From assembly GCA_937928595.1 (NCBI GenBank), contig CALGJV010000002.1:1-64000 (forward strand): 64,000 bases of DNA, written 5' to 3'. This stretch comes from an uncultured Phycisphaerae bacterium. GTDB taxonomy: Bacteria > Planctomycetota > Phycisphaerae > UBA1845 > Fen-1342. Shown here piece after piece: positions 1 to 64,000 of this stretch (position 1 is its first letter; every line of letters begins with the position of its first letter). The notes beneath the pieces were generated by a model. That model had not been told where the DNA came from. It ran no database searches and was given only the letters and a program-made list of their open reading frames with translations. The position numbers were made by a program, and so were the translations under genes.

Positions 1-376
1 TGCTGCGGAACTGGTCGAAAGGACGCGCGAGGCAGACCCGAATGCGAGCGAACGAGCGACACGCCGGCCCGGCCAGACGACCCCGCGGTCCCCGATCACC
101 CGCGCATTGACCAAAACACACCATGACTCAGACTCACTGCAACAGTTCGGGGTTGTTCAGATGGCCCTTTGGCCATTGCTTTGTCTCCCCTGGGAAAACC
201 CAGTCTGCTTCAAGAGGGCGAGAGCGTATGCCGCCCGGAGCCGTACGGCAATCCCGCGCGCGAGAGACTGCGTGTGCAATGCGGGAGCTGCTTCCGTTGG
301 TCCGCGTGCGATCGTCGTGGTAACACACGGCCGTACACATACGCTCGCGCGCCCTCTACTGCAAGGACAACGGCCG
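1..376. other. left-edge region without an assigned gene
   Basis: I assign no gene here. The frame of the downstream gene stays open from position 2 to its stop at 913, so a longer product or the tail of an upstream gene cut by the window edge cannot be excluded. The translation between about 110 and 376 is compositionally irregular and looks non-coding. A Shine-Dalgarno-like AGGA sits just before the ATG at 377, which favours that ATG as the true start. Confidence 0.4.
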
Positions 377-913
377 ATGGAAATGCAGCCGGCAAGCGCG
401 ACCCGCGAAAGTTGGAAAAACGAGCCACTGCCGGACCGCCGGGCTTCGCTGTCGGTTAGACGGGTGTACTCGGCCGCGGAATACGCGCGCATCGCGCGTG
501 GGTTCATCCCCCAGCAGATGGAGGACAAGTGGTTCATATTCCTGGAGGGGGACCGCCTGTACCTACATCGGAGCTGGACGGGACTCGCGCTCTTCGAGGT
601 CCGGTTCGAGCCCCACGGCGGGGATTACGTCCTGGCGGAAGCCTGGGTGAACCGCGACCCCGACCAGTACAAATCGACGGACGACGACTTCGACGCCGCG
701 CTGCTGCTCTTCCTCATCGACCGGCTGCTGCTCGGCTACGACCCGCCGTTGCCGACCGGCCGTGACGCCTCGGATGAACACCGCGCGCTGCGGTTCTGGT
801 CGCTGCTGGGGAGCGGCCGCGCGCGCGACGAGCCCGTCGAGTGCACCACCTTCAGCGTCAAGAGGCCTGGTCCGCCGCGGGCGAAACCGACCCCACCGCC
901 CACCGAGTCCTGA
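377..913 (+). CDS. conserved hypothetical protein, about 178 aa
   Basis: I do not know its function. The central part (roughly residues 45-125) has a distinctive aromatic stretch, MEDKWFIFLEGDRLYLHRSW followed by TGLALFEVRFE. This resembles small uncharacterised soluble proteins found sporadically in bacteria. The C-terminus is proline- and basic-rich and probably disordered. There is no signal peptide and no membrane segment. The ATG at 377 is chosen because AGGA lies about 10 bases upstream and conserved-looking sequence begins only after it. The neighbour downstream is a decayed transposase on the other strand, so context gives no hint of role. Confidence 0.6.
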   Translation: MEMQPASATRESWKNEPLPDRRASLSVRRVYSAAEYARIARGFIPQQMEDKWFIFLEGDRLYLHRSWTGLALFEVRFEPHGGDYVLAEAWVNRDPDQYKSTDDDFDAALLLFLIDRLLLGYDPPLPTGRDASDEHRALRFWSLLGSGRARDEPVECTTFSVKRPGPPRAKPTPPPTES

Positions 914-1015
914 CTGCGACCGCGTGACGGCCACCGACCACTCGCGGCCATCCCCGCGACCCACATGCCGAATCAGGATGACAGCGCCGGCGCCATCGGC
1001 TGAAAAGCCGACAGC

Positions 1016-1504
1016 TCAGTGGCTTTCCCGATGGGCCCGGCCGCACGGGGCCGAGTGTGCCCCCGGTGCGCGGCCACTGCGGCGTGGCCCTGCGGGGCCG
1101 CGGGCGGGCGGGCTGCCAAGCCGTGGTCTGGTCCAAACAGGCGATTGACACTTCCGGCAGCGGCCGGCGAACGCCGCCGGCGTCTGATAGCCCAAGGCGC
1201 TGTGGGGTCGGCGCTGATTGTACTCCTGCCGGTAGTCCTCCGTAAGCACCTTTGCTTCCAAGACACTCGTGAACAGTTCCCGGTTCAGCAGCTCGTCGCG
1301 TAGCCGGCTGTTGAGCGATTCGCTGTACGCATTCTCCCACGGTGCCCCGGGCGCGATGTACAGGGTCTGCACGCCCGAACGCGGCAGCCAGTCCCGCAGC
1401 GCCTGGGCGATGAACTCCGGCCCGTTGTCGCTGCGAATGAAGCCCGGCGTCCCCCGTTCGGCAAACAGCCGGGCCGGCGGCGTGGTCGGGCTGCGTACGG
1501 CGCG
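1016..1504 (-). pseudogene. truncated IS3-family transposase (C-terminal integrase part)
   Basis: The minus-strand frame encodes the end of an IS3-type DDE integrase domain: GTPGFIRSDNGPEFI (second catalytic Asp), then APWENAYSESLNSRLRDELL (catalytic Glu), then YNQRRPHSALGYQTPAAFA, the usual IS3 C-terminal signature. The first catalytic Asp, the whole N-terminal half and OrfA are absent. Upstream of about 1504 the frame turns into unrelated sequence shortly before the aldehyde dehydrogenase start at 1596. The element is therefore a dead remnant, not a mobile IS. I found no convincing terminal inverted repeats. The tail after about 1168 (to the stop at 1016) may be native or read-through. Confidence 0.85.
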
Positions 1505-1595
1505 GTACACTGCGACGGCGGTCCCATTTTTCCAGACGGCGGCGCGGACGCCCCGCGGCGGGCGGGCCGCGCCGGTGCCGCGGGCAGGTGCACGC

Positions 1596-3152
1596 ATGAG
1601 CGACATTCTCCGGAAACTGGGTCTAGAGGGTGAGATACTCGGCGGCTTCGACGGCCAGTGGGTCGGATCCGGTCCGCCGCTGGACGTGATCACGCCGTGC
1701 GACGGGACCAAGATCGGCACGGTGCGGCAAGTCACGGAGGACGAGTACGACCGTATCGTCGCGCGGGCTCACGCGGCGTTTCTGGAGTGGCGCAGGGTGC
1801 CGGCGCCGCGCCGCGGGGAGGTCGTTCGGCTGCTCGGGATGAAGCTGCGCGAGCTAAAGGCCGAACTGGGCGCGCTGGTCACGCTCGAGATGGGCAAGAT
1901 CCTGGCCGAGGGCCAGGGCGAAGTGCAGGAGATGATCGACATCTGCGATTTCGCCTGCGGCCTGTCGCGACAGCTCTACGGCCTGACGATGCATTCCGAG
2001 CGGCCGCGGCACCGGATGTACGAGCAGTGGCACCCGCTTGGGGTGGTCGGCATCATCAGCGCGTTCAACTTCCCCGTGGCGGTCTGGAGCTGGAACGCGG
2101 CCATCGCAGCCGTGTGCGGCGACAGCTCGCTGTGGAAGCCGGCCAGCAAGACCCCGCTGACGGCGGTTGCGGTCACGAGGATCGCCCAGCAGGTGTGCGA
2201 GTCCGCGGGGGTGAATCCGGCTATCTTCTCGCTCGTGATTGGCCGGGGCAGCACGGTCGGCGAAAAGCTGCTGCACGATCGCCGCGTGCCGCTCGTGTCG
2301 GCGACGGGCTCGTGCCAGGTCGGCGCGCATGTGGCGGAGGTGGTCGGGAGGCGTTTCGGCCGGACGATCCTGGAGCTGGGCGGCAACAACGCGATCATCG
2401 TCACGCCCAGTGCGAACCTGGACCTGGCGACCCGGGCGATCCTGTTCGGAGCGGTGGGCACGGCCGGGCAGCGGTGCACAAGCACGCGGCGGATCATCGC
2501 GCACGCCGCCATTTGCGACGAGCTGGTGCAGCGGCTGCGGCGCGCGTACGAGTCGGTGCCGATCGGCGATCCGCGACTGCCCGGCACGCTGATGGGGCCG
2601 CTGGTCACGCTCGGCGCGGTCGAGGACATGCAAAGGGCAATCGTGCGGCTGAAGGAAGAGGGCGGGCAGGTGCTTTACGGCGGCGAGAAGCTCTCCGGTC
2701 CGCAGTATCCGGGCGGGCACTACGTGCGGCCGTGCATCGCCGCGGCGAAAAACGAGTACCGCATCGTTCAGGAGGAGACGTTCGCGCCGATTCTGTACAT
2801 CTTGACGTACGGCCGGGCGGACAGCAGCCCGGCGGCCGCCGTGGACGAGCTCGACGAGGCGCTAGCGCAGCACAACGACGTGCCGCAGGGACTGTCGTCG
2901 GCGATCTTCTCGCAGAACCTGCTGGAGACGGAGCGTTTTCTGTCGGCTATGGGCAGCGACTGCGGCATCGCGAACGTGAACATCGGCACGAGCGGCGCGG
3001 AAATCGGCGGGGCGTTCGGCGGCGAGAAGGAGACGGGCGGCGGACGCGAGAGCGGCTCGGATGCGTGGAAGGCGTACATGCGGCGGCAGACGAACACGAT
3101 CAACTGGAGTACGGAGCTGCCGCTGGCGCAGGGGATCAAGTTCGGCGACTAG
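1596..3152 (+). CDS. ALDH7-type aldehyde dehydrogenase (aminoadipate semialdehyde dehydrogenase family), 518 aa
   Basis: This is a NAD-dependent aldehyde dehydrogenase of the antiquitin/ALDH7 branch. That family oxidises alpha-aminoadipate semialdehyde (piperideine-6-carboxylate) in lysine breakdown. Visible marks are the substrate and cofactor stretch GVVGIISAFNFPVAVWSWN, KPASKTPLTA for NAD binding, the catalytic Glu260 in ELGGNN, and the nucleophile Cys294 in GQRCTSTRR. The length is normal. The frame is open further upstream, but that part runs into the transposase remnant, so the ATG at 1596 (MSDILRKLGLEGE) is the sensible start. Substrate specificity is inferred from family; another semialdehyde is possible. 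No other lysine-degradation gene is adjacent. Confidence 0.9.
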   Translation: MSDILRKLGLEGEILGGFDGQWVGSGPPLDVITPCDGTKIGTVRQVTEDEYDRIVARAHAAFLEWRRVPAPRRGEVVRLLGMKLRELKAELGALVTLEMGKILAEGQGEVQEMIDICDFACGLSRQLYGLTMHSERPRHRMYEQWHPLGVVGIISAFNFPVAVWSWNAAIAAVCGDSSLWKPASKTPLTAVAVTRIAQQVCESAGVNPAIFSLVIGRGSTVGEKLLHDRRVPLVSATGSCQVGAHVAEVVGRRFGRTILELGGNNAIIVTPSANLDLATRAILFGAVGTAGQRCTSTRRIIAHAAICDELVQRLRRAYESVPIGDPRLPGTLMGPLVTLGAVEDMQRAIVRLKEEGGQVLYGGEKLSGPQYPGGHYVRPCIAAAKNEYRIVQEETFAPILYILTYGRADSSPAAAVDELDEALAQHNDVPQGLSSAIFSQNLLETERFLSAMGSDCGIANVNIGTSGAEIGGAFGGEKETGGGRESGSDAWKAYMRRQTNTINWSTELPLAQGIKFGD

Positions 3153-3205
3153 GCGGTCGGGCTGCCGCCGGCGGCGGGCGGATGGCCCATCCACGGAGAC
3201 GATGC

Positions 3206-3559
3206 TTGGCCGGCTTGTTTGATGGGACGAAGTGGGAGCGGCCGGTCACCTGCGAACGGTGCGAGCAGTCGCGTACGGCGTGTCGCTGCCCGCGGAACGC
3301 CGCGGGCGCCATCAAGCTGCCGCGGGACCAGCCCGCGCGGGTGCGGCGCGAGAAGCGCGACGGGCGCGTCGTCACGGTCGTCACGGGACTCGATCCCGTC
3401 GCGTCGGACCTGCCGGCGCTGCTGAAGGCTTTCCGCACGGCACTCGGCGTGGGTGGCACGGTCAAGGACGGGACGATCGCGCTCCAGGGCGACCACCGCG
3501 ACGCGTTGGTCGCGCGGCTCCGCGCGCTGGGCTATCCGGCGAAGGCCGCCGGGGGGTAA
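3206..3559 (+). CDS. SUI1/eIF1-family translation factor (YciH-like), about 117 aa
   Basis: This is a bacterial homologue of eukaryotic initiation factor 1, a small factor that acts at the ribosomal P site and influences start-codon fidelity. The N-terminal part has a Cys pair cluster (CERCEQ, CRCP). The SUI1 fold follows: KRDGRVVTVVTGLD, then LLKAFRTALGVGGTVKDGTI, then a short C-terminal helix with GDHRDALVARLRALGY. I choose the TTG at 3206 because a GGAGA (3195-3199) lies six bases ahead and the product then starts MAGLFDGTKWERP, like related proteins. An in-frame ATG at 3182 would add eight residues. It lies 53 bases after the dehydrogenase and may be cotranscribed. Confidence 0.85.
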   Translation: MAGLFDGTKWERPVTCERCEQSRTACRCPRNAAGAIKLPRDQPARVRREKRDGRVVTVVTGLDPVASDLPALLKAFRTALGVGGTVKDGTIALQGDHRDALVARLRALGYPAKAAGG

Positions 3560-3731
3560 GGCCGCCGCCGCACCGTCGGCACGGCAACCGGCGTCGGCCG
3601 AGTCGATGAGTCTGGCCATCCGCCGGCTGAGGGACGCTTACGCGTGACGGCCGCCGTCACTGGCCGCCCCACGCACCTGTCCCGCCAGCCGGACGCGCTG
3701 TGCGTAAACGGGCGGGGTGACGGGCTGCACG

Positions 3732-4895
3732 CTACTTGGCGTCCTTCTTGTAGTCGTCGAGCGTTTCCTGAAGGCTCTCCTGCATTTCCTTGTTGCCCTT
3801 GGCGAGCTCCACGGCCTTCGTCTGGAGCGCGATGGCCCTGGCCTTATCGCCCTTGAGCCAGTAGCAGCGTGCGAGCGTGTCGAGCACGGCCGGCTCTTTC
3901 TCGTCGGTGAGCCTCACGCCGAGTTCCGCGGCCTTGAAAGCCAGCTCGACGTTGCGCTGGGCGACCTTGGCCTGGGGATCGACGATCCGCCAGGCGATCA
4001 TGTTGAGGGCGTCCGCGTTCTCCTTGAGCGAGCCGGAGATGAGGTTCTCGGCCAGGGCGTAGGCTCGGTCGTACTTCTCATGGTCCATCAGCGCGTTGAA
4101 CTTCCAGAGATCGACCGTCAACCTCAGATGGGGGAGAAGCTCCACGATTTCGTCGTACTTCGCGAGAGCCTCGTCCACCTGGCCCTTCTCGATGAGGTCT
4201 TCGGCAGCGTTCTTCAACGCGGCGATCTTACGGAACTGCTGGCGCTCAGCTTCCTCCTCCGCGCGCCGTTTCTCGTAGGCCTTCACGGCCGCCGCCATGT
4301 CGAACTTGCCGTCGACCAGCTGCTCGAGGGCCTTCTCGAAGTCGGGCTGCATCGGGTGCCCGATGTGCGCGATCTTGGCCTCGCCGGACACGATGAACGC
4401 CGTCGGGATGCCGTCCTGTCCCGCGGCCTCCATGTACGCCTTGTCCATGTGCCGATCGGGCCCGTCGTAGGCGACGGTGTAGCCCATCTTCTCGTCGTTC
4501 TTCTTGACGAATTCCTCGACCTTCCCGAGCGTCTTCTCGTCGTACGGCCGCTCCCAGATGTTCACGCCAACGAACGTCACCTTGTCCTTGAATTTTTTCT
4601 GAAGCTCGGTCAGATGCGGCATGCTGTGGATGCACGGCCCGCACCAGGTGGCCCAGAACTCAACCACGTAGATGTGCCCGGGCTTGAACACCTTGACCGG
4701 CTCCCCTTTGAGGAACTTGTCCACCTTCAGCGGCGGGGCCGGGTCGCCGACGCCCAGCGTCACCTTCGGCGCTTTCTCCTCAGCTTCGCCCTTGGCGTCG
4801 TCGGCTTTCTTCTCCTGGGCCCGCAACGCGGGACTCAGCCCGAGCAGCAGCACGAAAGCGGAAAAAACGATCGGCAGGCGCAACGAACGGAACAT
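3732..4895 (-). CDS. exported TlpA-like thioredoxin with helical-repeat C-terminus, 387 aa
   Basis: Residues 1-26 are a signal peptide ending at ALRAQ. A thioredoxin-fold domain (about 45-215) carries the redox motif WCGPC (Cys85, Cys88), preceded by VVEFWAT and followed by MPHLTELQKKF, as in TlpA/ResA proteins. The C-terminal 150 residues are charged alpha-helical segments ending with TPR-like units such as LDTLARCYWLKGDKARAIAL. It probably acts outside the cytoplasmic membrane as a disulfide reductant. It is divergent from the methionine sulfoxide reductase gene at 5138, a likely redox partner. The ATG at 4895 fits the signal peptide; longer starts do not. Confidence 0.85.
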   Translation of the reverse strand: MFRSLRLPIVFSAFVLLLGLSPALRAQEKKADDAKGEAEEKAPKVTLGVGDPAPPLKVDKFLKGEPVKVFKPGHIYVVEFWATWCGPCIHSMPHLTELQKKFKDKVTFVGVNIWERPYDEKTLGKVEEFVKKNDEKMGYTVAYDGPDRHMDKAYMEAAGQDGIPTAFIVSGEAKIAHIGHPMQPDFEKALEQLVDGKFDMAAAVKAYEKRRAEEEAERQQFRKIAALKNAAEDLIEKGQVDEALAKYDEIVELLPHLRLTVDLWKFNALMDHEKYDRAYALAENLISGSLKENADALNMIAWRIVDPQAKVAQRNVELAFKAAELGVRLTDEKEPAVLDTLARCYWLKGDKARAIALQTKAVELAKGNKEMQESLQETLDDYKKDAK

Positions 4896-5137
4896 GAGCC
4901 ATTCCCCGATGCAGGGGCCCGGGCGACCGCCACCGACACCCACGTGCCGTCCACGTCGCCGCACGGCGGCATGATACCGCCGGCCGCTGGGTACACACAC
5001 GGTTCGCGAGGAGAACCCGGCTCCTCGGGCGCGGTCCCGGCGGGCTCGCGCCGCCCCGCCTTGGCTTGCCTATCATCGATCCAGGAATCATGCGACGAGC
5101 CGAGCAGACAACGGACTTCGGAGGTTCGCGGTCTACC
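4896..5137. promoter_or_regulatory. divergent intergenic region, thioredoxin / msrBA
   Basis: This 242-base gap separates two divergent genes that plausibly work together, so it should hold both promoters. I found no convincing -35/-10 pair. A GGAGG at 5120-5124 precedes the msrBA start by about 13 bases. Confidence 0.4.
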
Positions 5138-6244
5138 ATGCGCCCCAGCCTTCCGTTTCTCGTCTTGGTGGCCGCGCTCCTCGGCTGCGAGCCGGCGGTT
5201 TCGCAGAGCCGGTCGGGGCGCGTGGAAGCGGCGGCCTCGGCTCCGGCGAAACCGACCGAGATTCCCGCCTCGCAACCGCAACGAGGAGGAGCGACACTGG
5301 TGCCCCCGCGCTACTCGAAATCGGGCTACGACATCACGCCGCTGGCGCGCGACGAAGTCGCCCGGCTGGCCGCGAAGCTGGATCCCGAGTCGTACCGGGT
5401 GACGCAGAAATCCGGCACCGAGCCGCCGTTCTGCGGCAACCTGCTGGACAACAAGAAAGCCGGGGTGTACTGCTGCATCGTATGCGGCCTGCCGCTGTTC
5501 TCCAGCGAGCACAAGTTCCACTCCGGCACGGGCTGGCCGAGTTTCTTTCGCGAGTTCGACCCGCAACACGTGGCACGCAAGGCGGATCGGAGCCACGGCA
5601 TGGTGCGGACGGAGATCGCGTGCATCCGCTGCGGAGCCCACCTCGGTCACGTGTTTGACGACGGCCCGCCGCCGACCGGCGAGCGGCACTGCCTGAACTC
5701 GGCCGCGCTGCGGTTCTACGACGAGAAGGCCGAGCGTCCGCCCCAGAGTATCCCGGTTCAGACCGAAACGGCGTACTTCGCGGGCGGGTGCTTCTGGGGT
5801 CTCGAGTACTACTTCCAGCAGGGTCCCGGCGTGCTCGACGCGGTGAGCGGGTACATGCAGGGTGAGGTCGAGCGGCCCACGTACAAGCAGGTTTGCACGG
5901 ACACGACCGGCCACGCCGAGACGGTGAAGGTCGTGTTCGACCCGCGCCACATCACGTATCGCCGTTTGCTCCAGGCCTTCTTCGACATGCACGACCCCAC
6001 GCAGCTCAACCGGCAAGGCCCGGATGTCGGCCGGCAGTACCGGTCCGGCATCTGGTACACCAGCGACGCGCAACGCGAGGCGGCCGAGGCGTACGTCCGC
6101 GAGTTGAGCGCAAGCGGGCGGTTCGGCCGCAAGGCGATCGTCACGCAGATCGAGCCGGCCAAGACGTTCTGGCCGGCAGAGGACTACCACCAGGACTACA
6201 TCGAGAAGACTGGGCGCGCCTGTCACGTCCGCAACCCGTGGTAG
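5138..6244 (+). CDS. msrBA: MsrB-MsrA fusion lipoprotein (peptide methionine sulfoxide reductase), 368 aa
   Basis: This bifunctional enzyme reduces both R and S stereoisomers of methionine sulfoxide in damaged proteins. Residues 1-17 form a lipoprotein signal with the lipobox LLGC (Cys17), so it should be anchored outside the cytoplasm. The MsrB domain (about 55-195) has the zinc-site pairs CIVC and CIRC, HSGTGWPSFF and the catalytic Cys185 in RHCLNSAALRF. The MsrA domain (about 210-368) has GGCFWGLE with catalytic Cys218 and ends with EDYHQDY. MsrB comes first, the reverse of Neisseria PilB. Reductant is probably supplied by the divergent thioredoxin at 3732-4895; that is inference from adjacency. 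Confidence 0.93.
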   Translation: MRPSLPFLVLVAALLGCEPAVSQSRSGRVEAAASAPAKPTEIPASQPQRGGATLVPPRYSKSGYDITPLARDEVARLAAKLDPESYRVTQKSGTEPPFCGNLLDNKKAGVYCCIVCGLPLFSSEHKFHSGTGWPSFFREFDPQHVARKADRSHGMVRTEIACIRCGAHLGHVFDDGPPPTGERHCLNSAALRFYDEKAERPPQSIPVQTETAYFAGGCFWGLEYYFQQGPGVLDAVSGYMQGEVERPTYKQVCTDTTGHAETVKVVFDPRHITYRRLLQAFFDMHDPTQLNRQGPDVGRQYRSGIWYTSDAQREAAEAYVRELSASGRFGRKAIVTQIEPAKTFWPAEDYHQDYIEKTGRACHVRNPW

Positions 6245-6309
6245 CCGGTCGAGCGCATTCGCGGCAGAGCGTCGGGGCGGGCTCGTCAGACGGGGGCGGG
6301 GCGGGGACA

Positions 6310-7356
6310 ATGTCTTCACTCGGCATGACACCGGAAGACCTGACGCGCGTTCACCCCGATCCGCTGGCTGCGGCGCTGCCGCCGCTGGCGCTCGACCGGC
6401 AGCGCGTCGTGCACTCGGCGGCGTTTCGGCGGCTCCAGCACAAGACGCAGGTTTTCGTAGCGCCGGACAGCGACCATTTTCGCACGCGGCTGACGCACAC
6501 GCTGGAGGTCGCGCACCAGGCGCGGTGTCTGGCGGAGCGGCTGGGGTTGTGCGCTGACCTCGCGGAGGTCGTGGCACTGGCGCACGATCTCGGTCACCCC
6601 CCGTTCGGACACGCGGGCGAGGCGGCGCTCAACGCCTGCCTGGCCGGGCACGGCGGCTTCGAGCACAACCGGCACACGCTGCGCATCGTGGAGGAGCTGG
6701 AGCATCCGTATCCGGAGTTCCACGGGCTCAATCTGACCCGCATCGTCCGCGAGTGCCTTGCCAAGCATGACACGCCGTACGACCGGCCCGGGACGCACCC
6801 GTTGCAGGATGGACGGCCGCCGCCGCCCGAGGGCCGCGTGGTTGACCTGGCGGACCGGTTGACGTACGCGTTGCACGACGTGCAGGATGGGCTGTACGCC
6901 GCGCTCCTGACGCCGCAGCGGTTGCAGGCGGCGACGCTCTGGCAATCCGCCTACGCCGGTCCGCCGAACGGGGGCGCGGACGCGTGGGGCCCGCACCTGC
7001 GGCCGGCGATCGACCGCGTGCAGCAGGCGGTGCTGGAGGACGCAACCCGGGCCAGCGCGGGGGCGGGGGGCGTGATGCTGTCCGCCGAGATGGACGCGCA
7101 GCTGCGTGAACTGGAGCGCTTGCTGGCCGCCGACCTGTACCGCAGCGAGATGCTCCAGGCGGCCGACGCGCAGGCGCGCGGCATCCTCACGGCCGTGTTC
7201 GAACTGTACTTGGCCGAGCCCGAGCGTCTGCCCGAGCGCTTCCGACGACGCGTGCCGGCGTTGGGCCTGCACCGCGTGGTCACGGACTTCGTCGCGGGGA
7301 TGACAGACCGCTATTGCGTACAGCAACTGGCCGAAGCGACAGACGGGACGCCGTAG
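6310..7356 (+). CDS. dgt: dGTPase-like HD-domain triphosphohydrolase, 348 aa
   Basis: This is an HD-superfamily phosphohydrolase of the dGTP triphosphohydrolase family, which cleaves dNTPs to nucleoside and triphosphate. Family motifs are clear: RRLQHKTQVFV near the start, FRTRLTHTLEVAHQAR with the first metal-binding His, AHDLGHPPFGHAGE with the HD pair, and FEHNRHTLRIVEELE. A C-terminal helical region ends in TDRYCVQQL, again typical. The length is close to the shorter dGTPase-like type rather than E. coli Dgt. The ATG at 6310 follows a G-rich stretch. It lies 65 bases downstream of msrBA and may be read from the same transcript. Confidence 0.9.
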   Translation: MSSLGMTPEDLTRVHPDPLAAALPPLALDRQRVVHSAAFRRLQHKTQVFVAPDSDHFRTRLTHTLEVAHQARCLAERLGLCADLAEVVALAHDLGHPPFGHAGEAALNACLAGHGGFEHNRHTLRIVEELEHPYPEFHGLNLTRIVRECLAKHDTPYDRPGTHPLQDGRPPPPEGRVVDLADRLTYALHDVQDGLYAALLTPQRLQAATLWQSAYAGPPNGGADAWGPHLRPAIDRVQQAVLEDATRASAGAGGVMLSAEMDAQLRELERLLAADLYRSEMLQAADAQARGILTAVFELYLAEPERLPERFRRRVPALGLHRVVTDFVAGMTDRYCVQQLAEATDGTP

Positions 7357-7368
7357 GTTTCCGCCGGT

Positions 7369-7397
7369 CGGCGCGCCGCGCGGGAGGCGGCGCGCCG
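7369..7397. terminator. GC hairpin between convergent genes
   Basis: Two copies of CGGCGCGCCG (7369-7378 and 7388-7397) pair perfectly around a 9-base loop, between the ends of the dGTPase and FlgM-like genes. There is no T-run, so this is a candidate bidirectional terminator only. Confidence 0.45.
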
Positions 7398-7488
7398 GGC
7401 TTCGCCCTTCACGATACGGACCGGTCGGTCGGTGTGGACTTCACGCGGGGCCCGCGGTCGGCCGGTGAGCCGGAGCAGGCTTCCAGGT

Positions 7489-7785
7489 TCAGGCCACGCC
7501 GGCTTCGGCCGGCGCGGGGCGTGTCGCTGTCAGCGCTTTGTACAGCCGCGCGACCACCACGTCGAGCTTGCGATCCGTCACGTATGTTCCGGACGCAATC
7601 TGGGCGCGAATCGCGGCGAGACGTTCCGGGGCAACGGGGCTGGCGTGCACGGGGGCAACGTCGGCGATTGCCACCGCGTCGCGCACGTGTAAATGGTGTG
7701 CCATGGGCGGAGCCGCGCTGTGCCGTTGCGGGGTCGGCTCCGGCCGTTGCGGCGAAACGCCCACGAGAGGGGAAATAGGACGCAT
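7489..7785 (-). CDS. FlgM-like anti-sigma factor, 98 aa
   Basis: The C-terminal 45 residues read APERLAAIRAQIASGTYVTD followed by RKLDVVVARLYKAL. This is the FlgM pattern (positions for sigma28 contact, IASGTY motif, then an amphipathic helix). The N-terminal half is low-complexity, Pro- and Ala-rich, as expected for an unstructured FlgM N-terminus. The ATG at 7785 is supported by GGAGGT five bases upstream on the minus strand. FlgM proteins hold the flagellar sigma factor until the hook is complete. No flagellar gene is next to it, so it could instead control a different sigma factor. Confidence 0.7.
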   Translation of the reverse strand: MRPISPLVGVSPQRPEPTPQRHSAAPPMAHHLHVRDAVAIADVAPVHASPVAPERLAAIRAQIASGTYVTDRKLDVVVARLYKALTATRPAPAEAGVA

Positions 7786-8313
7786 CGACCACCTCCATTT
7801 CTCGCTCGAGTGCCGGGTGCCCTCGCGCACCCGGCCCAACCCTGGCACCAGCGACGTCGCTCGAACGCGGACGGGGTTCGACGGCCCGACCGAACCCGCT
7901 GATGCGGCCGCGCGCGACGCGCTCGCGCCCCTCGATCAGTCTCATCGACCGGGGGAGAATCGAGCTTGGGGGAATCGGAGGGCGGATTTTTCGGGACAGC
8001 GTTGGATGTCGTACAGGTTGCGTCCAAGTCTCTCCACGTTAACGTTCGATGGGCGGCTTGGTGTTAATGTGTTGAGCCGTGCGCGCTTCCGCAGTGTAGT
8101 CGCCCGCCTTTTTGGTTCGCGCAACTTTTGCGGCCGGCGTCGGCAAGATCTGCGCCGCGAGTCCGAATAGGAGCGGTCGGCGCGGCGGCCCGCGGATCGC
8201 GACTGGCGCCGGCGCTTCCCGCGCGCGTAGCCGCGCGCGGGCCCCGTGCGTAAGATGCCGCGGCCGCGAACGGCGCGGGCCGCAGGGCTCGAGGATCCTT
8301 GCTGAGAGAGACG
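7786..8313. other. 528-base intergenic region, flgM-like / glyQS
   Basis: This lies between divergent genes and should contain promoters for both. I see no gene and no tRNA. Around 7985-8095 the sequence is less GC-rich than its surroundings, and a self-complementary ACGTTAACGT occurs at 8036-8045. I cannot assign a promoter or regulator with confidence. Confidence 0.35.
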
Positions 8314-9927
8314 ATGGCCGCCGAACAGACGTTCATGGACAAGCTGACGGCGCTGTGCAAGCGTCGGGGTTTCATCTACCAGTCGAGCGAGATCTACGGC
8401 GGCATCGGGGGCTTCTGGGACTACGGTCCGTTGGGGGTGGAGCTGAAGCGGAACATCAAGAACCAGTGGTGGCGGGACATGGTCACCAATCCGCCGCGTG
8501 GTCCGGACGGCCGGGACGTGGAGATGGTGGGTGTGGACTGCGCGATCATCATGAATCCGAAGGTCTGGGAGGCCAGCGGGCACGCCACGGGCTTTGCGGA
8601 TCCGATGGTCGACTGCCGCAAGTGCAAGGGCCGCTTCCGGCTGGACCAGGTTTTTCGGATCGAGGTGCGGCGGCCGGGCGCGGCGGAGCCGTTTGCCGTG
8701 TTCTCGATGCAGGGCGACGGGACGCACAGCGCGCTGGAGGCGGCGACGGGGCGCGCGACCAAGCTCTCGAAGAAGCATGGCGGCGGGGAGTACGCGCTGG
8801 CGGCGACGAGCTTCAAGGACGTGCTGGCGGCGGATCCGCGCGTGGACGTGCTGGCGTGTCCGACCTGTGACGAGCCGGGTACGCTGACGGAGCCCCGGCA
8901 GTTCAACCTGATGTTTCAGACGTACGTTGGGGCGCTTCAGGACGCGAGCAGCATCGCGTACCTCCGGCCGGAGACCGCGCAGGGGATTTTCGCGAACTTC
9001 AAGAACGTGCTGGACACGACGCGGGTGAAGGTGCCGTTCGGCATCGCGCAGATCGGCAAGTCGTTCCGCAACGAGATCAACCCGCGGAATTACACGTTCC
9101 GCTCGCGCGAGTTCGAGCAGATGGAGATCGAGTTTTTCTGCTCGGAGGCGAGCTCGATGGAATGGTACGAGTTCTGGCGCAAGACGCGCTACGACTGGTA
9201 CGTGAACCTGGGGCTGCGGAGCGAGAAGCTGCGGCTGCGGGACCAGACGCGGGAGGAGCTGGCGCACTACTCGAAGGCCTGCGCGGACATCGAGTACCTG
9301 TTCCCGTTCTCGGACGAGTTCCAAGAGCTGGAGGGCGTCGCGCACCGCGGGAACTTTGATCTCACGCAGCACGCCCAGTTCAGCGGCAAGGACTTGAGCT
9401 ACTTCGACGACGAGGCCTGGGAGCGCGACAAGGAGCAGTACCCGGACCCGGAGCAGGCGCGGCGGGCCAAGAACGCGCCGCCGTACCGTTATTTGCCGAC
9501 GGTGGTCGAGCCGTCGGCCGGCGCGGACCGGGCGACGCTGGCGTTCCTGTGCGAAGCGTACACCGAGGACACCGCGCCGGACGAAAAGGGTGTGCTCCAG
9601 ACGCGCGTCGTGCTGAAGTTCCACCCGCAGCTGGCGCCCGTGAAAGTGGCCTTCTTCCCGCTGGTCAACAAGGAAGGCATGCCAGAGATCGCCGAGGCGC
9701 TGTATCGCGAGACGCGGCGCTACATGACGGCCTTCTTCGACGACAAGGGCGCCATCGGTCGGCGCTACCGGCGGCAGGACGAGGTCGGCACGCCTTACTG
9801 CGTGACGGTCGACGGCGACACGCTGCGGGACGGCAGCGTGACAATCCGAGAGCGCGACACGCTCGCGCAGGTGCGGGTCAAGAAAGAGGGCGTCGTGGCC
9901 TGGCTGCGCGAGCGGCTGGGTCAGTGA
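8314..9927 (+). CDS. glyQS: glycine--tRNA ligase, single-chain dimeric type, 537 aa
   Basis: This class II aminoacyl-tRNA synthetase charges tRNA-Gly. It is the alpha2 type, not the alpha2-beta2 GlyQ/GlyS type. Signature stretches are FIYQSSEIYGGIGGFWDYGP near residue 20, VDCRKCKGRFR (zinc-like Cys pair) near 95-105, motif 2 around FRNEINPRNYTFRSREFEQ, and the C-terminal anticodon-binding domain starting near VKVAFFPLVNKEG. The ATG at 8314 follows GAGAGAG; an in-frame TTG at 8299 is less likely. The length is usual for the bacterial form with a short C-terminus. Confidence 0.96.
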   Translation: MAAEQTFMDKLTALCKRRGFIYQSSEIYGGIGGFWDYGPLGVELKRNIKNQWWRDMVTNPPRGPDGRDVEMVGVDCAIIMNPKVWEASGHATGFADPMVDCRKCKGRFRLDQVFRIEVRRPGAAEPFAVFSMQGDGTHSALEAATGRATKLSKKHGGGEYALAATSFKDVLAADPRVDVLACPTCDEPGTLTEPRQFNLMFQTYVGALQDASSIAYLRPETAQGIFANFKNVLDTTRVKVPFGIAQIGKSFRNEINPRNYTFRSREFEQMEIEFFCSEASSMEWYEFWRKTRYDWYVNLGLRSEKLRLRDQTREELAHYSKACADIEYLFPFSDEFQELEGVAHRGNFDLTQHAQFSGKDLSYFDDEAWERDKEQYPDPEQARRAKNAPPYRYLPTVVEPSAGADRATLAFLCEAYTEDTAPDEKGVLQTRVVLKFHPQLAPVKVAFFPLVNKEGMPEIAEALYRETRRYMTAFFDDKGAIGRRYRRQDEVGTPYCVTVDGDTLRDGSVTIRERDTLAQVRVKKEGVVAWLRERLGQ

Positions 9928-9964
9928 CGCGCGGCCGCGGCCGGCCGCGGCGGAGAGCGTACCG

Positions 9965-11191
9965 ATGCTGTTCTATCTGGGGCTGCTGCGCACGTCGCTG
10001 CGAAGCCTTGACTCGCACTTCCTGCGGTCGCTGCTGGCGACGGTGGGGGTGCTGATCGGCGTGTCGTCGGTGGTGGCGTGCATGTCGATCCTGGAGGGGG
10101 CCTCGAACGACATCCTCAAGCGCTTCAAGTCGATGGGCTCCAACGTCCTGTACGTGTTCCCGGAAACGGCGCGCGTCGAGGGGCGCGTGGTCGGGGCGGC
10201 GCAGACGCTGACGCTCGAGGACATCGAGACGCTGCTGCGCGAGCTGCCCGACGACATCGATCGGATCGCGCCGGAGGCGATGGGCAGCACGACGGTCAAA
10301 CGGTTCCAGAAATCTTCTGAGGCGACGCTCGTGGCGACCACCGCCGCGTACTTCGAGATCCACGCTTTCAAGTGTGCGCAAGGGCGTATCTTCAACAAGG
10401 GCGAGGCCGACAGCCCGGACGCCACGGTGGTCCTGCTCGGGCAGAAGGTCGCGGAGAAGCTGTTCGGCGGCGGCGACGCCCTCGGGCAGTCGGTGAAGAT
10501 CGGCAGTGTCGGCTACCGCGTGGTCGGCGTGCTGGAAAAGCGCGGCAGCCTGGGTTTCATGAACGCCGACGAGACCGTATACATTCCGATCCAGGCGGGC
10601 CTGAAGCGCTACTTCAACCGCAAATGGCTGAACCGGCTGACGATCGCGGTGACCAAGCCGGAGCAGCTCGAGGAGATCCAGAAGCGCGTGCAACGCGTGC
10701 TGCGGCAGGCGCACCGGATCCGCCCCGGCCAGGAGGACGACTTCGGAATCTTCAACCAGCAGGAGGCGCTGCAAAGCTTCAGCGCCGCGATGCTCATCTT
10801 CCGCGTCGTGTTTTACAGCATCGCCGGCATCAGCCTCGTGGTCGGGGGCATCGGCATCATGAACATCATGCTGGTCTCGGTGACGGAACGGACGCGCGAG
10901 ATCGGCGTGCGCATGGCCGTGGGCGCCCGGCGCGGCGACATCCTGCTTCAGTTCCTGGCCGAATCCCTGGTCATCAGTCTCGTCGGCGGCGGGCTCGGCC
11001 TGCTGCTCGGCATCATGTTCGCCGACGTGATGGAGAAAGTCCTCGCGCAGATGGACTTCAAGACCGAGATCAACGCGCTAATCGTGGCCGTCGCGCTGAT
11101 CACGGCCGTTGCCGTCGGCGTGCTGAGCGGCATCTATCCGGCGTTCAAGGCGAGTCGCCTGGACCCGGTGGATGCGCTGCGCTACGAGTGA
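9965..11191 (+). CDS. MacB/FtsX-type ABC transporter permease, 408 aa
   Basis: This is an inner-membrane permease with the MacB topology: one N-terminal membrane helix (about 10-35, ending GVSSVVACMSILEG), a large periplasmic domain (MacB_PCD, about 40-280), and three C-terminal helices beginning VVFYSIAGISLVVGGIGIMN and ending GIYPAFKASRLDPVDALRYE. The coupling stretch TRTREIGVRMAVGARR between helices is typical. Neither the ATPase nor the membrane-fusion partner is adjacent, so the partners must be elsewhere. It starts 37 bases after glyQS. Substrate is unknown; the family exports peptides, siderophores or lipoproteins. Confidence 0.9.
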   Translation: MLFYLGLLRTSLRSLDSHFLRSLLATVGVLIGVSSVVACMSILEGASNDILKRFKSMGSNVLYVFPETARVEGRVVGAAQTLTLEDIETLLRELPDDIDRIAPEAMGSTTVKRFQKSSEATLVATTAAYFEIHAFKCAQGRIFNKGEADSPDATVVLLGQKVAEKLFGGGDALGQSVKIGSVGYRVVGVLEKRGSLGFMNADETVYIPIQAGLKRYFNRKWLNRLTIAVTKPEQLEEIQKRVQRVLRQAHRIRPGQEDDFGIFNQQEALQSFSAAMLIFRVVFYSIAGISLVVGGIGIMNIMLVSVTERTREIGVRMAVGARRGDILLQFLAESLVISLVGGGLGLLLGIMFADVMEKVLAQMDFKTEINALIVAVALITAVAVGVLSGIYPAFKASRLDPVDALRYE

Positions 11192-11982
11192 GTCGGTCCG
11201 CAAGGGGGCGCCGGCGCGCCGCCGACGCCTTGCCCCGTGCCGGGGGCCGGCGGACAGCGCCTGCGATCGGGCGTGTGGGAAACCGATCGAGCAGCTGTCG
11301 CGCCTGCCCATCCGCGGCACAGAGCACGATTGATGCCAGCGCGGCAAGCTGCCCGCTGTCATTCGTCCGGCGGGCTTGGCCCGACCAGGCTCGCAGATCG
11401 TTCAGGGTGCGGGGCTGACGGTCGGACTCCAGCGCTGGCCTACGGGGTTAGCTGACGGGCTCGCAGCGCTGAGTCTGCGTCCGCCCACACGGCGGATTCG
11501 CCCCGGCGGGAGCCGGCCCGGACGGCCGCGGGTCCCGCGTTGGGTTCCCCGTTGCCCGAACCCGCAGGCCCGAGCATTCGGCATGATCAGCAATCCAGTT
11601 GCCAAGATATCGGTCGTGCATCGGGGTCGTCAAGCACCTCTCAACGGCCGCGGGAGCGGCTGCGGCCGTAAGCCTGAAGCCCGACGGACACGCCGCCCGT
11701 CGGGCCGACGAAGGTTCGCTTGGCAGCGGCAAACCACGCGAGCCGAGGATTGCCCCTGCGGGCCAGTGTTCGCGGCAGGGGAGGAGCGCGGGGGAGCGCG
11801 AGCCCGCGTATGGGACCGGCTGGAACCGCGCTTACACGGAATCGCTTCGAGGGGATCCCGGAACGAGCAGATTATCCGGCCGCGCACGGAAGTGGCGGCG
11901 GCGACGCGGCGGGTCGATGCACCCGTTTGAGGCGGGCACAACCGGAAGCGTATTTGTTGCCCGTGTGCCCGGGGAACCGTCA
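11192..11982. other. 791-base gap with no recognisable gene
   Basis: Open frames cross this stretch on both strands, but all show arginine-, alanine- and proline-rich shadow composition and none resembles a protein I know. I saw no tRNA, RNase P, tmRNA or SRP RNA signature. It presumably holds the promoter of the histidine kinase gene and may contain decayed sequence. Confidence 0.35.
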
Positions 11983-14184
11983 ATGCGGAGCATCTGCGCC
12001 AAGTTTCTCGTGCCGCTGGCTCTCCTTGGGCTCGCCTTCGCGGCGTTCCTGCACTACCGCGCGGACAGCCTGACGCACGACCACGCCATGCGCCTGACGG
12101 ACCGACAGGCGGCGCTGGCGATGGAGTTCAACTTGGCGGTTCGGGAGTATGTGGCCGAGGAAATCCGCCCGCGGATGACCGAGCGGGTTGGGCCGGAGGA
12201 GTTTGTTCCCGAAGTGATGTCCACGTCGTACGTCTCGCGCAGCGTGTTCGAGAAGGTCCGCCGAAAGTTCCCGGACGTGATCGTCAAGTTCGCTGCGGAC
12301 AACCCCCGCAATCCACGCAACCAGGCGAACCCCGAAGAGCTGCGAACGATCCGCTACCTCAACGAGCACCCCGAGCAGGCGGAGGTGACAGCTCTGACGA
12401 CGATCGACGGGCGCCGACACAAGGTAACCTACCATGCGCGGCGGATGGAGCCGAGCTGTCTGCCATGCCACGGGGATCCGCGGGATGCGCCACGCTCGCT
12501 GGTCGAACGCTATGGGCCTGTTGCCAGCTTCCACCGGCGGCTGGGGGAGGTTGTAGCGCTCGACACGGTCGCCGTTCCGCTGGACGGGGAAAACGCGGCG
12601 CTCGTGGCGGACACCTGGCGGCAAAGCGCTATCCAGGTGGGCGGGCTGGCCGCCTTGCTGATCACGATCGCGCTGTTGTTCCGGTACGGAGTTTCGCGGC
12701 GTCTTTCCGCCATGGCCCGCCATTTCAACGCCGCCGCGGCCCAGTCCGAGGGGAACACGATCCGGCCGATCTCCGTGAGGGGCCGGGACGAAATCGCGAA
12801 CCTGGCCGCGAGCTTCAACACGCTGGCGTCGCGCCTGGAGGCCACGTACGCCTCGCTCGAGGAACGGGTGGCGAAGCGGACCGCGGCCCTCGCCCGCTCA
12901 AACGCGGAGCTGACGCGCGAAATCGAGGAGCGCAAACGCGTCGAACAGCAGTTGCAGAGCGCCAAGACGGCGGCCGAGGCCGCGACGCGGGCCAAGAGCG
13001 AGTTTCTCGCCAATATCAGCCACGAAGTGCGCACGCCGCTCACCTCGATCCTGGGCTTCACCGACCTGCTGCTGGAAAGCGGCCGCCTGCGGGACGCGCC
13101 TTGGGATACGCTGGAGGCCGTGCAGACGATCCGACGGAACGGCGAGTATCTGCTGACGATCCTGAACGACATCCTTGACCTGTCGAAGCTCGAAGCCGGG
13201 CGGATGACGGTCGAGCGGATCGCTTGCGCGCCGCGGCCGCTCGTCGGTGACACGGTAGGGCTCCTGCGCGGCCGGGCAGAAGCGAAAGGGCTGACGGTGT
13301 CGGTCGAAATCGATGCGTCGGTGCCGCCGACGGTCTGCACGGATCCGACGCGCCTGCGACAGATTCTCGTCAACCTGCTGGGGAACGCGATCAAGTTCAC
13401 CGAGCGAGGCGGCGTGCGGCTCGCCGTCACGATGGCGGGCGAATCCGAGCGGCCGCGGCTGCGAATCGACGTGGCCGACACCGGGACGGGGATGACCGGG
13501 GAGCAGGCTGCGGCGCTGTTCGAGCCGTTCACGCAGGGCGACGGGTCGATGACCCGGCGTTACGGCGGCACCGGGCTGGGGCTGACGATCAGCCGACGCC
13601 TGGCGCGGATGCTCGGCGGGGACGTCTTGCTCGTGGAGACAGCGCCCGGCGTCGGGACGCGTTTTCGGGTCGAGGTCGAGGCGGAACCGACGAACGCGAC
13701 GCGGGCGCCGACGGATGAAGCGACGGACCGCGGCGCGGCAGCGAGGCCCGAGCGGCCGCCGAGACCGGGGAGCTTGCGCGGATTGCGGGTGCTGCTGGCG
13801 GAGGATGGGCCCGATAACCGGCGACTGATCTGCTATATTCTGGAGCGCGCCGGCGCGCGGGTCACGGCCGCTGAGCACGGGCAGGCGGCGGTGGACGCCG
13901 CCCTGGCAGCGCGTGCGGCGGGGCGGCCGTTCGACGTGGTTCTGATGGACATGCAGATGCCCGTGCTGGACGGGTACGAGGCGACGCGCCGGCTGCGTGC
14001 GGCCGGCTACGCGGGGCCGATCGTCGCGCTTACAGCGCACGCGATGCGCGGGGACCGGGAGCGTTGTCTCGCGTGCGGGTGCGACGAGTACCTCGGCAAG
14101 CCGGTGGATCGGAGGGTGTTGCTGGAAACGCTCGCGCGTCTGCATGCCACCGGGAGCGCGGCGGCGGTTGCGGCCGGGGACTGA
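11983..14184 (+). CDS. hybrid sensor histidine kinase with haem-motif Tll0287-like sensor, 733 aa
   Basis: Domain order: membrane helix (about 8-26); extracytoplasmic DUF3365/Tll0287-like sensor (about 30-205) holding the c-type haem motif CLPCHG (Cys159, Cys162, His163); second membrane helix (about 210-232); HAMP segment; coiled coil (about 285-340); HisKA with SHEVRTP (His347); HATPase with [17 protein letters not shown] and [13 protein letters not shown]; and a C-terminal receiver with phospho-acceptor Asp656 in VLMDMQMP. It probably senses redox state or a small ligand through covalently bound haem and phosphorylates its own receiver. It lacks an Hpt domain; the free-standing Hpt protein at 26052 is one possible partner. 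An ATG at 11917 is an alternative start. Confidence 0.9.
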
Positions 14185-14301
14185 GCGCGTCGCCCGCGGC
14201 TTGGCACCTGTGCCCGGGATACACTGCGGTCGCACCGGCGGGGGGCGAGCCAAGCGGTGGGTTTGACGGACGGCCGGTCGGGCTTGTGAGACTGCCGGGT
14301 G

Positions 14302-15642
14302 TCAACCCGGCCCGACCACCGTCCAGTTCCCGGCTTTGATTTTCTCCTCGACGGCCTTGGCCTGCTCGGGCGTAGGCGGAGCGCTGTCGCGGTAGCGCGC
14401 GAACGGGTCGCCGCTCAGGATCTTCTCGTCGCCGCCGCGGAAGAAGTAATGCTCCAGGCCCCAGGAGTAGTCCTGGTTGCGGAACTTCGTGTAGCCCTCG
14501 GCCAGGTAGCTTCCGCCGTCGGATTTCAGCGCCTCGACGATCTCCGTGTTGAACCCCGGGTTGGCACTGGTGGATTGCGGCGAGGCGGCTCCGAAGTACG
14601 CGATCGTGCACGTATCGGGCGAGAAGAGCAGGAGGTTACCGACGGCCTTCTCGTAGGCCGGGCCGATGTAATCGCCGCGGAAGTTCCCGTTGCTGCACCC
14701 GGATGTCGTCACGATGTTGGCGGCCGTGCCCTTGAACGTGCTGAAGTCCATGAGCAGCACCGCCTCCGGCTTGCCGTCGCCGCGGGGCGCCGCCACGACG
14801 CCGGTCGCCCCCCAATACCAGCCGCGCGGGTTGCCGTGGGCGATGATGTGCGCGTGTTGCCAGGGCTGAAGCGTGAACGCCCGCACGAAGTCGGCGGGGC
14901 TGAACTCCTCGGCCCGCTTGTTGGGCCGGAACGTGCCTTCGTCCTGACCGACGTGGCACCAGATTCGCAGGTGTTGCGTGAGCGGTTTCATGGCGTCCTT
15001 CATCAGGACCGTCCAGCCCTCGCAGATCTCGACGTTCATGACGTTGCCGGCCAGCCAGAGCATCTGGTCGCGGCCGACGATCTCGCCGCGGTAGTATCGG
15101 TCGAGCTTGTCGAGGAAGCCCTTCAGCAGCTTCGCTTGCGTCGCGGTGTCCTCGGCCCGGGCCGGCGGCACCCACCAGGCCGTCCAGATCTCGGTCGCGT
15201 TGGTCTTGCGGTCGGTCCTCAGCTCCTCGAAGACGCCGTCGCCGTTCGCGTCCACCCACTCAGCGTCGAAATCTTCGTAATACAGCGGCGCCGGGATCAG
15301 GATCTCCTTCGGGTCGCCCCGCAGGGCGTGCGGCAGGGGGCCGGCGAGGATCGCCCCGACCAGCGGCGGATTGCCGGCCGCGTACTCCTTCTTGAGCAGC
15401 GCGCGGATCTCGGCCGGTTTCATCTTGTAGTAGTCGTCCGGCCGCGGCACGACGGCGATCTTGTGCAGCTTGAGCACGTGCTCGGCATACTTCTGGAGGC
15501 CGGCCTGAAGCTCCGGGTAGACCGACTGGTCGACGAGCAAGAGGGCCCGGCCGCGCGGCGTGTCCTGCGCGGGGGCGCGGCCCGGCAGCGCGAGGAACGT
15601 CAGGAGGACGGGAGAAGCGAGCAGAATCGCGCGCGTGCGCAT
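14302..15642 (-). CDS. secreted caspase-fold protein, C25 (gingipain)-like, 446 aa
   Basis: Residues 1-26 are a signal peptide. The mature protein carries a plausible His-Cys dyad: His269 in HIIAHGNPRGWYWG and Cys316 in VTTSGCSNGNF. This spacing and the flanking strands resemble peptidase family C25 (compare GHG and VACVNGDF in gingipains). A DANGDG stretch near residue 131 may bind calcium. GGSYLAEGYTKF near the C-terminus resembles the late C25 motif of related proteins. It is monocistronic with GGAG ahead of the ATG at 15642. Whether it cleaves protein is unproven; many planctomycete relatives are annotated only as hypothetical. Confidence 0.65.
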   Translation of the reverse strand: MRTRAILLASPVLLTFLALPGRAPAQDTPRGRALLLVDQSVYPELQAGLQKYAEHVLKLHKIAVVPRPDDYYKMKPAEIRALLKKEYAAGNPPLVGAILAGPLPHALRGDPKEILIPAPLYYEDFDAEWVDANGDGVFEELRTDRKTNATEIWTAWWVPPARAEDTATQAKLLKGFLDKLDRYYRGEIVGRDQMLWLAGNVMNVEICEGWTVLMKDAMKPLTQHLRIWCHVGQDEGTFRPNKRAEEFSPADFVRAFTLQPWQHAHIIAHGNPRGWYWGATGVVAAPRGDGKPEAVLLMDFSTFKGTAANIVTTSGCSNGNFRGDYIGPAYEKAVGNLLLFSPDTCTIAYFGAASPQSTSANPGFNTEIVEALKSDGGSYLAEGYTKFRNQDYSWGLEHYFFRGGDEKILSGDPFARYRDSAPPTPEQAKAVEEKIKAGNWTVVGPG

Positions 15643-15749
15643 CAATGTACTCCTTTGTCCGGAGAGGGCATTGTGCGGCGGCCGGCGGCGGCGTGCAAGG
15701 CAGGAGGATGCCGGCGCCGCGGTTGAACGGGCGGCGCCGCGGGCGGTCC

Positions 15750-17177
15750 TCAGGCGGGGTCGTCGGCCGGCGGGAGCGGCAGGTCGAGGAGTCGCTCGGC
15801 GTCGGCGCGGGGCAGTTCCTGCACGTTCCGGAGTTTCCGATCGACGGCCCGGGTGCGCGTCTGCGCCGCTTCGACCGCGTGGGAAGCCTCCTGGAGCTTC
15901 TTGTGCACCTTGTCGATGGCCTCGCCGAACTTGGCGAACTCGCTCTTTACCGCGGCCAGGACCGCCCACACCTCGCTCGAGCGCTTCTCGATCGCGAGCG
16001 TACGGAAGCCCATCTGGAGGCTGTTGAGCAGGGCGCTCAGCGTGGTCGGGCCCGTGAGGACGACGCGGAATTCCCGCTGCAACGCTTCGGCGAGCCCCGG
16101 GCGACGCAGGGCCTCGGCGTACAGGCCCTCGGTCGGCAGAAACAGCAGCGCGAAGTCGGTCGTGTGCGGCGGATCGACGTACTTCTCGTGGATGTCCCGG
16201 GCGCAGCCTCGGAGACGCTGCTCGATCTGCCGGCCCGCGGCCTCGACGGCCTCGGCATCGCCGCGGTCGGCCGCGTCGACCAGGCGCTGGTAGTCCTCGA
16301 CCGGGAACTTGGCGTCGATCGGCAGCCAGACGACCTCGTCGTCCGTGCCGTCGCGTCCCGGCAGACGGACGGCAAACTCGACGCGCTCGTTGCTGCCGGG
16401 CCGCGTGGCGACGTTGCGGGCGAATTGGTCAAGCGTGAGTACCTGTTCGAGCAGCGCACCGAGCTGGATCTCGCCCCAGGTGCCGCGGGTCTTCACGTTC
16501 GTGAGCACCTTCTTCAGGTCGCCCACGCCGCTGGCGAGCGTCTGCATCTCGCCGAGCCCCTTGTGCACCTGCTCCAGGCGCTCGCTGACGATGCGGAACG
16601 ACTCGCCCAGCCGTTTCTCGAGCGTGCCCTGGAGCTTCTCGTCCACGGTCTGCCGCATCGCCTCGAGCTTGCGGGTGTTGTCTTCCTGCAACTCGCGCAG
16701 GCGGTTGGCGACGCTGTCGCGGACGCTGTTGAGCTGCTCGGCCGTGGTCTTGTTCAGGGCCTCGAGCCGCGTCGAGACGCTCTGATTCAGGGCCTCGAGC
16801 CGGCCGGCGAAAGCCTCGAGCTGGTTCTTCTGGAGCTGGGCGATCTCGCCCATCTGCTTCACGAGTGAGTCGCCGACGTTCTTGAGGCCTGCGCCCACTT
16901 CCTCGCGCAGCTGCTTTCCGGCGGCCTGCGAGGATTCTACCAGCCGGCCGAACTCCTCGCGCAGGCCGCGGGCCTGGCCGCCGGCTTCCTCCCGGTTGCG
17001 GCCGAACTCCTCCCGCACGGCCCGCTCGCTGCGCTCGAGCGCCCTCTCCAGCGTTTCCAGTCGCGCGAGCAGGGGCCCAAGATCAGGAGGGGGCGGGCGG
17101 CGGCGCAGCAGCAGGCCGATGCCGACGACGGCCGCGAGAAGCAGCGCCGTTGTGACGGGCGCGAGTATATCCACCAC
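15750..17177 (-). CDS. rmuC: RmuC-family protein, about 475 aa
   Basis: An N-terminal membrane anchor (ALLLAAVVGIGLLL, about residues 10-25) is followed by a long coiled coil (about 35-205) and the RmuC nuclease-like core. The core includes TRGTWGEIQLGALLEQVL, LPIDAKFPVEDYQRLVDA and FLPTEGLYAEAL, the family signatures. RmuC limits inversions between short repeats and is thought to be a PD-(D/E)XK-type nuclease. The start is uncertain: GTG at 17177 or 17174 gives a compact protein beginning just before the anchor, while an in-frame TTG at 17237 adds 20 residues. No strong ribosome binding site decides this. Confidence 0.88.
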   Translation of the reverse strand: MVDILAPVTTALLLAAVVGIGLLLRRRPPPPDLGPLLARLETLERALERSERAVREEFGRNREEAGGQARGLREEFGRLVESSQAAGKQLREEVGAGLKNVGDSLVKQMGEIAQLQKNQLEAFAGRLEALNQSVSTRLEALNKTTAEQLNSVRDSVANRLRELQEDNTRKLEAMRQTVDEKLQGTLEKRLGESFRIVSERLEQVHKGLGEMQTLASGVGDLKKVLTNVKTRGTWGEIQLGALLEQVLTLDQFARNVATRPGSNERVEFAVRLPGRDGTDDEVVWLPIDAKFPVEDYQRLVDAADRGDAEAVEAAGRQIEQRLRGCARDIHEKYVDPPHTTDFALLFLPTEGLYAEALRRPGLAEALQREFRVVLTGPTTLSALLNSLQMGFRTLAIEKRSSEVWAVLAAVKSEFAKFGEAIDKVHKKLQEASHAVEAAQTRTRAVDRKLRNVQELPRADAERLLDLPLPPADDPA

Positions 17178-17290
17178 GGTCGGACCCCGCGTAGAAGCTT
17201 TGGGAGGGAAAGTACCGGAGAACGCCGCTGTCGTCAACCGGGGCGGGCGAGGCCGGCGCGACGGCGCGGGCGGGGCGACCGCCGCGGCGG

Positions 17291-17319
17291 TTGTCCGGCG
17301 TGCGGGGTTCGGCTACGCT
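17291..17319 (+). promoter_or_regulatory. possible ahcY promoter
   Basis: TTGTCC (17291-17296) and TACGCT (17314-17319) are 17 bases apart, about 70 bases upstream of ahcY. The -10 match is poor, so this is only a candidate. Confidence 0.25.
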
Positions 17320-17387
17320 CCGCAGCCCGGGCCGTCGGGTCGCCGCTGGTGTGACCTGACCCCGGCGCCCGACAGGAGCTGCGAACG

Positions 17388-18656
17388 ATGGCGAAGACGC
17401 GCTGCGACGTGACGAACCTGAAGCTGGCCCCCGAAGGCCGCAAAAAGATCCTCTGGGCCGACCGGGACATGCCGGTGCTGGCGCTGATCCGCGAGCGCTT
17501 CGAGCGTCAGAAGCCCCTGCGCGGCGTGCGCATGGGCTGCTGCATGCATGTGACCTCCGAGACCGCGAACCTGATGCGCACGCTCAAGGCGGGCGGCGCG
17601 CAGGTCGCGCTGTGCGCGTCCAACCCGCTCAGCACGCAGGATCCGACGGCCGCGAGCCTCGTGGCCGACTTCGACGTGCCGGTGTTCGCCCGGCGCGGCG
17701 AGAGTGTGAAGGTCTTCTACGACCACCTGCACGCCGTGATCGACGGCCGGCCGCAGATCACGATGGACGACGGCGCCGACCTCGTGAACACGCTGCATCA
17801 GAAGCGGCAGACAGAGGCCGCGAACATCCTCGCCAGCATGGAGGAGACGACGACGGGCGTCATCCGGCTGCGGGCGATGGCGGCCGAAGGCATCCTGCGG
17901 TTCCCCGTGGTGGCGGTGAACGACGCCGACACGAAGCATCTGTTCGACAACCGCTATGGCACGGGTCAGAGCACGCTCGACGGCGTCGTGCGGGCGACGG
18001 ACGTGCTGCTCGCGGGCAAGCGCGTCGTCGTGGCGGGCTACGGCTGGTGCGGCCGGGGGGTCGCGATGCGGGCGCGCGGCGCGGGCGCGATCGTGACGGT
18101 CACCGAGATCGACCCGCTCAAGGCGCTCGAGGCCGTGATGGACGGCTTCGAGGTGCGGCCGATGAGCGAGGCGGCGGCGATCGGCGAGGTGTTCATCACC
18201 GTGACGGGCAACAAGCACGTCATCCGGGCCGAGCACTTCCGCAAGATGCGGCCGGGCGCGATGGTCTGCAACAGCGGGCACTTCGACGTGGAGATCGACA
18301 TCCCGGCGCTGGCGGCGCTGGCCCAGAAGGTCGTCAAGGACGTCCGACCGATGGTGACCGAGTACGTCATCAGCCCCCGCAAGAGCATTTTTCTGCTGGC
18401 GGACGGGCGTCTCGTGAATCTGGCGGCTGCAACCGGCCACCCGGCCAGCGTGATGGACATGAGCTTCGCGACGCAGGCCCTGGCTGCGGAGTGGATCGTC
18501 AAGCACGCGCAGAAGCTCGAAGTGGCCGTGCACGACGTGCCGCGCGAGATCGAGGACCAGGTCGCCAAGCTCAAGCTTCAGGCGATGGGTGTGAAGATCG
18601 ACCGGCTCACGCCGGAGCAGGTGAAATACCTCGCCAGCTCGGGTGAAGGCACGTAG
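17388..18656 (+). CDS. ahcY: adenosylhomocysteinase, 422 aa
   Basis: This enzyme reversibly hydrolyses S-adenosylhomocysteine to adenosine and homocysteine, clearing the inhibitor left by methyltransferases. Visible features are [17 protein letters not shown] near residue 50, the substrate segment [31 protein letters not shown], the NAD-binding [15 protein letters not shown], and the C-terminal [20 protein letters not shown]. The length fits the short form lacking the 40-residue insertion. It is monocistronic, transcribed away from rmuC, and ends at a strong intrinsic terminator. No SAH riboswitch is apparent in the leader. Confidence 0.97.
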
Positions 18657-18682
18657 TCGCCGCGGCGGCGCGCGAAACGCGA

Positions 18683-18728
18683 CGCCCTCCGGCCGGCGTG
18701 CCGCGCCGGCCGGAGGGCGCTCGGTTTT
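18683..18728 (+). terminator. intrinsic terminator of ahcY
   Basis: A perfect 15-bp inverted repeat (left arm 18683-18697, right arm 18705-18719, 7-base loop) is followed by TTTT at 18725-18728. It may also stop transcripts coming from the convergent hemerythrin gene. Confidence 0.85.
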
Positions 18729-18744
18729 CCCGGGGGGCCGGGCG

Positions 18745-19149
18745 CTACTTCGCGGCGGCCGCGATGTGCTGGGCGACCTTCCGGTCGCTGTTCATGATGT
18801 GGTCCTGGAGCCAGCGGCGCAGGAAGTTCATCACGTCGATGGACAGGTGCTTGCTGCCCGCGTCGAACTGCTGCTTCAGCTCAACGACCTGGCGCGTGAG
18901 CGTCTCGTGCTGCCCCTTGTGCTCCGCGTAGTCGGGGTAACGGGACTGCTGCATGAAGCTCTCCTCGGCCGCGAAGTGCGTGCGGGTGTATTGCACCAGG
19001 CGGTCGAGCAGCGGCTTGAGCAGGTCGCGGCCTTTTCCGGCGGCCATGGCGTCGTGCAGCTCGTTGACCATGCGGACGAGCTGCTGGTGCTGGCTGTCGA
19101 TCTGGGCGTGCCCGATGGTGAGCTTCTCGTTCCACTCGATGAACGGCAT
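18745..19149 (-). CDS. bacteriohemerythrin, 134 aa
   Basis: This is a stand-alone hemerythrin-domain protein that binds O2 at a di-iron centre. The expected ligands are visible: IGHAQIDSQHQQL (first His pair), THFAAEESFM (His and Glu), EHKGQHETL (His pair) and WLQDHIMNSD (His and Asp). The start MPFIEWNEKL at 19149 matches the family, and GAGGG lies nine bases upstream; an ATG at 19158 would sit directly on that site. It is followed on the same strand, upstream, by a paralogue (19250-19666). Roles in O2 sensing, storage or delivery are all possible. Confidence 0.9.
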   Translation of the reverse strand: MPFIEWNEKLTIGHAQIDSQHQQLVRMVNELHDAMAAGKGRDLLKPLLDRLVQYTRTHFAAEESFMQQSRYPDYAEHKGQHETLTRQVVELKQQFDAGSKHLSIDVMNFLRRWLQDHIMNSDRKVAQHIAAAAK

Positions 19150-19249
19150 ACGCGGCATTCCCTCGCGGGCGACGACGGTGGGCGCTACTCCGCTTATCGG
19201 CGTCATTCGGTCGGTCCGTCGCCCCGGCCGGCCGGCGACGCGCGGCCGG

Positions 19250-19666
19250 TCAGTTCCGGGGGAGCGGCGCCTGTTTCGTCAGATGTTGCGCGATCTTCTG
19301 GTCCACGTTGAGCACATGGTCCACGAGCCAGTGATTCAGGAACCAGATCACGTCCGGCGTGACATAGCCGTGCCCGGTCGCGTTCCGGGAACGCAGGTCG
19401 CGCAACTGACGCAGCAGCAGCTCGTGCAAACCCTTGTGCTCGGCGAGGTGCGGAAAGCGCGTCGACTCCATCAACCGCTCTTCGGTCGCGAAGTGCGTCG
19501 CGGTGAGCTGCTCCAGACGCTCCAGCAGCTTGCGGTGCAGCGCCGGCGGCTCGTTCGACGACACGGCGGCCTCGAGGGTCCGGACCAGCCGTTCCAGCAG
19601 GGCATGCTGGGTGTCAATTTCCGGCAGTCCGAGTTTCGGCAGGGGCGGTCGCGCGGCGACGGACAA
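19250..19666 (-). CDS. second bacteriohemerythrin-like protein, 138 aa
   Basis: This is a paralogue of the downstream hemerythrin. Ligand motifs are PEIDTQHALLERL, THFATEERLM, EHKGLHELL and WLVDHVLNVD, so the di-iron site looks complete except that the early FxWxx segment is degenerate. No ATG is available near the conserved start; a TTG at 19666 with AGGTG just upstream gives the right length. It sits about 100 bases upstream of the first hemerythrin on the same strand, consistent with a tandem duplication and possibly one transcript. The ispE-containing operon on the same strand lies 115 bases further upstream. Confidence 0.85.
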   Translation of the reverse strand: MSVAARPPLPKLGLPEIDTQHALLERLVRTLEAAVSSNEPPALHRKLLERLEQLTATHFATEERLMESTRFPHLAEHKGLHELLLRQLRDLRSRNATGHGYVTPDVIWFLNHWLVDHVLNVDQKIAQHLTKQAPLPRN

Positions 19667-19781
19667 TCGACACCTCGGTCCGGCCGCCGCAGCAGCCGAG
19701 GCAGGCCGGCCTTGACATCATCGACCGTGGCCGACGACGGCATGAGTTGGCGGGGGGATTGCCGTGCGTCGCTTACCGGAC

Positions 19782-20645
19782 TCAGCCTTCCGCGACCACC
19801 GGGGCAACCGCGGTGCGTACTCCCAGAGTGACCCGGGCCTGCGCGGCATACGCCTCGGCCGCGGCCGGGTCGCCGAACAACCGGAACAGCGCGGCTCCGG
19901 AGCCGGTCATGCGCACGGGGCCGCCGGCCAAGGCGGAAGCGCGGTCGGCCAGACGGGCCAGCTCGGGCGCGACGTCGAACGCCGCCGGCTCGAGATCGTT
20001 GAACAGCCGCTCCATCAGGGCGGCCGGGTCGTGCAGGACTGCGAGAACGCTCTCGAGCGGCGGCCGTGCGGGTGTCGCCCGGCGGCGATCCCACGCGGCG
20101 TAAACGGCCGGCGTGGAGCATTGCAGCGGCGGCAGAAGCAGCACCGCCCACGCGCGGCAGCGCTCCGGGCGGTCCTCGATGCGTTCGCCCCGGCCGCGCA
20201 GGACGCACAATGGCGCGTGCAGGAACAGGGGCACATCCGAGCCAAGCAGCGCGGCCACTTCGGCCAGCCGCGGGCGTGCCAGGCCCAGTTCCCAGAGCTC
20301 GTTGAGGGCCAGCAGCGCGGCGGCGGCGTCGGAGCTGCCGCCGCCGAGCCCGGCACCGGTCGGCATGCGTTTGCGCAGCGTGAAAGCGGCCCCGTGGTTG
20401 ACGCCCGCGGTGCGCGCGAGTGCCCGGGCGGCCCGCAGCACGAGGTTCGAGCCGTCGGCCGGCAGGGTCGGATCGTCGCAGGTCAGCGCGTAGCAGCCGT
20501 CTTCGTGGCGGGCGACGACGAGTTCGTCACCGAAGTCGAGCCGCGTGACGAGGGACTCGAGTTCGTGGAAGCCGTCCGCGCGCCGGCCTGCGACCCGCAG
20601 GGTCAGGTTGAGCTTGGCCGGTGCCAGCCGGGTCAGAACCTGCAT
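19782..20645 (-). CDS. ispE: 4-diphosphocytidyl-2-C-methyl-D-erythritol kinase, 287 aa
   Basis: This GHMP kinase phosphorylates the 2-hydroxyl of CDP-ME in the MEP pathway of isoprenoid synthesis. Motifs are LAPAKLNLTLRV at the N-terminus, PTGAGLGGGSSDAAAALLAL (ATP-binding glycine loop), and the C-terminal GGPVRMTGSGAALFRLF. ATG 20645 gives MQVLTRLAPAKLNL, the usual start. It begins 20 bases after the helical secreted protein gene (20666-21757) on the same strand, so the two are probably cotranscribed, although no functional link is evident. Confidence 0.93.
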   Translation of the reverse strand: MQVLTRLAPAKLNLTLRVAGRRADGFHELESLVTRLDFGDELVVARHEDGCYALTCDDPTLPADGSNLVLRAARALARTAGVNHGAAFTLRKRMPTGAGLGGGSSDAAAALLALNELWELGLARPRLAEVAALLGSDVPLFLHAPLCVLRGRGERIEDRPERCRAWAVLLLPPLQCSTPAVYAAWDRRRATPARPPLESVLAVLHDPAALMERLFNDLEPAAFDVAPELARLADRASALAGGPVRMTGSGAALFRLFGDPAAAEAYAAQARVTLGVRTAVAPVVAEG

Positions 20646-20665
20646 GGCGGCGTGCCGGTTCCGGG

Positions 20666-21757
20666 TCACTTGCGGACGGGTGGCGGCGCGGCACCCTCGG
20701 GCTCGCGCGGCTCGGCCAGCGCGCAGTCGGCGCCCGTGGCGGCCTGCACGAGTGCGACCCACTTCTTCCATTCGTTCTTGACGTTGATCAGTTCGAGGCG
20801 GCGGAGGTTATTGGTGACCTGGGGCACGTCGGACGGGGCCAGCAGCGCCACCAGCCGCTCCTCGCCCGTCAGGATCAGGCGCTCGGCCGCATCACGTTCC
20901 TCGATCAGGCGGCGGTTGGGATGGGTGTCGCGCACGTCGGCGAGCTTGCGCGGGCCCTGCACGTACCGCTCGAGCGCGTACTTGAGCATGCCCGCGACGG
21001 CGGCGGTCAGGCGCTTCCGCTCGGCCTCTTCCAGATTCTTGGCGAGGACGCCCGCGAGCCGCAACCCCGCGTCGTCTGCGCCGAACGCCGGTACCTCGCC
21101 GGCGGCGTACAGTCGGGCGCGGGCCTCGAGCAGCTCCAGCAGGGCGGTAGCGTTGCGCCGCGGATCGGGCGCGCCGCTGATGCCGGAGTAGTCGAGCGCG
21201 TGATACAGCGTTCGCAGCGTGTCCCGCGACGTCTCGCGTGCCCCGGCGGTCTTCAGCGCATCCAGCACCCGCGCGTAGGTGTCCGCGCCGGCACGGGCCA
21301 CCGTCTCGCGCAACCGCACCAGCCCCGTGATTGCGGCCGCCCGCACGCCGACACGCTCATCGGTCAAGGCGTCGAGCAACAGCGGCACGGCCTCGGGGAC
21401 GTTGAACGCGTTGACGACGATGAGCAGGCGTGCCGCAGCGCTGAGCTCGGCCTTGCGAATCGCGGGCTGGATCGCCTCCAGCGCGGCCGCGGCGTAGACG
21501 CGCCGGAACGCCTCGGAGCCCTCGTACCCGGCGCGCAGCGCCCGGACACCCTCGGAACCCTGGGCCGCATCGCCGGTCGCGATGGCTGCCACGTTCTGGG
21601 CGACGAAGGTCTGGATTGCCTGCCGGTCCTGGTCGTTCAGGTCGCTGCGGGAACGAATCGCCCCGAGCGGGTCGGCCGCAACGGGCGGGTTCTGAGCGGA
21701 CGCCGCGCTGAGGGTCGCAAGCAACGTGAGCGTGAGCGCGATCGGGCGAACGGGCAT
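20666..21757 (-). CDS. exported alpha-helical repeat protein of unknown function, 363 aa
   Basis: A signal peptide (about residues 1-22, ending LSAASAQ) precedes an almost entirely helical protein. The section around residues 110-190 reads like HEAT repeats, for example NVPEAVPLLLDALTDERVGV followed by RAAAITGLVRL. No catalytic motif is visible. GGAGG lies eight bases before the ATG at 21757 on the minus strand. HEAT-like proteins usually mediate protein contacts, so a periplasmic scaffold role is a guess. It is first in a probable two-gene operon with ispE. Confidence 0.7.
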   Translation of the reverse strand: MPVRPIALTLTLLATLSAASAQNPPVAADPLGAIRSRSDLNDQDRQAIQTFVAQNVAAIATGDAAQGSEGVRALRAGYEGSEAFRRVYAAAALEAIQPAIRKAELSAAARLLIVVNAFNVPEAVPLLLDALTDERVGVRAAAITGLVRLRETVARAGADTYARVLDALKTAGARETSRDTLRTLYHALDYSGISGAPDPRRNATALLELLEARARLYAAGEVPAFGADDAGLRLAGVLAKNLEEAERKRLTAAVAGMLKYALERYVQGPRKLADVRDTHPNRRLIEERDAAERLILTGEERLVALLAPSDVPQVTNNLRRLELINVKNEWKKWVALVQAATGADCALAEPREPEGAAPPPVRK

Positions 21758-21942
21758 CAGAGGCGCCTCCACGAGGGTCGCGTGCGTCGTTGATCCGACG
21801 AAGTCCGCATTGTAGCCGACGGGCCCGCGGCCGCTACACCGCCCGCGAAGCCCCGGCGGGCAAGCGGTTGACGCGGAGGGCACGGCGACGCTAGCCTAAA
21901 ATAAGGCGCGGGGGGCTTGGCGGCAGGCTGGAGTGAGTTCGG

Positions 21943-22230
21943 ATGTCGCGACCGTCGGTGAAACCCGAGACGACCGTCACGCCGCAGGTGGAGCGGCTGC
22001 CGCTGTTCCGGGTCGTCTTGCACAACGACGACGTGAACACGTTCGAGCACGTGATCGCCGCGATCGTACGGCTGACGCCGCTGAAGCCCGCGGAGGCGGT
22101 CGCGCGGACGCTGGAAGCGCACGAGTCGGGGGCGGCGCTCCTGCTGCGGACCCACCAGGAGCGGGCCGAGCTATACGTTGAGCAGTTCGCGTCGCTTAAC
22201 CTGACCGTGACGTGCGAGCCGGACGCATAG
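21943..22230 (+). CDS. clpS: ClpS adaptor protein, 95 aa
   Basis: This is the adaptor that delivers N-degron substrates to ClpA/ClpC-ClpP. The core FRVVLHNDDVNTFEHVIAAI carries the conserved residues for N-terminal amino acid recognition and Clp docking. Later KPAEAVARTLEAHESGAALL corresponds to the second half, and the protein ends with a short beta strand (LNLTVTCEPDA). No clpA gene is adjacent. The start at 21943 leaves a 20-residue N-terminal extension, normal for ClpS. It is transcribed divergently from the helical protein gene. Confidence 0.93.
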   Translation: MSRPSVKPETTVTPQVERLPLFRVVLHNDDVNTFEHVIAAIVRLTPLKPAEAVARTLEAHESGAALLLRTHQERAELYVEQFASLNLTVTCEPDA

Positions 22231-22271
22231 CCCGGACCGGCCCCGGGTTGCGCGGGCCGCGCCCGGCCCCC

Positions 22272-23783
22272 TTATTGTTCTTCCGGGGTGGCACCGCCCA
22301 ACACGGGCAGACCACCCGGCCCCACCGGCTCGGCGGCGGGCAACTGCACACGCGAGCGCAGATGCAGGCCGAAGGCCTCTACGATCCGCGTCAGCCGGGG
22401 TGAGGGCCGCGGGGCGAAGCCGAAGCGCGCGGCATCGTGGGGGGCCTGAACGCGGGCCATGCGCTTCCAGCCGCGGTTCATCCCCAGCACGAACAGGGCG
22501 GTGCTGATGGAACGCGTGCGGACGAGCGTCCGCAGAGCGCGGCCCGTCACCCAGCGCTCCCGGGCGGCGGCCCAGCGCAGCTCGTAGATGGCCTCATCGA
22601 GTTCACGGGCGGTCATTCGCTGGGGGTGGTAGACCGTTTCCGTGAACGTGTACCGCTCCCAGTCCGCCGGGTAGTCCGTGGCGAGCAACCGGCCCTCGGC
22701 CTTGTAGCGCTCGTACATGCGCGTGCCGGGCAACGGCGTCAGGTTGGTAATCTGGATGATGTCGATGCCCATTCGCGTCGCCATCGTGACGGTGTCCGCC
22801 ACCGTGTCCGGGGTGTCCTCGTCGGAACCGATGATGAAGCCCCCGAAGACCGCGATGCCGGCACGGTGGAAGCCGTCGACGAGTTCCTGGAAGCGGCTCA
22901 GGTTCCGGCGGTTGATGCCTTTGTGGTATTCCTTGAGAGCTCGTTCGTTGAACGTCTCAAAGCCGACGAGCATCCCGCGGCAACCGGCCCGGTACGCGAG
23001 CTCCAGACCCTCCCGGTCCGCGCCCATGTTGATGGTGGTTTGGCTGAACCACAGGCGCTTCCGCCCGCGGGCGATCAGCGCGCGCAACAGGTCTTTCGCC
23101 CAGGCCGCGTGCTGCGGGCCGACGCCGAAGAAGTTGTCATCCACCACGAACACGAAGCGCTGCGGCGCCTCGTTCCACTCGGCCACGATCGCGTCGATCG
23201 ACCGCCGGCGTATGGCCGGCCCGTTGAACTTTGTGACCGAGCAATACTCGCACCCCACGGGGCAGCCCCGGGAGGTCTGGATGGCCGCGACGTCGTACCG
23301 CCCGTTGATCGGCTGAAGCCCCTGACGTGCCCGGCCGAGATCGGCCGAGTCCAGCTCCGGCAGGGCCCCGACGTAGCGCGGCTGGAGGCGACCGGCCGCC
23401 GCGTCGGCGATGATACCGGGCCAGATCTCGTCGCATTCGCCGATCGCGACGCTATCGACGCAGGCCGCGACCTCGTCCGGGCAGGCGGAGGCGTGCGGGC
23501 CGCCCATGACGACGCGCATCCCGCGCCGCCGGCAGGTGGCGGCGATTTCGTAGGCCCGCGTGGCTCCGCTGGTGTAGGACGTGATGCCGACGAGGTCGTA
23601 TCGCCCTTGCAGCAGCAGACGCTCGGTGTCCTGCGTGCCGAAGACTTCGTCGATGAGGTCCACGCTGTGCCCGGCGGGCACGCGCTCGGCCAGCACCTGG
23701 AGCCCCAGGTGCGGGATGTGCGTGCCGATCGTGTGGTAACCTTGAGACCGCCGGGTAATCGGGTTGACCAGCGCAATACGCAC
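22272..23783 (-). CDS. B12-binding-domain radical SAM protein, 503 aa
   Basis: The N-terminal cobalamin-binding-like domain (about 1-140) contains GYHTIGTHIPHLGLQVLAE and GITSYTSGA. The radical SAM core has CxxxCxxC as GCPVGCEYC (Cys174, Cys178, Cys181) and ends near residue 360 with GGFIIGSDEDTPDTV. A roughly 130-residue C-terminal helical domain follows, including ELRWAAARERWVTGRAL. Such class B enzymes methylate or rearrange unreactive carbons in lipids, hopanoids or tetrapyrroles. The substrate cannot be told here. GTG 23783 is chosen because GGAG lies five bases ahead; an upstream GTG overlaps that site. It follows glmS on the same strand after 227 bases. A relative lies at 61173. Confidence 0.88.
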   Translation of the reverse strand: MRIALVNPITRRSQGYHTIGTHIPHLGLQVLAERVPAGHSVDLIDEVFGTQDTERLLLQGRYDLVGITSYTSGATRAYEIAATCRRRGMRVVMGGPHASACPDEVAACVDSVAIGECDEIWPGIIADAAAGRLQPRYVGALPELDSADLGRARQGLQPINGRYDVAAIQTSRGCPVGCEYCSVTKFNGPAIRRRSIDAIVAEWNEAPQRFVFVVDDNFFGVGPQHAAWAKDLLRALIARGRKRLWFSQTTINMGADREGLELAYRAGCRGMLVGFETFNERALKEYHKGINRRNLSRFQELVDGFHRAGIAVFGGFIIGSDEDTPDTVADTVTMATRMGIDIIQITNLTPLPGTRMYERYKAEGRLLATDYPADWERYTFTETVYHPQRMTARELDEAIYELRWAAARERWVTGRALRTLVRTRSISTALFVLGMNRGWKRMARVQAPHDAARFGFAPRPSPRLTRIVEAFGLHLRSRVQLPAAEPVGPGGLPVLGGATPEEQ

Positions 23784-24010
23784 GCGCACTCCTTGGCACC
23801 GAATGGCGTGGAGCCGGGGGAGGCCAGAGGAGATTCTCGGGCAGGGGGGACTCAGGCCGGGCCTCAAATCCCGCGGGCTCCGCAACGGCGTAATTCAGGG
23901 GCGCGTGCCACGCGCCAATCACGGCACCGCCCGAAAATCGGAGTATAGCGGGCCCGCGGACGCCGGGCGACCGGAAAGTCCGTGAATCCGCGCGGCGCCC
24001 CGGCACCGCG

Positions 24011-25840
24011 CTATTCGACGGTCACGGACTTCGCGAGATTGCGGGGCTTGTCCACGTCGCAGCCGCGGAGCACGGCGGCATGGTAGGCCAAGAGCTGTAG
24101 CGGCACCACCGTCACCAGCGGGGCGAGCGGCTCGGGCACGTCCGGCACGTACAGGACTTCCTCCGCCAGCTCGCGGATCTGCTCGTCGCCGGCCGTGGCG
24201 ACCGCGATCACGTGGCCTCCGCGGCTGCGGACTTCCTCGATGTTGCTGACGACCTTGTCGTAGAGGTGGTCGCGCACCGCGATGACCACGACCGGCATGC
24301 CGGGGCTGATCAGCGCGATCGGGCCGTGCTTCATTTCCGCGGCCGGGAGTCCCTCGGCATGGATGTAGCTGATTTCCTTGAGCTTCAGAGCGCCCTCCAG
24401 CGCGATCGGGTACTGCAGGCCGCGGCCGAGGTACAGCCAGTTGTTGGTGTCGATGAACTCCGCCGCAATCTTCCGCGTCTGGCTTGACAGCTCGAGCGCG
24501 CGCTCGATGGCGGCCGGAATGTTGTGCAGCGCGGTGAGGTACTCGCTGCACGCGGCCGGGCTCATGTGGCGGCGGCGCCCGAGCAGGGCGGCAATCAGCG
24601 AGAGGACGGTCACCTGGCCGACGAACGCCTTGGTGGACGCGACGCCGATTTCCGGGCCGACGTGCAGGTACACGCCGGCGTCCGTTTCCCGCGCGATCGT
24701 GGACCCGACGGCGTTCACGACTCCCAGCGCCAACGCGCCCTTGTCCTTCGCCTCGCGCAGGGCCGCGAGCGTGTCGGCCGTCTCGCCGCTCTGCGAGATC
24801 GCGATGACGACCGTGCGGTCGAGGATCAGGGGGTTGCGGTAGCGGAACTCACTGGCGTACTCGACCTCGCACGGGATCCGCGCCATATCCTCGATCAGGT
24901 ACTCGCCGACGAGGCAGGCGTGCCAGGCCGTGCCGCAGCCCGTGAGCAGCACGCGCTCGCAGCGGACCAGTTCGCGCATGACCCCGGCCAGGCCGCCGAG
25001 CACGACCCGCCCCTCGTGCAGGTCGATGCGACCGCGCATGCACGTGCGCAGCGCCTCGGGCTGCTCGAAGATCTCCTTGCTCATGAAGTGCTGGTGGCCG
25101 CCGAGCTCGAGCTGCTCGAGCGTGAACTCGACTTCCTCGACCTCCTTGTCGACCGGCGCGGCATCGAGGTTGGTCGTCCGGAAGCCGGTACGCGTCACCA
25201 CCGCGACCTCGTTGTCGGCGAGGTAGATCACCTGGGGCGTGTGCTGGACGATCGCGGCCGCATCGGACGCGATGATGTACTCGTCCTTGCCGACGACGCC
25301 GACGATGAGCGGACTGCCGCGGCGCGCGGCGACGATCTGGTCCGGGTCGTCGGCGTGCAGGACGGCAATACCGAACGTGCCGCGAACCTCGCGCAGCGCC
25401 CGACGGACGGCGTCGGCGAGGTCGCCGGTGTAGAAGTGCCCGACCAGCTTGGCGAGCACCTCGGTATCGGTTTCGCTCTCGAGCGCCAGGCCCTCCTGCT
25501 CGAGAAACGTTCGCAAAACGCGATAGTTCTCGATGATGCCGTTGTGGACCAGCGCGACCTTGCCCGAGGCGTCGCGGTGCGGGTGGGCGTTGCATTCGGT
25601 CGGTCCGCCGTGGGTCGCCCAACGCGTATGGGCCATTCCGATCGTCGCCCCACGAACGGCGTCGTCCAGGCGCGCTTCGAGGGCCGATATCCGGCCGACG
25701 GCGCGCCGGATGACCAGTTGGCCATCACGGATGACCGCCAGGCCGGAGGAGTCGTAGCCCCGATATTCGAGCCGCTTGAGGCCTTCTGTAAGGATGGGGG
25801 TCGCCTCACGGCGCCCGAGGTACGCAACGATTCCGCACAT
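24011..25840 (-). CDS. glmS: glutamine--fructose-6-phosphate aminotransferase (isomerizing), 609 aa
   Basis: This enzyme makes glucosamine-6-phosphate from fructose-6-phosphate and glutamine, the entry to amino-sugar synthesis. The glutaminase domain begins MCGIVAYLGRREA with nucleophile Cys2 and contains RLEYRGYDSSG and HTRWATHGGPTECNAHPH. Two SIS domains follow, with TGCGTAWHACLVGEYLIE, AISQSGETADTLAAL and the C-terminal DVDKPRNLAKSVTVE. The length is normal. No glmS ribozyme is visible in the short leader, as expected outside Firmicutes. It is divergent from the Hpt gene. Confidence 0.97.
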   Translation of the reverse strand: MCGIVAYLGRREATPILTEGLKRLEYRGYDSSGLAVIRDGQLVIRRAVGRISALEARLDDAVRGATIGMAHTRWATHGGPTECNAHPHRDASGKVALVHNGIIENYRVLRTFLEQEGLALESETDTEVLAKLVGHFYTGDLADAVRRALREVRGTFGIAVLHADDPDQIVAARRGSPLIVGVVGKDEYIIASDAAAIVQHTPQVIYLADNEVAVVTRTGFRTTNLDAAPVDKEVEEVEFTLEQLELGGHQHFMSKEIFEQPEALRTCMRGRIDLHEGRVVLGGLAGVMRELVRCERVLLTGCGTAWHACLVGEYLIEDMARIPCEVEYASEFRYRNPLILDRTVVIAISQSGETADTLAALREAKDKGALALGVVNAVGSTIARETDAGVYLHVGPEIGVASTKAFVGQVTVLSLIAALLGRRRHMSPAACSEYLTALHNIPAAIERALELSSQTRKIAAEFIDTNNWLYLGRGLQYPIALEGALKLKEISYIHAEGLPAAEMKHGPIALISPGMPVVVIAVRDHLYDKVVSNIEEVRSRGGHVIAVATAGDEQIRELAEEVLYVPDVPEPLAPLVTVVPLQLLAYHAAVLRGCDVDKPRNLAKSVTVE

Positions 25841-26051
25841 CTTTCGTCTCCCGGCCGGCCCGCGCCCACGGGTGGGCATTGTAATCATCGGTACGCCCGG
25901 CGGGGCGCTGCGGTTTGCGCTTTCGGTCCGACCGGTATCTCAGCCGCGGCGTGCCTGTGCCGATGCCAGAAGCGGCCCCTTGCCGGTGGCCGCCGAGCGG
26001 CAGCGCGCGGAGCGCCGCCGACCGGCCGCGAGTCCAGAGCGTGAGCCGAGC

Positions 26052-26396
26052 ATGAGTTCCGAACCGAATCGCCCATCTCCCGGCCGGCTGATCTCGCAAC
26101 TGCTGCTGGAGGATGCCGACCTGAAAGACATCGTGGTTGAGTTCGTAGCCGGGCTCGACGGTCGTCTCGCGGAGCTGCGGCAGGCGTTCGACCGGCTCGA
26201 CTGGGAGCAGCTCGTGACGCTCGCCCACCGGCTCAAGGGGGCGGCGGGCTCGTACGGGTACCCGGACATCAGTCGGGTTTGCGCGGGGCTGGAGCGTGCG
26301 TTTCGGGAGCACGAGGCGAGCGGGTTCACGGACGCGCTGGCCGAGCTCACGCGGTTGGTCGACGCTGCCCGGGCGGGCCTGCCGGCCGAAGTGTGA
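26052..26396 (+). CDS. stand-alone Hpt phosphotransfer protein, 114 aa
   Basis: This small helical protein is an intermediate in a phosphorelay. The phospho-acceptor is His59 in LAHRLKGAAGSYGY, the classic HxxKG Hpt signature, within a four-helix bundle made of DLKDIVVEFVAGLDGRLAEL, the His helix, and two C-terminal helices. No kinase or regulator is adjacent. The hybrid kinase at 11983 has a receiver but no Hpt, so it could pass phosphate to this protein. Similarity of the stretch around GSYG to the degenerate C-terminus of the PilZ-receiver protein (34702-35853) is notable. Confidence 0.88.
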   Translation: MSSEPNRPSPGRLISQLLLEDADLKDIVVEFVAGLDGRLAELRQAFDRLDWEQLVTLAHRLKGAAGSYGYPDISRVCAGLERAFREHEASGFTDALAELTRLVDAARAGLPAEV

Positions 26397-28613
<2,217 letters not shown>

Positions 28614-28653
28614 CCCGCCGCGGCGCGGGGGCGCGGGCGGCTGTTCATAGGGA

Positions 28654-28688
28654 GGCCCACGGGTGCCCGACGCGGCGCCGCGTGGGCC
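28654..28688. terminator. hairpin between convergent dnaK and zinc-ribbon gene
   Basis: GGCCCACG (28654-28661) and CGTGGGCC (28681-28688) form a perfect 8-bp stem. The loop is long and GC-rich, and there is no T-run. It is placed between the two gene ends, suggesting a shared terminator. Confidence 0.45.
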
Positions 28689-28691
28689 GAC

Positions 28692-29093
28692 TCATTTCGG
28701 CGGCGCTCCGACTTCGGGGGCACACACCGGGCATGGCGCCTGCGGCGCCCGGGTCAGTTCGCGGCCGCAATGCGGGCAGAAACGAGCCTCCGCCGGGCCG
28801 CCGAAGTAACGGCGACAGGCCAGCACCGGGACGAGGACCACGATCGTCAACAGGATGAGCGGCGGGGACGTCGAAAACGCGATCAGGCCGCTCGCCAGAG
28901 CGAGTGCGATCGTCAGTGGAAACGCCCACTGCTGGCCGCGCCGCAGGCCGCTCCAGAGCACCGCCAGGCCCACGCCGGCCAGCGCCGTGGGCGGGTGCAT
29001 CACGCGGAGCCCCCACAGGAGAAGGACGAGGGCGAAGGCGCCCAGCGGCAGCAGGGCGGCCCACAACAGCAGAGGTGTCGGGCGAGCGCTCAC
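28692..29093 (-). CDS. small membrane protein with C-terminal zinc ribbon, 133 aa
   Basis: Four hydrophobic segments (about residues 8-28, 34-50, 55-72, 75-92) are followed by a cytoplasmic-type zinc ribbon, CPHCGRELTRAPQAPCPVC. The function is unknown. GTG 29093 is the start: GGAG lies seven bases upstream on the minus strand. The gene is alone, convergent with dnaK and divergent from the acyl-CoA dehydrogenase cluster. Planctomycetes have many such ribbon-tailed membrane proteins without assigned roles. Confidence 0.75.
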   Translation of the reverse strand: MSARPTPLLLWAALLPLGAFALVLLLWGLRVMHPPTALAGVGLAVLWSGLRRGQQWAFPLTIALALASGLIAFSTSPPLILLTIVVLVPVLACRRYFGGPAEARFCPHCGRELTRAPQAPCPVCAPEVGAPPK

Positions 29094-29273
29094 CGTGGGG
29101 CTCCAAACGAAACTGAAACAGGCCGATCCAGGGCCGCGCGTGTGAAGTATACCGCGCGTAGCGGCGTGAACCGCGGCCTTTGAACGCGCCGGGGCGGCGC
29201 CTTAGAATGGACGCGCTGGTCAGCGTTGCACACGTCTGCGTGCCCGGTTCGAGCCGACCGACAGGAGCGCCGC

Positions 29274-30425
29274 ATGGAATTCAGTCTCCCCGACGATGTG
29301 GCTGCCCTACGCGAAACCGTCCGCAAGTTCGCGGCCGAGCGTCTCCGTCCGCACGCCCGGACGTGGGACCGCGAACAGCAGTTGCCCGACGACGTGGTGC
29401 GGGCGCTGGCGGAGCTGGGCCTGCTGGGCACGCTCACGCCAGAGGAATATGGCGGTGCCGGACTCGGGTATCTCGCGAACGCGGTGGTCATGGAGGAGAT
29501 CGCGCGGCAGGACGGGGGCGTGGCGCTGTTGCTGGCGGCGCACAACGGGCTGTGCCAGGCGCACCTGATTCTCGCGGCGAGCGAGGCGCAGAAGCAGAGG
29601 TACCTGCCGAAGCTCGCGTCGGGCGAATGGGTCGGGGCGTGGGCACTGACAGAGCCCGGCAGCGGGTCGGACGCGGCGGCGCTGCGGACGCGGGCGGAGC
29701 GCGACGGGGACGGGTGGCGCCTGACCGGGGAGAAGATGTTCATCACGAACGGTGCGCGGGCGCAGGTGTTCGTGGTGATGGCCAAGACGGACCCCGACCA
29801 GGGGGCCAAGGGGATCTCGGCCTTCATCGTCGAGCGCGGGGCCCCGGGGTTCACCATCGGGCCGAAGGAAGACAAGCTCGGGATGCGGGCCAGCGACACC
29901 GTGCCGTTGTCGCTCGACGGGGTGTGGGTGGGGCCGGATGCACTGGTCGGGGCCCGGGGCGCGGGGTACGTCGATGCGCTGCGGGTGCTGGAACGCGGCC
30001 GCGTGGGAATCGCGGCGCTGTCGGTCGGGCTGGCCCGCGGGTGTGTCGAGGAGTCGCTGGCGTACGCGAAGAGCCGGCAGGCGTTCGGCAAGCCGATCGG
30101 CGAGCTCCAGGCGATCCAGTTCATGCTGGCGGACATGGCGACCGAGCTGGAGGCGGCCCGGCTGCTGACGTGGGACGCCGCCCAGGCGCTGGACCGGGGC
30201 GAGGAGGCGCGGCAAAAGGCCAGTATCGCCAAGCTCTACGCGAGCGAGATGGCGACCCGGGTGGCGCTCAAGGCCATTCAGATCCACGGCGGCTACGGCT
30301 ACACGAAGGACATCCCGGTCGAGCGCTACCTGCGGGACGCGAAACTCTGCGAGATCGGCGAGGGCAGCAGCGAGGTGCAGCGCATCCTGATCGCGCGGCA
30401 GTTGCTGGCGGGGGCCCCGGCGTAA
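29274..30425 (+). CDS. acyl-CoA dehydrogenase, 383 aa
   Basis: This FAD-dependent enzyme introduces the alpha-beta double bond into acyl-CoA. Family marks are [17 protein letters not shown] (flavin-binding region), [19 protein letters not shown], and the C-terminal [20 protein letters not shown] followed by [17 protein letters not shown], where the catalytic-base region sits. The size suits short/branched-chain types. GGAG is six bases ahead of the ATG. It is the first of five collinear genes (to 34565) that together supply the steps of short-chain beta-oxidation. Electron-transfer flavoprotein genes are not in the window. Confidence 0.93.
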
Positions 30426-30474
30426 GCGGCGGAGCGGGCGGCCCGCGGCGGGTCGGCCCGGTGAGGGCAGGGAC

Positions 30475-31635
30475 GTGGATTATCGACTCGACGACGACCA
30501 GCGGCAGCTGCGCGACGCGGTGCGCGACTTCTGCGAGAACGAGATCGCACCGCGCGCGGCCTGGCGGGACGAGGAAGGCCGGTTCGAGGACGGGCTGATC
30601 GAGAAGCTCGGCCAGATGGGGCTCTTCGGCACGTACATCCCGACCGAGTACGGCGGCACGGGGCTGGATTGCGTCTCGTACGTGATGACGGTCGAGGAGC
30701 TCTCGCGGGCCTGCGGCGCGACGGGCATTCTCGTTTCGGCGCACCACTCCCTGGCGGTTGATCCGATCCTGAACTACGGCACGGAGGCGCAGAAGCGGCG
30801 TTACCTGCCGAAGATGGCGACCGGCGAGTGGATCGGCTGCTACTCGTTGACGGAGCCGGGCAGCGGCAGCGACGCCGGCGCGGCCCGTTGTCACGCGGTG
30901 GAGACGGCGGACGGGTGGGAGATCACCGGCACGAAGAACTTCGTGACCAACGGCAACGACGCGCACGTGGTCGTGCTGTTCGCCGTGACCGACCCGGACA
31001 ACCCCAAGCGCCGCATGTCGGCGTTCATCGTGGAGCGCGGGACGCCCGGTTTCACGGTCGGCAAGCTCGAGAAGAAGCTGGGCATCCGGGCGAGCAGCAC
31101 CGCCGAGCTGATCTTCGACCGCTGCCGGGTGCCGCGGGACGCGCTGCTGGGGGAGCGCGGCAAGGGCCTGCACATCGCCCTCGCCACGCTCGACGGCGGA
31201 CGGCTGGGCGTCGCCGCGCAAGCCGTCGGCCTGTCGCAGGCGGCGTTGGAGGCGAGCGTGGCTTACGCGAACACGCGCGTGCAGTTCAATGAGCCGATCG
31301 GCCGGCAGCAGGCGATCCAGTGGAAGCTCGCCGACATGGCCGCGGGGATCGCGGCCGCGCGACTGCTCACATACCGGGGGGCCTGGCTCAAGCAGCACCG
31401 CCGGCCGTACGGGACGGAGGCGTCCATGGCCAAGCTGCTGGCGAGCGAGGTGTCGAACCGCGTCACCGACGCGGCCATCCAGATCTTCGGGGGCTACGGG
31501 TACTGCCAGGACTATCCGGCCGAGCGGCTGATGCGCGACGCGCGCATCACCGAGCTGTACGAGGGCACGAGCGAGATCCAGCGGCTGGTGATCGCGCGGC
31601 GGCTGCTGACGGAGCCGGAGTGGATCGGGAGGTAA
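30475..31635 (+). CDS. second acyl-CoA dehydrogenase (short-chain/butyryl type), 386 aa
   Basis: This is a paralogue of the preceding gene, 49 bases downstream, with a GTG start at 30475. Motifs include [36 protein letters not shown], and FGGYGYCQDYPAERLMRDAR followed by LYEGTSEIQRLVIARRLL, with the catalytic Glu expected in YEGTSE as in butyryl-CoA dehydrogenases. Two neighbouring dehydrogenases may divide chain lengths, or one may act on branched or aryl substrates. It is followed after four bases by the thiolase, a tight operon spacing. Confidence 0.93.
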   Translation: MDYRLDDDQRQLRDAVRDFCENEIAPRAAWRDEEGRFEDGLIEKLGQMGLFGTYIPTEYGGTGLDCVSYVMTVEELSRACGATGILVSAHHSLAVDPILNYGTEAQKRRYLPKMATGEWIGCYSLTEPGSGSDAGAARCHAVETADGWEITGTKNFVTNGNDAHVVVLFAVTDPDNPKRRMSAFIVERGTPGFTVGKLEKKLGIRASSTAELIFDRCRVPRDALLGERGKGLHIALATLDGGRLGVAAQAVGLSQAALEASVAYANTRVQFNEPIGRQQAIQWKLADMAAGIAAARLLTYRGAWLKQHRRPYGTEASMAKLLASEVSNRVTDAAIQIFGGYGYCQDYPAERLMRDARITELYEGTSEIQRLVIARRLLTEPEWIGR

Positions 31636-31639
31636 ACGC

Positions 31640-32818
31640 ATGGCCAGTGGACGCAGCTACATCGTGGCCGGCAAGCGGAGCCCGATGGGACGGTTCCAGG
31701 GCACACTGGGCCGGATGACGGCGGTCGAGGTGGGCACGCAGGTGGCGCGGGTCGTGCTCGACGAGGCCCGGGTCGACCGCGCCGCGGTCGGCGAGGCGCT
31801 GGTCGGTCAGGTGCTGCAGGCCGGCTGCGGGCAGAATCCGGCCCGGCAGGTGGCGCTCGGGGCGGGGCTGCCGGACACGCTCTCGTGCTGCACCGTCAAC
31901 AAGGTGTGCGGGAGCGGACTCCAGGCGGTGATGTTCGCCGACCAGGTGATCCGCGCCGGCGATGCCGACGTCATCCTCGCGGGCGGCATCGAGTCCATGA
32001 GCCAGGCGCCGTTCCTCATTCGATCCCTGCGGGCGGGCAACAAGTTCGGTCACACGGAGGTCGTGGACGAGATGCTCCACGACGGGCTGACGAACGCCCA
32101 CGGCGGCGAGCTGATGGGTGAGCTGGCCGAGTACACCGCCGAGAAGGCCGGCATCACCCGTCGGATGCAGGACGAATGGGCGCTTCGCAGTCAGCAGTTC
32201 ACGGCCCAGGCCGTGCAAGCCGGGCGGTTCCGGGCGGAGATCGCGCCGATCGCCGTGCCGAAGGCCAAGGAGCCGTTTACGACGGATGAAACCTTCCGGG
32301 CGGACACGACCCTCGAGGCGCTGGCCGGGCTGAAGCCGGCGTTCCGCCAGGACGGCACGGTCACGGCCGGCAATGCGTCGCAGCTCTCGGACGGGGCGGC
32401 GATGCTGGTGATCGCGAGCGAGACGGGGCTGAAGCGCTGCGGGGCCCCGCCGCTGGCGCGGATATTGGCTCAGGCGACGGCCGGCGGTCCGCCGAGGGAC
32501 CTGTTCTTCACGCCGCCGGTCGCGGCCCGCAGGGTGTGTGCCCAGGCGGGTTGGAAGGTCGCCGACGTGGACCTGTGGGAGCTGAACGAGGCGTTCGCCT
32601 CGCAGACGCTCGTGGGCGTGAAGGGGCTGGAGCTCGATCCGGCGCGCGTCAACGTGAACGGCGGCGCGATCGCGCTGGGGCACCCCATCGGGGCCAGCGG
32701 GGCCCGTGTGCTCGTGACGCTGGTTCACGCGCTCAAGCAGCGTGGGCTGCGGCGCGGCGTGGCGGCGGTGTGCCTGGGCGGCGGCAACGCGGTGGCGCTG
32801 GCGGTCGAGGCGCTGTAG
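31640..32818 (+). CDS. thiolase (acetyl-CoA C-acyltransferase), 392 aa
   Basis: This enzyme condenses or cleaves acyl-CoA at the beta-keto position. The acyl-enzyme nucleophile is Cys90 in NKVCGSGLQA. GGAIALGHPIGASGARVLVT carries the active-site His, and the C-terminal CLGGGNAVALAVE has the second Cys, with GGN in place of the common GGGxG(Q). GGIESMSQAP is another family mark. Together with the next two genes it could run acetoacetyl-CoA synthesis or the last step of beta-oxidation. It follows the dehydrogenase by four bases. Confidence 0.94.
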   Translation: MASGRSYIVAGKRSPMGRFQGTLGRMTAVEVGTQVARVVLDEARVDRAAVGEALVGQVLQAGCGQNPARQVALGAGLPDTLSCCTVNKVCGSGLQAVMFADQVIRAGDADVILAGGIESMSQAPFLIRSLRAGNKFGHTEVVDEMLHDGLTNAHGGELMGELAEYTAEKAGITRRMQDEWALRSQQFTAQAVQAGRFRAEIAPIAVPKAKEPFTTDETFRADTTLEALAGLKPAFRQDGTVTAGNASQLSDGAAMLVIASETGLKRCGAPPLARILAQATAGGPPRDLFFTPPVAARRVCAQAGWKVADVDLWELNEAFASQTLVGVKGLELDPARVNVNGGAIALGHPIGASGARVLVTLVHALKQRGLRRGVAAVCLGGGNAVALAVEAL

Positions 32819-32838
32819 CGGGGCAGGAGGATTCGCGC

Positions 32839-33702
32839 GTGAACATCCGGACGAACGTGCAGACCGTCGGCGTGCTGGGCACCGGGACGATGGGCGCGGG
32901 GATCGCGCAGACTTTCGCGCAGGCCGGCCGCACCGTGCTGATGTACGACGCGCTGCCGAACGCGGTGGACAAAGCCGTGGCCACGATCGGCAATTCGCTC
33001 GACAAGTTCGTGGAGAAGCAGAAGCTTGCGGCCGACGCCGCCGCGGCGGCGAAGCGCAACCTGCGGCCGGCGGCGCTGGGCGACATGGCGGGCGTGGACC
33101 TGCTGGTCGAGGCGGTCTTCGAGGACGTGGCGGTGAAGCGGGCGCTCTTCGAGCAGCTCGCGGAGCGTGTGCCGCCCGAGGTGGTGTTCGCCAGCAACAC
33201 CAGCAGCATCTCGATCAGCCAGCTCGCCGCGCTGAGCGGGCGGCCGGACCGCTTCGTCGGCATGCACTTCTTCAACCCCGTGCCGCTGATGAAGCTGGTC
33301 GAGGTGGTGGTCGGACTCCAGACGGCGCCGGAGGTGGTCGAGTTTATCACGCGGCTCTCGCAGGAACTGGGCAAGACGCCGCTGCGCGTGAAGGATCACC
33401 CGGGGTTCGTGAGCAACCGCGTGCTTATGCCGCTGATCAACGAGGCCATTGCCTGCCACGCGGACGGCGTGGCCGACGCCGCCACGATCGACGAGATCAT
33501 GAAGCTCGGCATGGCGCACACGATGGGACCGCTGGCCACCGCCGATCTGATCGGGCTGGACGTCTGTCTGAACATCATGGAGGTCCTGCACCGCGATCTC
33601 GGCGAGGACCGCTATCGGCCGCACCCGGTCCTGCGGACGATGGTGCGGGCCGGGCGCCTCGGGCGGAAGTCGGGACGCGGATTCTTCGAATACGGGGCGT
33701 AA
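32839..33702 (+). CDS. 3-hydroxybutyryl-CoA dehydrogenase, 287 aa
   Basis: This is an NAD-dependent L-3-hydroxyacyl-CoA dehydrogenase of the stand-alone short type. The Rossmann loop is GVLGTGTMGAGIAQTFAQAG. ASNTSSISISQLAAL and GMHFFNPVPLMKLVEVV contain catalytic residues including the His of the HFFNP motif, and KDHPGFVSNRVLMPLINEA marks the C-terminal domain. GTG 32839 is preceded by AGGAGG (32825-32830). It lies 20 bases after the thiolase. Confidence 0.95.
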   Translation: MNIRTNVQTVGVLGTGTMGAGIAQTFAQAGRTVLMYDALPNAVDKAVATIGNSLDKFVEKQKLAADAAAAAKRNLRPAALGDMAGVDLLVEAVFEDVAVKRALFEQLAERVPPEVVFASNTSSISISQLAALSGRPDRFVGMHFFNPVPLMKLVEVVVGLQTAPEVVEFITRLSQELGKTPLRVKDHPGFVSNRVLMPLINEAIACHADGVADAATIDEIMKLGMAHTMGPLATADLIGLDVCLNIMEVLHRDLGEDRYRPHPVLRTMVRAGRLGRKSGRGFFEYGA

Positions 33703-33785
33703 CCCGGGCGGTGCGGCGGACGGCGGCGGCGGCCCGTGCTAGACTGCGGCGCGCACATCGAGCCTGTCCTTCAGCGAGGTTCCAC

Positions 33786-34565
33786 ATGGCAAACGAGAAA
33801 TCGCAGACGGAAGTGACGCTCACGCGGCGGGGCGACGTGGCGACCATCCGCTTCGTGCCCGTGGCCGGCGTCAACATCTTTTCCTCGCGCGTGGTGGGCG
33901 CGCTGGGCACGGTCGTGGAGCGGGTGGCGGCGGATCCGCACCTGCGTTTCGTCGTCTTTCGCGGCGACGGGCGCGTGTTCCTGGCCGGAGCCGACATCGC
34001 CGAGATGCAGCGCTTCAACGAGGACCAGGGCCGGGCGTTTGCCGCTCATGGACACCACGTGTTCAACGCGATCGAGGCCCTGCCGCAGGTCACCATCGCG
34101 GCGCTCAACGGTCACGCGATGGGCGGCGGCTGCGAGCTGGCGATGGCGTGCGACTTCCGCGTCATGGTGCGCGACGGCCGCATCGGCCAGCCGGAGACCA
34201 AGCTCGGGCTGATTCCCGGCTGGGGCGGCACGCTGCGGCTGCCGAAACTGGTGGGGTTGGGCTGGGCCCGTCGCCTGCTGTTCTCGGGCGAAGCGATCAC
34301 GGCGGAGGAGGCCCAGCGGATCGGCCTGGTCGACGAGGTCGTCCCTTCGCTCGAGGAGCTGGACGCGGCGCTCGAACGCTGGTTCCGGATGCTCGCGCCC
34401 GGCTCGCCGGCCGCCATCACCCGCGTGAAGCGGGCGCTGCTCACCCGCAACGAGATCGAGGAATTCGGCAAGTGCTTCAGCTGCTCCGATGCGCGGGAGG
34501 GCATCGCGGCGTTTCATGAGAAACGGCGCGCCCCCTGGGCGGACTGGCAGCCCGCCCGCGAGTGA
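33786..34565 (+). CDS. enoyl-CoA hydratase/isomerase family protein, 259 aa
   Basis: This crotonase-fold protein probably hydrates short 2-enoyl-CoAs. The oxyanion-hole stretch FLAGADIAEMQRF, the NGHAMGGGCELAMACDFRV segment (catalytic Glu in GCEL) and QPETKLGLIPGWGGTLRL (second Glu) are intact, supporting hydratase activity rather than a degenerate family member. It is the last of five collinear acyl-CoA genes. Spacing of 83 bases from the previous gene leaves room for a minor promoter. Confidence 0.93.
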   Translation: MANEKSQTEVTLTRRGDVATIRFVPVAGVNIFSSRVVGALGTVVERVAADPHLRFVVFRGDGRVFLAGADIAEMQRFNEDQGRAFAAHGHHVFNAIEALPQVTIAALNGHAMGGGCELAMACDFRVMVRDGRIGQPETKLGLIPGWGGTLRLPKLVGLGWARRLLFSGEAITAEEAQRIGLVDEVVPSLEELDAALERWFRMLAPGSPAAITRVKRALLTRNEIEEFGKCFSCSDAREGIAAFHEKRRAPWADWQPARE

Positions 34566-34701
34566 CCGCCCCTGCAACTCCTGCGCCCCGCTGCCCGCGA
34601 CCCGTCCTGGGCGGCTTCTCCCCGTCGATAGACACCGCGGGGCGACGGCGCGCGGCCCGCCAGGTCACGCCGGCGCCGCCGTCCCGTGTGCGGAGTCAAT
34701 C

Positions 34702-35853
34702 GTGTCCAGCCACCGCCGGCCGGGTGAAGCAGGGTTGCTGCCCACGTTGCGCACACCGCTGGCCACGCTGAGCACACGCACGGTGCGAACCTGGCTGGAC
34801 CGGCTGGACCGGGCTGGCGCCGGACGGACGGGACCGGAGCTGCGGGCCTGGCCGCGACACCCGTACCGTCCGCGGCGCGTGCCGCTGGACGTGCTGGATG
34901 AGGACGGGGCGGCGGCCGAAGAACGGCTGGTCGTCGGACGGAACCTGAGCCGCACCGGCGCGGCGGTGCTCACGGACCGGCTGCTGTATCCGGGGCGAAG
35001 TTGTCGGCTCGCGCTGCCGGGCCCCGAAGGACGGCGGGTTCGCGCCACGGCGCAAGTGGTGCGGTGTCGGTACGTGGTCGGGTCCGGCACGCTCTACGAC
35101 ATCGGTGTCTCCTTTGCGGCCCCGATCGACGAAACGCTGCTCGTGCCCGCGGCTCGCCCGGTCCGGCTGCTGGTGCTGGATTCAGACGAGGGCCTGCCCG
35201 ACCTCGTCACGCGGTTGCTGAGCGACGCCCGCGTCACCGTGTACGGGCCGGACGCGCTGGATGCCGATGTGGAGGCGTTCGTCCGGCGCTGCCCGACGGA
35301 CCTCGTGCTGCTGGATCTGGAAGACTACACCGCCACGCCGCTCGAACTGGTCGCCGGGCTGCGCGCCAGCGGGTTTCGCGGGATGATCGTAGGGGTGGGC
35401 GTCGAGATTCCCGACTCGCTCTACACCGCGCTGCGGACCGCGGGCGGCGACGGCTACCTCCGCAAGCCGCTCACGCGCGACGCCCTGCGCAGCGCCGTGG
35501 CCGCGGCCGGCGAAACACCGCTGGTCAGCACGCTCGCGGGCGATGCGCGCCTCGCGCCCTGCGTGGACGAGTTCGTGGCCTCGCTGCCGGAGCGGGCGCG
35601 CCTGCTGGCCCAGGCGCTCGAGCTGGGCGACGCCGAACTGCTCGACGCCCTGGCGCGGGATCTGCGCGCCGAGGGCGGTTCGTACGGCTTCGAGCCCATC
35701 ACGGCGGCCGCGACCGAGGTTCAAACCCGCATCGCGGTCCGTGACCCCGAGCCCGCGGTGCGCAGCGCGACCGAGCAGCTCATTCGCCTGTGCCGCCGCG
35801 CGCGGCCGGCCACGCCCACGGACTTCGTGGCCCCGCCCGACCTCACAGACTGA
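34702..35853 (+). CDS. PilZ-like / receiver / degenerate Hpt protein, 383 aa
   Basis: Three parts are visible. Residues about 50-145 look PilZ-like (RRVPLDVLDED, then LVVGRNLSRTGAAVLTD), a fold that often binds cyclic-di-GMP. Residues about 153-270 are a receiver with Asp205 in VLLDLEDY and a terminal GYLRKPLTRDALR containing the conserved Lys. Residues about 290-360 resemble an Hpt helix bundle: LARDLRAEGGSYGFEPI aligns with LAHRLKGAAGSYGYPDI of the Hpt protein at 26052, but the phospho-His is Arg319. GTG 34702 follows GGAG by six bases. Its 3' end overlaps purN by 11 bases. The domain combination is inferred by eye. Confidence 0.7.
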   Translation: MSSHRRPGEAGLLPTLRTPLATLSTRTVRTWLDRLDRAGAGRTGPELRAWPRHPYRPRRVPLDVLDEDGAAAEERLVVGRNLSRTGAAVLTDRLLYPGRSCRLALPGPEGRRVRATAQVVRCRYVVGSGTLYDIGVSFAAPIDETLLVPAARPVRLLVLDSDEGLPDLVTRLLSDARVTVYGPDALDADVEAFVRRCPTDLVLLDLEDYTATPLELVAGLRASGFRGMIVGVGVEIPDSLYTALRTAGGDGYLRKPLTRDALRSAVAAAGETPLVSTLAGDARLAPCVDEFVASLPERARLLAQALELGDAELLDALARDLRAEGGSYGFEPITAAATEVQTRIAVRDPEPAVRSATEQLIRLCRRARPATPTDFVAPPDLTD

Positions 35854-36499
35854 GCGGCGGCCGACGGCCGGTCGCGAACTCCGCCAACCATTCGAGGCCG
35901 TGTTCCACGACTGCGCGCACGACGGCCGGGTACAGCTCGCGTTCGGCGGTACCCACCCGCTCGGCCAGCGACGCCGGCGTGTCTCCTGGACGGACGGGTA
36001 CCCGCGCCTGCGCGACGATCGGGCCGTGGTCGTACTGGTCGTCGACCAGGTGTACCGTGCAGCCGCTCTCGCGCTCGCCCGCGGCCAGGACGGCTTCGTG
36101 GACGTGGCGACCGTACATCCCCCGCCCGCCGAAACGCGGGAGCAGGGCGGGGTGAATGTTGAGAGTGCGCCCCGCGAAGTCCGCCGGTACATGCCAGAAG
36201 CTCAGGAACCCGGCCAGGAGCACCAGTTCCGCCCGCGCCGCCCGCAGGCGCTCCGCCACGGCGGCCGAGAACGCGGGGCCGTCCGGGAAATCGCGGGGTC
36301 GCAGCACGGCCAGGGGCAGCCCGGCGGCGCGGGCGATCTCGACGCCGCGGACGGCGGCGCGGGTGCTGACGACCTGCGCAATCACCGCTCCCGGTATTCG
36401 GCCGTCGGCGATTCGCGCGTGAAGGTTCGCGAGCGTGGACCCGCTGCCGGAGATCAGGACGCCCAGGCGCAGGAGCGGTGGGGCGGGTGCGGCGTTCAT
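35843..36499 (-). CDS. purN: phosphoribosylglycinamide formyltransferase, 218 aa
   Basis: This enzyme transfers the formyl group of 10-formyl-THF to GAR in purine synthesis. Motifs are LGVLISGSGSTLANLHARI at the N-terminus, LAGFLSFWHVP, NIHPALLPRFGG with catalytic Asn and His, and CTVHLVDDQYDHGPIVAQ with the catalytic Asp. Length fits PurN. It is convergent with the PilZ-receiver gene, and the two coding ends overlap (35843-35853). No other pur genes are nearby. Confidence 0.95.
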   Translation of the reverse strand: MNAAPAPPLLRLGVLISGSGSTLANLHARIADGRIPGAVIAQVVSTRAAVRGVEIARAAGLPLAVLRPRDFPDGPAFSAAVAERLRAARAELVLLAGFLSFWHVPADFAGRTLNIHPALLPRFGGRGMYGRHVHEAVLAAGERESGCTVHLVDDQYDHGPIVAQARVPVRPGDTPASLAERVGTAERELYPAVVRAVVEHGLEWLAEFATGRRPPLSL

Positions 36500-36660
36500 G
36501 CAAAGGTCCCGGCCGCCCGGGGTTGCGCCCCGTGGGCAGGCTCGGCGGGCACGCTACAATACGCCGATAGAAGTGGCAACCCCGCGGACCGGCCGCGGGG
36601 GCCCCGGCTGGGGGCGGCCGGGCGAGGCCGAACAAGGCGGTGTCAGGACAGGGGCCCGCG

Positions 36661-37017
36661 GTGGCATTCGATCTGAAAGCGGCGGAGACGCACTCCCGGC
36701 TGAGCGTGGCGTGCGGTGCGGCCAGCGGATTGGCAGCGCTGTTCGCGCTGTGGATGCTGTCTCGGAACTACGAGGGGAGTGCCAAGTTCGTCTACTACAG
36801 CCAGAGCGGGCTGTGGCTGCCGGTATTCCTCATGGCCATCCTGTTTGGGCTGTTGTTCGGGGCCGGGGGCTTCCTGCTCGGGCTGACGAGCGCGGCCAAG
36901 AAGCGTAACACGCTGACACGGCTGTCCTGGATCGGGTTTTTCATCAGCGCGGGCATGGTGACGCTGACGCTGTGCGCGGGCGTGTTCTTCTACTTCACGC
37001 GGAACGCCGTGAAGTGA
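36661..37017 (+). CDS. small membrane protein of unknown function, 118 aa
   Basis: Three hydrophobic segments are predicted at about residues 15-30, 50-75 and 88-112, separated by short polar loops (SRNYEGSAKFVYYSQSG; SAAKKRNTLTRLSW). No family is recognised. GTG 36661 is preceded by AGGGG at six bases; an in-frame GTG at 36640 would add seven residues. It leads, on the same strand, into the CYTH and TsaB genes, but spacing of 56 bases does not prove cotranscription. Confidence 0.65.
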   Translation: MAFDLKAAETHSRLSVACGAASGLAALFALWMLSRNYEGSAKFVYYSQSGLWLPVFLMAILFGLLFGAGGFLLGLTSAAKKRNTLTRLSWIGFFISAGMVTLTLCAGVFFYFTRNAVK

Positions 37018-37073
37018 CGGCTCGGCGGACGGATGCTGCATCGGGGCCTAGCGCGCTGCGGCGAGGGGCCGCG

Positions 37074-37685
37074 ATGCCGGTCGAGATCGAGGCCAAATTC
37101 CGCGTGGCGGACGCCGAGCAGTTTCGGCGCGCGATCGCCGCGGCCGGGGGCCAGTCGCAGGGGGTGCAGCTCGAGGTCAACACGCTTCTCGATGCGCCCG
37201 ACCGACGATTGCGCCAGGCGGGGTGCGGACTGCGGGTGCGGCTGCTGAAGCCCTGGCCCGCCGCGGGAGTCTCCGAAGAGGCGAGCAGCGCTGCCGACGC
37301 GGGCGTGTTGACGTTCAAGGGGCCGCGGCAACCCTCGGGCGAGGATGTCAAGATCCGGGCCGAGTATGAAACCGCGGTGAGCGACGCGGCCGCGACGTTG
37401 GCCATTCTGCGGCAACTTGGGTTCGAGCCGGTCATCGTGTACGAGAAGCGTCGGGCGACCTGGGTCGTCGATGCGTGCAACGTGACGCTGGACGAACTGC
37501 CGGGGCTCGGCTGGTTCGTGGAGATCGAGGGCCCGACGCCCGACGCTGTCGCGGCTGTGCGCGGGCGGCTGGGATTGGCCGAGGTACCGGGGGTGCGTGA
37601 GACCTACGTCGAGCTCGCGGCGCGGCACGGGCAGGCGTGCGTCGATCCGCGCTCGGGTGCGGAAGTTCGCCGGTTGGTGTTCTGA
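37074..37685 (+). CDS. CYTH-domain protein (class IV adenylate cyclase / thiamine triphosphatase fold), 203 aa
   Basis: The N-terminal EIEAKF is the ExExK signature of the triphosphate-tunnel metalloenzymes. Further tunnel residues are supplied by LRVRLLK, LTFKGPR and YEKRRATW. FVEIEGPTPDAVAAVRGRLG near the C-terminus is typical of the CyaB branch. The enzyme acts on a triphosphate substrate with divalent metal; whether it makes cAMP, cleaves thiamine triphosphate or hydrolyses inorganic triphosphate cannot be decided by reading. GAGGGG precedes the ATG. tsaB follows 21 bases downstream. Confidence 0.85.
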   Translation: MPVEIEAKFRVADAEQFRRAIAAAGGQSQGVQLEVNTLLDAPDRRLRQAGCGLRVRLLKPWPAAGVSEEASSAADAGVLTFKGPRQPSGEDVKIRAEYETAVSDAAATLAILRQLGFEPVIVYEKRRATWVVDACNVTLDELPGLGWFVEIEGPTPDAVAAVRGRLGLAEVPGVRETYVELAARHGQACVDPRSGAEVRRLVF

Positions 37686-37706
37686 GCGCGAACAGGTGTG
37701 TGGGCC

Positions 37707-38444
37707 GTGGACGACCTGATCCTGGCGCTGGAGACGTCGAGCGAGCATGGCAGTGTCGCGCTCGGTCGCGGCGCGGCGCTGCGGGCGGAGCGGACGCTGC
37801 CCGCGGACCGGCGGCACACGGGACAGCTCCTGCCGGCGATTCAGGCCCTGCTTGCGACGGAGGGCGTCGCGCCGGCCGACGTGGCCGCGGTGGCGTTCTC
37901 GCGGGGACCGGGTAGTTTCACCGGCCTGCGCGTCGCGGCGACGATCGCGCGCCTGTGGCACGCGGCCGTCGGCACGCCGGTGGTGGCCGCCCCCACGCTG
38001 GCGGTAATCGCGCGCAACCTGCTGCCGCTGACGGAACCGGGGGAAACCATCGCGGTCCTGCGGCCGGCGCGCGTGGGCCAGGTGTTCGGCGCGCTGTTCG
38101 CGCGGACGGACGCCGGCGGGCTCGAACCGGTCGCCGAGGCGGCGCGGCACGACGCCGCGGCATGGATCGCGGGGCTGCCGCCGGGGGCTTGGGTGGCGGG
38201 CGACGGGGCGCCGGCCCTGGCGGAGTCGCTCGCGGCCCGCGGTGCGCGGCTCGCGCCGGCGGAGACCTGGGTACCGCGCGCCGCTGAGGTGCTGGCGCTG
38301 GCGGCCGAGCGGCACGCCGCGCGGGCGTACGCGACGCCCGCGGACATGGTGCCGCTGTACCTGCGTCCACCCGAGTGCGAGGAGGTCTACGAGGCCCGCC
38401 GAGCGGCGGCGCGGACCCGCCGAACGGGGAGCCGGGACGCGTAG
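37707..38444 (+). CDS. tsaB: tRNA threonylcarbamoyladenosine biosynthesis protein TsaB, 245 aa
   Basis: TsaB is an ASKHA-fold partner of TsaD in making t6A37 of ANN-decoding tRNAs. The start LILALETSSEHGSVAL and the central FSRGPGSFTGLRVAATIAR are signature stretches. The C-terminal third is Ala- and Arg-rich. GTG 37707 is preceded by AGGTG; a second GTG three codons upstream overlaps that site. tsaD, tsaC and tsaE are not present. The gene ends 26 bases from the convergent phosphofructokinase. Confidence 0.92.
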   Translation: MDDLILALETSSEHGSVALGRGAALRAERTLPADRRHTGQLLPAIQALLATEGVAPADVAAVAFSRGPGSFTGLRVAATIARLWHAAVGTPVVAAPTLAVIARNLLPLTEPGETIAVLRPARVGQVFGALFARTDAGGLEPVAEAARHDAAAWIAGLPPGAWVAGDGAPALAESLAARGARLAPAETWVPRAAEVLALAAERHAARAYATPADMVPLYLRPPECEEVYEARRAAARTRRTGSRDA

Positions 38445-38470
38445 GCGGAGGCGCGGGGGCGGCGCGCGAC

Positions 38471-39793
38471 TCAGTGCATTTCGGTCAGCCGCGTGGCGGC
38501 GCGCTCGAACTTCTGGCGGAACTCGGCCGGCGACAGGTGAGCCGCGGCGGCGAGCTTGGCGAGCATCGTGGGGTTGTCCAGGTCGCTCTTTTCGAGGCGG
38601 ATCTGGTACGCCCGCCCGACCGTATACTCGTCCGAGGTCGTGTCCACCAGCCGCGTGCGCGTGCGGTTCGTCGCCGGGTCGATGATGTCGTGGAAGTCGA
38701 CGGCCTCGAGGTTGCCGTTGACCAGTGCGACCATCACCCCGTGTCCCTGGCGGGCCTTGTCGGTGAAGAGCCGGATGCTGTGGTAGCCGAGCGCCCGGCA
38801 GTAGGCCATGTCGTGCGGCGTGGGGTCGGCCGACCGCAGCTCGTAGCCGATGTTGTGGGTGACGAGGGGCAGTGACTCGCCGCGCGCTTTGAAGCGGGCC
38901 TGCAGTTCCGTCTTGAGCAGGTCCATCAGCGGGACCTCCGCCAGCCGCGGGTGGCCGGCGGCGTCAACGGGCACTTCGCGCCCCAGGAGGCGCTCAAGCT
39001 CCTCGCGGTCGCCCAGCCGGTACGCGAGGCCCTCGGCGATCACCGCCACGCCGTCGCAGCGGCCCAGCACGTGCCGCTTGAGAATCGCCCCTTCGAGCAC
39101 ATCGGCAATCGCCTGCACCGAGCTGTGCTCGCCGAACTCCTCGGGAATCAGCGTAACCGTGGCGCCGGCGGCCATGCCGATCGACATGGCCAGCCAGCCG
39201 GCCGTGCGGCCCATCGCGTTGACGAGGTACCAGCGGCCGGTGGTCTGCGAGTCCATCATCAGGTTCTTGAGGAGCTGGGCGCCAATGAGGCGGGCGGTCG
39301 AGAACCCGAAGGTGGGCTGGTTCTGCGGCAGGGGGAGGTCGTTGTCGATGGTCTTGGGCACGTGGACGACGCGCACGTTGCCGCCCGCGGCCTCGGAGAT
39401 GAACCGGGCCGAGAGAGCGGTGTCGTCGCCGCCGATCGTCAGGAGGCAGTTGATGCCGAGCTCCCGGAGCCGGCCGAGGGCCAGGCTGACTTTACCGGGG
39501 TGCGGCTCGACGCGGGTGGACTTCTTGAGCGACTCGCTGTCGAGGAGGCTGGTGCGCGACGTCCGCAGGATCGAGCCGCCGTCGAAGTGGATGCGCGCGA
39601 CGCGGGAAATCTCCAGCCGGATGGTGTGCGTCGGCGGGTCGAAGCCGTCCGAGCAGAGCCAACGGAAGCCGTCGTAGAAGCCGACGACTTCGAAGCCGCA
39701 GTTGATCGCCTGGATCGTCGCAGCCCCGATGACCGCGTTGATGCCCGGGGCGGGACCGCCGCCCACTACGATGCCGAGTCGATGCGTCGCCAT
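38471..39793 (-). CDS. 6-phosphofructokinase, PPi-dependent type, 440 aa
   Basis: This enzyme phosphorylates fructose-6-phosphate at C1. Two features favour pyrophosphate as donor: GGDDT at residues 121-125 (ATP enzymes have GGDG) and PKTIDND at 146-152 (ATP enzymes have PGTIDND). The N-terminal VVGGGPAPGINAVIGA and the later NAMGRTAGWLAM are also of the PPi group. The reaction is then near equilibrium and could serve glycolysis and gluconeogenesis. It is divergent from rpmI, with 370 bases between. Confidence 0.9.
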   Translation of the reverse strand: MATHRLGIVVGGGPAPGINAVIGAATIQAINCGFEVVGFYDGFRWLCSDGFDPPTHTIRLEISRVARIHFDGGSILRTSRTSLLDSESLKKSTRVEPHPGKVSLALGRLRELGINCLLTIGGDDTALSARFISEAAGGNVRVVHVPKTIDNDLPLPQNQPTFGFSTARLIGAQLLKNLMMDSQTTGRWYLVNAMGRTAGWLAMSIGMAAGATVTLIPEEFGEHSSVQAIADVLEGAILKRHVLGRCDGVAVIAEGLAYRLGDREELERLLGREVPVDAAGHPRLAEVPLMDLLKTELQARFKARGESLPLVTHNIGYELRSADPTPHDMAYCRALGYHSIRLFTDKARQGHGVMVALVNGNLEAVDFHDIIDPATNRTRTRLVDTTSDEYTVGRAYQIRLEKSDLDNPTMLAKLAAAAHLSPAEFRQKFERAATRLTEMH

Positions 39794-39888
39794 GTCGCGT
39801 TGTCCGTCCTGCTGTGGCGCCCCGGTGGGCGGGGCGCGTCCCCGTTGTTCGCCGTAGGCGGTCGCCGCCGGCCGAGAACCGCTTCAGT

Positions 39889-39913
39889 GGGCTCCGGCCC
39901 GCTGCCGGAGCCC
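39889..39913. other. perfect 9-bp hairpin in the pfk/rpmI divergent region
   Basis: GGGCTCCGG (39889-39897) pairs with CCGGAGCCC (39905-39913) around a 7-base loop. It lies about 95 bases upstream of the phosphofructokinase start, within a 370-base gap (39794-40163) that holds no other gene. Function unknown. Confidence 0.4.
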
Positions 39914-40101
39914 CCGCCGCCGGCCGCGACGCGGGTGCGTGCGGCCCACCCGGCCGGGGTGAGCGCCGGGTGGCGAACAAAGCAGTTAGTTTAGCATCGG
40001 TTTGTCCGCGTCGCAACGAATCGCCGGGTTGTCGCCAGGTCACGGCGGGGCGCGGGCCGTCCGAGCGGGCGCACGGGGCGGTTTTTTCGGCCGCGGTGCT
40101 A

Positions 40102-40130
40102 TTGTCGCCCCGCGGACCGGCTCTTATACT
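40102..40130 (+). promoter_or_regulatory. sigma70-like promoter of rpmI-rplT
   Basis: TTGTCG (40102-40107) and TATACT (40125-40130) are separated by exactly 17 bases, giving a predicted start near 40137 and a leader of about 27 bases before rpmI. Confidence 0.7.
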
Positions 40131-40163
40131 GCGGGACTCGGCTCGAGTAACAGGAACGCCGCG

Positions 40164-40361
40164 ATGCACAAGCAGAAACCGCACAAGGGATTGCAGAAGC
40201 GCTTCAAGGTGACCGCCGGCAAGAAGCCGCGGTTCAAGAAACCGTTCGCCGGCCACCTGATGAGCGGCAAGTCCGGCCGTCGCCGGCAGCGCCTGCGGCG
40301 TCCCGGTATCCTGACCGGTGCGATCGCGGCGAACGTCCTGCGGGCCCTGTGTGCCGAGTAA
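40164..40361 (+). CDS. rpmI: 50S ribosomal protein L35, 65 aa
   Basis: The start MHKQKPHKGLQKRFKVTAG and the very basic middle (KSGRRRQRLRRPG) identify L35, with the expected length. AGGA precedes the ATG by eight bases. rplT follows 28 bases downstream, the usual gene pair. infC, normally just upstream, is missing; a divergent phosphofructokinase is there instead. Confidence 0.95.
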   Translation: MHKQKPHKGLQKRFKVTAGKKPRFKKPFAGHLMSGKSGRRRQRLRRPGILTGAIAANVLRALCAE

Positions 40362-40389
40362 TGTGCGAACCGAGTAAGGAGCGAGTGCC

Positions 40390-40749
40390 ATGCCGCGTGT
40401 GACTCCCGGCCATGCGACGCGTCAGCGCCGGAAGCGCATCCTCAAGGACGCCAAGGGGTACCGGGCTTCCCGCAGCACGTTGTTCCGGCCCGCGAAGCAG
40501 ACGGTCATCAAGGCCGGGCAATATGCCTTCCGGGACCGCCGTGTCCGCAAGCGGGAGTTCCGGGCGCTGTGGATCATCCGGGTCAGCGCGGCCTGCGACG
40601 CCCGCGGCATCTCCTACAGCCACTTCATCAACGGACTTAAGAAGGCCGGCGTGTTCCTGAATCGGAAGATGCTGAGCGAAGTGGCCATCGCCGACGCCCC
40701 GGCCTTCGACAAGCTTGTGGAGATGGCGAAGAAGGCCGCGACGGCGTAG
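40390..40749 (+). CDS. rplT: 50S ribosomal protein L20, 119 aa
   Basis: This 23S rRNA-binding assembly protein shows [40 protein letters not shown] and [20 protein letters not shown], all canonical for L20. Length is normal. It follows rpmI and is followed after 24 bases by a strong intrinsic terminator, so the transcript is probably just rpmI-rplT. Elsewhere L20 represses its own operon through the leader; the short leader here leaves little room for that. Confidence 0.97.
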
Positions 40750-40772
40750 CGCCCGCGGCTCCGTGGACTGAG

Positions 40773-40814
40773 CGCCGGTGCGCGACCGGGGTCGCGGACC
40801 GGCGTTTCTGTTTT
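40773..40814 (+). terminator. intrinsic terminator of rpmI-rplT
   Basis: A 15-base arm (40773-40787) pairs with 40790-40804 with one mismatch; the tight apex opens to a small loop. TTTCTGTTTT follows directly (40805-40814). It ends just 14 bases before the next coding region. Confidence 0.8.
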
Positions 40815-40828
40815 CCGGGAAGCGGCCG

Positions 40829-42028
40829 ATGGCATTCGTCGCGGAGTTCCCCATCATTCGCATCCCGACCGCCGACGGGGGGTGCGTGGCGGTGAAGCGG
40901 CGGCCGGTGCCGGGCGGTCCGCCGGTCATTTTCGTGCACGGACTGGCGGTGAACGCCGACCTGTGGGACCTGCCGGAGGTCTCGGGCCCGAGCTTCCACT
41001 ACCGGAGTCTGGCGTCTTTGGCGCAGGCGGCCGGCTACGACGTGTGGCTCGTGAACCTGCGCGGACACGGGGCGCCGCACATGCTGAGCGAACCCGCGCC
41101 CGGCCAGACGGACTGGTGCGTGGACCACTTCATCGCGTACGACCTGCCGGCCGTCGTGGACCACGTACAGGCAGCAACCGGCCGGCGGCCGTTGGCCATC
41201 GGGGCGAGCATGGGCGCGATGACCCTTGCCGGCTTCCTGCAAGGGGCGCACATCACGGGCGACGTCGAGACGGCCCGCGTCGTCGCGGACCCGGCGCTCG
41301 CGGCCCGGCGGCAGGCGCAGCTCAGCGGTGCGGTCTTCGCCGAGTTCCCGGCGGCGCTGCGCTGGCCGGCCGCGCTATACGGCCCCGACGGACGGCTGCG
41401 TTGGCGGGCGCTGCTGCGGGACTGGTGGCGGACGGACGGGGACGTGAATCATGCCTTCGAGCTGATGGCGCGGTGGGGCTGGCTGCAGGCCGTGCTGACG
41501 GCGGTGGGGGAAGTGCCGCTGACGCGGTTCCGAGGATCGGCCGATCGCGAGCCGTGGTACGCCAGGTTGCCGCGCGTGCTGGCCGAGCAGGCGGAGCGGC
41601 TCGAGCGTTTTTCGCTCCAGGGCATACTGCGGGCGGCCGGTACGTTCACGGGGGCGACGAACCAGCGGGCCGAGGTGCTGCTGCGTGGGCGGCGGTTCGT
41701 GCTGGACGACATGAAGGCGGGGGTGCTCAAACAGATGGCCAAGTGCGTGCGGGCCGGGGCCTTCGTGAGCGACACCGGCACGCCGGACCATGTGTACTCT
41801 GACCACTACGATGCGGTGACGCTTCCGATTCTGGTGGTCCAGGGCGGGCGGGACCGAATCGCCAGCCCGGCGGTGGTGCGCAGTGCGTTCTACGAGCGCG
41901 TCCGGTCGGCGGACAAGGAACTGCTTTACGACGAGGCCATCGCCCACGGCGAGATCGAGGCCGCGCCGGTTGCGTGCGAGCGGCTCTACCCGCGAATCCT
42001 GTCCTGGTTCGATCGGCACCGACCTTAG
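40829..42028 (+). CDS. alpha/beta hydrolase, 399 aa
   Basis: This is an alpha/beta-hydrolase-fold protein. PPVIFVHGLAVNADLWD provides the oxyanion region, LAIGASMGAMTL the nucleophile elbow with Ser127, VVQGGRDRIASP the acid and EAIAHGEIE the His. YDVWLVNLRGHGAPHML resembles lipase and polyhydroxyalkanoate synthase-like hydrolases, which have a lid insertion like that seen at about 150-290. Its substrate is unknown. The ATG is preceded by GGGAAG, immediately after the rplT terminator, so it may be expressed only by read-through or a promoter within that zone. Confidence 0.88.
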   Translation: MAFVAEFPIIRIPTADGGCVAVKRRPVPGGPPVIFVHGLAVNADLWDLPEVSGPSFHYRSLASLAQAAGYDVWLVNLRGHGAPHMLSEPAPGQTDWCVDHFIAYDLPAVVDHVQAATGRRPLAIGASMGAMTLAGFLQGAHITGDVETARVVADPALAARRQAQLSGAVFAEFPAALRWPAALYGPDGRLRWRALLRDWWRTDGDVNHAFELMARWGWLQAVLTAVGEVPLTRFRGSADREPWYARLPRVLAEQAERLERFSLQGILRAAGTFTGATNQRAEVLLRGRRFVLDDMKAGVLKQMAKCVRAGAFVSDTGTPDHVYSDHYDAVTLPILVVQGGRDRIASPAVVRSAFYERVRSADKELLYDEAIAHGEIEAAPVACERLYPRILSWFDRHRP

Positions 42029-42049
42029 ACAGGGCGCAGGGCGGGACGC

Positions 42050-42080
42050 GGGCCCGCACCGGGGTGAGGGGTGCGGACCC
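42050..42080. terminator. hairpin between convergent hydrolase and peptidase genes
   Basis: GGGCCCGCACC (42050-42060) pairs with GGTGCGGACCC (42070-42080) with one mismatch around a 9-base loop. There is no T-run. Confidence 0.4.
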
Positions 42081-42116
42081 GCCCAGGAGCTGAAGCCGGC
42101 CGCGGACGCGACGCCG

Positions 42117-44147
42117 TCAGTGTATCTGGAAAGCTCTCAGGGCCTCCACGAGTCCCGGGACGCCCTCCGCTCCGGTCTTGACCTGCACGCTCGAGCCGGT
42201 GAAGTCATCCCCGATGGGCTCGAACCGACCGCCCAGGTGCCTGGACAGGAACGCCTCCGTAATCGCGTTGAACGCCATGTTGTTTGGCGGGCGGGCGAAG
42301 CCGTGGCCTTCGTCCGGGAACAGAACGTACGTCACGGGGATGTTCTTCTGCTGCATGGCCGCGACGATCTGGTCGGCCTCCGCCTGCTTCACGCGGGGGT
42401 CGTTAGCGCCCTGGCCGATCAGCAGCGGGCGCCGGATCCGGTCAACGTACTGGATCGGGGAGCGGTCGAGGAGGGACTTGCGACCCTCCGGGGTGCGCGG
42501 GTCGCCGACACGGGCGGTGAAGAGGTCGAGCATCGGCTTCCAGTAGGGCGGGATCGATTCGATCAGCGTGACCAGGCTCGAGGGGCCGACGATGTCGACG
42601 CCGCACGCGAAGACCTCGGGGGTGAAGGTGAGTCCGACCAGCGTGGCGTAGCCGCCGTAGCTGCCGCCCATGATCGCCACCTTCTGCGGATGGGCGATCT
42701 TTTCGGCGATGGCCCAGTTCACGGCGTCGAGCAGGTCGTCGTGCATCTTGCCGGCCCACTCCTTGTCGCCCGCGTTGACGAACCGCTTTCCGAAGCCGGT
42801 CGAACCGCGGAAGTTGACGGCCAGCACGGCATAGCCGCGGTTGGCGAGCCACTGGTGGTAGGGGTTGTAGCCCCAGTCGTCCCGGGCCCACGGGCCGCCG
42901 TGGACGAACAGCACCATCGGCAGGGGTGCGGCCGGGCGGGCGTTGTGATCCGGGTCACTCCCCGGCGGCAGCGTGAGGTAGCTGACGAGGTCCAGGCCGT
43001 CGCGGGCCTTGATGGTCACCGGGTGCATCTTCGCCAACTTGTGGGCCTCGAGTGCCTTGCGGTTCGTAAACAGGAACTTCGCCTTCTTCGCGCCGCGGTC
43101 GTAGTGGTAGTAGCGGGCCGGGCCGTCGTCCTGGAGGTACACGACCAGCCAGTGCCGGTCGTCGAGCGAGCGGCTGGTGATCTCGAAGTCGCCCGGAGCC
43201 ACGGTTTTCAGGTAGGCGAAGTCCGGCGCGATGGACGGGTCCAGAATTCGCCACTCCTTGCGCTCGATCGAGAAGGCGACCGCCTGAATGGTCCGCTCGG
43301 TCGGGTGGACCATGACGTCGTCCACGTCCGCCCGTGGGTGCTCCGCGACGACCGTCTGCTTCCCGGTGGCCAGTTCCACCGTCGTCAGCGCGCCGGTATC
43401 GCGCCCCCGGCTGTCCAGCAGGTAAAGGATCTTGTTGGTCTTGTCGAAGCCCGCCGGTCCCGTCGTCAGGCTGTCTTCCGGACCGATGCGGGCGAAGGGC
43501 TTCCACTCGCCGCCGGCCGTCCGCTCGAGCAACTCGCTGCCGCCGTCCGGGGTCATCTTCTGGCCGAAGCGGACCGCGTAGTCGTCATCGAGGATCAGGT
43601 TCGCGAAGCCTTCGTTCTGGAGCACCAGTTGCCGGTCACCGGTCAGGATGTTGACCCGGTAGACGTCGTGCAATTGCGGGTCGCGGTTGTTCAGGCCGAC
43701 CAGGATCTCGGCGGGGAACTTGCGGCTGACGGCCTCGATCTGGGCCTGGACGCCCTCAAACGGCGTCAGGTCGCGGACCTCGCCGCCCGCGGCCGGGACG
43801 CAGTAGACGCGCCAATTCTCGTCGCCGCCCCTGTCCTGGAGGTAGAGGATGTGGCGGCTGTCGTACGCCCAGAAGTACTGCCGGATGCCTCGGCCCTTGT
43901 CGTGGGTGATGGCCTTCGCGGCGTCCGGGCGGTCAGCGGGCCCGACCCAGATGTTCAGAACGCCGTCGACCGGGGCGAGAAACGCGAGCTGGGTCGCGTC
44001 GGGGCTGAGCTGCCCGCCGGCCTTGTCGGGGTTGCCGAACAGGACCTCGCGCGGGATGAGGGGGCCGCCGGATGGACCGGGGCTGGCGCAACCGAGCAGG
44101 GTGCCGCCGCAGAACAGCAGGACGAAGACACGGGGGTCGCTGAGCAT
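42117..44147 (-). CDS. S9-family prolyl oligopeptidase-like lipoprotein, 676 aa
   Basis: A lipoprotein signal with lipobox LLGC (Cys at about residue 20) precedes a beta-propeller region (about 45-390), with repeats such as PDAAKAITHDKGRGIRQYF, and an alpha/beta-hydrolase domain (about 400-650). The catalytic Ser496 lies in MGGSYGGYA, the Asp in GQGANDPRV, and the His in PDEGHGFARP. FVHGGPWARDDWGYNPYHQW is typical of acylaminoacyl- and dipeptidyl-peptidase-like enzymes. It likely trims peptides outside the cytoplasm. It is transcribed away from kamA. Confidence 0.92.
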   Translation of the reverse strand: MLSDPRVFVLLFCGGTLLGCASPGPSGGPLIPREVLFGNPDKAGGQLSPDATQLAFLAPVDGVLNIWVGPADRPDAAKAITHDKGRGIRQYFWAYDSRHILYLQDRGGDENWRVYCVPAAGGEVRDLTPFEGVQAQIEAVSRKFPAEILVGLNNRDPQLHDVYRVNILTGDRQLVLQNEGFANLILDDDYAVRFGQKMTPDGGSELLERTAGGEWKPFARIGPEDSLTTGPAGFDKTNKILYLLDSRGRDTGALTTVELATGKQTVVAEHPRADVDDVMVHPTERTIQAVAFSIERKEWRILDPSIAPDFAYLKTVAPGDFEITSRSLDDRHWLVVYLQDDGPARYYHYDRGAKKAKFLFTNRKALEAHKLAKMHPVTIKARDGLDLVSYLTLPPGSDPDHNARPAAPLPMVLFVHGGPWARDDWGYNPYHQWLANRGYAVLAVNFRGSTGFGKRFVNAGDKEWAGKMHDDLLDAVNWAIAEKIAHPQKVAIMGGSYGGYATLVGLTFTPEVFACGVDIVGPSSLVTLIESIPPYWKPMLDLFTARVGDPRTPEGRKSLLDRSPIQYVDRIRRPLLIGQGANDPRVKQAEADQIVAAMQQKNIPVTYVLFPDEGHGFARPPNNMAFNAITEAFLSRHLGGRFEPIGDDFTGSSVQVKTGAEGVPGLVEALRAFQIH

Positions 44148-44675
44148 GGAACGGGTCCTCCGAATCGGCGCCCGCGGGTCCCGGTCGACGGACCGAGCCC
44201 GAGCGGGCGAAACATTAGCTCCGGATGGACGGAGCGGCTACGTCCCCAGGCCTTCGCGACAAGATCTGACAGGGCCGCGCCGCGCGAGCGGCATTCGGTC
44301 CGCCGTCGCACCGGAGGCGACAGCCGGGTTGGCACGCCGCCTTGGCCGTCACGGCGCTTCCCGCGTGACGGTCGGGGCTGGCCGCGAGAGAAGAGACGGG
44401 CTTCCGGGCTGTCGCCGGTCGATAAGTCCGCGCGGGCCACGGGCGGCCGCTCCGTCGCCGAGGTCGGACGAAACACCCGTCGCGAAATGACCGATGGAGG
44501 AATGATGGTTTTTTGAGATGATCTGCGCGACTTTTCCTTGACAGTCGGTTGGACTGCTGTATCTATCAATAGGTAGTTGATCGAACGGCGCGGTCGTATC
44601 GAATGTTGTGGTTGTGCGCGTCCGTATGGCAGCCGGATAGGTGCGACTCGGCCCGTTCGAACAGGCCATCCGTGT
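44148..44675. other. 528-base divergent region, S9 peptidase / kamA
   Basis: No gene is seen. Around 44485-44585 the sequence is clearly richer in A and T than its surroundings and contains the promoter listed separately. The remainder is GC-rich and without recognisable structure. Confidence 0.4.
44538..44565 (+). promoter_or_regulatory. sigma70-like promoter of the kamA cluster
   Basis: A consensus -35 TTGACA (44538-44543) is followed after 16 bases by TATCTA (44560-44565). The predicted start lies about 100 bases before kamA, inside a locally AT-rich stretch. Confidence 0.55.
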
Positions 44676-46007
44676 ATGGACGACCAGCGAGTGGGCTCCG
44701 ATTCGGAGCCTGACGGTAGCCACCCTCAAACACTCCCCCTCCCCATCCTGGAAAACTTCAATTCGGCCGCCGAGGACCGCGTCATATCGGGTCCGCCTCT
44801 GCCCGGCCCGCTCCATCCGGCGTCGCGAAACGGCGGAAACCGGCCGGTCGTGCGGCCGGCCCGGCACATTGTGAGCCCGCGGAGCCACGATTTTCGTCGG
44901 CGTTTCTTCCCGCAGGCCACCCGGGCGGACTGGTGTGACTGGAAGTGGCAGCTTCGCAATCGCATCCGCGATGCGCGGAGCCTCCTCCGGGTTTTCGAGC
45001 TCTCTCCGGACGAGGAGGCGGCACTCGCGCGGATGGATGGCCACCTGCCGGTCGGCATCACGCCGTACTACGCTTCGTTGATCAGCCGCACCGACCCGGC
45101 TGATCCGCTGCGCAAGACGATGGTCCCGGTCGCGCGCGAGTTTACGCAGACCGCCGGGGAGGCGGACGATCCGCTGGGCGAGGACGGGCACATGCCGGTC
45201 CCGGGGCTCGTCCACCGCTACCCGGATCGCGTCCTGTTCCTGGTGACGAACTTCTGTGCCACGTACTGCCGGTACTGCACCCGCGCCCGGATGGTCGGCC
45301 AGACCGGCGAGTACCACTTCAACCCGGACCAGTACCAGCGGGCGCTCGACTACATCGCCGCCCATCCCGAGATCCGGGACGTGCTGCTGTCCGGCGGCGA
45401 CCCGCTCACGATGATGGACGAACGGCTCGAATGGCTGCTTTCGCGCCTGCGGGAAATCCGACACGTCGAGTTCGTCCGGCTGGGGACCAAGGTCCCGGCC
45501 GTCCTGCCGCAGCGGATCACGCCCGAGCTGTGCCGCATGCTCCGGAAGTACCACCCCTTTTGGATGAGCATCCACTTCATGCACCCGGCGGAGTTGACGC
45601 CGGAAGTGGGGCAGGCCTGCGAGCGGCTGGCCGACGCCGGCATCCCGCTGGGCAGCCAGACCGTGCTCAGCCGGGGCGTGAACGACAACGTCGAGACGAT
45701 GAAGGCCCTGATGCACGGCCTGCTCCGGATCCGGGTCCGGCCGTACTACCTGTACCAGTGCGACCCCATTTCCGGCTCGAGCCACTTCCGCACGCCGCTC
45801 GAGAAGGGGCTGGAGCTGATCCGCGGGTTGCGGGGCTACACGACCGGCTACGGGGTGCCGACCTTCGTGATCGACGCACCGGGCGGCGGCGGCAAAATCC
45901 CGCTCCTGCCCGATCCGGTGGTCGGCCGCGACGGCGATTTCATTATCCTGCGCAACTACGAAGGCCGTGAGTTCCGCTACCCTGATCCCCGGCCGGCAGG
46001 AGAGTAG
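44676..46007 (+). CDS. kamA: KamA-family lysine 2,3-aminomutase, 443 aa
   Basis: This radical SAM, PLP enzyme converts L-lysine to L-beta-lysine. The cluster-binding CxxxCxxC is CATYCRYC (Cys194, Cys198, Cys201), PLP Lys407 lies in PGGGGKIP, and Asp363 (QCDPIS) and Asp400 (VIDAPGG) match the acids that hold the lysine side-chain amine in the Clostridium enzyme. Glutamate-type homologues replace these acids, so lysine use is supported. The N-terminal 70 residues are variable. No clear ribosome binding site supports the ATG at 44676; a TTG at 44577 is possible. It heads a four-gene set with two ATP-grasp ligases and a GNAT. Confidence 0.88.
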   Translation: MDDQRVGSDSEPDGSHPQTLPLPILENFNSAAEDRVISGPPLPGPLHPASRNGGNRPVVRPARHIVSPRSHDFRRRFFPQATRADWCDWKWQLRNRIRDARSLLRVFELSPDEEAALARMDGHLPVGITPYYASLISRTDPADPLRKTMVPVAREFTQTAGEADDPLGEDGHMPVPGLVHRYPDRVLFLVTNFCATYCRYCTRARMVGQTGEYHFNPDQYQRALDYIAAHPEIRDVLLSGGDPLTMMDERLEWLLSRLREIRHVEFVRLGTKVPAVLPQRITPELCRMLRKYHPFWMSIHFMHPAELTPEVGQACERLADAGIPLGSQTVLSRGVNDNVETMKALMHGLLRIRVRPYYLYQCDPISGSSHFRTPLEKGLELIRGLRGYTTGYGVPTFVIDAPGGGGKIPLLPDPVVGRDGDFIILRNYEGREFRYPDPRPAGE

Positions 46008-46092
46008 GCCGGCGGCGGGCTGACGCCGGTCCGGGGCCGGGGTCGGCGAGCGCGGGCTACCCCGAGCGTTCCAGCCAAGTGGAAACAGCGCC

Positions 46093-47112
46093 ATGAAGGT
46101 CGGACTGACGTACGACTTGCGGGCGGAGTATCTCGCCGCCGGGTACGGCGAGGAGGAGACGGCCGAGTTCGACCGCCCCGACACGATCGAGGCGATCGAG
46201 CGGACGCTCCGACGCCTCGGCTACGAGACCGACCGGATCGGCAACGTGCGGCAGCTCGTGCAGCGGTTGGCGGCCGGTGACCGCTGGGACGTGGTGTTCA
46301 ACATTGCCGAGGGTTTGCGGGGCGTCGCGCGCGAGGCCCAGGTGCCCGCCCTGCTCGACGCGTACGAGATCCCTTACACGTTCTCCGATCCGCTCGTGCT
46401 GGCGCTGTCCCTCCACAAGGCACTGACCAAGCGGGTGCTGCGGGACCTCGGCCTGCCGACGCCCGAGTTCCACGTCGTCGAGACGGAGGCGGACATCGCC
46501 CGGGTCGAACTGCCGTTCCCGCTGTTCGCCAAGCCGGTGGCCGAGGGCACGGCCAAGGGAATTGACGCCCGGTCCAAGATCACCGGTCGGACGCAGCTCG
46601 CGGCCGTTTGTCGGCGACTGCTCGCGACATACCATCAGCCCGTGCTGGTCGAAACGTTCCTGCCGGGGCGGGAGTTCACGGTCGGCCTCACGGGCACCGC
46701 CGACGAGGCCGTCGCGATTGGAACGCTCGAGGTCGAGCTGCTGAGCGGGGCCGAGCCGGATTCGTACACCTATGTGAACAAGGAAAGGTGCGAGGAGCTC
46801 TGCCGCTACGTCCTCGCACCGCCCAAATGGGCCCGGCCGGCCGAGGAGCTGGCCTTGCGCGTCTGGCGGGGGCTGGGCTGCCGCGACGCGGGGCGCGTGG
46901 ACCTGCGGGCGGACGCGCACGGGCACCTGTCCGTGCTCGAGGTCAACCCGCTGGCGGGGCTGCACCCGGAGCATTCCGACCTGCCGATTCTCTGCACGGC
47001 CGTGGGCCTGACGTACGAGGACTTGCTGCGGCGGATCATGGACTCCGCCTGCCGGCGGATCGCGGCCGCGCCGGCCGCCCGTCCGCGCGTGGCCTCGGGC
47101 AGTGGGCGATGA
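46093..47112 (+). CDS. D-Ala-D-Ala ligase-like ATP-grasp protein, 339 aa
   Basis: The three-part ATP-grasp architecture is readable: an N-terminal domain (MKVGLTYDLR; FNIAEGLRGVAREAQVPALL), a central domain with SLHKALTKRVLRDLGLPTP and FAKPVAEGTAKGI for ATP binding, and a C-terminal domain ending in the metal-binding LEVNPLAGLHPEHSDLP, as in Ddl. The family joins a carboxylate to an amine through an acyl phosphate. True Ddl is unlikely, because a second ligase overlaps it by four bases and kamA lies 85 bases upstream. Its substrate may be an amino acid such as beta-lysine, which is inference. Confidence 0.85.
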   Translation: MKVGLTYDLRAEYLAAGYGEEETAEFDRPDTIEAIERTLRRLGYETDRIGNVRQLVQRLAAGDRWDVVFNIAEGLRGVAREAQVPALLDAYEIPYTFSDPLVLALSLHKALTKRVLRDLGLPTPEFHVVETEADIARVELPFPLFAKPVAEGTAKGIDARSKITGRTQLAAVCRRLLATYHQPVLVETFLPGREFTVGLTGTADEAVAIGTLEVELLSGAEPDSYTYVNKERCEELCRYVLAPPKWARPAEELALRVWRGLGCRDAGRVDLRADAHGHLSVLEVNPLAGLHPEHSDLPILCTAVGLTYEDLLRRIMDSACRRIAAAPAARPRVASGSGR

Positions 47113-48086
47113 ACGTCGTCATCCTGCATGAGGCCCTGCCGCCCGAAGCGCGGGAGGACGAGCTCGACGTGCTGGTGCAGGCCGACGTGATCGCGCGGGC
47201 GCTTGGGGCCCTCGGGCACACGTCCCGCCGGCTCGCGCTCACGCTGGATCTGCTCGCGGCATACCACACGCTGACGCGGGACCGGCCGGACGTCGTCTTC
47301 AACCTGGTCGAGTCGCTGGCGGGGCAGGGGCGGCTGCTGCCGCTCGCCCCCGCGCTGCTGGACGCGGTGCGCGTGCCGTACACCGGCTCGCGCACCGAGG
47401 CGTTGTTCGTCACGACCGGCAAGATCCTGACCAAGCGGCTGCTGCGGGCTTACGGCCTGCCGACGCCGCCGTGGTACGTGCCCGGGCAGCCCGCGCCGCC
47501 GCCGGGCCGCTACATCATCAAGGGCGCGTGGGAAGAGGCGTCCGTCGGGATCGACGACGATTCGATCGTCGAGCTGCGGACGCCGGGTGATTTCGACGCG
47601 GCGGTGACCTCCCGCGCCGCGGCGCTCGGCGGCGAGGCGTTCGCGGAGGCGTACATCGACGGCCGCGAGTTCAACCTGTCGCTGCTGGCGCGGGCCGGGG
47701 GCGGGGCGGAGGTGCTGCCGCCGGCGGAAATCGACTTCAGCGCGTTTCCGGCCGGCAAGCCGCGCCTCGTCGGCTACGCCGCCAAGTGGGACACGGCCTC
47801 GTTCGAGTACCACCATACACCGCGCACGTTCGAACTCCCCGCGCGTGACGCACCGCTGCTGGCGGAGTTGCGTCGGCTGGCGGCCGCCTGCTGGGACGTA
47901 TTCGGCCTGCGCGGCTACGCGCGGGTCGACTTCCGTGTAGATGCCGCGGGGCGGCCGTGGATCCTGGAAATCAACGCCAACCCGGGCCTCGCCCCGGACG
48001 CGGGTTTCCCCGCTGCGGTAGCGAAGGCGGGGCTGACATTCGAGGAAATGATCGCCCGCGTCCTGGAAGACGCGCTGCGGCCGTAA
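47109..48086 (+). CDS. second ATP-grasp ligase, 325 aa
   Basis: The start ATG overlaps the stop of the preceding ligase (ATGA), so the two are translationally coupled. MNVVILHEALPPEAREDELD, VFNLVESLAGQGRLLPLAPA, KILTKRLLRAYGLPTPPWYV, the ATP-binding YIIKGAWEEASVGID and the metal-binding LEINANPGLAPDAGFP follow the same fold as its neighbour but are divergent in sequence. GKPRLVGYAAKWDTASFEYH resembles peptide ligase relatives. Two different ligases in tandem suggest that two bonds are made, or that they form a heteromer. Confidence 0.85.
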   Translation: MNVVILHEALPPEAREDELDVLVQADVIARALGALGHTSRRLALTLDLLAAYHTLTRDRPDVVFNLVESLAGQGRLLPLAPALLDAVRVPYTGSRTEALFVTTGKILTKRLLRAYGLPTPPWYVPGQPAPPPGRYIIKGAWEEASVGIDDDSIVELRTPGDFDAAVTSRAAALGGEAFAEAYIDGREFNLSLLARAGGGAEVLPPAEIDFSAFPAGKPRLVGYAAKWDTASFEYHHTPRTFELPARDAPLLAELRRLAAACWDVFGLRGYARVDFRVDAAGRPWILEINANPGLAPDAGFPAAVAKAGLTFEEMIARVLEDALRP

Positions 48087-48134
48087 GCGGGCGAGCGGGG
48101 CACAGCCGGTGCCGGCGGAGTTTGAGGCGCACGG

Positions 48135-48629
48135 ATGGAAACGGACGCGATCGTGCTGCGGGATGACCTGCGGCCGGGCGACGCGGCGGCGATCCGGGCG
48201 ATCGTCCGCTCGAGCGGGTTCTTCCACGACCACGAAATCGACGTCGCCGTCGAGCTGGTCGAGGACCGGCTGAGCCGGGGCCCGGCGAGCGACTATCGCT
48301 TTCTGCTGGCCGATGCGGGCGGCCGGACGGTCGGCTACACGTGCTATGGCGAGATCGCCTGCACGGTCGGGAGCTACGACCTGTACTGGATCGCGGTGCA
48401 CGAGGAGTGGCGCGGCCGCGGGCTGGGTTGCCGGCTGCTGGCCGAGACGGAGCGGCGGATCGCCGCGGCCGGCGGCCGGCGCGTCTACGTCGAAACATCG
48501 TCCCGCCCGCAGTACGAGCCGACGCGGCGGTTTTACGAGCGATGCGGGTACACGGTGGCGGCGACGCTGGCGGATTTTTACGCGTCGGGCGACGGCAAGG
48601 TCATTTTCTGCAAGGGTGTAGGGGCGTAG
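48135..48629 (+). CDS. GNAT N-acetyltransferase, 164 aa
   Basis: This is a GNAT-fold acyltransferase. The acetyl-CoA pyrophosphate loop is EEWRGRGLGCRLLAETERRI, preceded by the strand YDLYWIAVH and followed by YEPTRRFYERCGYTVAATL. It closes the four-gene cluster, 48 bases after the second ligase. In beta-lysine metabolism a GNAT-type enzyme (AblB) acetylates the 6-amino group, but AblB is a longer protein and the similarity here is only at fold level. Acylation of the ligase product, or self-protection, would be reasonable ideas. Confidence 0.85.
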   Translation: METDAIVLRDDLRPGDAAAIRAIVRSSGFFHDHEIDVAVELVEDRLSRGPASDYRFLLADAGGRTVGYTCYGEIACTVGSYDLYWIAVHEEWRGRGLGCRLLAETERRIAAAGGRRVYVETSSRPQYEPTRRFYERCGYTVAATLADFYASGDGKVIFCKGVGA

Positions 48630-48724
48630 CCGCCGATCGCGACAGGGACGTTTCAGCGTCCGTCGTCGCGCCGCGCGAGCGCTTGAGCCTGATTCGAGAA
48701 CGTCCGACGCGGAGGGGGCGAGCG

Positions 48725-49528
48725 CTATTTCAGCCGCGCCATCAGCGCACGGACGCGCTCGACCTCGACCGGGTTGGCCGGTACGCCGCCCGTCTTGAAC
48801 GCGGTGCCGACGATGAACCCGTCGGCCCAGGACAGGAAGTGCTCGATCGTGGCCGCGGTGATGCCGCTGCCGACGAGCACCGGGGCCTCGCCGGCCGCCG
48901 CCTTCGACCGGCGGACCTGCTCGATGTCGGTGGGCCGGCCGGTGCCGGAGCCCGTGACGATCACGGCGTCGGCGCCGCCGCGTTCGAGCGTGTCTTCGAC
49001 GTCGAGCTCGATGGCCCGCGGCGCGCCGAGCGCCGCGGAATGCTTGACGGCCACGTCGGCCAGAACGTGCACGGCGGTCGCGCCGAGCGCGGCGCGGTCG
49101 CGCAGGATGTCGTGGGCCTGGCCGGCGACCAGGCCCTGGTCGGTCACGCGGGCGCCGCACAGGACGTTCACGCGAATCATGGCGGCGCCGACGGCGTGGG
49201 CGATGGCCAGGGCCGCCCGGCCGTCGTTGCGCAGCACATTGATGCCCAGCGGGACGTCGAAGCGCTGGCGGACCGCGGCCGCGATCGTCGTCATGCTCGC
49301 GATGACGATGGGCGGGACGGGACCGGGATAGAACGGGGTGTCGCTGAAGTTTTCGAGCATGAGCCCGTGGACGCCGCCCCTCAGGAGGGCGTCGGCGTCG
49401 CGCAGGACGTGCTCGATGATGGCGGGCATCGTGGCGGCGCACCGCGGCGCGCCGGGCAGCGGCGGCAGGTGCAGCATCCCGATCACGGGCCGCAGCCCGC
49501 TCCACGCTGGCAGAATCGGCCGGCTCAT
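48725..49528 (-). CDS. BtpA/SgcQ-family protein, 267 aa
   Basis: This is a TIM-barrel protein of the BtpA family, named for a cyanobacterial photosystem I biogenesis factor but widespread with unknown enzymatic role. Recognisable stretches are PVIGMLHLPPLPGAPR, GLMLENFSDTPFYPG, GINVLRNDGRAALAIAHAVG, ADVAVKHSAALG and ADGFIVGTAFKTGG, which follow phosphate-binding barrel architecture. ATG 49528 gives the normal length. It faces the GNAT gene convergently and is unlikely to belong to that cluster. Confidence 0.87.
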   Translation of the reverse strand: MSRPILPAWSGLRPVIGMLHLPPLPGAPRCAATMPAIIEHVLRDADALLRGGVHGLMLENFSDTPFYPGPVPPIVIASMTTIAAAVRQRFDVPLGINVLRNDGRAALAIAHAVGAAMIRVNVLCGARVTDQGLVAGQAHDILRDRAALGATAVHVLADVAVKHSAALGAPRAIELDVEDTLERGGADAVIVTGSGTGRPTDIEQVRRSKAAAGEAPVLVGSGITAATIEHFLSWADGFIVGTAFKTGGVPANPVEVERVRALMARLK

Positions 49529-49879
49529 GCCGCGCAGCGTAAACCGGGGCACGCCGGCACGGCAACGGTCAAATCGGGCGTCCCGACGGTCGCGGAGCGG
49601 CTGGCGGCCGACTGGGCCGTCTCCGGGACAAATGCCCGACATGGGGAGCTGGAGTACGTGCGAGGATGGCGTGAGTGCAAGGGTTGATCGAGCGAGTGCC
49701 GGCGAGCTCAAGTGCGCGGTCCGAACGGGAAGCGCCGACGCATGCTCATGCCGACTCGCGCGATTCGCGGGGCGCGCCGAGACACGGCTCAAGAGCAGTG
49801 GCACCGGGCCACCGCCGCGCTCAATCCCTCAATCCCTCAGTCCCTCAATCCCTTCCTGGGTGCCTCCGCGCCTGCTTCC
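49529..49879. other. 351-base region without a gene
   Basis: Between the start of the BtpA-like gene and the end of the dockerin-tailed gene. Open frames here look like shadows. The only structure seen is the 8-base tandem repeat listed separately. Confidence 0.4.
49821..49852. repeat. four tandem copies of TCAATCCC
   Basis: Exact 8-base units at 49821, 49829 and 49845, with one variant (TCAGTCCC) at 49837. This short satellite lies just beyond the 3' end of the 49880-52054 gene. Confidence 0.9.
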
Positions 49880-52054
49880 TCAACTTCCGAGCAGCGCCAC
49901 GAACGCATCGATGTCATCGAAGTTCACGAGCCCGTCGCCGTTGCAGTCCGCGTTCAGCCACCGGCACCCCGGGTACGCCGCCTCGTAGCCCGCCTGGCCC
50001 GACAGCGCAAGGACGAAGGGGTCGATGTCATCGAAGTTCACCACACCGTCGCAGTTCAGGTCCCCGGGTTGGGCCACCTCTACGTCGTAGATCAGCTCGA
50101 CCGTCGCCGTGTTCGACGTGCCGGCCGCGCTGGTCACGCGGAAGGTGAGGGTATCCCGGCCGGACGCGTTGGGCAGCGGCCGCAGCAGCCGCCAGCCGCT
50201 CGTGGGGCCCGCGACCACCGCCGTCTGGGTCGGCGGCGTCACGAGCTCGTACGTCAGCGCGGTGGCCGGGTTGCCCTGCGTGGCCGGCAGCTCCAGCACG
50301 CACGGCTGGTCCTTCAGCAGCCGCTTGCGGAAGCTGAACGCCACCGGGGGCGTGTTCGACGGGTTCACAGCCGTGGTCGCCAGCGTGACCAGTTGCGGTG
50401 CGCTGCGAACCACGCGACCGTCGCTGTAGTACGCTTCACCGAGCAGACGCGCGGGCCCCGCTCCCAGCATGCGGCCGTGGACGGTCAGCGTGGCCGACGC
50501 CCCGGCGGCCGCCGCGACGACCCGGCCGTTGTGCAGCAGACGGACTTCCTCGACGCCGCCGCCCGTCGCGCTCACCGTGCAGGCCAGCGCCGTCGCGAGG
50601 TCGCCGGAGGACGGCGCCGCCAGCGTCACGCTGCGGCCGGCATTCGCGGTCGTCAGGCTGCCGATCCAGCGGCCCGTGGAACGCGCGGGCGAGCTGTCCC
50701 ACGCCAGCACGCGCAGGTCGTGCCAGCCGTCCGAGAGCGTGGCGGTGTCAATGGTGAAGCTGTCGCCCGGGGCGGCCGTGCCGTGCGAGCGGCCGTCGAT
50801 CAGCAGCTCGTATCCCGCGATGGTCGCGGTCGGGTGCGTCGTCGTCGCGCTTGGCGTGAGCGTGAGAACGCCGCCCGCCGGCCCGCCCGGCACGCCGCTC
50901 ACGCTGACGACCGGCAGGTGGGCGAACGGGCGCGTGAGGGGGTCGCCGTAAATCAGGCCCTGAAACGGAGCGTACTCGACGCTGCGGAGCGCGGCCTCGC
51001 CCAGCGACGCCCCCTGATAGATGTACATGTGCACGCGGGCGTGGGGAAACTTGCCGGTGTAGTTGCACGGCTCGTCTACGGTGCCGTAGCTGGCGCTGGC
51101 GCCTTTGACGATCCAGCGCGAGACCTTTGTCTGCGCAGGCTCGTCGAACTTCGCGGCGTAGCTCGTCAGGTGGTCGCAGAAAGCGCCGGCCCGCACCGTC
51201 ATCCCCCAGGTGTCGATGGCCGGGTTGGCGGCCCCCGTCATGATGCCCACCGCGATCGAGCCGCCGGGCGGCAGCACGCCGTTCGGGATCGTCGCCGACG
51301 CCCCCAGACCCCAGAGCGCCCATTTTACCGTGTTGTACTGGGGGTACCGGACGTTGCGGGCCGGGTCGGACGTGTTGTTCATGAAGTAGAACGTGCCGCT
51401 GGGGAACGTGCCGTCCACGGCGACCGAGCGGTCGATGAGCGTGACGATCTCGGCGGGCGTGTTGCCGCGCTCGCCGGTGTAGCCCAGCATCGCCCCGACG
51501 AAGTACCGCCGGGCGGCGTCGGACGTGCTCGGCTCGCCGTTCAGCCAGGCCGTCGAGCTGTCGAACGCCGTGGGCGTATCCGCGTTGCTGAAGTAGCGGT
51601 TCGCGTACCAGTAGCCGAGCGTGCCCGTCAGGATCTCATCCGCCGCGAAAGCGAAGGTGTAGGCCGAACCGATGGAGAACCGCGTCACGGGCGAACACCC
51701 GTCCGCGACGAGGCCCGACGCGTTGACGAAGAAGGGGCTGCCCGGCATGACCACGATGTAGTCGATGTGATCCCCGATCCCGGCGTTCGCGAGGTGCCCG
51801 AACAGCGCGTCGAGGTTCTTATCCGCGAACTCCGCGAAGTTCGCCGCCCCGGGCGCCGTGTAAAGCACGTTCGTCTCGGGGATCTGGCGCGCGTGCCGGT
51901 AGTAGTTGGCGATGTACAGTCCGTCCGGGCTGGCCGGATCAACGATCAGCAGCGCGTTCTCCGGCGCGCCGCCGGCGCGTGCGGCCGCTGCCGCTGCAAG
52001 CACGGCCAGAGCCGCGGTGTGGTGCAGAAGTTGTCGCAGACAATGACTCAGCAT
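49880..52054 (-). CDS. secreted TIGR03790-like protein with dockerin-type C-terminus, 724 aa
   Basis: The signal peptide (about 1-28, Ala-rich) is followed by a region (about 30-370) like TIGR03790 proteins: LIVDPASPDGLYIANYYRHA, YIVVMPGSPFF and GIMTGAANPAIDTWGMTV. The middle carries Ig-like or cadherin-like beta segments, and the last 60 residues hold two dockerin-like calcium loops, GDLNCDGVVNFDDIDPF and ADCNGDGLVNFDDIDAF. A strong GGAGGAGA precedes ATG 52054 on the minus strand. Such a tail probably mediates surface attachment or complex assembly. No peptidase site is evident. Confidence 0.8.
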   Translation of the reverse strand: MLSHCLRQLLHHTAALAVLAAAAAARAGGAPENALLIVDPASPDGLYIANYYRHARQIPETNVLYTAPGAANFAEFADKNLDALFGHLANAGIGDHIDYIVVMPGSPFFVNASGLVADGCSPVTRFSIGSAYTFAFAADEILTGTLGYWYANRYFSNADTPTAFDSSTAWLNGEPSTSDAARRYFVGAMLGYTGERGNTPAEIVTLIDRSVAVDGTFPSGTFYFMNNTSDPARNVRYPQYNTVKWALWGLGASATIPNGVLPPGGSIAVGIMTGAANPAIDTWGMTVRAGAFCDHLTSYAAKFDEPAQTKVSRWIVKGASASYGTVDEPCNYTGKFPHARVHMYIYQGASLGEAALRSVEYAPFQGLIYGDPLTRPFAHLPVVSVSGVPGGPAGGVLTLTPSATTTHPTATIAGYELLIDGRSHGTAAPGDSFTIDTATLSDGWHDLRVLAWDSSPARSTGRWIGSLTTANAGRSVTLAAPSSGDLATALACTVSATGGGVEEVRLLHNGRVVAAAAGASATLTVHGRMLGAGPARLLGEAYYSDGRVVRSAPQLVTLATTAVNPSNTPPVAFSFRKRLLKDQPCVLELPATQGNPATALTYELVTPPTQTAVVAGPTSGWRLLRPLPNASGRDTLTFRVTSAAGTSNTATVELIYDVEVAQPGDLNCDGVVNFDDIDPFVLALSGQAGYEAAYPGCRWLNADCNGDGLVNFDDIDAFVALLGS

Positions 52055-52368
52055 GCCCACTCTCCTCCGACCGAGGGATGGTCCGATAATCGCGGATGAT
52101 CGCCCGCGGCGCACGCGCGAGCCTATTGGGATCATTGGCGAATTCGCCGGTCGAGGCAAGTAAAATGTCAGCCGCGGGCGTCCCTCGGATCGTTATCGCC
52201 CCGGGGCCGCGCGGCGCGGCGTGGCAGGTCGCGTGGTTCGCGGAGGGGGCGATTCCCGGCGGTCGCGTTGACGGACGCTCGCGGCGCGCGAAGGATTGAG
52301 CAGGAGGGCCGCGCGGGGTCCCCGCGCGCCGCGACGGAGCGACCTAGTCGGACCCGAGGAGCGCAAGC
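52055..52368. other. 314-base divergent intergenic region
   Basis: It separates two divergent dockerin-tailed genes and should carry their promoters. I see no gene and no clear promoter elements. A GAGGAG-like site lies just before the GTG at 52369. Confidence 0.4.
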
Positions 52369-53706
52369 GTGCGAGCAGATCAGTTGGTGGCCGGAGTGGT
52401 GATCGTCGTGGCGGCGCTGGGCGCCGGCGGAACGTCGGCCGGCACGCGTCAGGGCGGCGACGTGTGTGCGCTGGCGTACGTCGTCCCGCAGACCCTGCCC
52501 TTCACGGACAGCGGGACGACCGCAGGCTACACGGACGACTACGACGCAGCCTGCCAGTGGACGTCGAACGCGCCGGATGTGGTCTATGCCCTGACGCCGC
52601 CGCGCGACATGCAGATCGACGTGCTGCTGTGCGATTCGGCGTATGACACCAAGCTGTTCGTGTTCCGCAACCTGTGCGAGGCGGGCGGCTTGGTCGCCTG
52701 CAACGACGACGCCTGCGGCCCGGACGGCTTCCGGTCGCAGCTCATCGCCCTGCCGGTTGTGGCGGGCGCCACGTATTTCATCGTCGTGGACGGGTACGCC
52801 GGCGCATCCGGCGCGTATACACTGACGGTGCGCGAGACACCGCAGCCGCCCGCGTGTCCGGCGGGCAGCGTTTTCAGCCAGCCGGCGCATCAGCCCGCCG
52901 ACAACTGGGTGGCGCGTCCGAGCGAGACGGCCTCGGGCGACGTGCGCTACGAGAACTTCTCCGGCGTGGTCGATCCGATCCGTGGTGTGCGGTGGTGGGG
53001 TTTCTACCTGCGGTCGGAGGGCTTCGGGAGCTGGGCCCCGTGCGACGACGCCACGCGGGCATTCACGCTGGAGTTTCGCGCGGACAACAGCGGGCAGCCC
53101 GGGCCGATCGTGGCGACCTACGCCGTCACGGCCGTGGCCCAGGACACCGGGCTGACATACGGGCTGCAAGACTACGCGCTGCGTCAGTTCACCGTCGCCC
53201 CGCTGGAGCCGCCGCTGAACCTGGCCGGCGGCTGGCTCGGCGTGCGGGGCGAGGGCGACGCGGCCTGCTGGTTCCTCTGGCTCAGCGCGCCGGGCGGCGA
53301 CGTGAAGTCGTATCGGCTGCGCAGCGGCGTGTGGACGGCCGAAGCCGCGGACCTGGGGCTGTGCCTGCTCGGGACCGTGCCGAACGTAGGGGCATGTTGT
53401 TACGAAAACGACACTTGCGCGCTGGTCACCCGCGCCGAGTGCATCGCGCGGCCGGGCGACCTCAACTGCGACGGGCTGCTGAACTTCGACGACATCGACC
53501 CGTTCGTCCTCGCGCTCGGCGGCCAGTCCGGGTACGAGGCCGCCTTCCCCGACTGCCGCCGGCAGAACGCGGACTGCAACGGCGACGGCGCCGTCGATTT
53601 CGACGACATCGACGCGTTCGTGAGCGCCCTGAGCAGCGGCCAGGGTCCGCGCGTGTGGCTGGGCGTGGGCACGAGCTGCACGGCCTGCGGCGCCGGGCTG
53701 CGGTAG
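52369..53706 (+). CDS. secreted PPC-domain protein with dockerin-type repeats, 445 aa
   Basis: After a signal peptide (about 1-24) comes a beta-sandwich resembling the bacterial pre-peptidase C-terminal (PPC) domain: APDVVYALTPPRDMQIDVLL, DTKLFVFRNLCEAGGLVACN and GATYFIVVDGYAGASGAYTL. A second beta-rich region (about 165-340) is unassigned. Two dockerin-like loops follow, GDLNCDGLLNFDDIDPF and ADCNGDGAVDFDDIDAF, nearly identical in layout to those of the divergent neighbour, then a Cys-containing 20-residue tail. The start is a GTG with GGAG ahead. It is probably an exported surface or matrix protein without enzymatic role. Confidence 0.8.
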   Translation: MRADQLVAGVVIVVAALGAGGTSAGTRQGGDVCALAYVVPQTLPFTDSGTTAGYTDDYDAACQWTSNAPDVVYALTPPRDMQIDVLLCDSAYDTKLFVFRNLCEAGGLVACNDDACGPDGFRSQLIALPVVAGATYFIVVDGYAGASGAYTLTVRETPQPPACPAGSVFSQPAHQPADNWVARPSETASGDVRYENFSGVVDPIRGVRWWGFYLRSEGFGSWAPCDDATRAFTLEFRADNSGQPGPIVATYAVTAVAQDTGLTYGLQDYALRQFTVAPLEPPLNLAGGWLGVRGEGDAACWFLWLSAPGGDVKSYRLRSGVWTAEAADLGLCLLGTVPNVGACCYENDTCALVTRAECIARPGDLNCDGLLNFDDIDPFVLALGGQSGYEAAFPDCRRQNADCNGDGAVDFDDIDAFVSALSSGQGPRVWLGVGTSCTACGAGLR

Positions 53707-53766
53707 TCCGCCCCCGCGGCGGGGCACGCTCGCAGCAGCTGGTCAAGAAAGGGTCGGGGCCGCCCG

Positions 53767-56226
53767 CTACGTCTCGCGGCGGAGCTCGCGCACCGGTGCG
53801 AGCTCCAGGATGAGCACCTTCTCGCCGTAGGACGTGAAACGGATTGACGCCCGCGTGTGCGGCGGGCCCGGCCGGATCCACACGACCTGGCCGAGCCCGT
53901 AGCGGTCGTGCGTGACGAGCGTGCCCGGCTTCCAGCGCGCGAAGCGCGAATCGGGGGTGGCTTCGTCGGCCGCGGGCGGCGCTTCCGACGACCGGCGCGG
54001 CGGGGCGGCGGACCGCGGCGGCCGGGCGCGTGGGCCGCGCCCCGCGTGCCGGTCGGGGGCGTCGGGGCCCGCGTCGTCGGGCACCGTTCGTGGGCGGCGC
54101 GGCCGCGTTTCGGGGGTCTCGCTGTCGGGATCGTCCGGCGCCGCGCGCAGCCGGTGGCGCGGCGCGAGGGTCGCCGCCTCGTCGGGCGGCAGGTCGTCGA
54201 CGACCGGCTCGAAGCCGTCGATGTGGGCCCGCGCCCGCAGACCCGGCAGCTGCATCCGGAAGTCGCGCCAGATCGTGCGGCCGTCGTCCATCTCGCGCAA
54301 AAATTGGGAAGGGGGCCGCGGGAAGGACTGACCGCGGACCATCCGGTCGGCCACGGTCGTGAGGATCAGGCGATCGCGGGCGCGCGTGCAGCCGACGAAA
54401 CAGAGGCGGCGTTCTTCCTCGAGGTCGCCCTGTCCGCGCAGGGCGCGCTCGTGGGGCAACAGGCCCTGCTCGAGCCCGGTCAGCAAGACGATCGGGAACT
54501 CGAGGCCCTTGGCGGCGTGCAGGGTCAGCAGCAGCACGGCGCCGGCGCGTTCATCGACCGCATCCTGATCGCTGGTGAGGGCCACGCGTTGCAGGAAGTC
54601 CAACAGGGAGGGCTCCAGCGTGTCCTGCTCGTACTTGAGCGCCGCGGTGACCAGTTCCTGAACGTTGGCCAGCCGGTCCTCGCCGCCTGCGTCGCGTTCC
54701 AGCCGGAGCGCCTCCTCGAGGCCGGTGTGGCGCAGGACGGCACTGACCGCTTCGGACACGGCGGTGGTGTCCAGCGCGGCCAGCTGTCCGTAGAGCTCTG
54801 CGAAAGCGGCGAGGCGTCTGGCGGCGGCCGGACCGAGCAGGGCCCGCGTGTCGGCGTCGCGCAGCAGCTCGAGCAGCGGCCGGCCGCGCTCGTGGCCAAG
54901 CACCCGCAGGCGTTCGACGGTTGTGGCCCCGATGCCCCGGGGCGGCACGTTGATGATGCGCAGCAGCGCGGCGTCGTCGGCGGGGTTGACGATGAGCTTC
55001 AGGTAGGCGAGGGTATCCTTGATCTCGCGCCGGTTGTAGAACTCCAGACCGCGGGCGATGCGGTAGGGGATGCCGCGGTCGCGCAGGGCCTGCTCGAGCC
55101 CGCGCGAGACGGCGTTGACGCGGTAGGTGATCGCCATGTCGCTGTACGGGCGGCCGGCGGCGTGCTGCTCCGCGATGAACGCCGCGACGCGGGCGGCCTC
55201 CGCATCGCCGTCGGAGAACTGCCAGACCTCGACCGGCGCGCCGTCGCCTCGTTCCGTCCAGAGCTCCTTGCGCTTACGCTTGCGGTTGCACGCGATGAGT
55301 CGGGCGGCGACCGCCAACACGTGACCCGCGGAGCGGTAGTTCTGCTCGAGGCGGACGATGCGGGCGCTGGGGAAGTCGCGCTCGAACTCGAGAATGTTGC
55401 GGATGTCGGCGCCGCGCCAGGCGTAGATGTTCTGGTCCGGGTCGCCGGTGGCGCAGATGTTCCCGTGCTGTTCCGAGAGGTGGCGGGCGATCAGGTACTG
55501 GGCGTGGCTCGTGTCCTGGTACTCGTCGACGAGCAGGTATCGGAAGCGGATGTTGAGCCGTTCCCGCACGTCCGCGTGATCCCGGAGGAGCACGGCGACC
55601 CGCAGGAGCAGGTCGTCGAAGTCCACCGCATTCCGCGCCGCCAGGATCTGCTCGTACGCCGCGTAGACCAGCGTAATCGCGATCTGCTCGGGCCACTCCG
55701 CCAGCTCGCGGCATTCGTCCGGTGTTCTGAGCTCGTTTTTGGCGCGGCTGATCGCCGCCCGGATGTCGTCCGGACGCAGGTCCTCGCCCGCGCGCGTGAG
55801 GGCGACCGCCTCCTTGACCACCCGCAGGCTGTCGTCCTCGTCGTAGATCGTGAAGTTGGGTTCAAGGCCGACGAGCGCGCTGTATTCGCGCAGCAGCCGC
55901 ACGCCCAGCGCGTGAAACGTGTACACCCACATGCCCGCGCGGACGCCGAGATCGGTGATGCGCCGCTTCATCTCGTCGGCGGCCTTGTTGGTGAACGTGA
56001 TGGCCAGCACGTTGCGGGCCGGCACCCCGGAACGGACAAGGTACGCCGCCCGACGGGTGATGACGCGGGTCTTGCCGCTGCCGGGGCCGGCGATGACCAG
56101 CAGCGGCCCGTCGCGGTGCGTGACGGCCTCCCGCTGGGCGGGGTTGAGGTCGGCCAGAAGCTCGTCGAGGGCGTGCCTGGTCATGGGCTGGTGGTCATGT
56201 TCCCGTGCCGGCGGCGTCCCGTCCAT
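53767..56226 (-). CDS. UvrD/PcrA-type DNA helicase, about 819 aa
   Basis: This is a superfamily 1A 3'-5' helicase. Motifs are LNPAQREAV (Q motif), IAGPGSGKTRVITRRAAYL (Walker A), ITFTNKAADEMKRRI, VDEYQDTSHAQY (Walker B), GDPDQNIYAWRGA, VRLEQNYRS, LLTLHAAKGLEFPIVLLTG and RRLCFVGCTRARD. The C-terminal 60 residues (LVTHDRYGLGQVVWIRPG) are the Tudor-like RNA polymerase-binding domain of PcrA/UvrD, preceded by a long disordered Arg/Pro/Asp linker. ATG 56226 is preceded by GGGGCGGG; an ATG 14 codons later is an alternative. Roles in repair and replication restart are expected. Confidence 0.93.
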   Translation of the reverse strand: MDGTPPAREHDHQPMTRHALDELLADLNPAQREAVTHRDGPLLVIAGPGSGKTRVITRRAAYLVRSGVPARNVLAITFTNKAADEMKRRITDLGVRAGMWVYTFHALGVRLLREYSALVGLEPNFTIYDEDDSLRVVKEAVALTRAGEDLRPDDIRAAISRAKNELRTPDECRELAEWPEQIAITLVYAAYEQILAARNAVDFDDLLLRVAVLLRDHADVRERLNIRFRYLLVDEYQDTSHAQYLIARHLSEQHGNICATGDPDQNIYAWRGADIRNILEFERDFPSARIVRLEQNYRSAGHVLAVAARLIACNRKRKRKELWTERGDGAPVEVWQFSDGDAEAARVAAFIAEQHAAGRPYSDMAITYRVNAVSRGLEQALRDRGIPYRIARGLEFYNRREIKDTLAYLKLIVNPADDAALLRIINVPPRGIGATTVERLRVLGHERGRPLLELLRDADTRALLGPAAARRLAAFAELYGQLAALDTTAVSEAVSAVLRHTGLEEALRLERDAGGEDRLANVQELVTAALKYEQDTLEPSLLDFLQRVALTSDQDAVDERAGAVLLLTLHAAKGLEFPIVLLTGLEQGLLPHERALRGQGDLEEERRLCFVGCTRARDRLILTTVADRMVRGQSFPRPPSQFLREMDDGRTIWRDFRMQLPGLRARAHIDGFEPVVDDLPPDEAATLAPRHRLRAAPDDPDSETPETRPRRPRTVPDDAGPDAPDRHAGRGPRARPPRSAAPPRRSSEAPPAADEATPDSRFARWKPGTLVTHDRYGLGQVVWIRPGPPHTRASIRFTSYGEKVLILELAPVRELRRET

Positions 56227-56446
56227 GCCCGCCCCGTAATCGATTACGGAGGCTCGCCGAGTGGGGCAGCCCGCTGTCCGTCGCATCGCCCATCGCGCGA
56301 CCCGCGGCCCAAAGTCCGGCCTGGCGCCCGGCCGATAGAATCAGCGCTCGTGGAACTCGCGCCCGCCGGCTGCGCGGCGGCGGTCGTGAGTTCCGCAGTT
56401 CCGGCCCGGCGGATGGAACCTCGGGCTCCAGTGAAAGGACGTGGAC

Positions 56447-56512
56447 ATGTTCTGGGTTGCCTTCTTCGCGATTATCGCCGTGCTGATCTCCGGCCTGATC
56501 TCGTTCGCGTAG
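56447..56512 (+). CDS. 21-residue hydrophobic peptide
   Basis: A short frame encodes a 21-residue, nearly fully hydrophobic segment that begins MFWVAFFAIIAVLISG and ends SFA. GAAAGGA lies a few bases upstream of the ATG, and the stop is followed by a perfect hairpin (56535-56571). It resembles the first membrane helix of DUF1328-type small membrane proteins but lacks the rest. The neighbours are both on the opposite strand, so it would be a separate unit. Translation has not been shown; the case rests on the ribosome binding site, composition and the following hairpin. Confidence 0.5.
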   Translation: MFWVAFFAIIAVLISGLISFA

Positions 56513-56534
56513 ACCCACGGAGACTACAACACGG

Positions 56535-56571
56535 GCGGCCGGTCACCGGTGGCAGTCCGGCGACCGGCCGC
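56535..56571. terminator. perfect 10-bp hairpin after the small peptide gene
   Basis: GCGGCCGGTC (56535-56544) is the exact complement of GACCGGCCGC (56562-56571), with a 17-base loop. It lies between the peptide gene and the convergent end of nrdJ and could stop both transcripts. No T-run follows. Confidence 0.5.
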
Positions 56572-56597
56572 GGCGCGCGCCGGAGGAGGGGCGGGAC

Positions 56598-59510
56598 TCA
56601 GCAGGCGGCCCAGCCGCAGCCGTGGCACTTCCGGCAGCCTTCCTGCAACGAGAGCGTTCCGCCGCACTCCGGGCACTTGACGCTGTAGTGCGCCGCCGAA
56701 TCGTGGCGGTGCCGCACGGACGCCAGCACACCGCTCAGATCCAGCATAGGGGCGTCGGCGGCGACGGTCGTCGGAACCGGCGGCAGCGCCGACTCCGTGA
56801 CGCGGAGCTCCGCGACACTGGGGGCCTCCGCGAGTTCTTCATCGAGCACGGCGACCGCGACGTCATCGTCCGCCGCGCTGTGCCCGTTGCCGTTGCCGTT
56901 GCCGTTCGACCCTGCCGAGGAGTGCGCGGCGCGTGGGGACTGGCTGCGCGTCAAGAGCGCAGAACGGGACGCGGCCAGAGGCCGTTCGACCAACCGCTCG
57001 GCCGTGGGAGTCGCGACGCGGGCGGTCGCGGCAGCGCCCGTGACAGCCGGCGGCGACACGGGCCGGTCGAGCGGCGTGTTGTCCGGCGTGTGGGGCGCAG
57101 GCCGCGGGTTGTCGATCTCCGCGGGTTCGATCTCGCCGAGAAGCAGGGCGCGGAGGCCGAAGCGCTCCTTGGCCCGGGCGTACTTCTTGAGCGCGCACGC
57201 CAGACCGTCGCCGAGGGACATGATGCGTCCGCTGCGGGTCGGGATCTGGAGCGACGTGCCGATGCCTTCGAGCTGCTTGATCACGAGGCGCAGGCTGCCG
57301 CCGGACCGCAGCCAGAGCGATGTGAGGCGACAGATGGCCTCCAAGTCGCTGTTGGCGACGTCGCCGCCCTTGCCGAGCTGCGCGAAGACCTCGAGCTCAC
57401 GGTCGTTGCGAGGGTCGACCGTGATCTTCACGTGCATGTTGCCGAACGGCGTCATCTGGCGGATGCGCAGGCCGCTGACGATTTCGGGCAGGTCCATGGG
57501 CTCAATGTGCGGCGGGCCGGGAGGAACCGGCGGATCGGCCGGTCGGGCGGCCTCGGCGGCCGCCTTCTTCGCAGCTTCGACCTGCTTGAGTGCCATCGGC
57601 TGGCCGCTGCGGCAGTTGTTGCGATAGACGGTCACGCCCTTGCACCGGAGATCGAACGCGAGGCGGTAGATCGTCTCGACGTCCTCGCGGGTGGCTTCCT
57701 CGGGGAAGTTGATCGTCTTGCTGATGGAGGCGTCGCAGTGCTCCTGGAAGGCGGCCTGCATGCGCATGTGCCACTCGGGCGAGATGTCGTGCGCGCAGAC
57801 GAAGACGAGGCGCACGTCCTCGGGGATGCCGTCGATGTGCGCCAGCGTGCCTTCGCGCGCGATGCGTTCGATCAGGTCGTCGCTGTAGAAACCCCGCTGC
57901 CGGGCGACGGTCCGGAATGTCTCGTTGACCTCCACAAGCGGCTTGTCGCCGCCCCGCTGGCCCTTGAGCACGTTGCGGATGAACGCCAGCGAGAACATCG
58001 GTTCGATGCCGCCGGAGCAGTTGGCGATGATGCTGATGGTGCCGGTGGGCGCCACGGTGGTGACCGCGGCGTTCCGCATCATGCGATTGTGCCGCGTCTG
58101 CCACAGGCTGCCTTTCCAGTTGGCGAAGCAACCGCGCTCGCGGGCGAGCTGCTCGCTGGCGTTGTGGGCCTCATCGTTCACGAACTTCATGAAGCGGCGG
58201 CCCCACTCAACGCCCGCCGCGCTGTTGTACGGCACGCCCAGCTTGAACAGGGCGTCCGCGAAGCCCATGATGCCCAGGCCGATCTTGCGGTTGTTCCGGC
58301 AGATCTGCTCGATTTCCGGCAGCGGGTAGTTGTTGGCGTCGATGACGTTGTCCAGGAACCGCGTCGCCAGGTGCACATCGACCCGCAGGGCTTCCCAGTC
58401 GACGGCCGCCTCCGGCGTGCATGCTCCGCGGACGTACAACCCGAGGTTCACGCTGCCCAGGTTGCAGGCCTCGTAGGGCAGCAGGGGCTGCTCTCCGCAC
58501 GGATTCGTCGCCTCGATACGGCCGACGTGCGGCGTGGGGTTGTGCTCGTTGATGCGGTCGATGAACACCACGCCGGGCTCGCCCGTCTGCCAGGCGTGAT
58601 CGACGATGAGGTTCCAGATGTCGCGCTTGGTGTAGACCCGCCCTTGCAGCTCGGCGGGGAGGGGCCCGGTCATCCGGGGCGAGCGGTAGTAACGCTCCCG
58701 GGCTGTCGGCGCGACCGGCTCGACGCAGTCGACCGGAATCAGGTCGCGCACGTCGTACTTCCAGATGTCGAGGTCGCGCGGGAGGGCGAAGGCCTGGCCG
58801 TTCCGCGGATTGCGGACGATGTGCGGCGAGTCGGGGTCGGCCCGGTGTTCCTCCATCCACACGTCCGTGACCTTCACCGAGATGTTGTAGTTCGTGAACT
58901 GATTGAGATCCTGCTTGGCGTACAGGAACTTCAGGATGTCGGGGTGATGGATGTACATCATCCCCATGTTCGCGCCACGGCGGAACGCGCCCTGCTGGAT
59001 CGCGTTGGTCGCCTCGCTGAAGGCCTTCCAGAAGCTGATCGGTCCGCTGGTCGTCCCGCCGCTCGACTTGATGAAGTCGCCGGTCGGGCGAAGTTCGTCG
59101 AACGCGAAGCCCGTGCCCCCGCCCGCCTTCTGAATCAGGGCCGTGTGCTTGATGCTGTTGAAGATGTCCACGATCGAGTCGCGGACCGGCAACACGAAGC
59201 AGGCCGAGAGCATGCCCATCTCGCGCCCGGCATTCATGAGCGTCGGCGAGTTGGGCATGAACGCGCCGCGCGCCATCAGATCGTAGAAAGCGGTCTCCCA
59301 CCGGTGGCGGTCCAGCTCGCTGGCGCCGTAGAGCAACTCCGCGTCGGCAATGGTGCGGGCCACTCGACGAAAGAGATCCCCCGGGAGCTCAATGCACGCC
59401 CCGGATTCGTTCTTCTTCAGGTACCGGGCCTCGAGTACCTTGCGGGCGTTCTCCGTGAGTTGGGGCTCGTCCATGAGCCGCGCGGCAGTGGTGGAGGGCA
59501 TCGTTGACAT
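56598..59510 (-). CDS. nrdJ: B12-dependent (class II) ribonucleotide reductase, 970 aa
   Basis: This enzyme makes deoxyribonucleotides using adenosylcobalamin, so it works with or without oxygen. Visible marks are MPNSPTLMNAGREMGMLSAC with an active-site Cys, QKAGGGTGFAFDELRPTGD, RRGANMGMMYIHHPD, NPCGEQPLLPYEACNLGSVN (radical Cys region) and APTGTISIIANCSGGIEP. The C-terminus (about 700-970) has a long low-complexity linker and a final zinc ribbon, CPECGG and CRKCHGCGWAAC. GGAG lies eight bases ahead of ATG 59510. The 5' region shows a good promoter with two NrdR-like boxes (see separate entries), suggesting repression when dATP is high. Confidence 0.95.
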   Translation of the reverse strand: MSTMPSTTAARLMDEPQLTENARKVLEARYLKKNESGACIELPGDLFRRVARTIADAELLYGASELDRHRWETAFYDLMARGAFMPNSPTLMNAGREMGMLSACFVLPVRDSIVDIFNSIKHTALIQKAGGGTGFAFDELRPTGDFIKSSGGTTSGPISFWKAFSEATNAIQQGAFRRGANMGMMYIHHPDILKFLYAKQDLNQFTNYNISVKVTDVWMEEHRADPDSPHIVRNPRNGQAFALPRDLDIWKYDVRDLIPVDCVEPVAPTARERYYRSPRMTGPLPAELQGRVYTKRDIWNLIVDHAWQTGEPGVVFIDRINEHNPTPHVGRIEATNPCGEQPLLPYEACNLGSVNLGLYVRGACTPEAAVDWEALRVDVHLATRFLDNVIDANNYPLPEIEQICRNNRKIGLGIMGFADALFKLGVPYNSAAGVEWGRRFMKFVNDEAHNASEQLARERGCFANWKGSLWQTRHNRMMRNAAVTTVAPTGTISIIANCSGGIEPMFSLAFIRNVLKGQRGGDKPLVEVNETFRTVARQRGFYSDDLIERIAREGTLAHIDGIPEDVRLVFVCAHDISPEWHMRMQAAFQEHCDASISKTINFPEEATREDVETIYRLAFDLRCKGVTVYRNNCRSGQPMALKQVEAAKKAAAEAARPADPPVPPGPPHIEPMDLPEIVSGLRIRQMTPFGNMHVKITVDPRNDRELEVFAQLGKGGDVANSDLEAICRLTSLWLRSGGSLRLVIKQLEGIGTSLQIPTRSGRIMSLGDGLACALKKYARAKERFGLRALLLGEIEPAEIDNPRPAPHTPDNTPLDRPVSPPAVTGAAATARVATPTAERLVERPLAASRSALLTRSQSPRAAHSSAGSNGNGNGNGHSAADDDVAVAVLDEELAEAPSVAELRVTESALPPVPTTVAADAPMLDLSGVLASVRHRHDSAAHYSVKCPECGGTLSLQEGCRKCHGCGWAAC

Positions 59511-59604
59511 CCGCGTACTCCGTTGTGGGGATGTACCGTTTCGACCGAGTTACTACATGCCTCTGCCGGCGTCCGGCCGGCTGCCCCAGGATTGGCGGGG
59601 CTGC

Positions 59605-59620
59605 CCACCAGATTTAGGGG
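59605..59620 (-). promoter_or_regulatory. NrdR-like box 2
   Basis: The core at 59608-59617 reads CTAAATCTGG on the minus strand and matches the NrdR consensus core CWATATATWG at 7 of 10 positions. It lies just downstream of the predicted nrdJ start site, 31 bases from box 1. Confidence 0.5.
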
Positions 59621-59629
59621 GCAACGTTC

Positions 59630-59658
59630 AATATAGCTCAAGATATTGGGGGCGTCAA
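59630..59658 (-). promoter_or_regulatory. sigma70-like promoter of nrdJ
   Basis: On the minus strand TTGACG (59653-59658) and TATATT (59630-59635) are 17 bases apart. The predicted start is near 59623, leaving a leader of about 113 bases to nrdJ. Confidence 0.75.
59636..59651 (-). promoter_or_regulatory. NrdR-like box 1
   Basis: The core at 59639-59648 reads CAATATCTTG on the minus strand, 9 of 10 matches to CWATATATWG. It sits inside the -35/-10 spacer of the nrdJ promoter. NrdR boxes typically come in pairs about 31 bases apart, as here. Confidence 0.6.
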
Positions 59659-59699
59659 AAATTATCTGCGGGGCCACGAGATTGTCCATAAGTGCGTGA

Positions 59700-59717
59700 A
59701 ATACAACAGGTTGTATT
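59700..59717. promoter_or_regulatory. perfect 18-bp palindromic operator candidate
   Basis: AATACAACAGGTTGTATT consists of perfect 8-base arms around a 2-base centre. It lies about 40 bases upstream of the nrdJ -35 and resembles a dimeric repressor or activator site. The regulator is unknown. Confidence 0.55.
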
Positions 59718-59861
59718 CATCACTCCCATGGGTACAAGCCGATGTAATCGCCTGGCGTCGAGCCGCCGGACTGGCGCCAGAGTACCAAACATCAAGCTAA
59801 CGAATTGTGAAGTCGGGAGCGGTTTCTGATTTCCGGAACCGCTGGTGGATCGGCTTGCCGA

Positions 59862-61064
59862 TCAACGTGGCGTCTTGCCGGTGACGCTCCAATCGAGGGC
59901 AACCTGGGTGAGGAGCGCCGCCCCGATCGGCAGGGCGGCCTCGTCGATGTCGAATCGCGGGTGGTGATGGGGGTGGCAGCACCCCTTGGTCTCGTTCCGG
60001 CCGCCGAGGAAGAGGAAGGCCGCCGGCACCTTCTGGGCGTAATAGGCGAAATCCTCGCCGCCGCCCTGGGGGGACATCGTCACGATGTCGGTTTCGCCGA
60101 TGCCGATGGCCCGCGCGGCTGCCAGCGCCCGGCTGACCGCATTCGCGTCGTTCACAACGGCCGGATACCCCTCCCGGATCGCGACTTCCGCCGCCGCGCC
60201 GTGGTTGCGGGCCACGCCGGTCGCCAGTTCGTGGACTCGTGCACACACGATGGCCCGAACAGGCTCGCTGAGCGTGCGGACGGTGCCGCGAAGCTCGACC
60301 ATCTCGGGGATGATGTTGCTGGCGGAGCCGCCTTGCACCTGCGTGATCGACACGACGGCGCTGTCCGTCATCGCGATCGAGCGGCTCACGATGGTCTGAA
60401 GGGCGAGAACGAGTTCGGCCGCGACGACGATGGGGTCGACGCACTGCTGCGGCATGGCGGCGTGGCCGCCGCGTCCGGTGATGGTGATCCGCAGTTCGCT
60501 CGTCGCGGACATGAACGGACCGACGCGCGTGCCGAGCGTCCCGACGGGCATCTCGGACCAGATGTGGAGCCCGTAGACCTCGCCGACGCCGTTGAGCACG
60601 CCTGCCGCCACGAGCGGCGCAGCGCCGCCGGGTGATTTCTCCTCGCTCGGCTGGAAAATCAGGCGGACCGGCGCCCGCAGCTCGGCACGGCGCTCCGCAA
60701 GCAGCGCGGCCGCGCCGAGCAGCATGGCCATGTGAGCGTCGTGGCCGCAGGCGTGCATGACGCCCGGGCGCCGCGACGCGTAAGTCGCGCCGGTTTCCTC
60801 GGTGATCGGGAGAGCGTCCATGTCGGCGCGGAGCGCGACTGCGGCGGCCCCCGACGGCGAATCCGGGAGCAGGTCCGCGATCAGGCCGTGCGTGTCCGCA
60901 ATTTGCTCTCGCGGCTGGTAGCCGAGGCGACGCAGCTCGGCCGCGACGTAACGGGCCGTTTCGGCCTCCTGGCCGCTGAGCTCCGGGTGGGCGTGCAGAT
61001 GGCGGCGCCAGGCGCTGAGGGTGTCGGCCAGGGCTTGCGCGGCAGCGCGAATGGGTGTGGACAT
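59862..61064 (-). CDS. M20-family amidohydrolase, 400 aa
   Basis: This is a metal-dependent amidase of the M20D group (hippurate hydrolase / IAA-amino acid hydrolase / N-acetyl-amino acid deacetylase). Metal-site motifs are VALRADMDALPITEET, MHACGHDAHMAMLLGAA, IFQPSEEKSPGGA and the C-terminal SPQGGGEDFAYYAQ; the dimerisation domain includes GRGGHAAMPQQCVDPIV. ATG 61064 gives the usual length; no strong ribosome binding site is visible. It is divergent from the radical SAM gene at 61173. Its natural substrate cannot be decided by sequence reading. Confidence 0.92.
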   Translation of the reverse strand: MSTPIRAAAQALADTLSAWRRHLHAHPELSGQEAETARYVAAELRRLGYQPREQIADTHGLIADLLPDSPSGAAAVALRADMDALPITEETGATYASRRPGVMHACGHDAHMAMLLGAAALLAERRAELRAPVRLIFQPSEEKSPGGAAPLVAAGVLNGVGEVYGLHIWSEMPVGTLGTRVGPFMSATSELRITITGRGGHAAMPQQCVDPIVVAAELVLALQTIVSRSIAMTDSAVVSITQVQGGSASNIIPEMVELRGTVRTLSEPVRAIVCARVHELATGVARNHGAAAEVAIREGYPAVVNDANAVSRALAAARAIGIGETDIVTMSPQGGGEDFAYYAQKVPAAFLFLGGRNETKGCCHPHHHPRFDIDEAALPIGAALLTQVALDWSVTGKTPR

Positions 61065-61172
61065 GGCAAGGGGAGTATAGCGCCCGGACCGCACGGCGTG
61101 CGACTCGGCGCGTGGGCGGGGGCGGCTTTGCGGAATCACGGATCGTCGGAGGCGGTATAATCGGCGGGGGTT

Positions 61173-62906
61173 ATGAGTCACGACACCGGCCAGCGGACTG
61201 CGTCGCCGGCCGGCGCGCCGCGCCCGGCTGCCGAGCCGCGGCGGCAGTGGCGCGTCCGGCTGATCAACCCCAATTCGCCGCTCTCCACGATCACGATGCC
61301 GGGCGTCATCCGGAAGATGACGTTCAGCCGCAAGGCTTTGTTCGCCCCGACCGGGTTGATGATTTGCGCGGCCGTGACGCCGTCCGGGTGGCACGTCGAG
61401 CTGGTGGACGAGTGCACCCGCGACGAGCCGCACCGTGCCACGGCGGACGTGGATCTGGTCGGCATTTCGGCGATGACCACGCAGGCCCGACGGGCGTACG
61501 CCATCGCGGACGAGTACCGGGCGCTGGGCGTGCCCGTCGTGATGGGCGGGATTCACCCCAGCGCGCTGCCGGAGGAAGCGCTCGCGCACTGCGACGTCGT
61601 TTGCCGCGGTGACGCGGAGTCGACGTGGCCGCACGTGCTGGCCGACTTCGAGGCCGCGGCGGCACGCGGAGAGCGGCCGGCGGACGGCCTGCGGCGCGTG
61701 TACGACTGGGCGGAAGCTCCGCCGGCCCCGATCGCAACACCGCGGAAGGACGTGATTCGGGCCGCGGACTATCTGGTCGCGAACCCGATCCAGACGACGC
61801 GCGGTTGCCCGCACACGTGCAACTTCTGCACGACCCCGGCGGTGTTCGGCCGGAAGTTCCGCCAGCGGGCGGTGGCGGACATCGTGGCGGAGATCAAGGC
61901 CGTCAACGCGGTGAAGAAGCCGTGGTGCTACATCTTCGCCGACGACAACTTCGGCGGAAATCAGGCGTGGGCGCTGGAGCTGTGCGAGGCTCTGCGGCCG
62001 CTGAAGATCGGCTGGGCGTCACAGTGCGACATCTTGATCAGCAAGAGCGACCGGCTGCTGCGGGCGATGCGGGCAAGCGGGTGCCAGGGGCTGATCCTGG
62101 GCCTGGAGAGCCCGAAGGACGATACGCTGCGCGAAGCAGGCAAGAAGTTCGTGCAGCCGGACACGTACGAATGGCGGATCCGCAAAATCCAGAGCTTCAA
62201 CATCGGGCTGTGGGGGGCGTTCATCTTCGGCTTCGACCATGACACGTGGCAGGACTGCCAGGGGGCCTGCGAGTTCGCCCGGCGCATGGACTTGGCGATG
62301 AGCTGTTTCCCGATCCTGACGCCGTACCCCGGCACCGAGTTCTTTCGCCAGTTCGAGCGGGAGGGGCGGCTTCGCACGCGCGACTGGGAGCGGTACAACG
62401 GCGCGTCCGTCGTGTTTGAGCCGCGGCGGATGACACCGCGGGAGCTGCGGCACGCCCAGATGGCCGCGTTCGCGGAGTTCTACTCCCTGCGCTCCGCCGC
62501 CCGGCGGCTGGGCGTGTGGCCGCCGAAGACGAAGGCATGGATCGCGAACCTCGCGATCTGGAAGGGCATTCGCTACTACTACCGGTGGCGCCGGCGGCCG
62601 GTGCCGCGGTTCGCCGACTTTCTGGATCGCGGCGGCCCGGCCTGGGATTACCCCCCGGAGAAATGGGAGCAGGAGCTGACGCCCGGCGAGCAGTTGCTGG
62701 AGGCCGCGACGCGGCGAGACGAAGAGCGGGACCGGGCGTTCGGCGTGACCCCGAGCGACGACGCGGCGGCGTGCGCGGGCTGCGGATCAGTGGGGGCCAT
62801 GGCGCTCAGCGCGTTGGCGGCGGGGCACCCGCTGGTGCAGGCGGCGGTCGAGGAACGGGCGGGTGAGGCGGCGGGCGGACCGGCCGCCGTGGAAGGCGCG
62901 CCATGA
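61173..62906 (+). CDS. B12-binding-domain radical SAM protein, 577 aa
   Basis: The N-terminal cobalamin-binding-like domain (about 25-170) includes VDLVGISAMTTQARRAYAIA and VVMGGIHPSALPEEAL. The radical SAM core carries GCPHTCNFC (Cys212, Cys216, Cys219) and FADDNFGGNQAWALELCEAL. A C-terminal helical region (about 420-577) ends in an Ala/Gly-rich tail. It is related to the protein at 22272-23783 in layout but not closely in sequence. Relatives modify lipids, hopanoids or tetrapyrroles; the substrate is unknown. A lipoprotein gene overlaps its end by four bases, so the two are translationally coupled. Confidence 0.9.
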   Translation: MSHDTGQRTASPAGAPRPAAEPRRQWRVRLINPNSPLSTITMPGVIRKMTFSRKALFAPTGLMICAAVTPSGWHVELVDECTRDEPHRATADVDLVGISAMTTQARRAYAIADEYRALGVPVVMGGIHPSALPEEALAHCDVVCRGDAESTWPHVLADFEAAAARGERPADGLRRVYDWAEAPPAPIATPRKDVIRAADYLVANPIQTTRGCPHTCNFCTTPAVFGRKFRQRAVADIVAEIKAVNAVKKPWCYIFADDNFGGNQAWALELCEALRPLKIGWASQCDILISKSDRLLRAMRASGCQGLILGLESPKDDTLREAGKKFVQPDTYEWRIRKIQSFNIGLWGAFIFGFDHDTWQDCQGACEFARRMDLAMSCFPILTPYPGTEFFRQFEREGRLRTRDWERYNGASVVFEPRRMTPRELRHAQMAAFAEFYSLRSAARRLGVWPPKTKAWIANLAIWKGIRYYYRWRRRPVPRFADFLDRGGPAWDYPPEKWEQELTPGEQLLEAATRRDEERDRAFGVTPSDDAAACAGCGSVGAMALSALAAGHPLVQAAVEERAGEAAGGPAAVEGAP

Positions 62907-63541
62907 CGAGACGGCCGACGTTTGGGACGATGCTGGCGGTTGTGCCGGTTGGGTTCCTGCTGGGGTGTGCCGCGCCGCAGCCCACGGGCACGCCGGTGAG
63001 GGCGGACGTGCCGGCCGCCACTCCGCCGGCGCTGCCGCTCGGCGAGTGGACCGGCATCGGGCGTTACTGCCGGGTGGAGAACATGGCGGCCGTCGCGACC
63101 CAGCCGGTGGAGCCGAAGGTCCGCGCGGGGCTGTATCCCACGAGCCTGAAGATCGAGCGGACGACGCTGGCGGGCGAGCCGGTGCTGTGCATCGACATCC
63201 TGTCGCTGAGCGAGATGAACGGTCCGAAGGACCGGACGCAGATCCTGATCTACCTCGACCCGGAGCCGGTGCGCGCGGCCGGCGTGCCGCTTCAGTTGTA
63301 CCGTGTCCGGCAGGCGGGCGTTTCGTTGGAAGAGGGCGCGGCGATGCAGTTCCAGACGGGCGGGGCGGGCATTGCCGTGAGCCTCATGCGTGACGCGGAC
63401 GATACGGTGCTGCGCATCGAAGGGGTTTCCTTCCGGGACTGCCTCCGGTTCCGCGGGACCCGCGTGACGAAGGACGGCGTTTACGGCGACGGCGGGTCGC
63501 TGCGGATCTACTGGTCGGAGACGCTGGAGCGCCGGCGATAG
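62903..63541 (+). CDS. lipoprotein of unknown function, 212 aa
   Basis: The signal ends with a lipobox LLGC (Cys22), followed by a Pro/Ala-rich linker. The mature part (about 45-212) is predicted beta-rich, with strands such as [25 protein letters not shown] and GSLRIYWSE, and looks like an all-beta lipid- or ligand-binding domain, but I do not recognise a family. Translational coupling (ATGA overlap) to the radical SAM gene suggests it handles the product or substrate of that enzyme in the envelope. That link is inference. Confidence 0.65.
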
Positions 63542-63587
63542 GCACGCGTCCGCGTCGTGTCGCGCGACCTCCGTTCGGAACCTTGAC

Positions 63588-64000
63588 ATGAAGTCGCATC
63601 GCGAAGAACTGTGGTTCGAGCTCCCCACGCGGCGGGGGTTCGTGAACATCACGCCGCGGGTCGAGGCCGCCGTCCGCGCCAGCGGCGTGCGGGAGGGGCT
63701 GGTGCTCGTGAACGCGATGCACATCACGGCCAGCGTGTTCATCAATGATGATGAGCCGGGACTGCAAGCGGATTTCGAGCGCTGGCTGGAGCGTTTGGCG
63801 CCGCACGCCCCGACGACGCAGTACGATCACAACCGCACCGGCGAGGACAACGCCGATGCCCACCTAAAGCGGCAGGTCATGGGGCGCGAGGTCGTCGTGG
63901 CCATCACGGGCGGAAAGCTCGACCTGGGGCCGTGGGAGCAGGTGTTCTACGGCGAGTTCGACGGCCGGCGGCGCAAACGGGTGCTGATCAAGGTTGTGGG
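63588..64000 (+). CDS. YjbQ/UPF0047 family protein, partial (5' 137 codons)
   Basis: The coding region runs off the right edge. It begins [20 protein letters not shown] and contains the family stretches [20 protein letters not shown] and [20 protein letters not shown]. Near the edge it reads [20 protein letters not shown], the usual end of this small fold. A conserved His is in DAHL. Proteins of this group are linked to thiamine phosphate synthase side activity, but the physiological role is unclear. No ribosome binding site of note is seen ahead of the ATG at 63588. Confidence 0.9.

What the first reader, a model, noticed from the sequence alone, without database searches (positions are those of the whole stretch)
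59605..59658. nrdJ promoter bracketed by two NrdR-like boxes at 31-base spacing
On the minus strand TTGACG-17-TATATT is a good promoter. Within its spacer lies CAATATCTTG (9/10 to the NrdR core CWATATATWG), and 31 bases downstream CTAAATCTGG (7/10). The two boxes also share the longer half-site GCCCCC(A/T)A(A/T)ATCT. Paired boxes about three helical turns apart are the hallmark of NrdR control, here placed over the promoter of a B12-type reductase.
Basis: partly seen in the sequence, partly recalled or inferred. Interest (0 to 1): 0.6.

Follow-up and report, generated by a model that had tools for sequence, protein, structure and literature searches.

The report
NrdR operator pair over nrdJ promoter
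In this planctomycete the promoter of its only ribonucleotide reductase gene is overlaid by a conserved pair of binding sites for the dATP-sensing repressor NrdR, as in most bacteria; the less usual parts are a third site 65 bases upstream and a free-standing double ATP-cone protein encoded in the nrdR operon.

Summary
nrdJ (56598-59510, minus strand) has a TTGACG-17-TATATT promoter with two NrdR-like boxes exactly 31 bp apart. A matrix trained only on other families scores the pair at 32.3 bits. The next unrelated pair in the 64 kb window scores 7.5, and none of 5000 shuffles reaches 32.3. In the 3.7 Mb genome it is the only match at E<=10 to a pair model (which includes it as a training row).

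The genome encodes a complete NrdR, and NrdJ is its only detected RNR catalytic subunit. The same pair lies upstream of nrdJ in nearly all relatives of the order, and of nrdR in its family.

- A third box at 59700-59717, 65 bp upstream. In relatives it is half of a second, distal pair at -97/-65; the outer box has decayed here.
- Box 1 fills the -35/-10 spacer and box 2 covers the predicted start site: the pair overlaps the promoter rather than bracketing it.
- Box 2 also forms the 5' arm of a probable leader stem-loop.
- A stand-alone double ATP-cone protein overlaps nrdR by 4 bp; NrdJ has no ATP-cone.

No binding or expression was measured.

The parts
59635..59652 (-). NrdR box 1 (CCCCCAATATCTTGAGCT), filling the -35/-10 spacer
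   Evidence: 17.7 bits with a matrix trained on other families; a box above 9 bits at this promoter position in 22 of 22 aligned family genomes
59604..59621 (-). NrdR box 2 (CCCCCTAAATCTGGTGGG), 31 bp downstream, over the predicted transcription start
   Evidence: 14.6 bits; a box at +31/+32 exceeds 7 bits in 14 of 22 family genomes, the rest weaker
59700..59717 (-). Third, distal NrdR box (AATACAACCTGTTGTATT), 65 bp upstream of box 1
   Evidence: 14.4 bits; 13 of 22 family genomes have a site >7 bits at exactly -65/-66, against 0.13 such sites per genome expected anywhere in 280 bp
59731..59748 (-). Decayed fourth box position (-96): ATTACATCGGCTTGTACC
   Evidence: Only -1.8 bits here; intact at -96/-97 in 7 of 22 relatives, making a distal 31/32-bp pair where the -65 box is also present
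59630..59658 (-). nrdJ promoter TTGACG-17-TATATT
   Evidence: TTTGACG and the TATA-type -10 are the strongest conserved columns outside the boxes in 22 family genomes
59582..59625 (-). Probable 5'-terminal leader stem-loop (TGCCCC...GGGGCA) whose 5' arm overlaps box 2
   Evidence: Mean folding z -1.57 over 22 leaders, p 2e-7, against -0.54 for the next 48 nt; arm-class permutation p 5e-5; a less sensitive exchange test was not significant
59682..59691 (-). Conserved TTATGnnnAAA-type element between the distal box and the -35, role unknown
   Evidence: Column profile anchored on the -65 box
56598..59510 (-). nrdJ, class II (adenosylcobalamin) ribonucleotide reductase, no ATP-cone
   Evidence: NCBIfam PRK08665 / NrdJ_Z above cut-off; Pfam Ribonuc_red_lgN, lgC and TSCPD only

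Best explanation
This is the NrdR operator of nrdJ. When dATP is plentiful, NrdR loaded with ATP and dATP forms a tetramer that grips box 1 (between -35 and -10) and box 2 (over the start site), three helical turns apart, and blocks RNA polymerase. When dATP falls, NrdR is ATP-loaded, releases the DNA and nrdJ is transcribed. The third box, at -65, is the remnant of a second pair that relatives keep at -97/-65, and probably only strengthens repression. nrdR carries a similar pair in its own promoter, so the circuit probably regulates itself. Shown here: the sequence, its improbability, its conservation, the presence of NrdR and the single RNR. Inferred: binding, nucleotide dependence and direction of control, from NrdRs studied in other bacteria.
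For: Letters and spacing exact. 32.3 bits with a matrix trained on other families, 0 of 5000 shuffles. Only pair-model match at E<=10 in the genome, E 8.9e-9. Conserved pair at nrdJ in nearly all relatives; 58 of 63 loci at >=64% NrdJ identity exceed 15 bits and 0 of 12 more distant ones do. nrdR present in own genome and in 59 of 61 genomes searched, with DNA-contact residues D15 and R17 and the RRRR motif intact. nrdR promoters of relatives carry the same 31/32-bp pair. Box 1 lies inside the conserved promoter. In studied bacteria NrdR needs two boxes, usually three turns apart, and binds as a dATP/ATP tetramer (PMC12051234, PMC9110341).
Against: No binding or expression data. Box 2 is weak in several family members. 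The own nrdR promoter pair is poor (2.4 bits). The genome-wide model includes this site as one of 42 training rows. The transcription start is inferred from the -10 only.
Confidence: 0.93

Rival explanations
1. A different palindrome-binding regulator, not NrdR, uses the pair and the distal box.
For: The distal box in this genome (CAACCTGTTG) departs from the AT-rich NrdR centre, and an unexplained conserved element TTATGnnnAAA lies beside it.
Against: The motif matches the NrdR core and three-turn spacing, recurs at nrdR itself, and nrdR is nearly universal in the genomes that have it. Distal sites in several relatives show the AT-rich NrdR centre.
Confidence: 0.04
2. The conserved sequence is mainly an RNA leader element: box 2 is conserved because it forms the 5' arm of an mRNA stem-loop.
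For: Leader folding z -1.57 and arm covariation p 5e-5.
Against: Box 1 and the distal boxes lie upstream of the predicted start and cannot be explained by RNA; the 31/32-bp spacing is kept in other families with long leaders; no Rfam match.
Confidence: 0.02
3. Chance resemblance of an AT-rich promoter to NrdR boxes.
For: Box 2 alone is only 7/10 to the core consensus.
Against: 0 of 5000 shuffles; conservation across dozens of genera.
Confidence: 0.005

Closest known systems
Streptomyces coelicolor NrdR on the nrdRJ promoter
   Same: Class II nrdJ under a pair of NrdR boxes three helical turns apart; NrdR with zinc ribbon and ATP-cone (PMC9110341).
   Different: Here nrdR and nrdJ are unlinked, each with its own pair; there is a distal box at -65, and nrdR is followed by a free-standing double ATP-cone gene.
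Listeria monocytogenes nrdAB promoter (two NrdR box pairs)
   Same: A proximal pair over the polymerase site plus a distal pair, each with a 15/16-bp gap (PMC12051234).
   Different: Here the offset between pairs is almost fixed across a family (65/66 bp between inner boxes); in this genome the outermost box has decayed; the target is nrdJ.
Streptococcus pneumoniae nrdHEF (three NrdR boxes)
   Same: More than two boxes upstream of an RNR operon (PMC12051234).
   Different: Pneumococcal gaps between boxes are 24-26 bp; here the boxes are 31 and 65 bp apart, start to start.

Membership tests
NrdR operator (paired NrdR boxes) | Two boxes close to CWATATATWG, both outer C/G kept | tested here: met
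   9/10 and 7/10; outer C and G present in both; 17.7 and 14.6 bits
NrdR operator (paired NrdR boxes) | Spacing of about three helical turns (15-16 bp gap, 31-32 bp start to start) | tested here: met
   31 bp here; 31/32 in most relatives, 30 in a few
NrdR operator (paired NrdR boxes) | Upstream of a ribonucleotide reductase gene, overlapping its promoter | tested here: met
   nrdJ; box 1 inside TTGACG-17-TATATT
NrdR operator (paired NrdR boxes) | nrdR present in the genome | tested here: met
   G000:C27:57914-58351, E 1.2e-51
NrdR operator (paired NrdR boxes) | Conserved in relatives | tested here: met
NrdR operator (paired NrdR boxes) | NrdR binds with ATP plus dATP and represses transcription | not testable with these tools
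   needs purified protein and reporter assay
NrdR protein family | N-terminal zinc ribbon plus ATP-cone, DNA-contact residues D15 and R17, RRRR | tested here: met
   Pfam PF22811 and PF03477; residues
Class II RNR (NrdJ) | NrdJ-type catalytic subunit | tested here: met
   TIGR02504 667 bits, cut-off 400
Known leader RNA (Rfam, e.g. cobalamin riboswitch) | Covariance-model match in the nrdJ leader | tested here: not met
   no match to E 1 in the window stretch, none to E 0.1 in 20 relatives

The most novel reading that the evidence does not exclude
In this class of planctomycetes dNTP control is split: NrdJ has no ATP-cone, and a free-standing tandem ATP-cone protein, related to the N-terminal double cone of class III reductases (NrdD), is translationally coupled to NrdR. 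It would act in trans, either as a second nucleotide-sensing partner of NrdR on two-pair operators or as a detachable activity switch for NrdJ.
Probability: 0.3. Interest if true: 0.7.

Novelty: new member of a known kind. Interest (0 to 1): 0.4.

Why it matters
It extends experimentally known NrdR control to Phycisphaerales planctomycetes, where one B12-dependent reductase appears to supply all dNTPs, so this operator is probably a main point of dNTP control. The conserved 65-bp offset between two box pairs, and the nrdR-coupled double ATP-cone protein beside a cone-less NrdJ, give directly testable leads on how NrdR tetramers cooperate and whether an ATP-cone can act in trans.

Tried and rejected
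A B12 riboswitch or other known leader RNA was looked for and not found. A first exchange test of the leader stem was not significant; a later test by arm classes and Watson-Crick pairs was, so the stem-loop is called probable only. A DnaA-box reading of TTATGGACA was considered and dropped because relatives do not keep a DnaA box. A second promoter for the TTATG element was considered; no consistent -35 was found. A wider NrdR regulon in this genome: none besides nrdJ at E<=10 with the pair model.

Full report
What was checked. The letters and coordinates of the finding are right. On the minus strand TTGACG (59658-59653), a 17-bp spacer and TATATT (59635-59630) form a promoter that the scan also reports. 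CAATATCTTG (59648-59639) lies in the spacer and CTAAATCTGG (59617-59608) exactly 31 bp further on. The open reading frame behind it (56598-59510, minus) is a class II, B12-dependent ribonucleotide reductase, and its ATG at 59510 has an upstream GGAG.

Chance. A palindromic 18-bp matrix was trained only on nrdJ upstream regions from other families of the order, so without this genome or its family. It gives 17.7 and 14.6 bits for the two boxes, 32.3 for the pair. The best unrelated pair in the 64 kb window is 7.5 bits. In 5000 dinucleotide shuffles of the intergenic region the maximum is 19.3. A sequence-only model of the pair, searched over the 3.69 Mb genome, finds this site alone at E<=10 (E 8.9e-9); the site was one of its 42 training rows, so one search is the independent test.

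The regulator. The genome encodes NrdR (G000:C27:57914-58351, 175.8 bits) with a zinc ribbon and ATP-cone. It keeps D15, R17 and the RRRR motif, which contact or support DNA binding in studied NrdRs (PMC9110341). 59 of 61 genomes searched have nrdR. NrdJ is the only PF02867 protein, and no class III NrdD was found.

Conservation. Pairs at 30-32 bp occur upstream of nrdJ in nearly all relatives read. Among loci of named records, mostly Phycisphaerales/Phycisphaerae metagenome-assembled genomes, 58 of 63 with at least 64% NrdJ identity have a pair over 15 bits, and 0 of 12 more distant ones do. These loci overlap with the genomes the matrix was trained on. Aligned on box 1, family members show TTTGACG, box 1, then a TATA-type -10: box 1 fills the promoter spacer. 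So the boxes overlie the promoter and the predicted start; they do not bracket it.

Autoregulation. nrdR promoters of family relatives carry a 31/32-bp pair at about -120 to -160. The own nrdR promoter has CACGCAACGGGTAGTTGT and GTAACAACCCGTGGTATG 32 bp apart in TTGACA-17-TACATT. It scores only 2.4 bits but is the best pair in that 10-kb stretch.

The distal box. A third site, AATACAACCTGTTGTATT (59700-59717, 14.4 bits), lies 65 bp upstream of box 1. In 22 family genomes distal sites over 7 bits average 1.14 per genome against 0.13 expected; 13 are at -65/-66 and 7 at -96/-97. Several relatives (G002, G010, G021) have both, so they carry two pairs. Here the -96 position scores -1.8 and has decayed. 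Two pairs are known at Listeria nrdAB, where the distal pair binds 5-10 times more weakly and its role is unclear; three boxes are known at pneumococcal nrdHEF (PMC12051234).

The leader. The first 48 nt of the predicted mRNA fold better than shuffles in the family (mean z -1.57, p 2e-7; next 48 nt -0.54). Box 2 forms the 5' arm. Three classes of left arm (CCCCC, CCGCC, CCCCACT) tend to have matching right arms, permutation p 5e-5. A cruder test was not significant. Relatedness of the genomes is not modelled, so this is probable, not shown.

An unexpected neighbour of nrdR. The gene after nrdR overlaps it by 4 bp (GTGA) and encodes about 186 residues with one recognised ATP-cone and a conserved C-terminal half. 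A relative follows nrdR in 24 of the other 29 nrdR loci read, and lies next to nrdR in two other families of the class. In other planctomycetes the best matches are N-terminal double cones of long proteins; two read in full resemble NrdD (the NrdD label rests on the sequences read by eye). NrdJ has no ATP-cone. A trans-acting sensor is an attractive guess, untested.

Verdict. The operator is a new, well-supported member of a known kind. The fixed two-pair layout and the nrdR-coupled double ATP-cone protein are the parts worth following.

Noticed in passing
G000:C27:58417-58977 (L003 about 2004-2564): Free-standing double ATP-cone protein gene overlapping nrdR by 4 bp (GTGA), conserved after nrdR in much of the class; resembles the N-terminal double cone of class III reductases.
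   Followed up: partly
window 59682-59691 (minus strand): Conserved TTATGnnnAAA-type element between the distal NrdR box and the -35 in the family; no known role.
   Followed up: partly
L174 (G013:C9:137958-138002): One relative carries a second copy of the whole nrdJ promoter with its boxes, beside an apparent integrase gene, 18 kb from nrdJ and on the other strand.
   Followed up: partly
L098, L099, L100, upstream of nrdJ: A sub-group lacks a good NrdR pair at nrdJ (about 11 bits), although one genome with the same site (G037) does have nrdR.
   Followed up: no
L207, L210, L211: Long proteins with N-terminal double ATP-cones and what look like degenerate NrdD-like barrels in other planctomycetes; possible non-enzymatic paralogs.
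   Followed up: no
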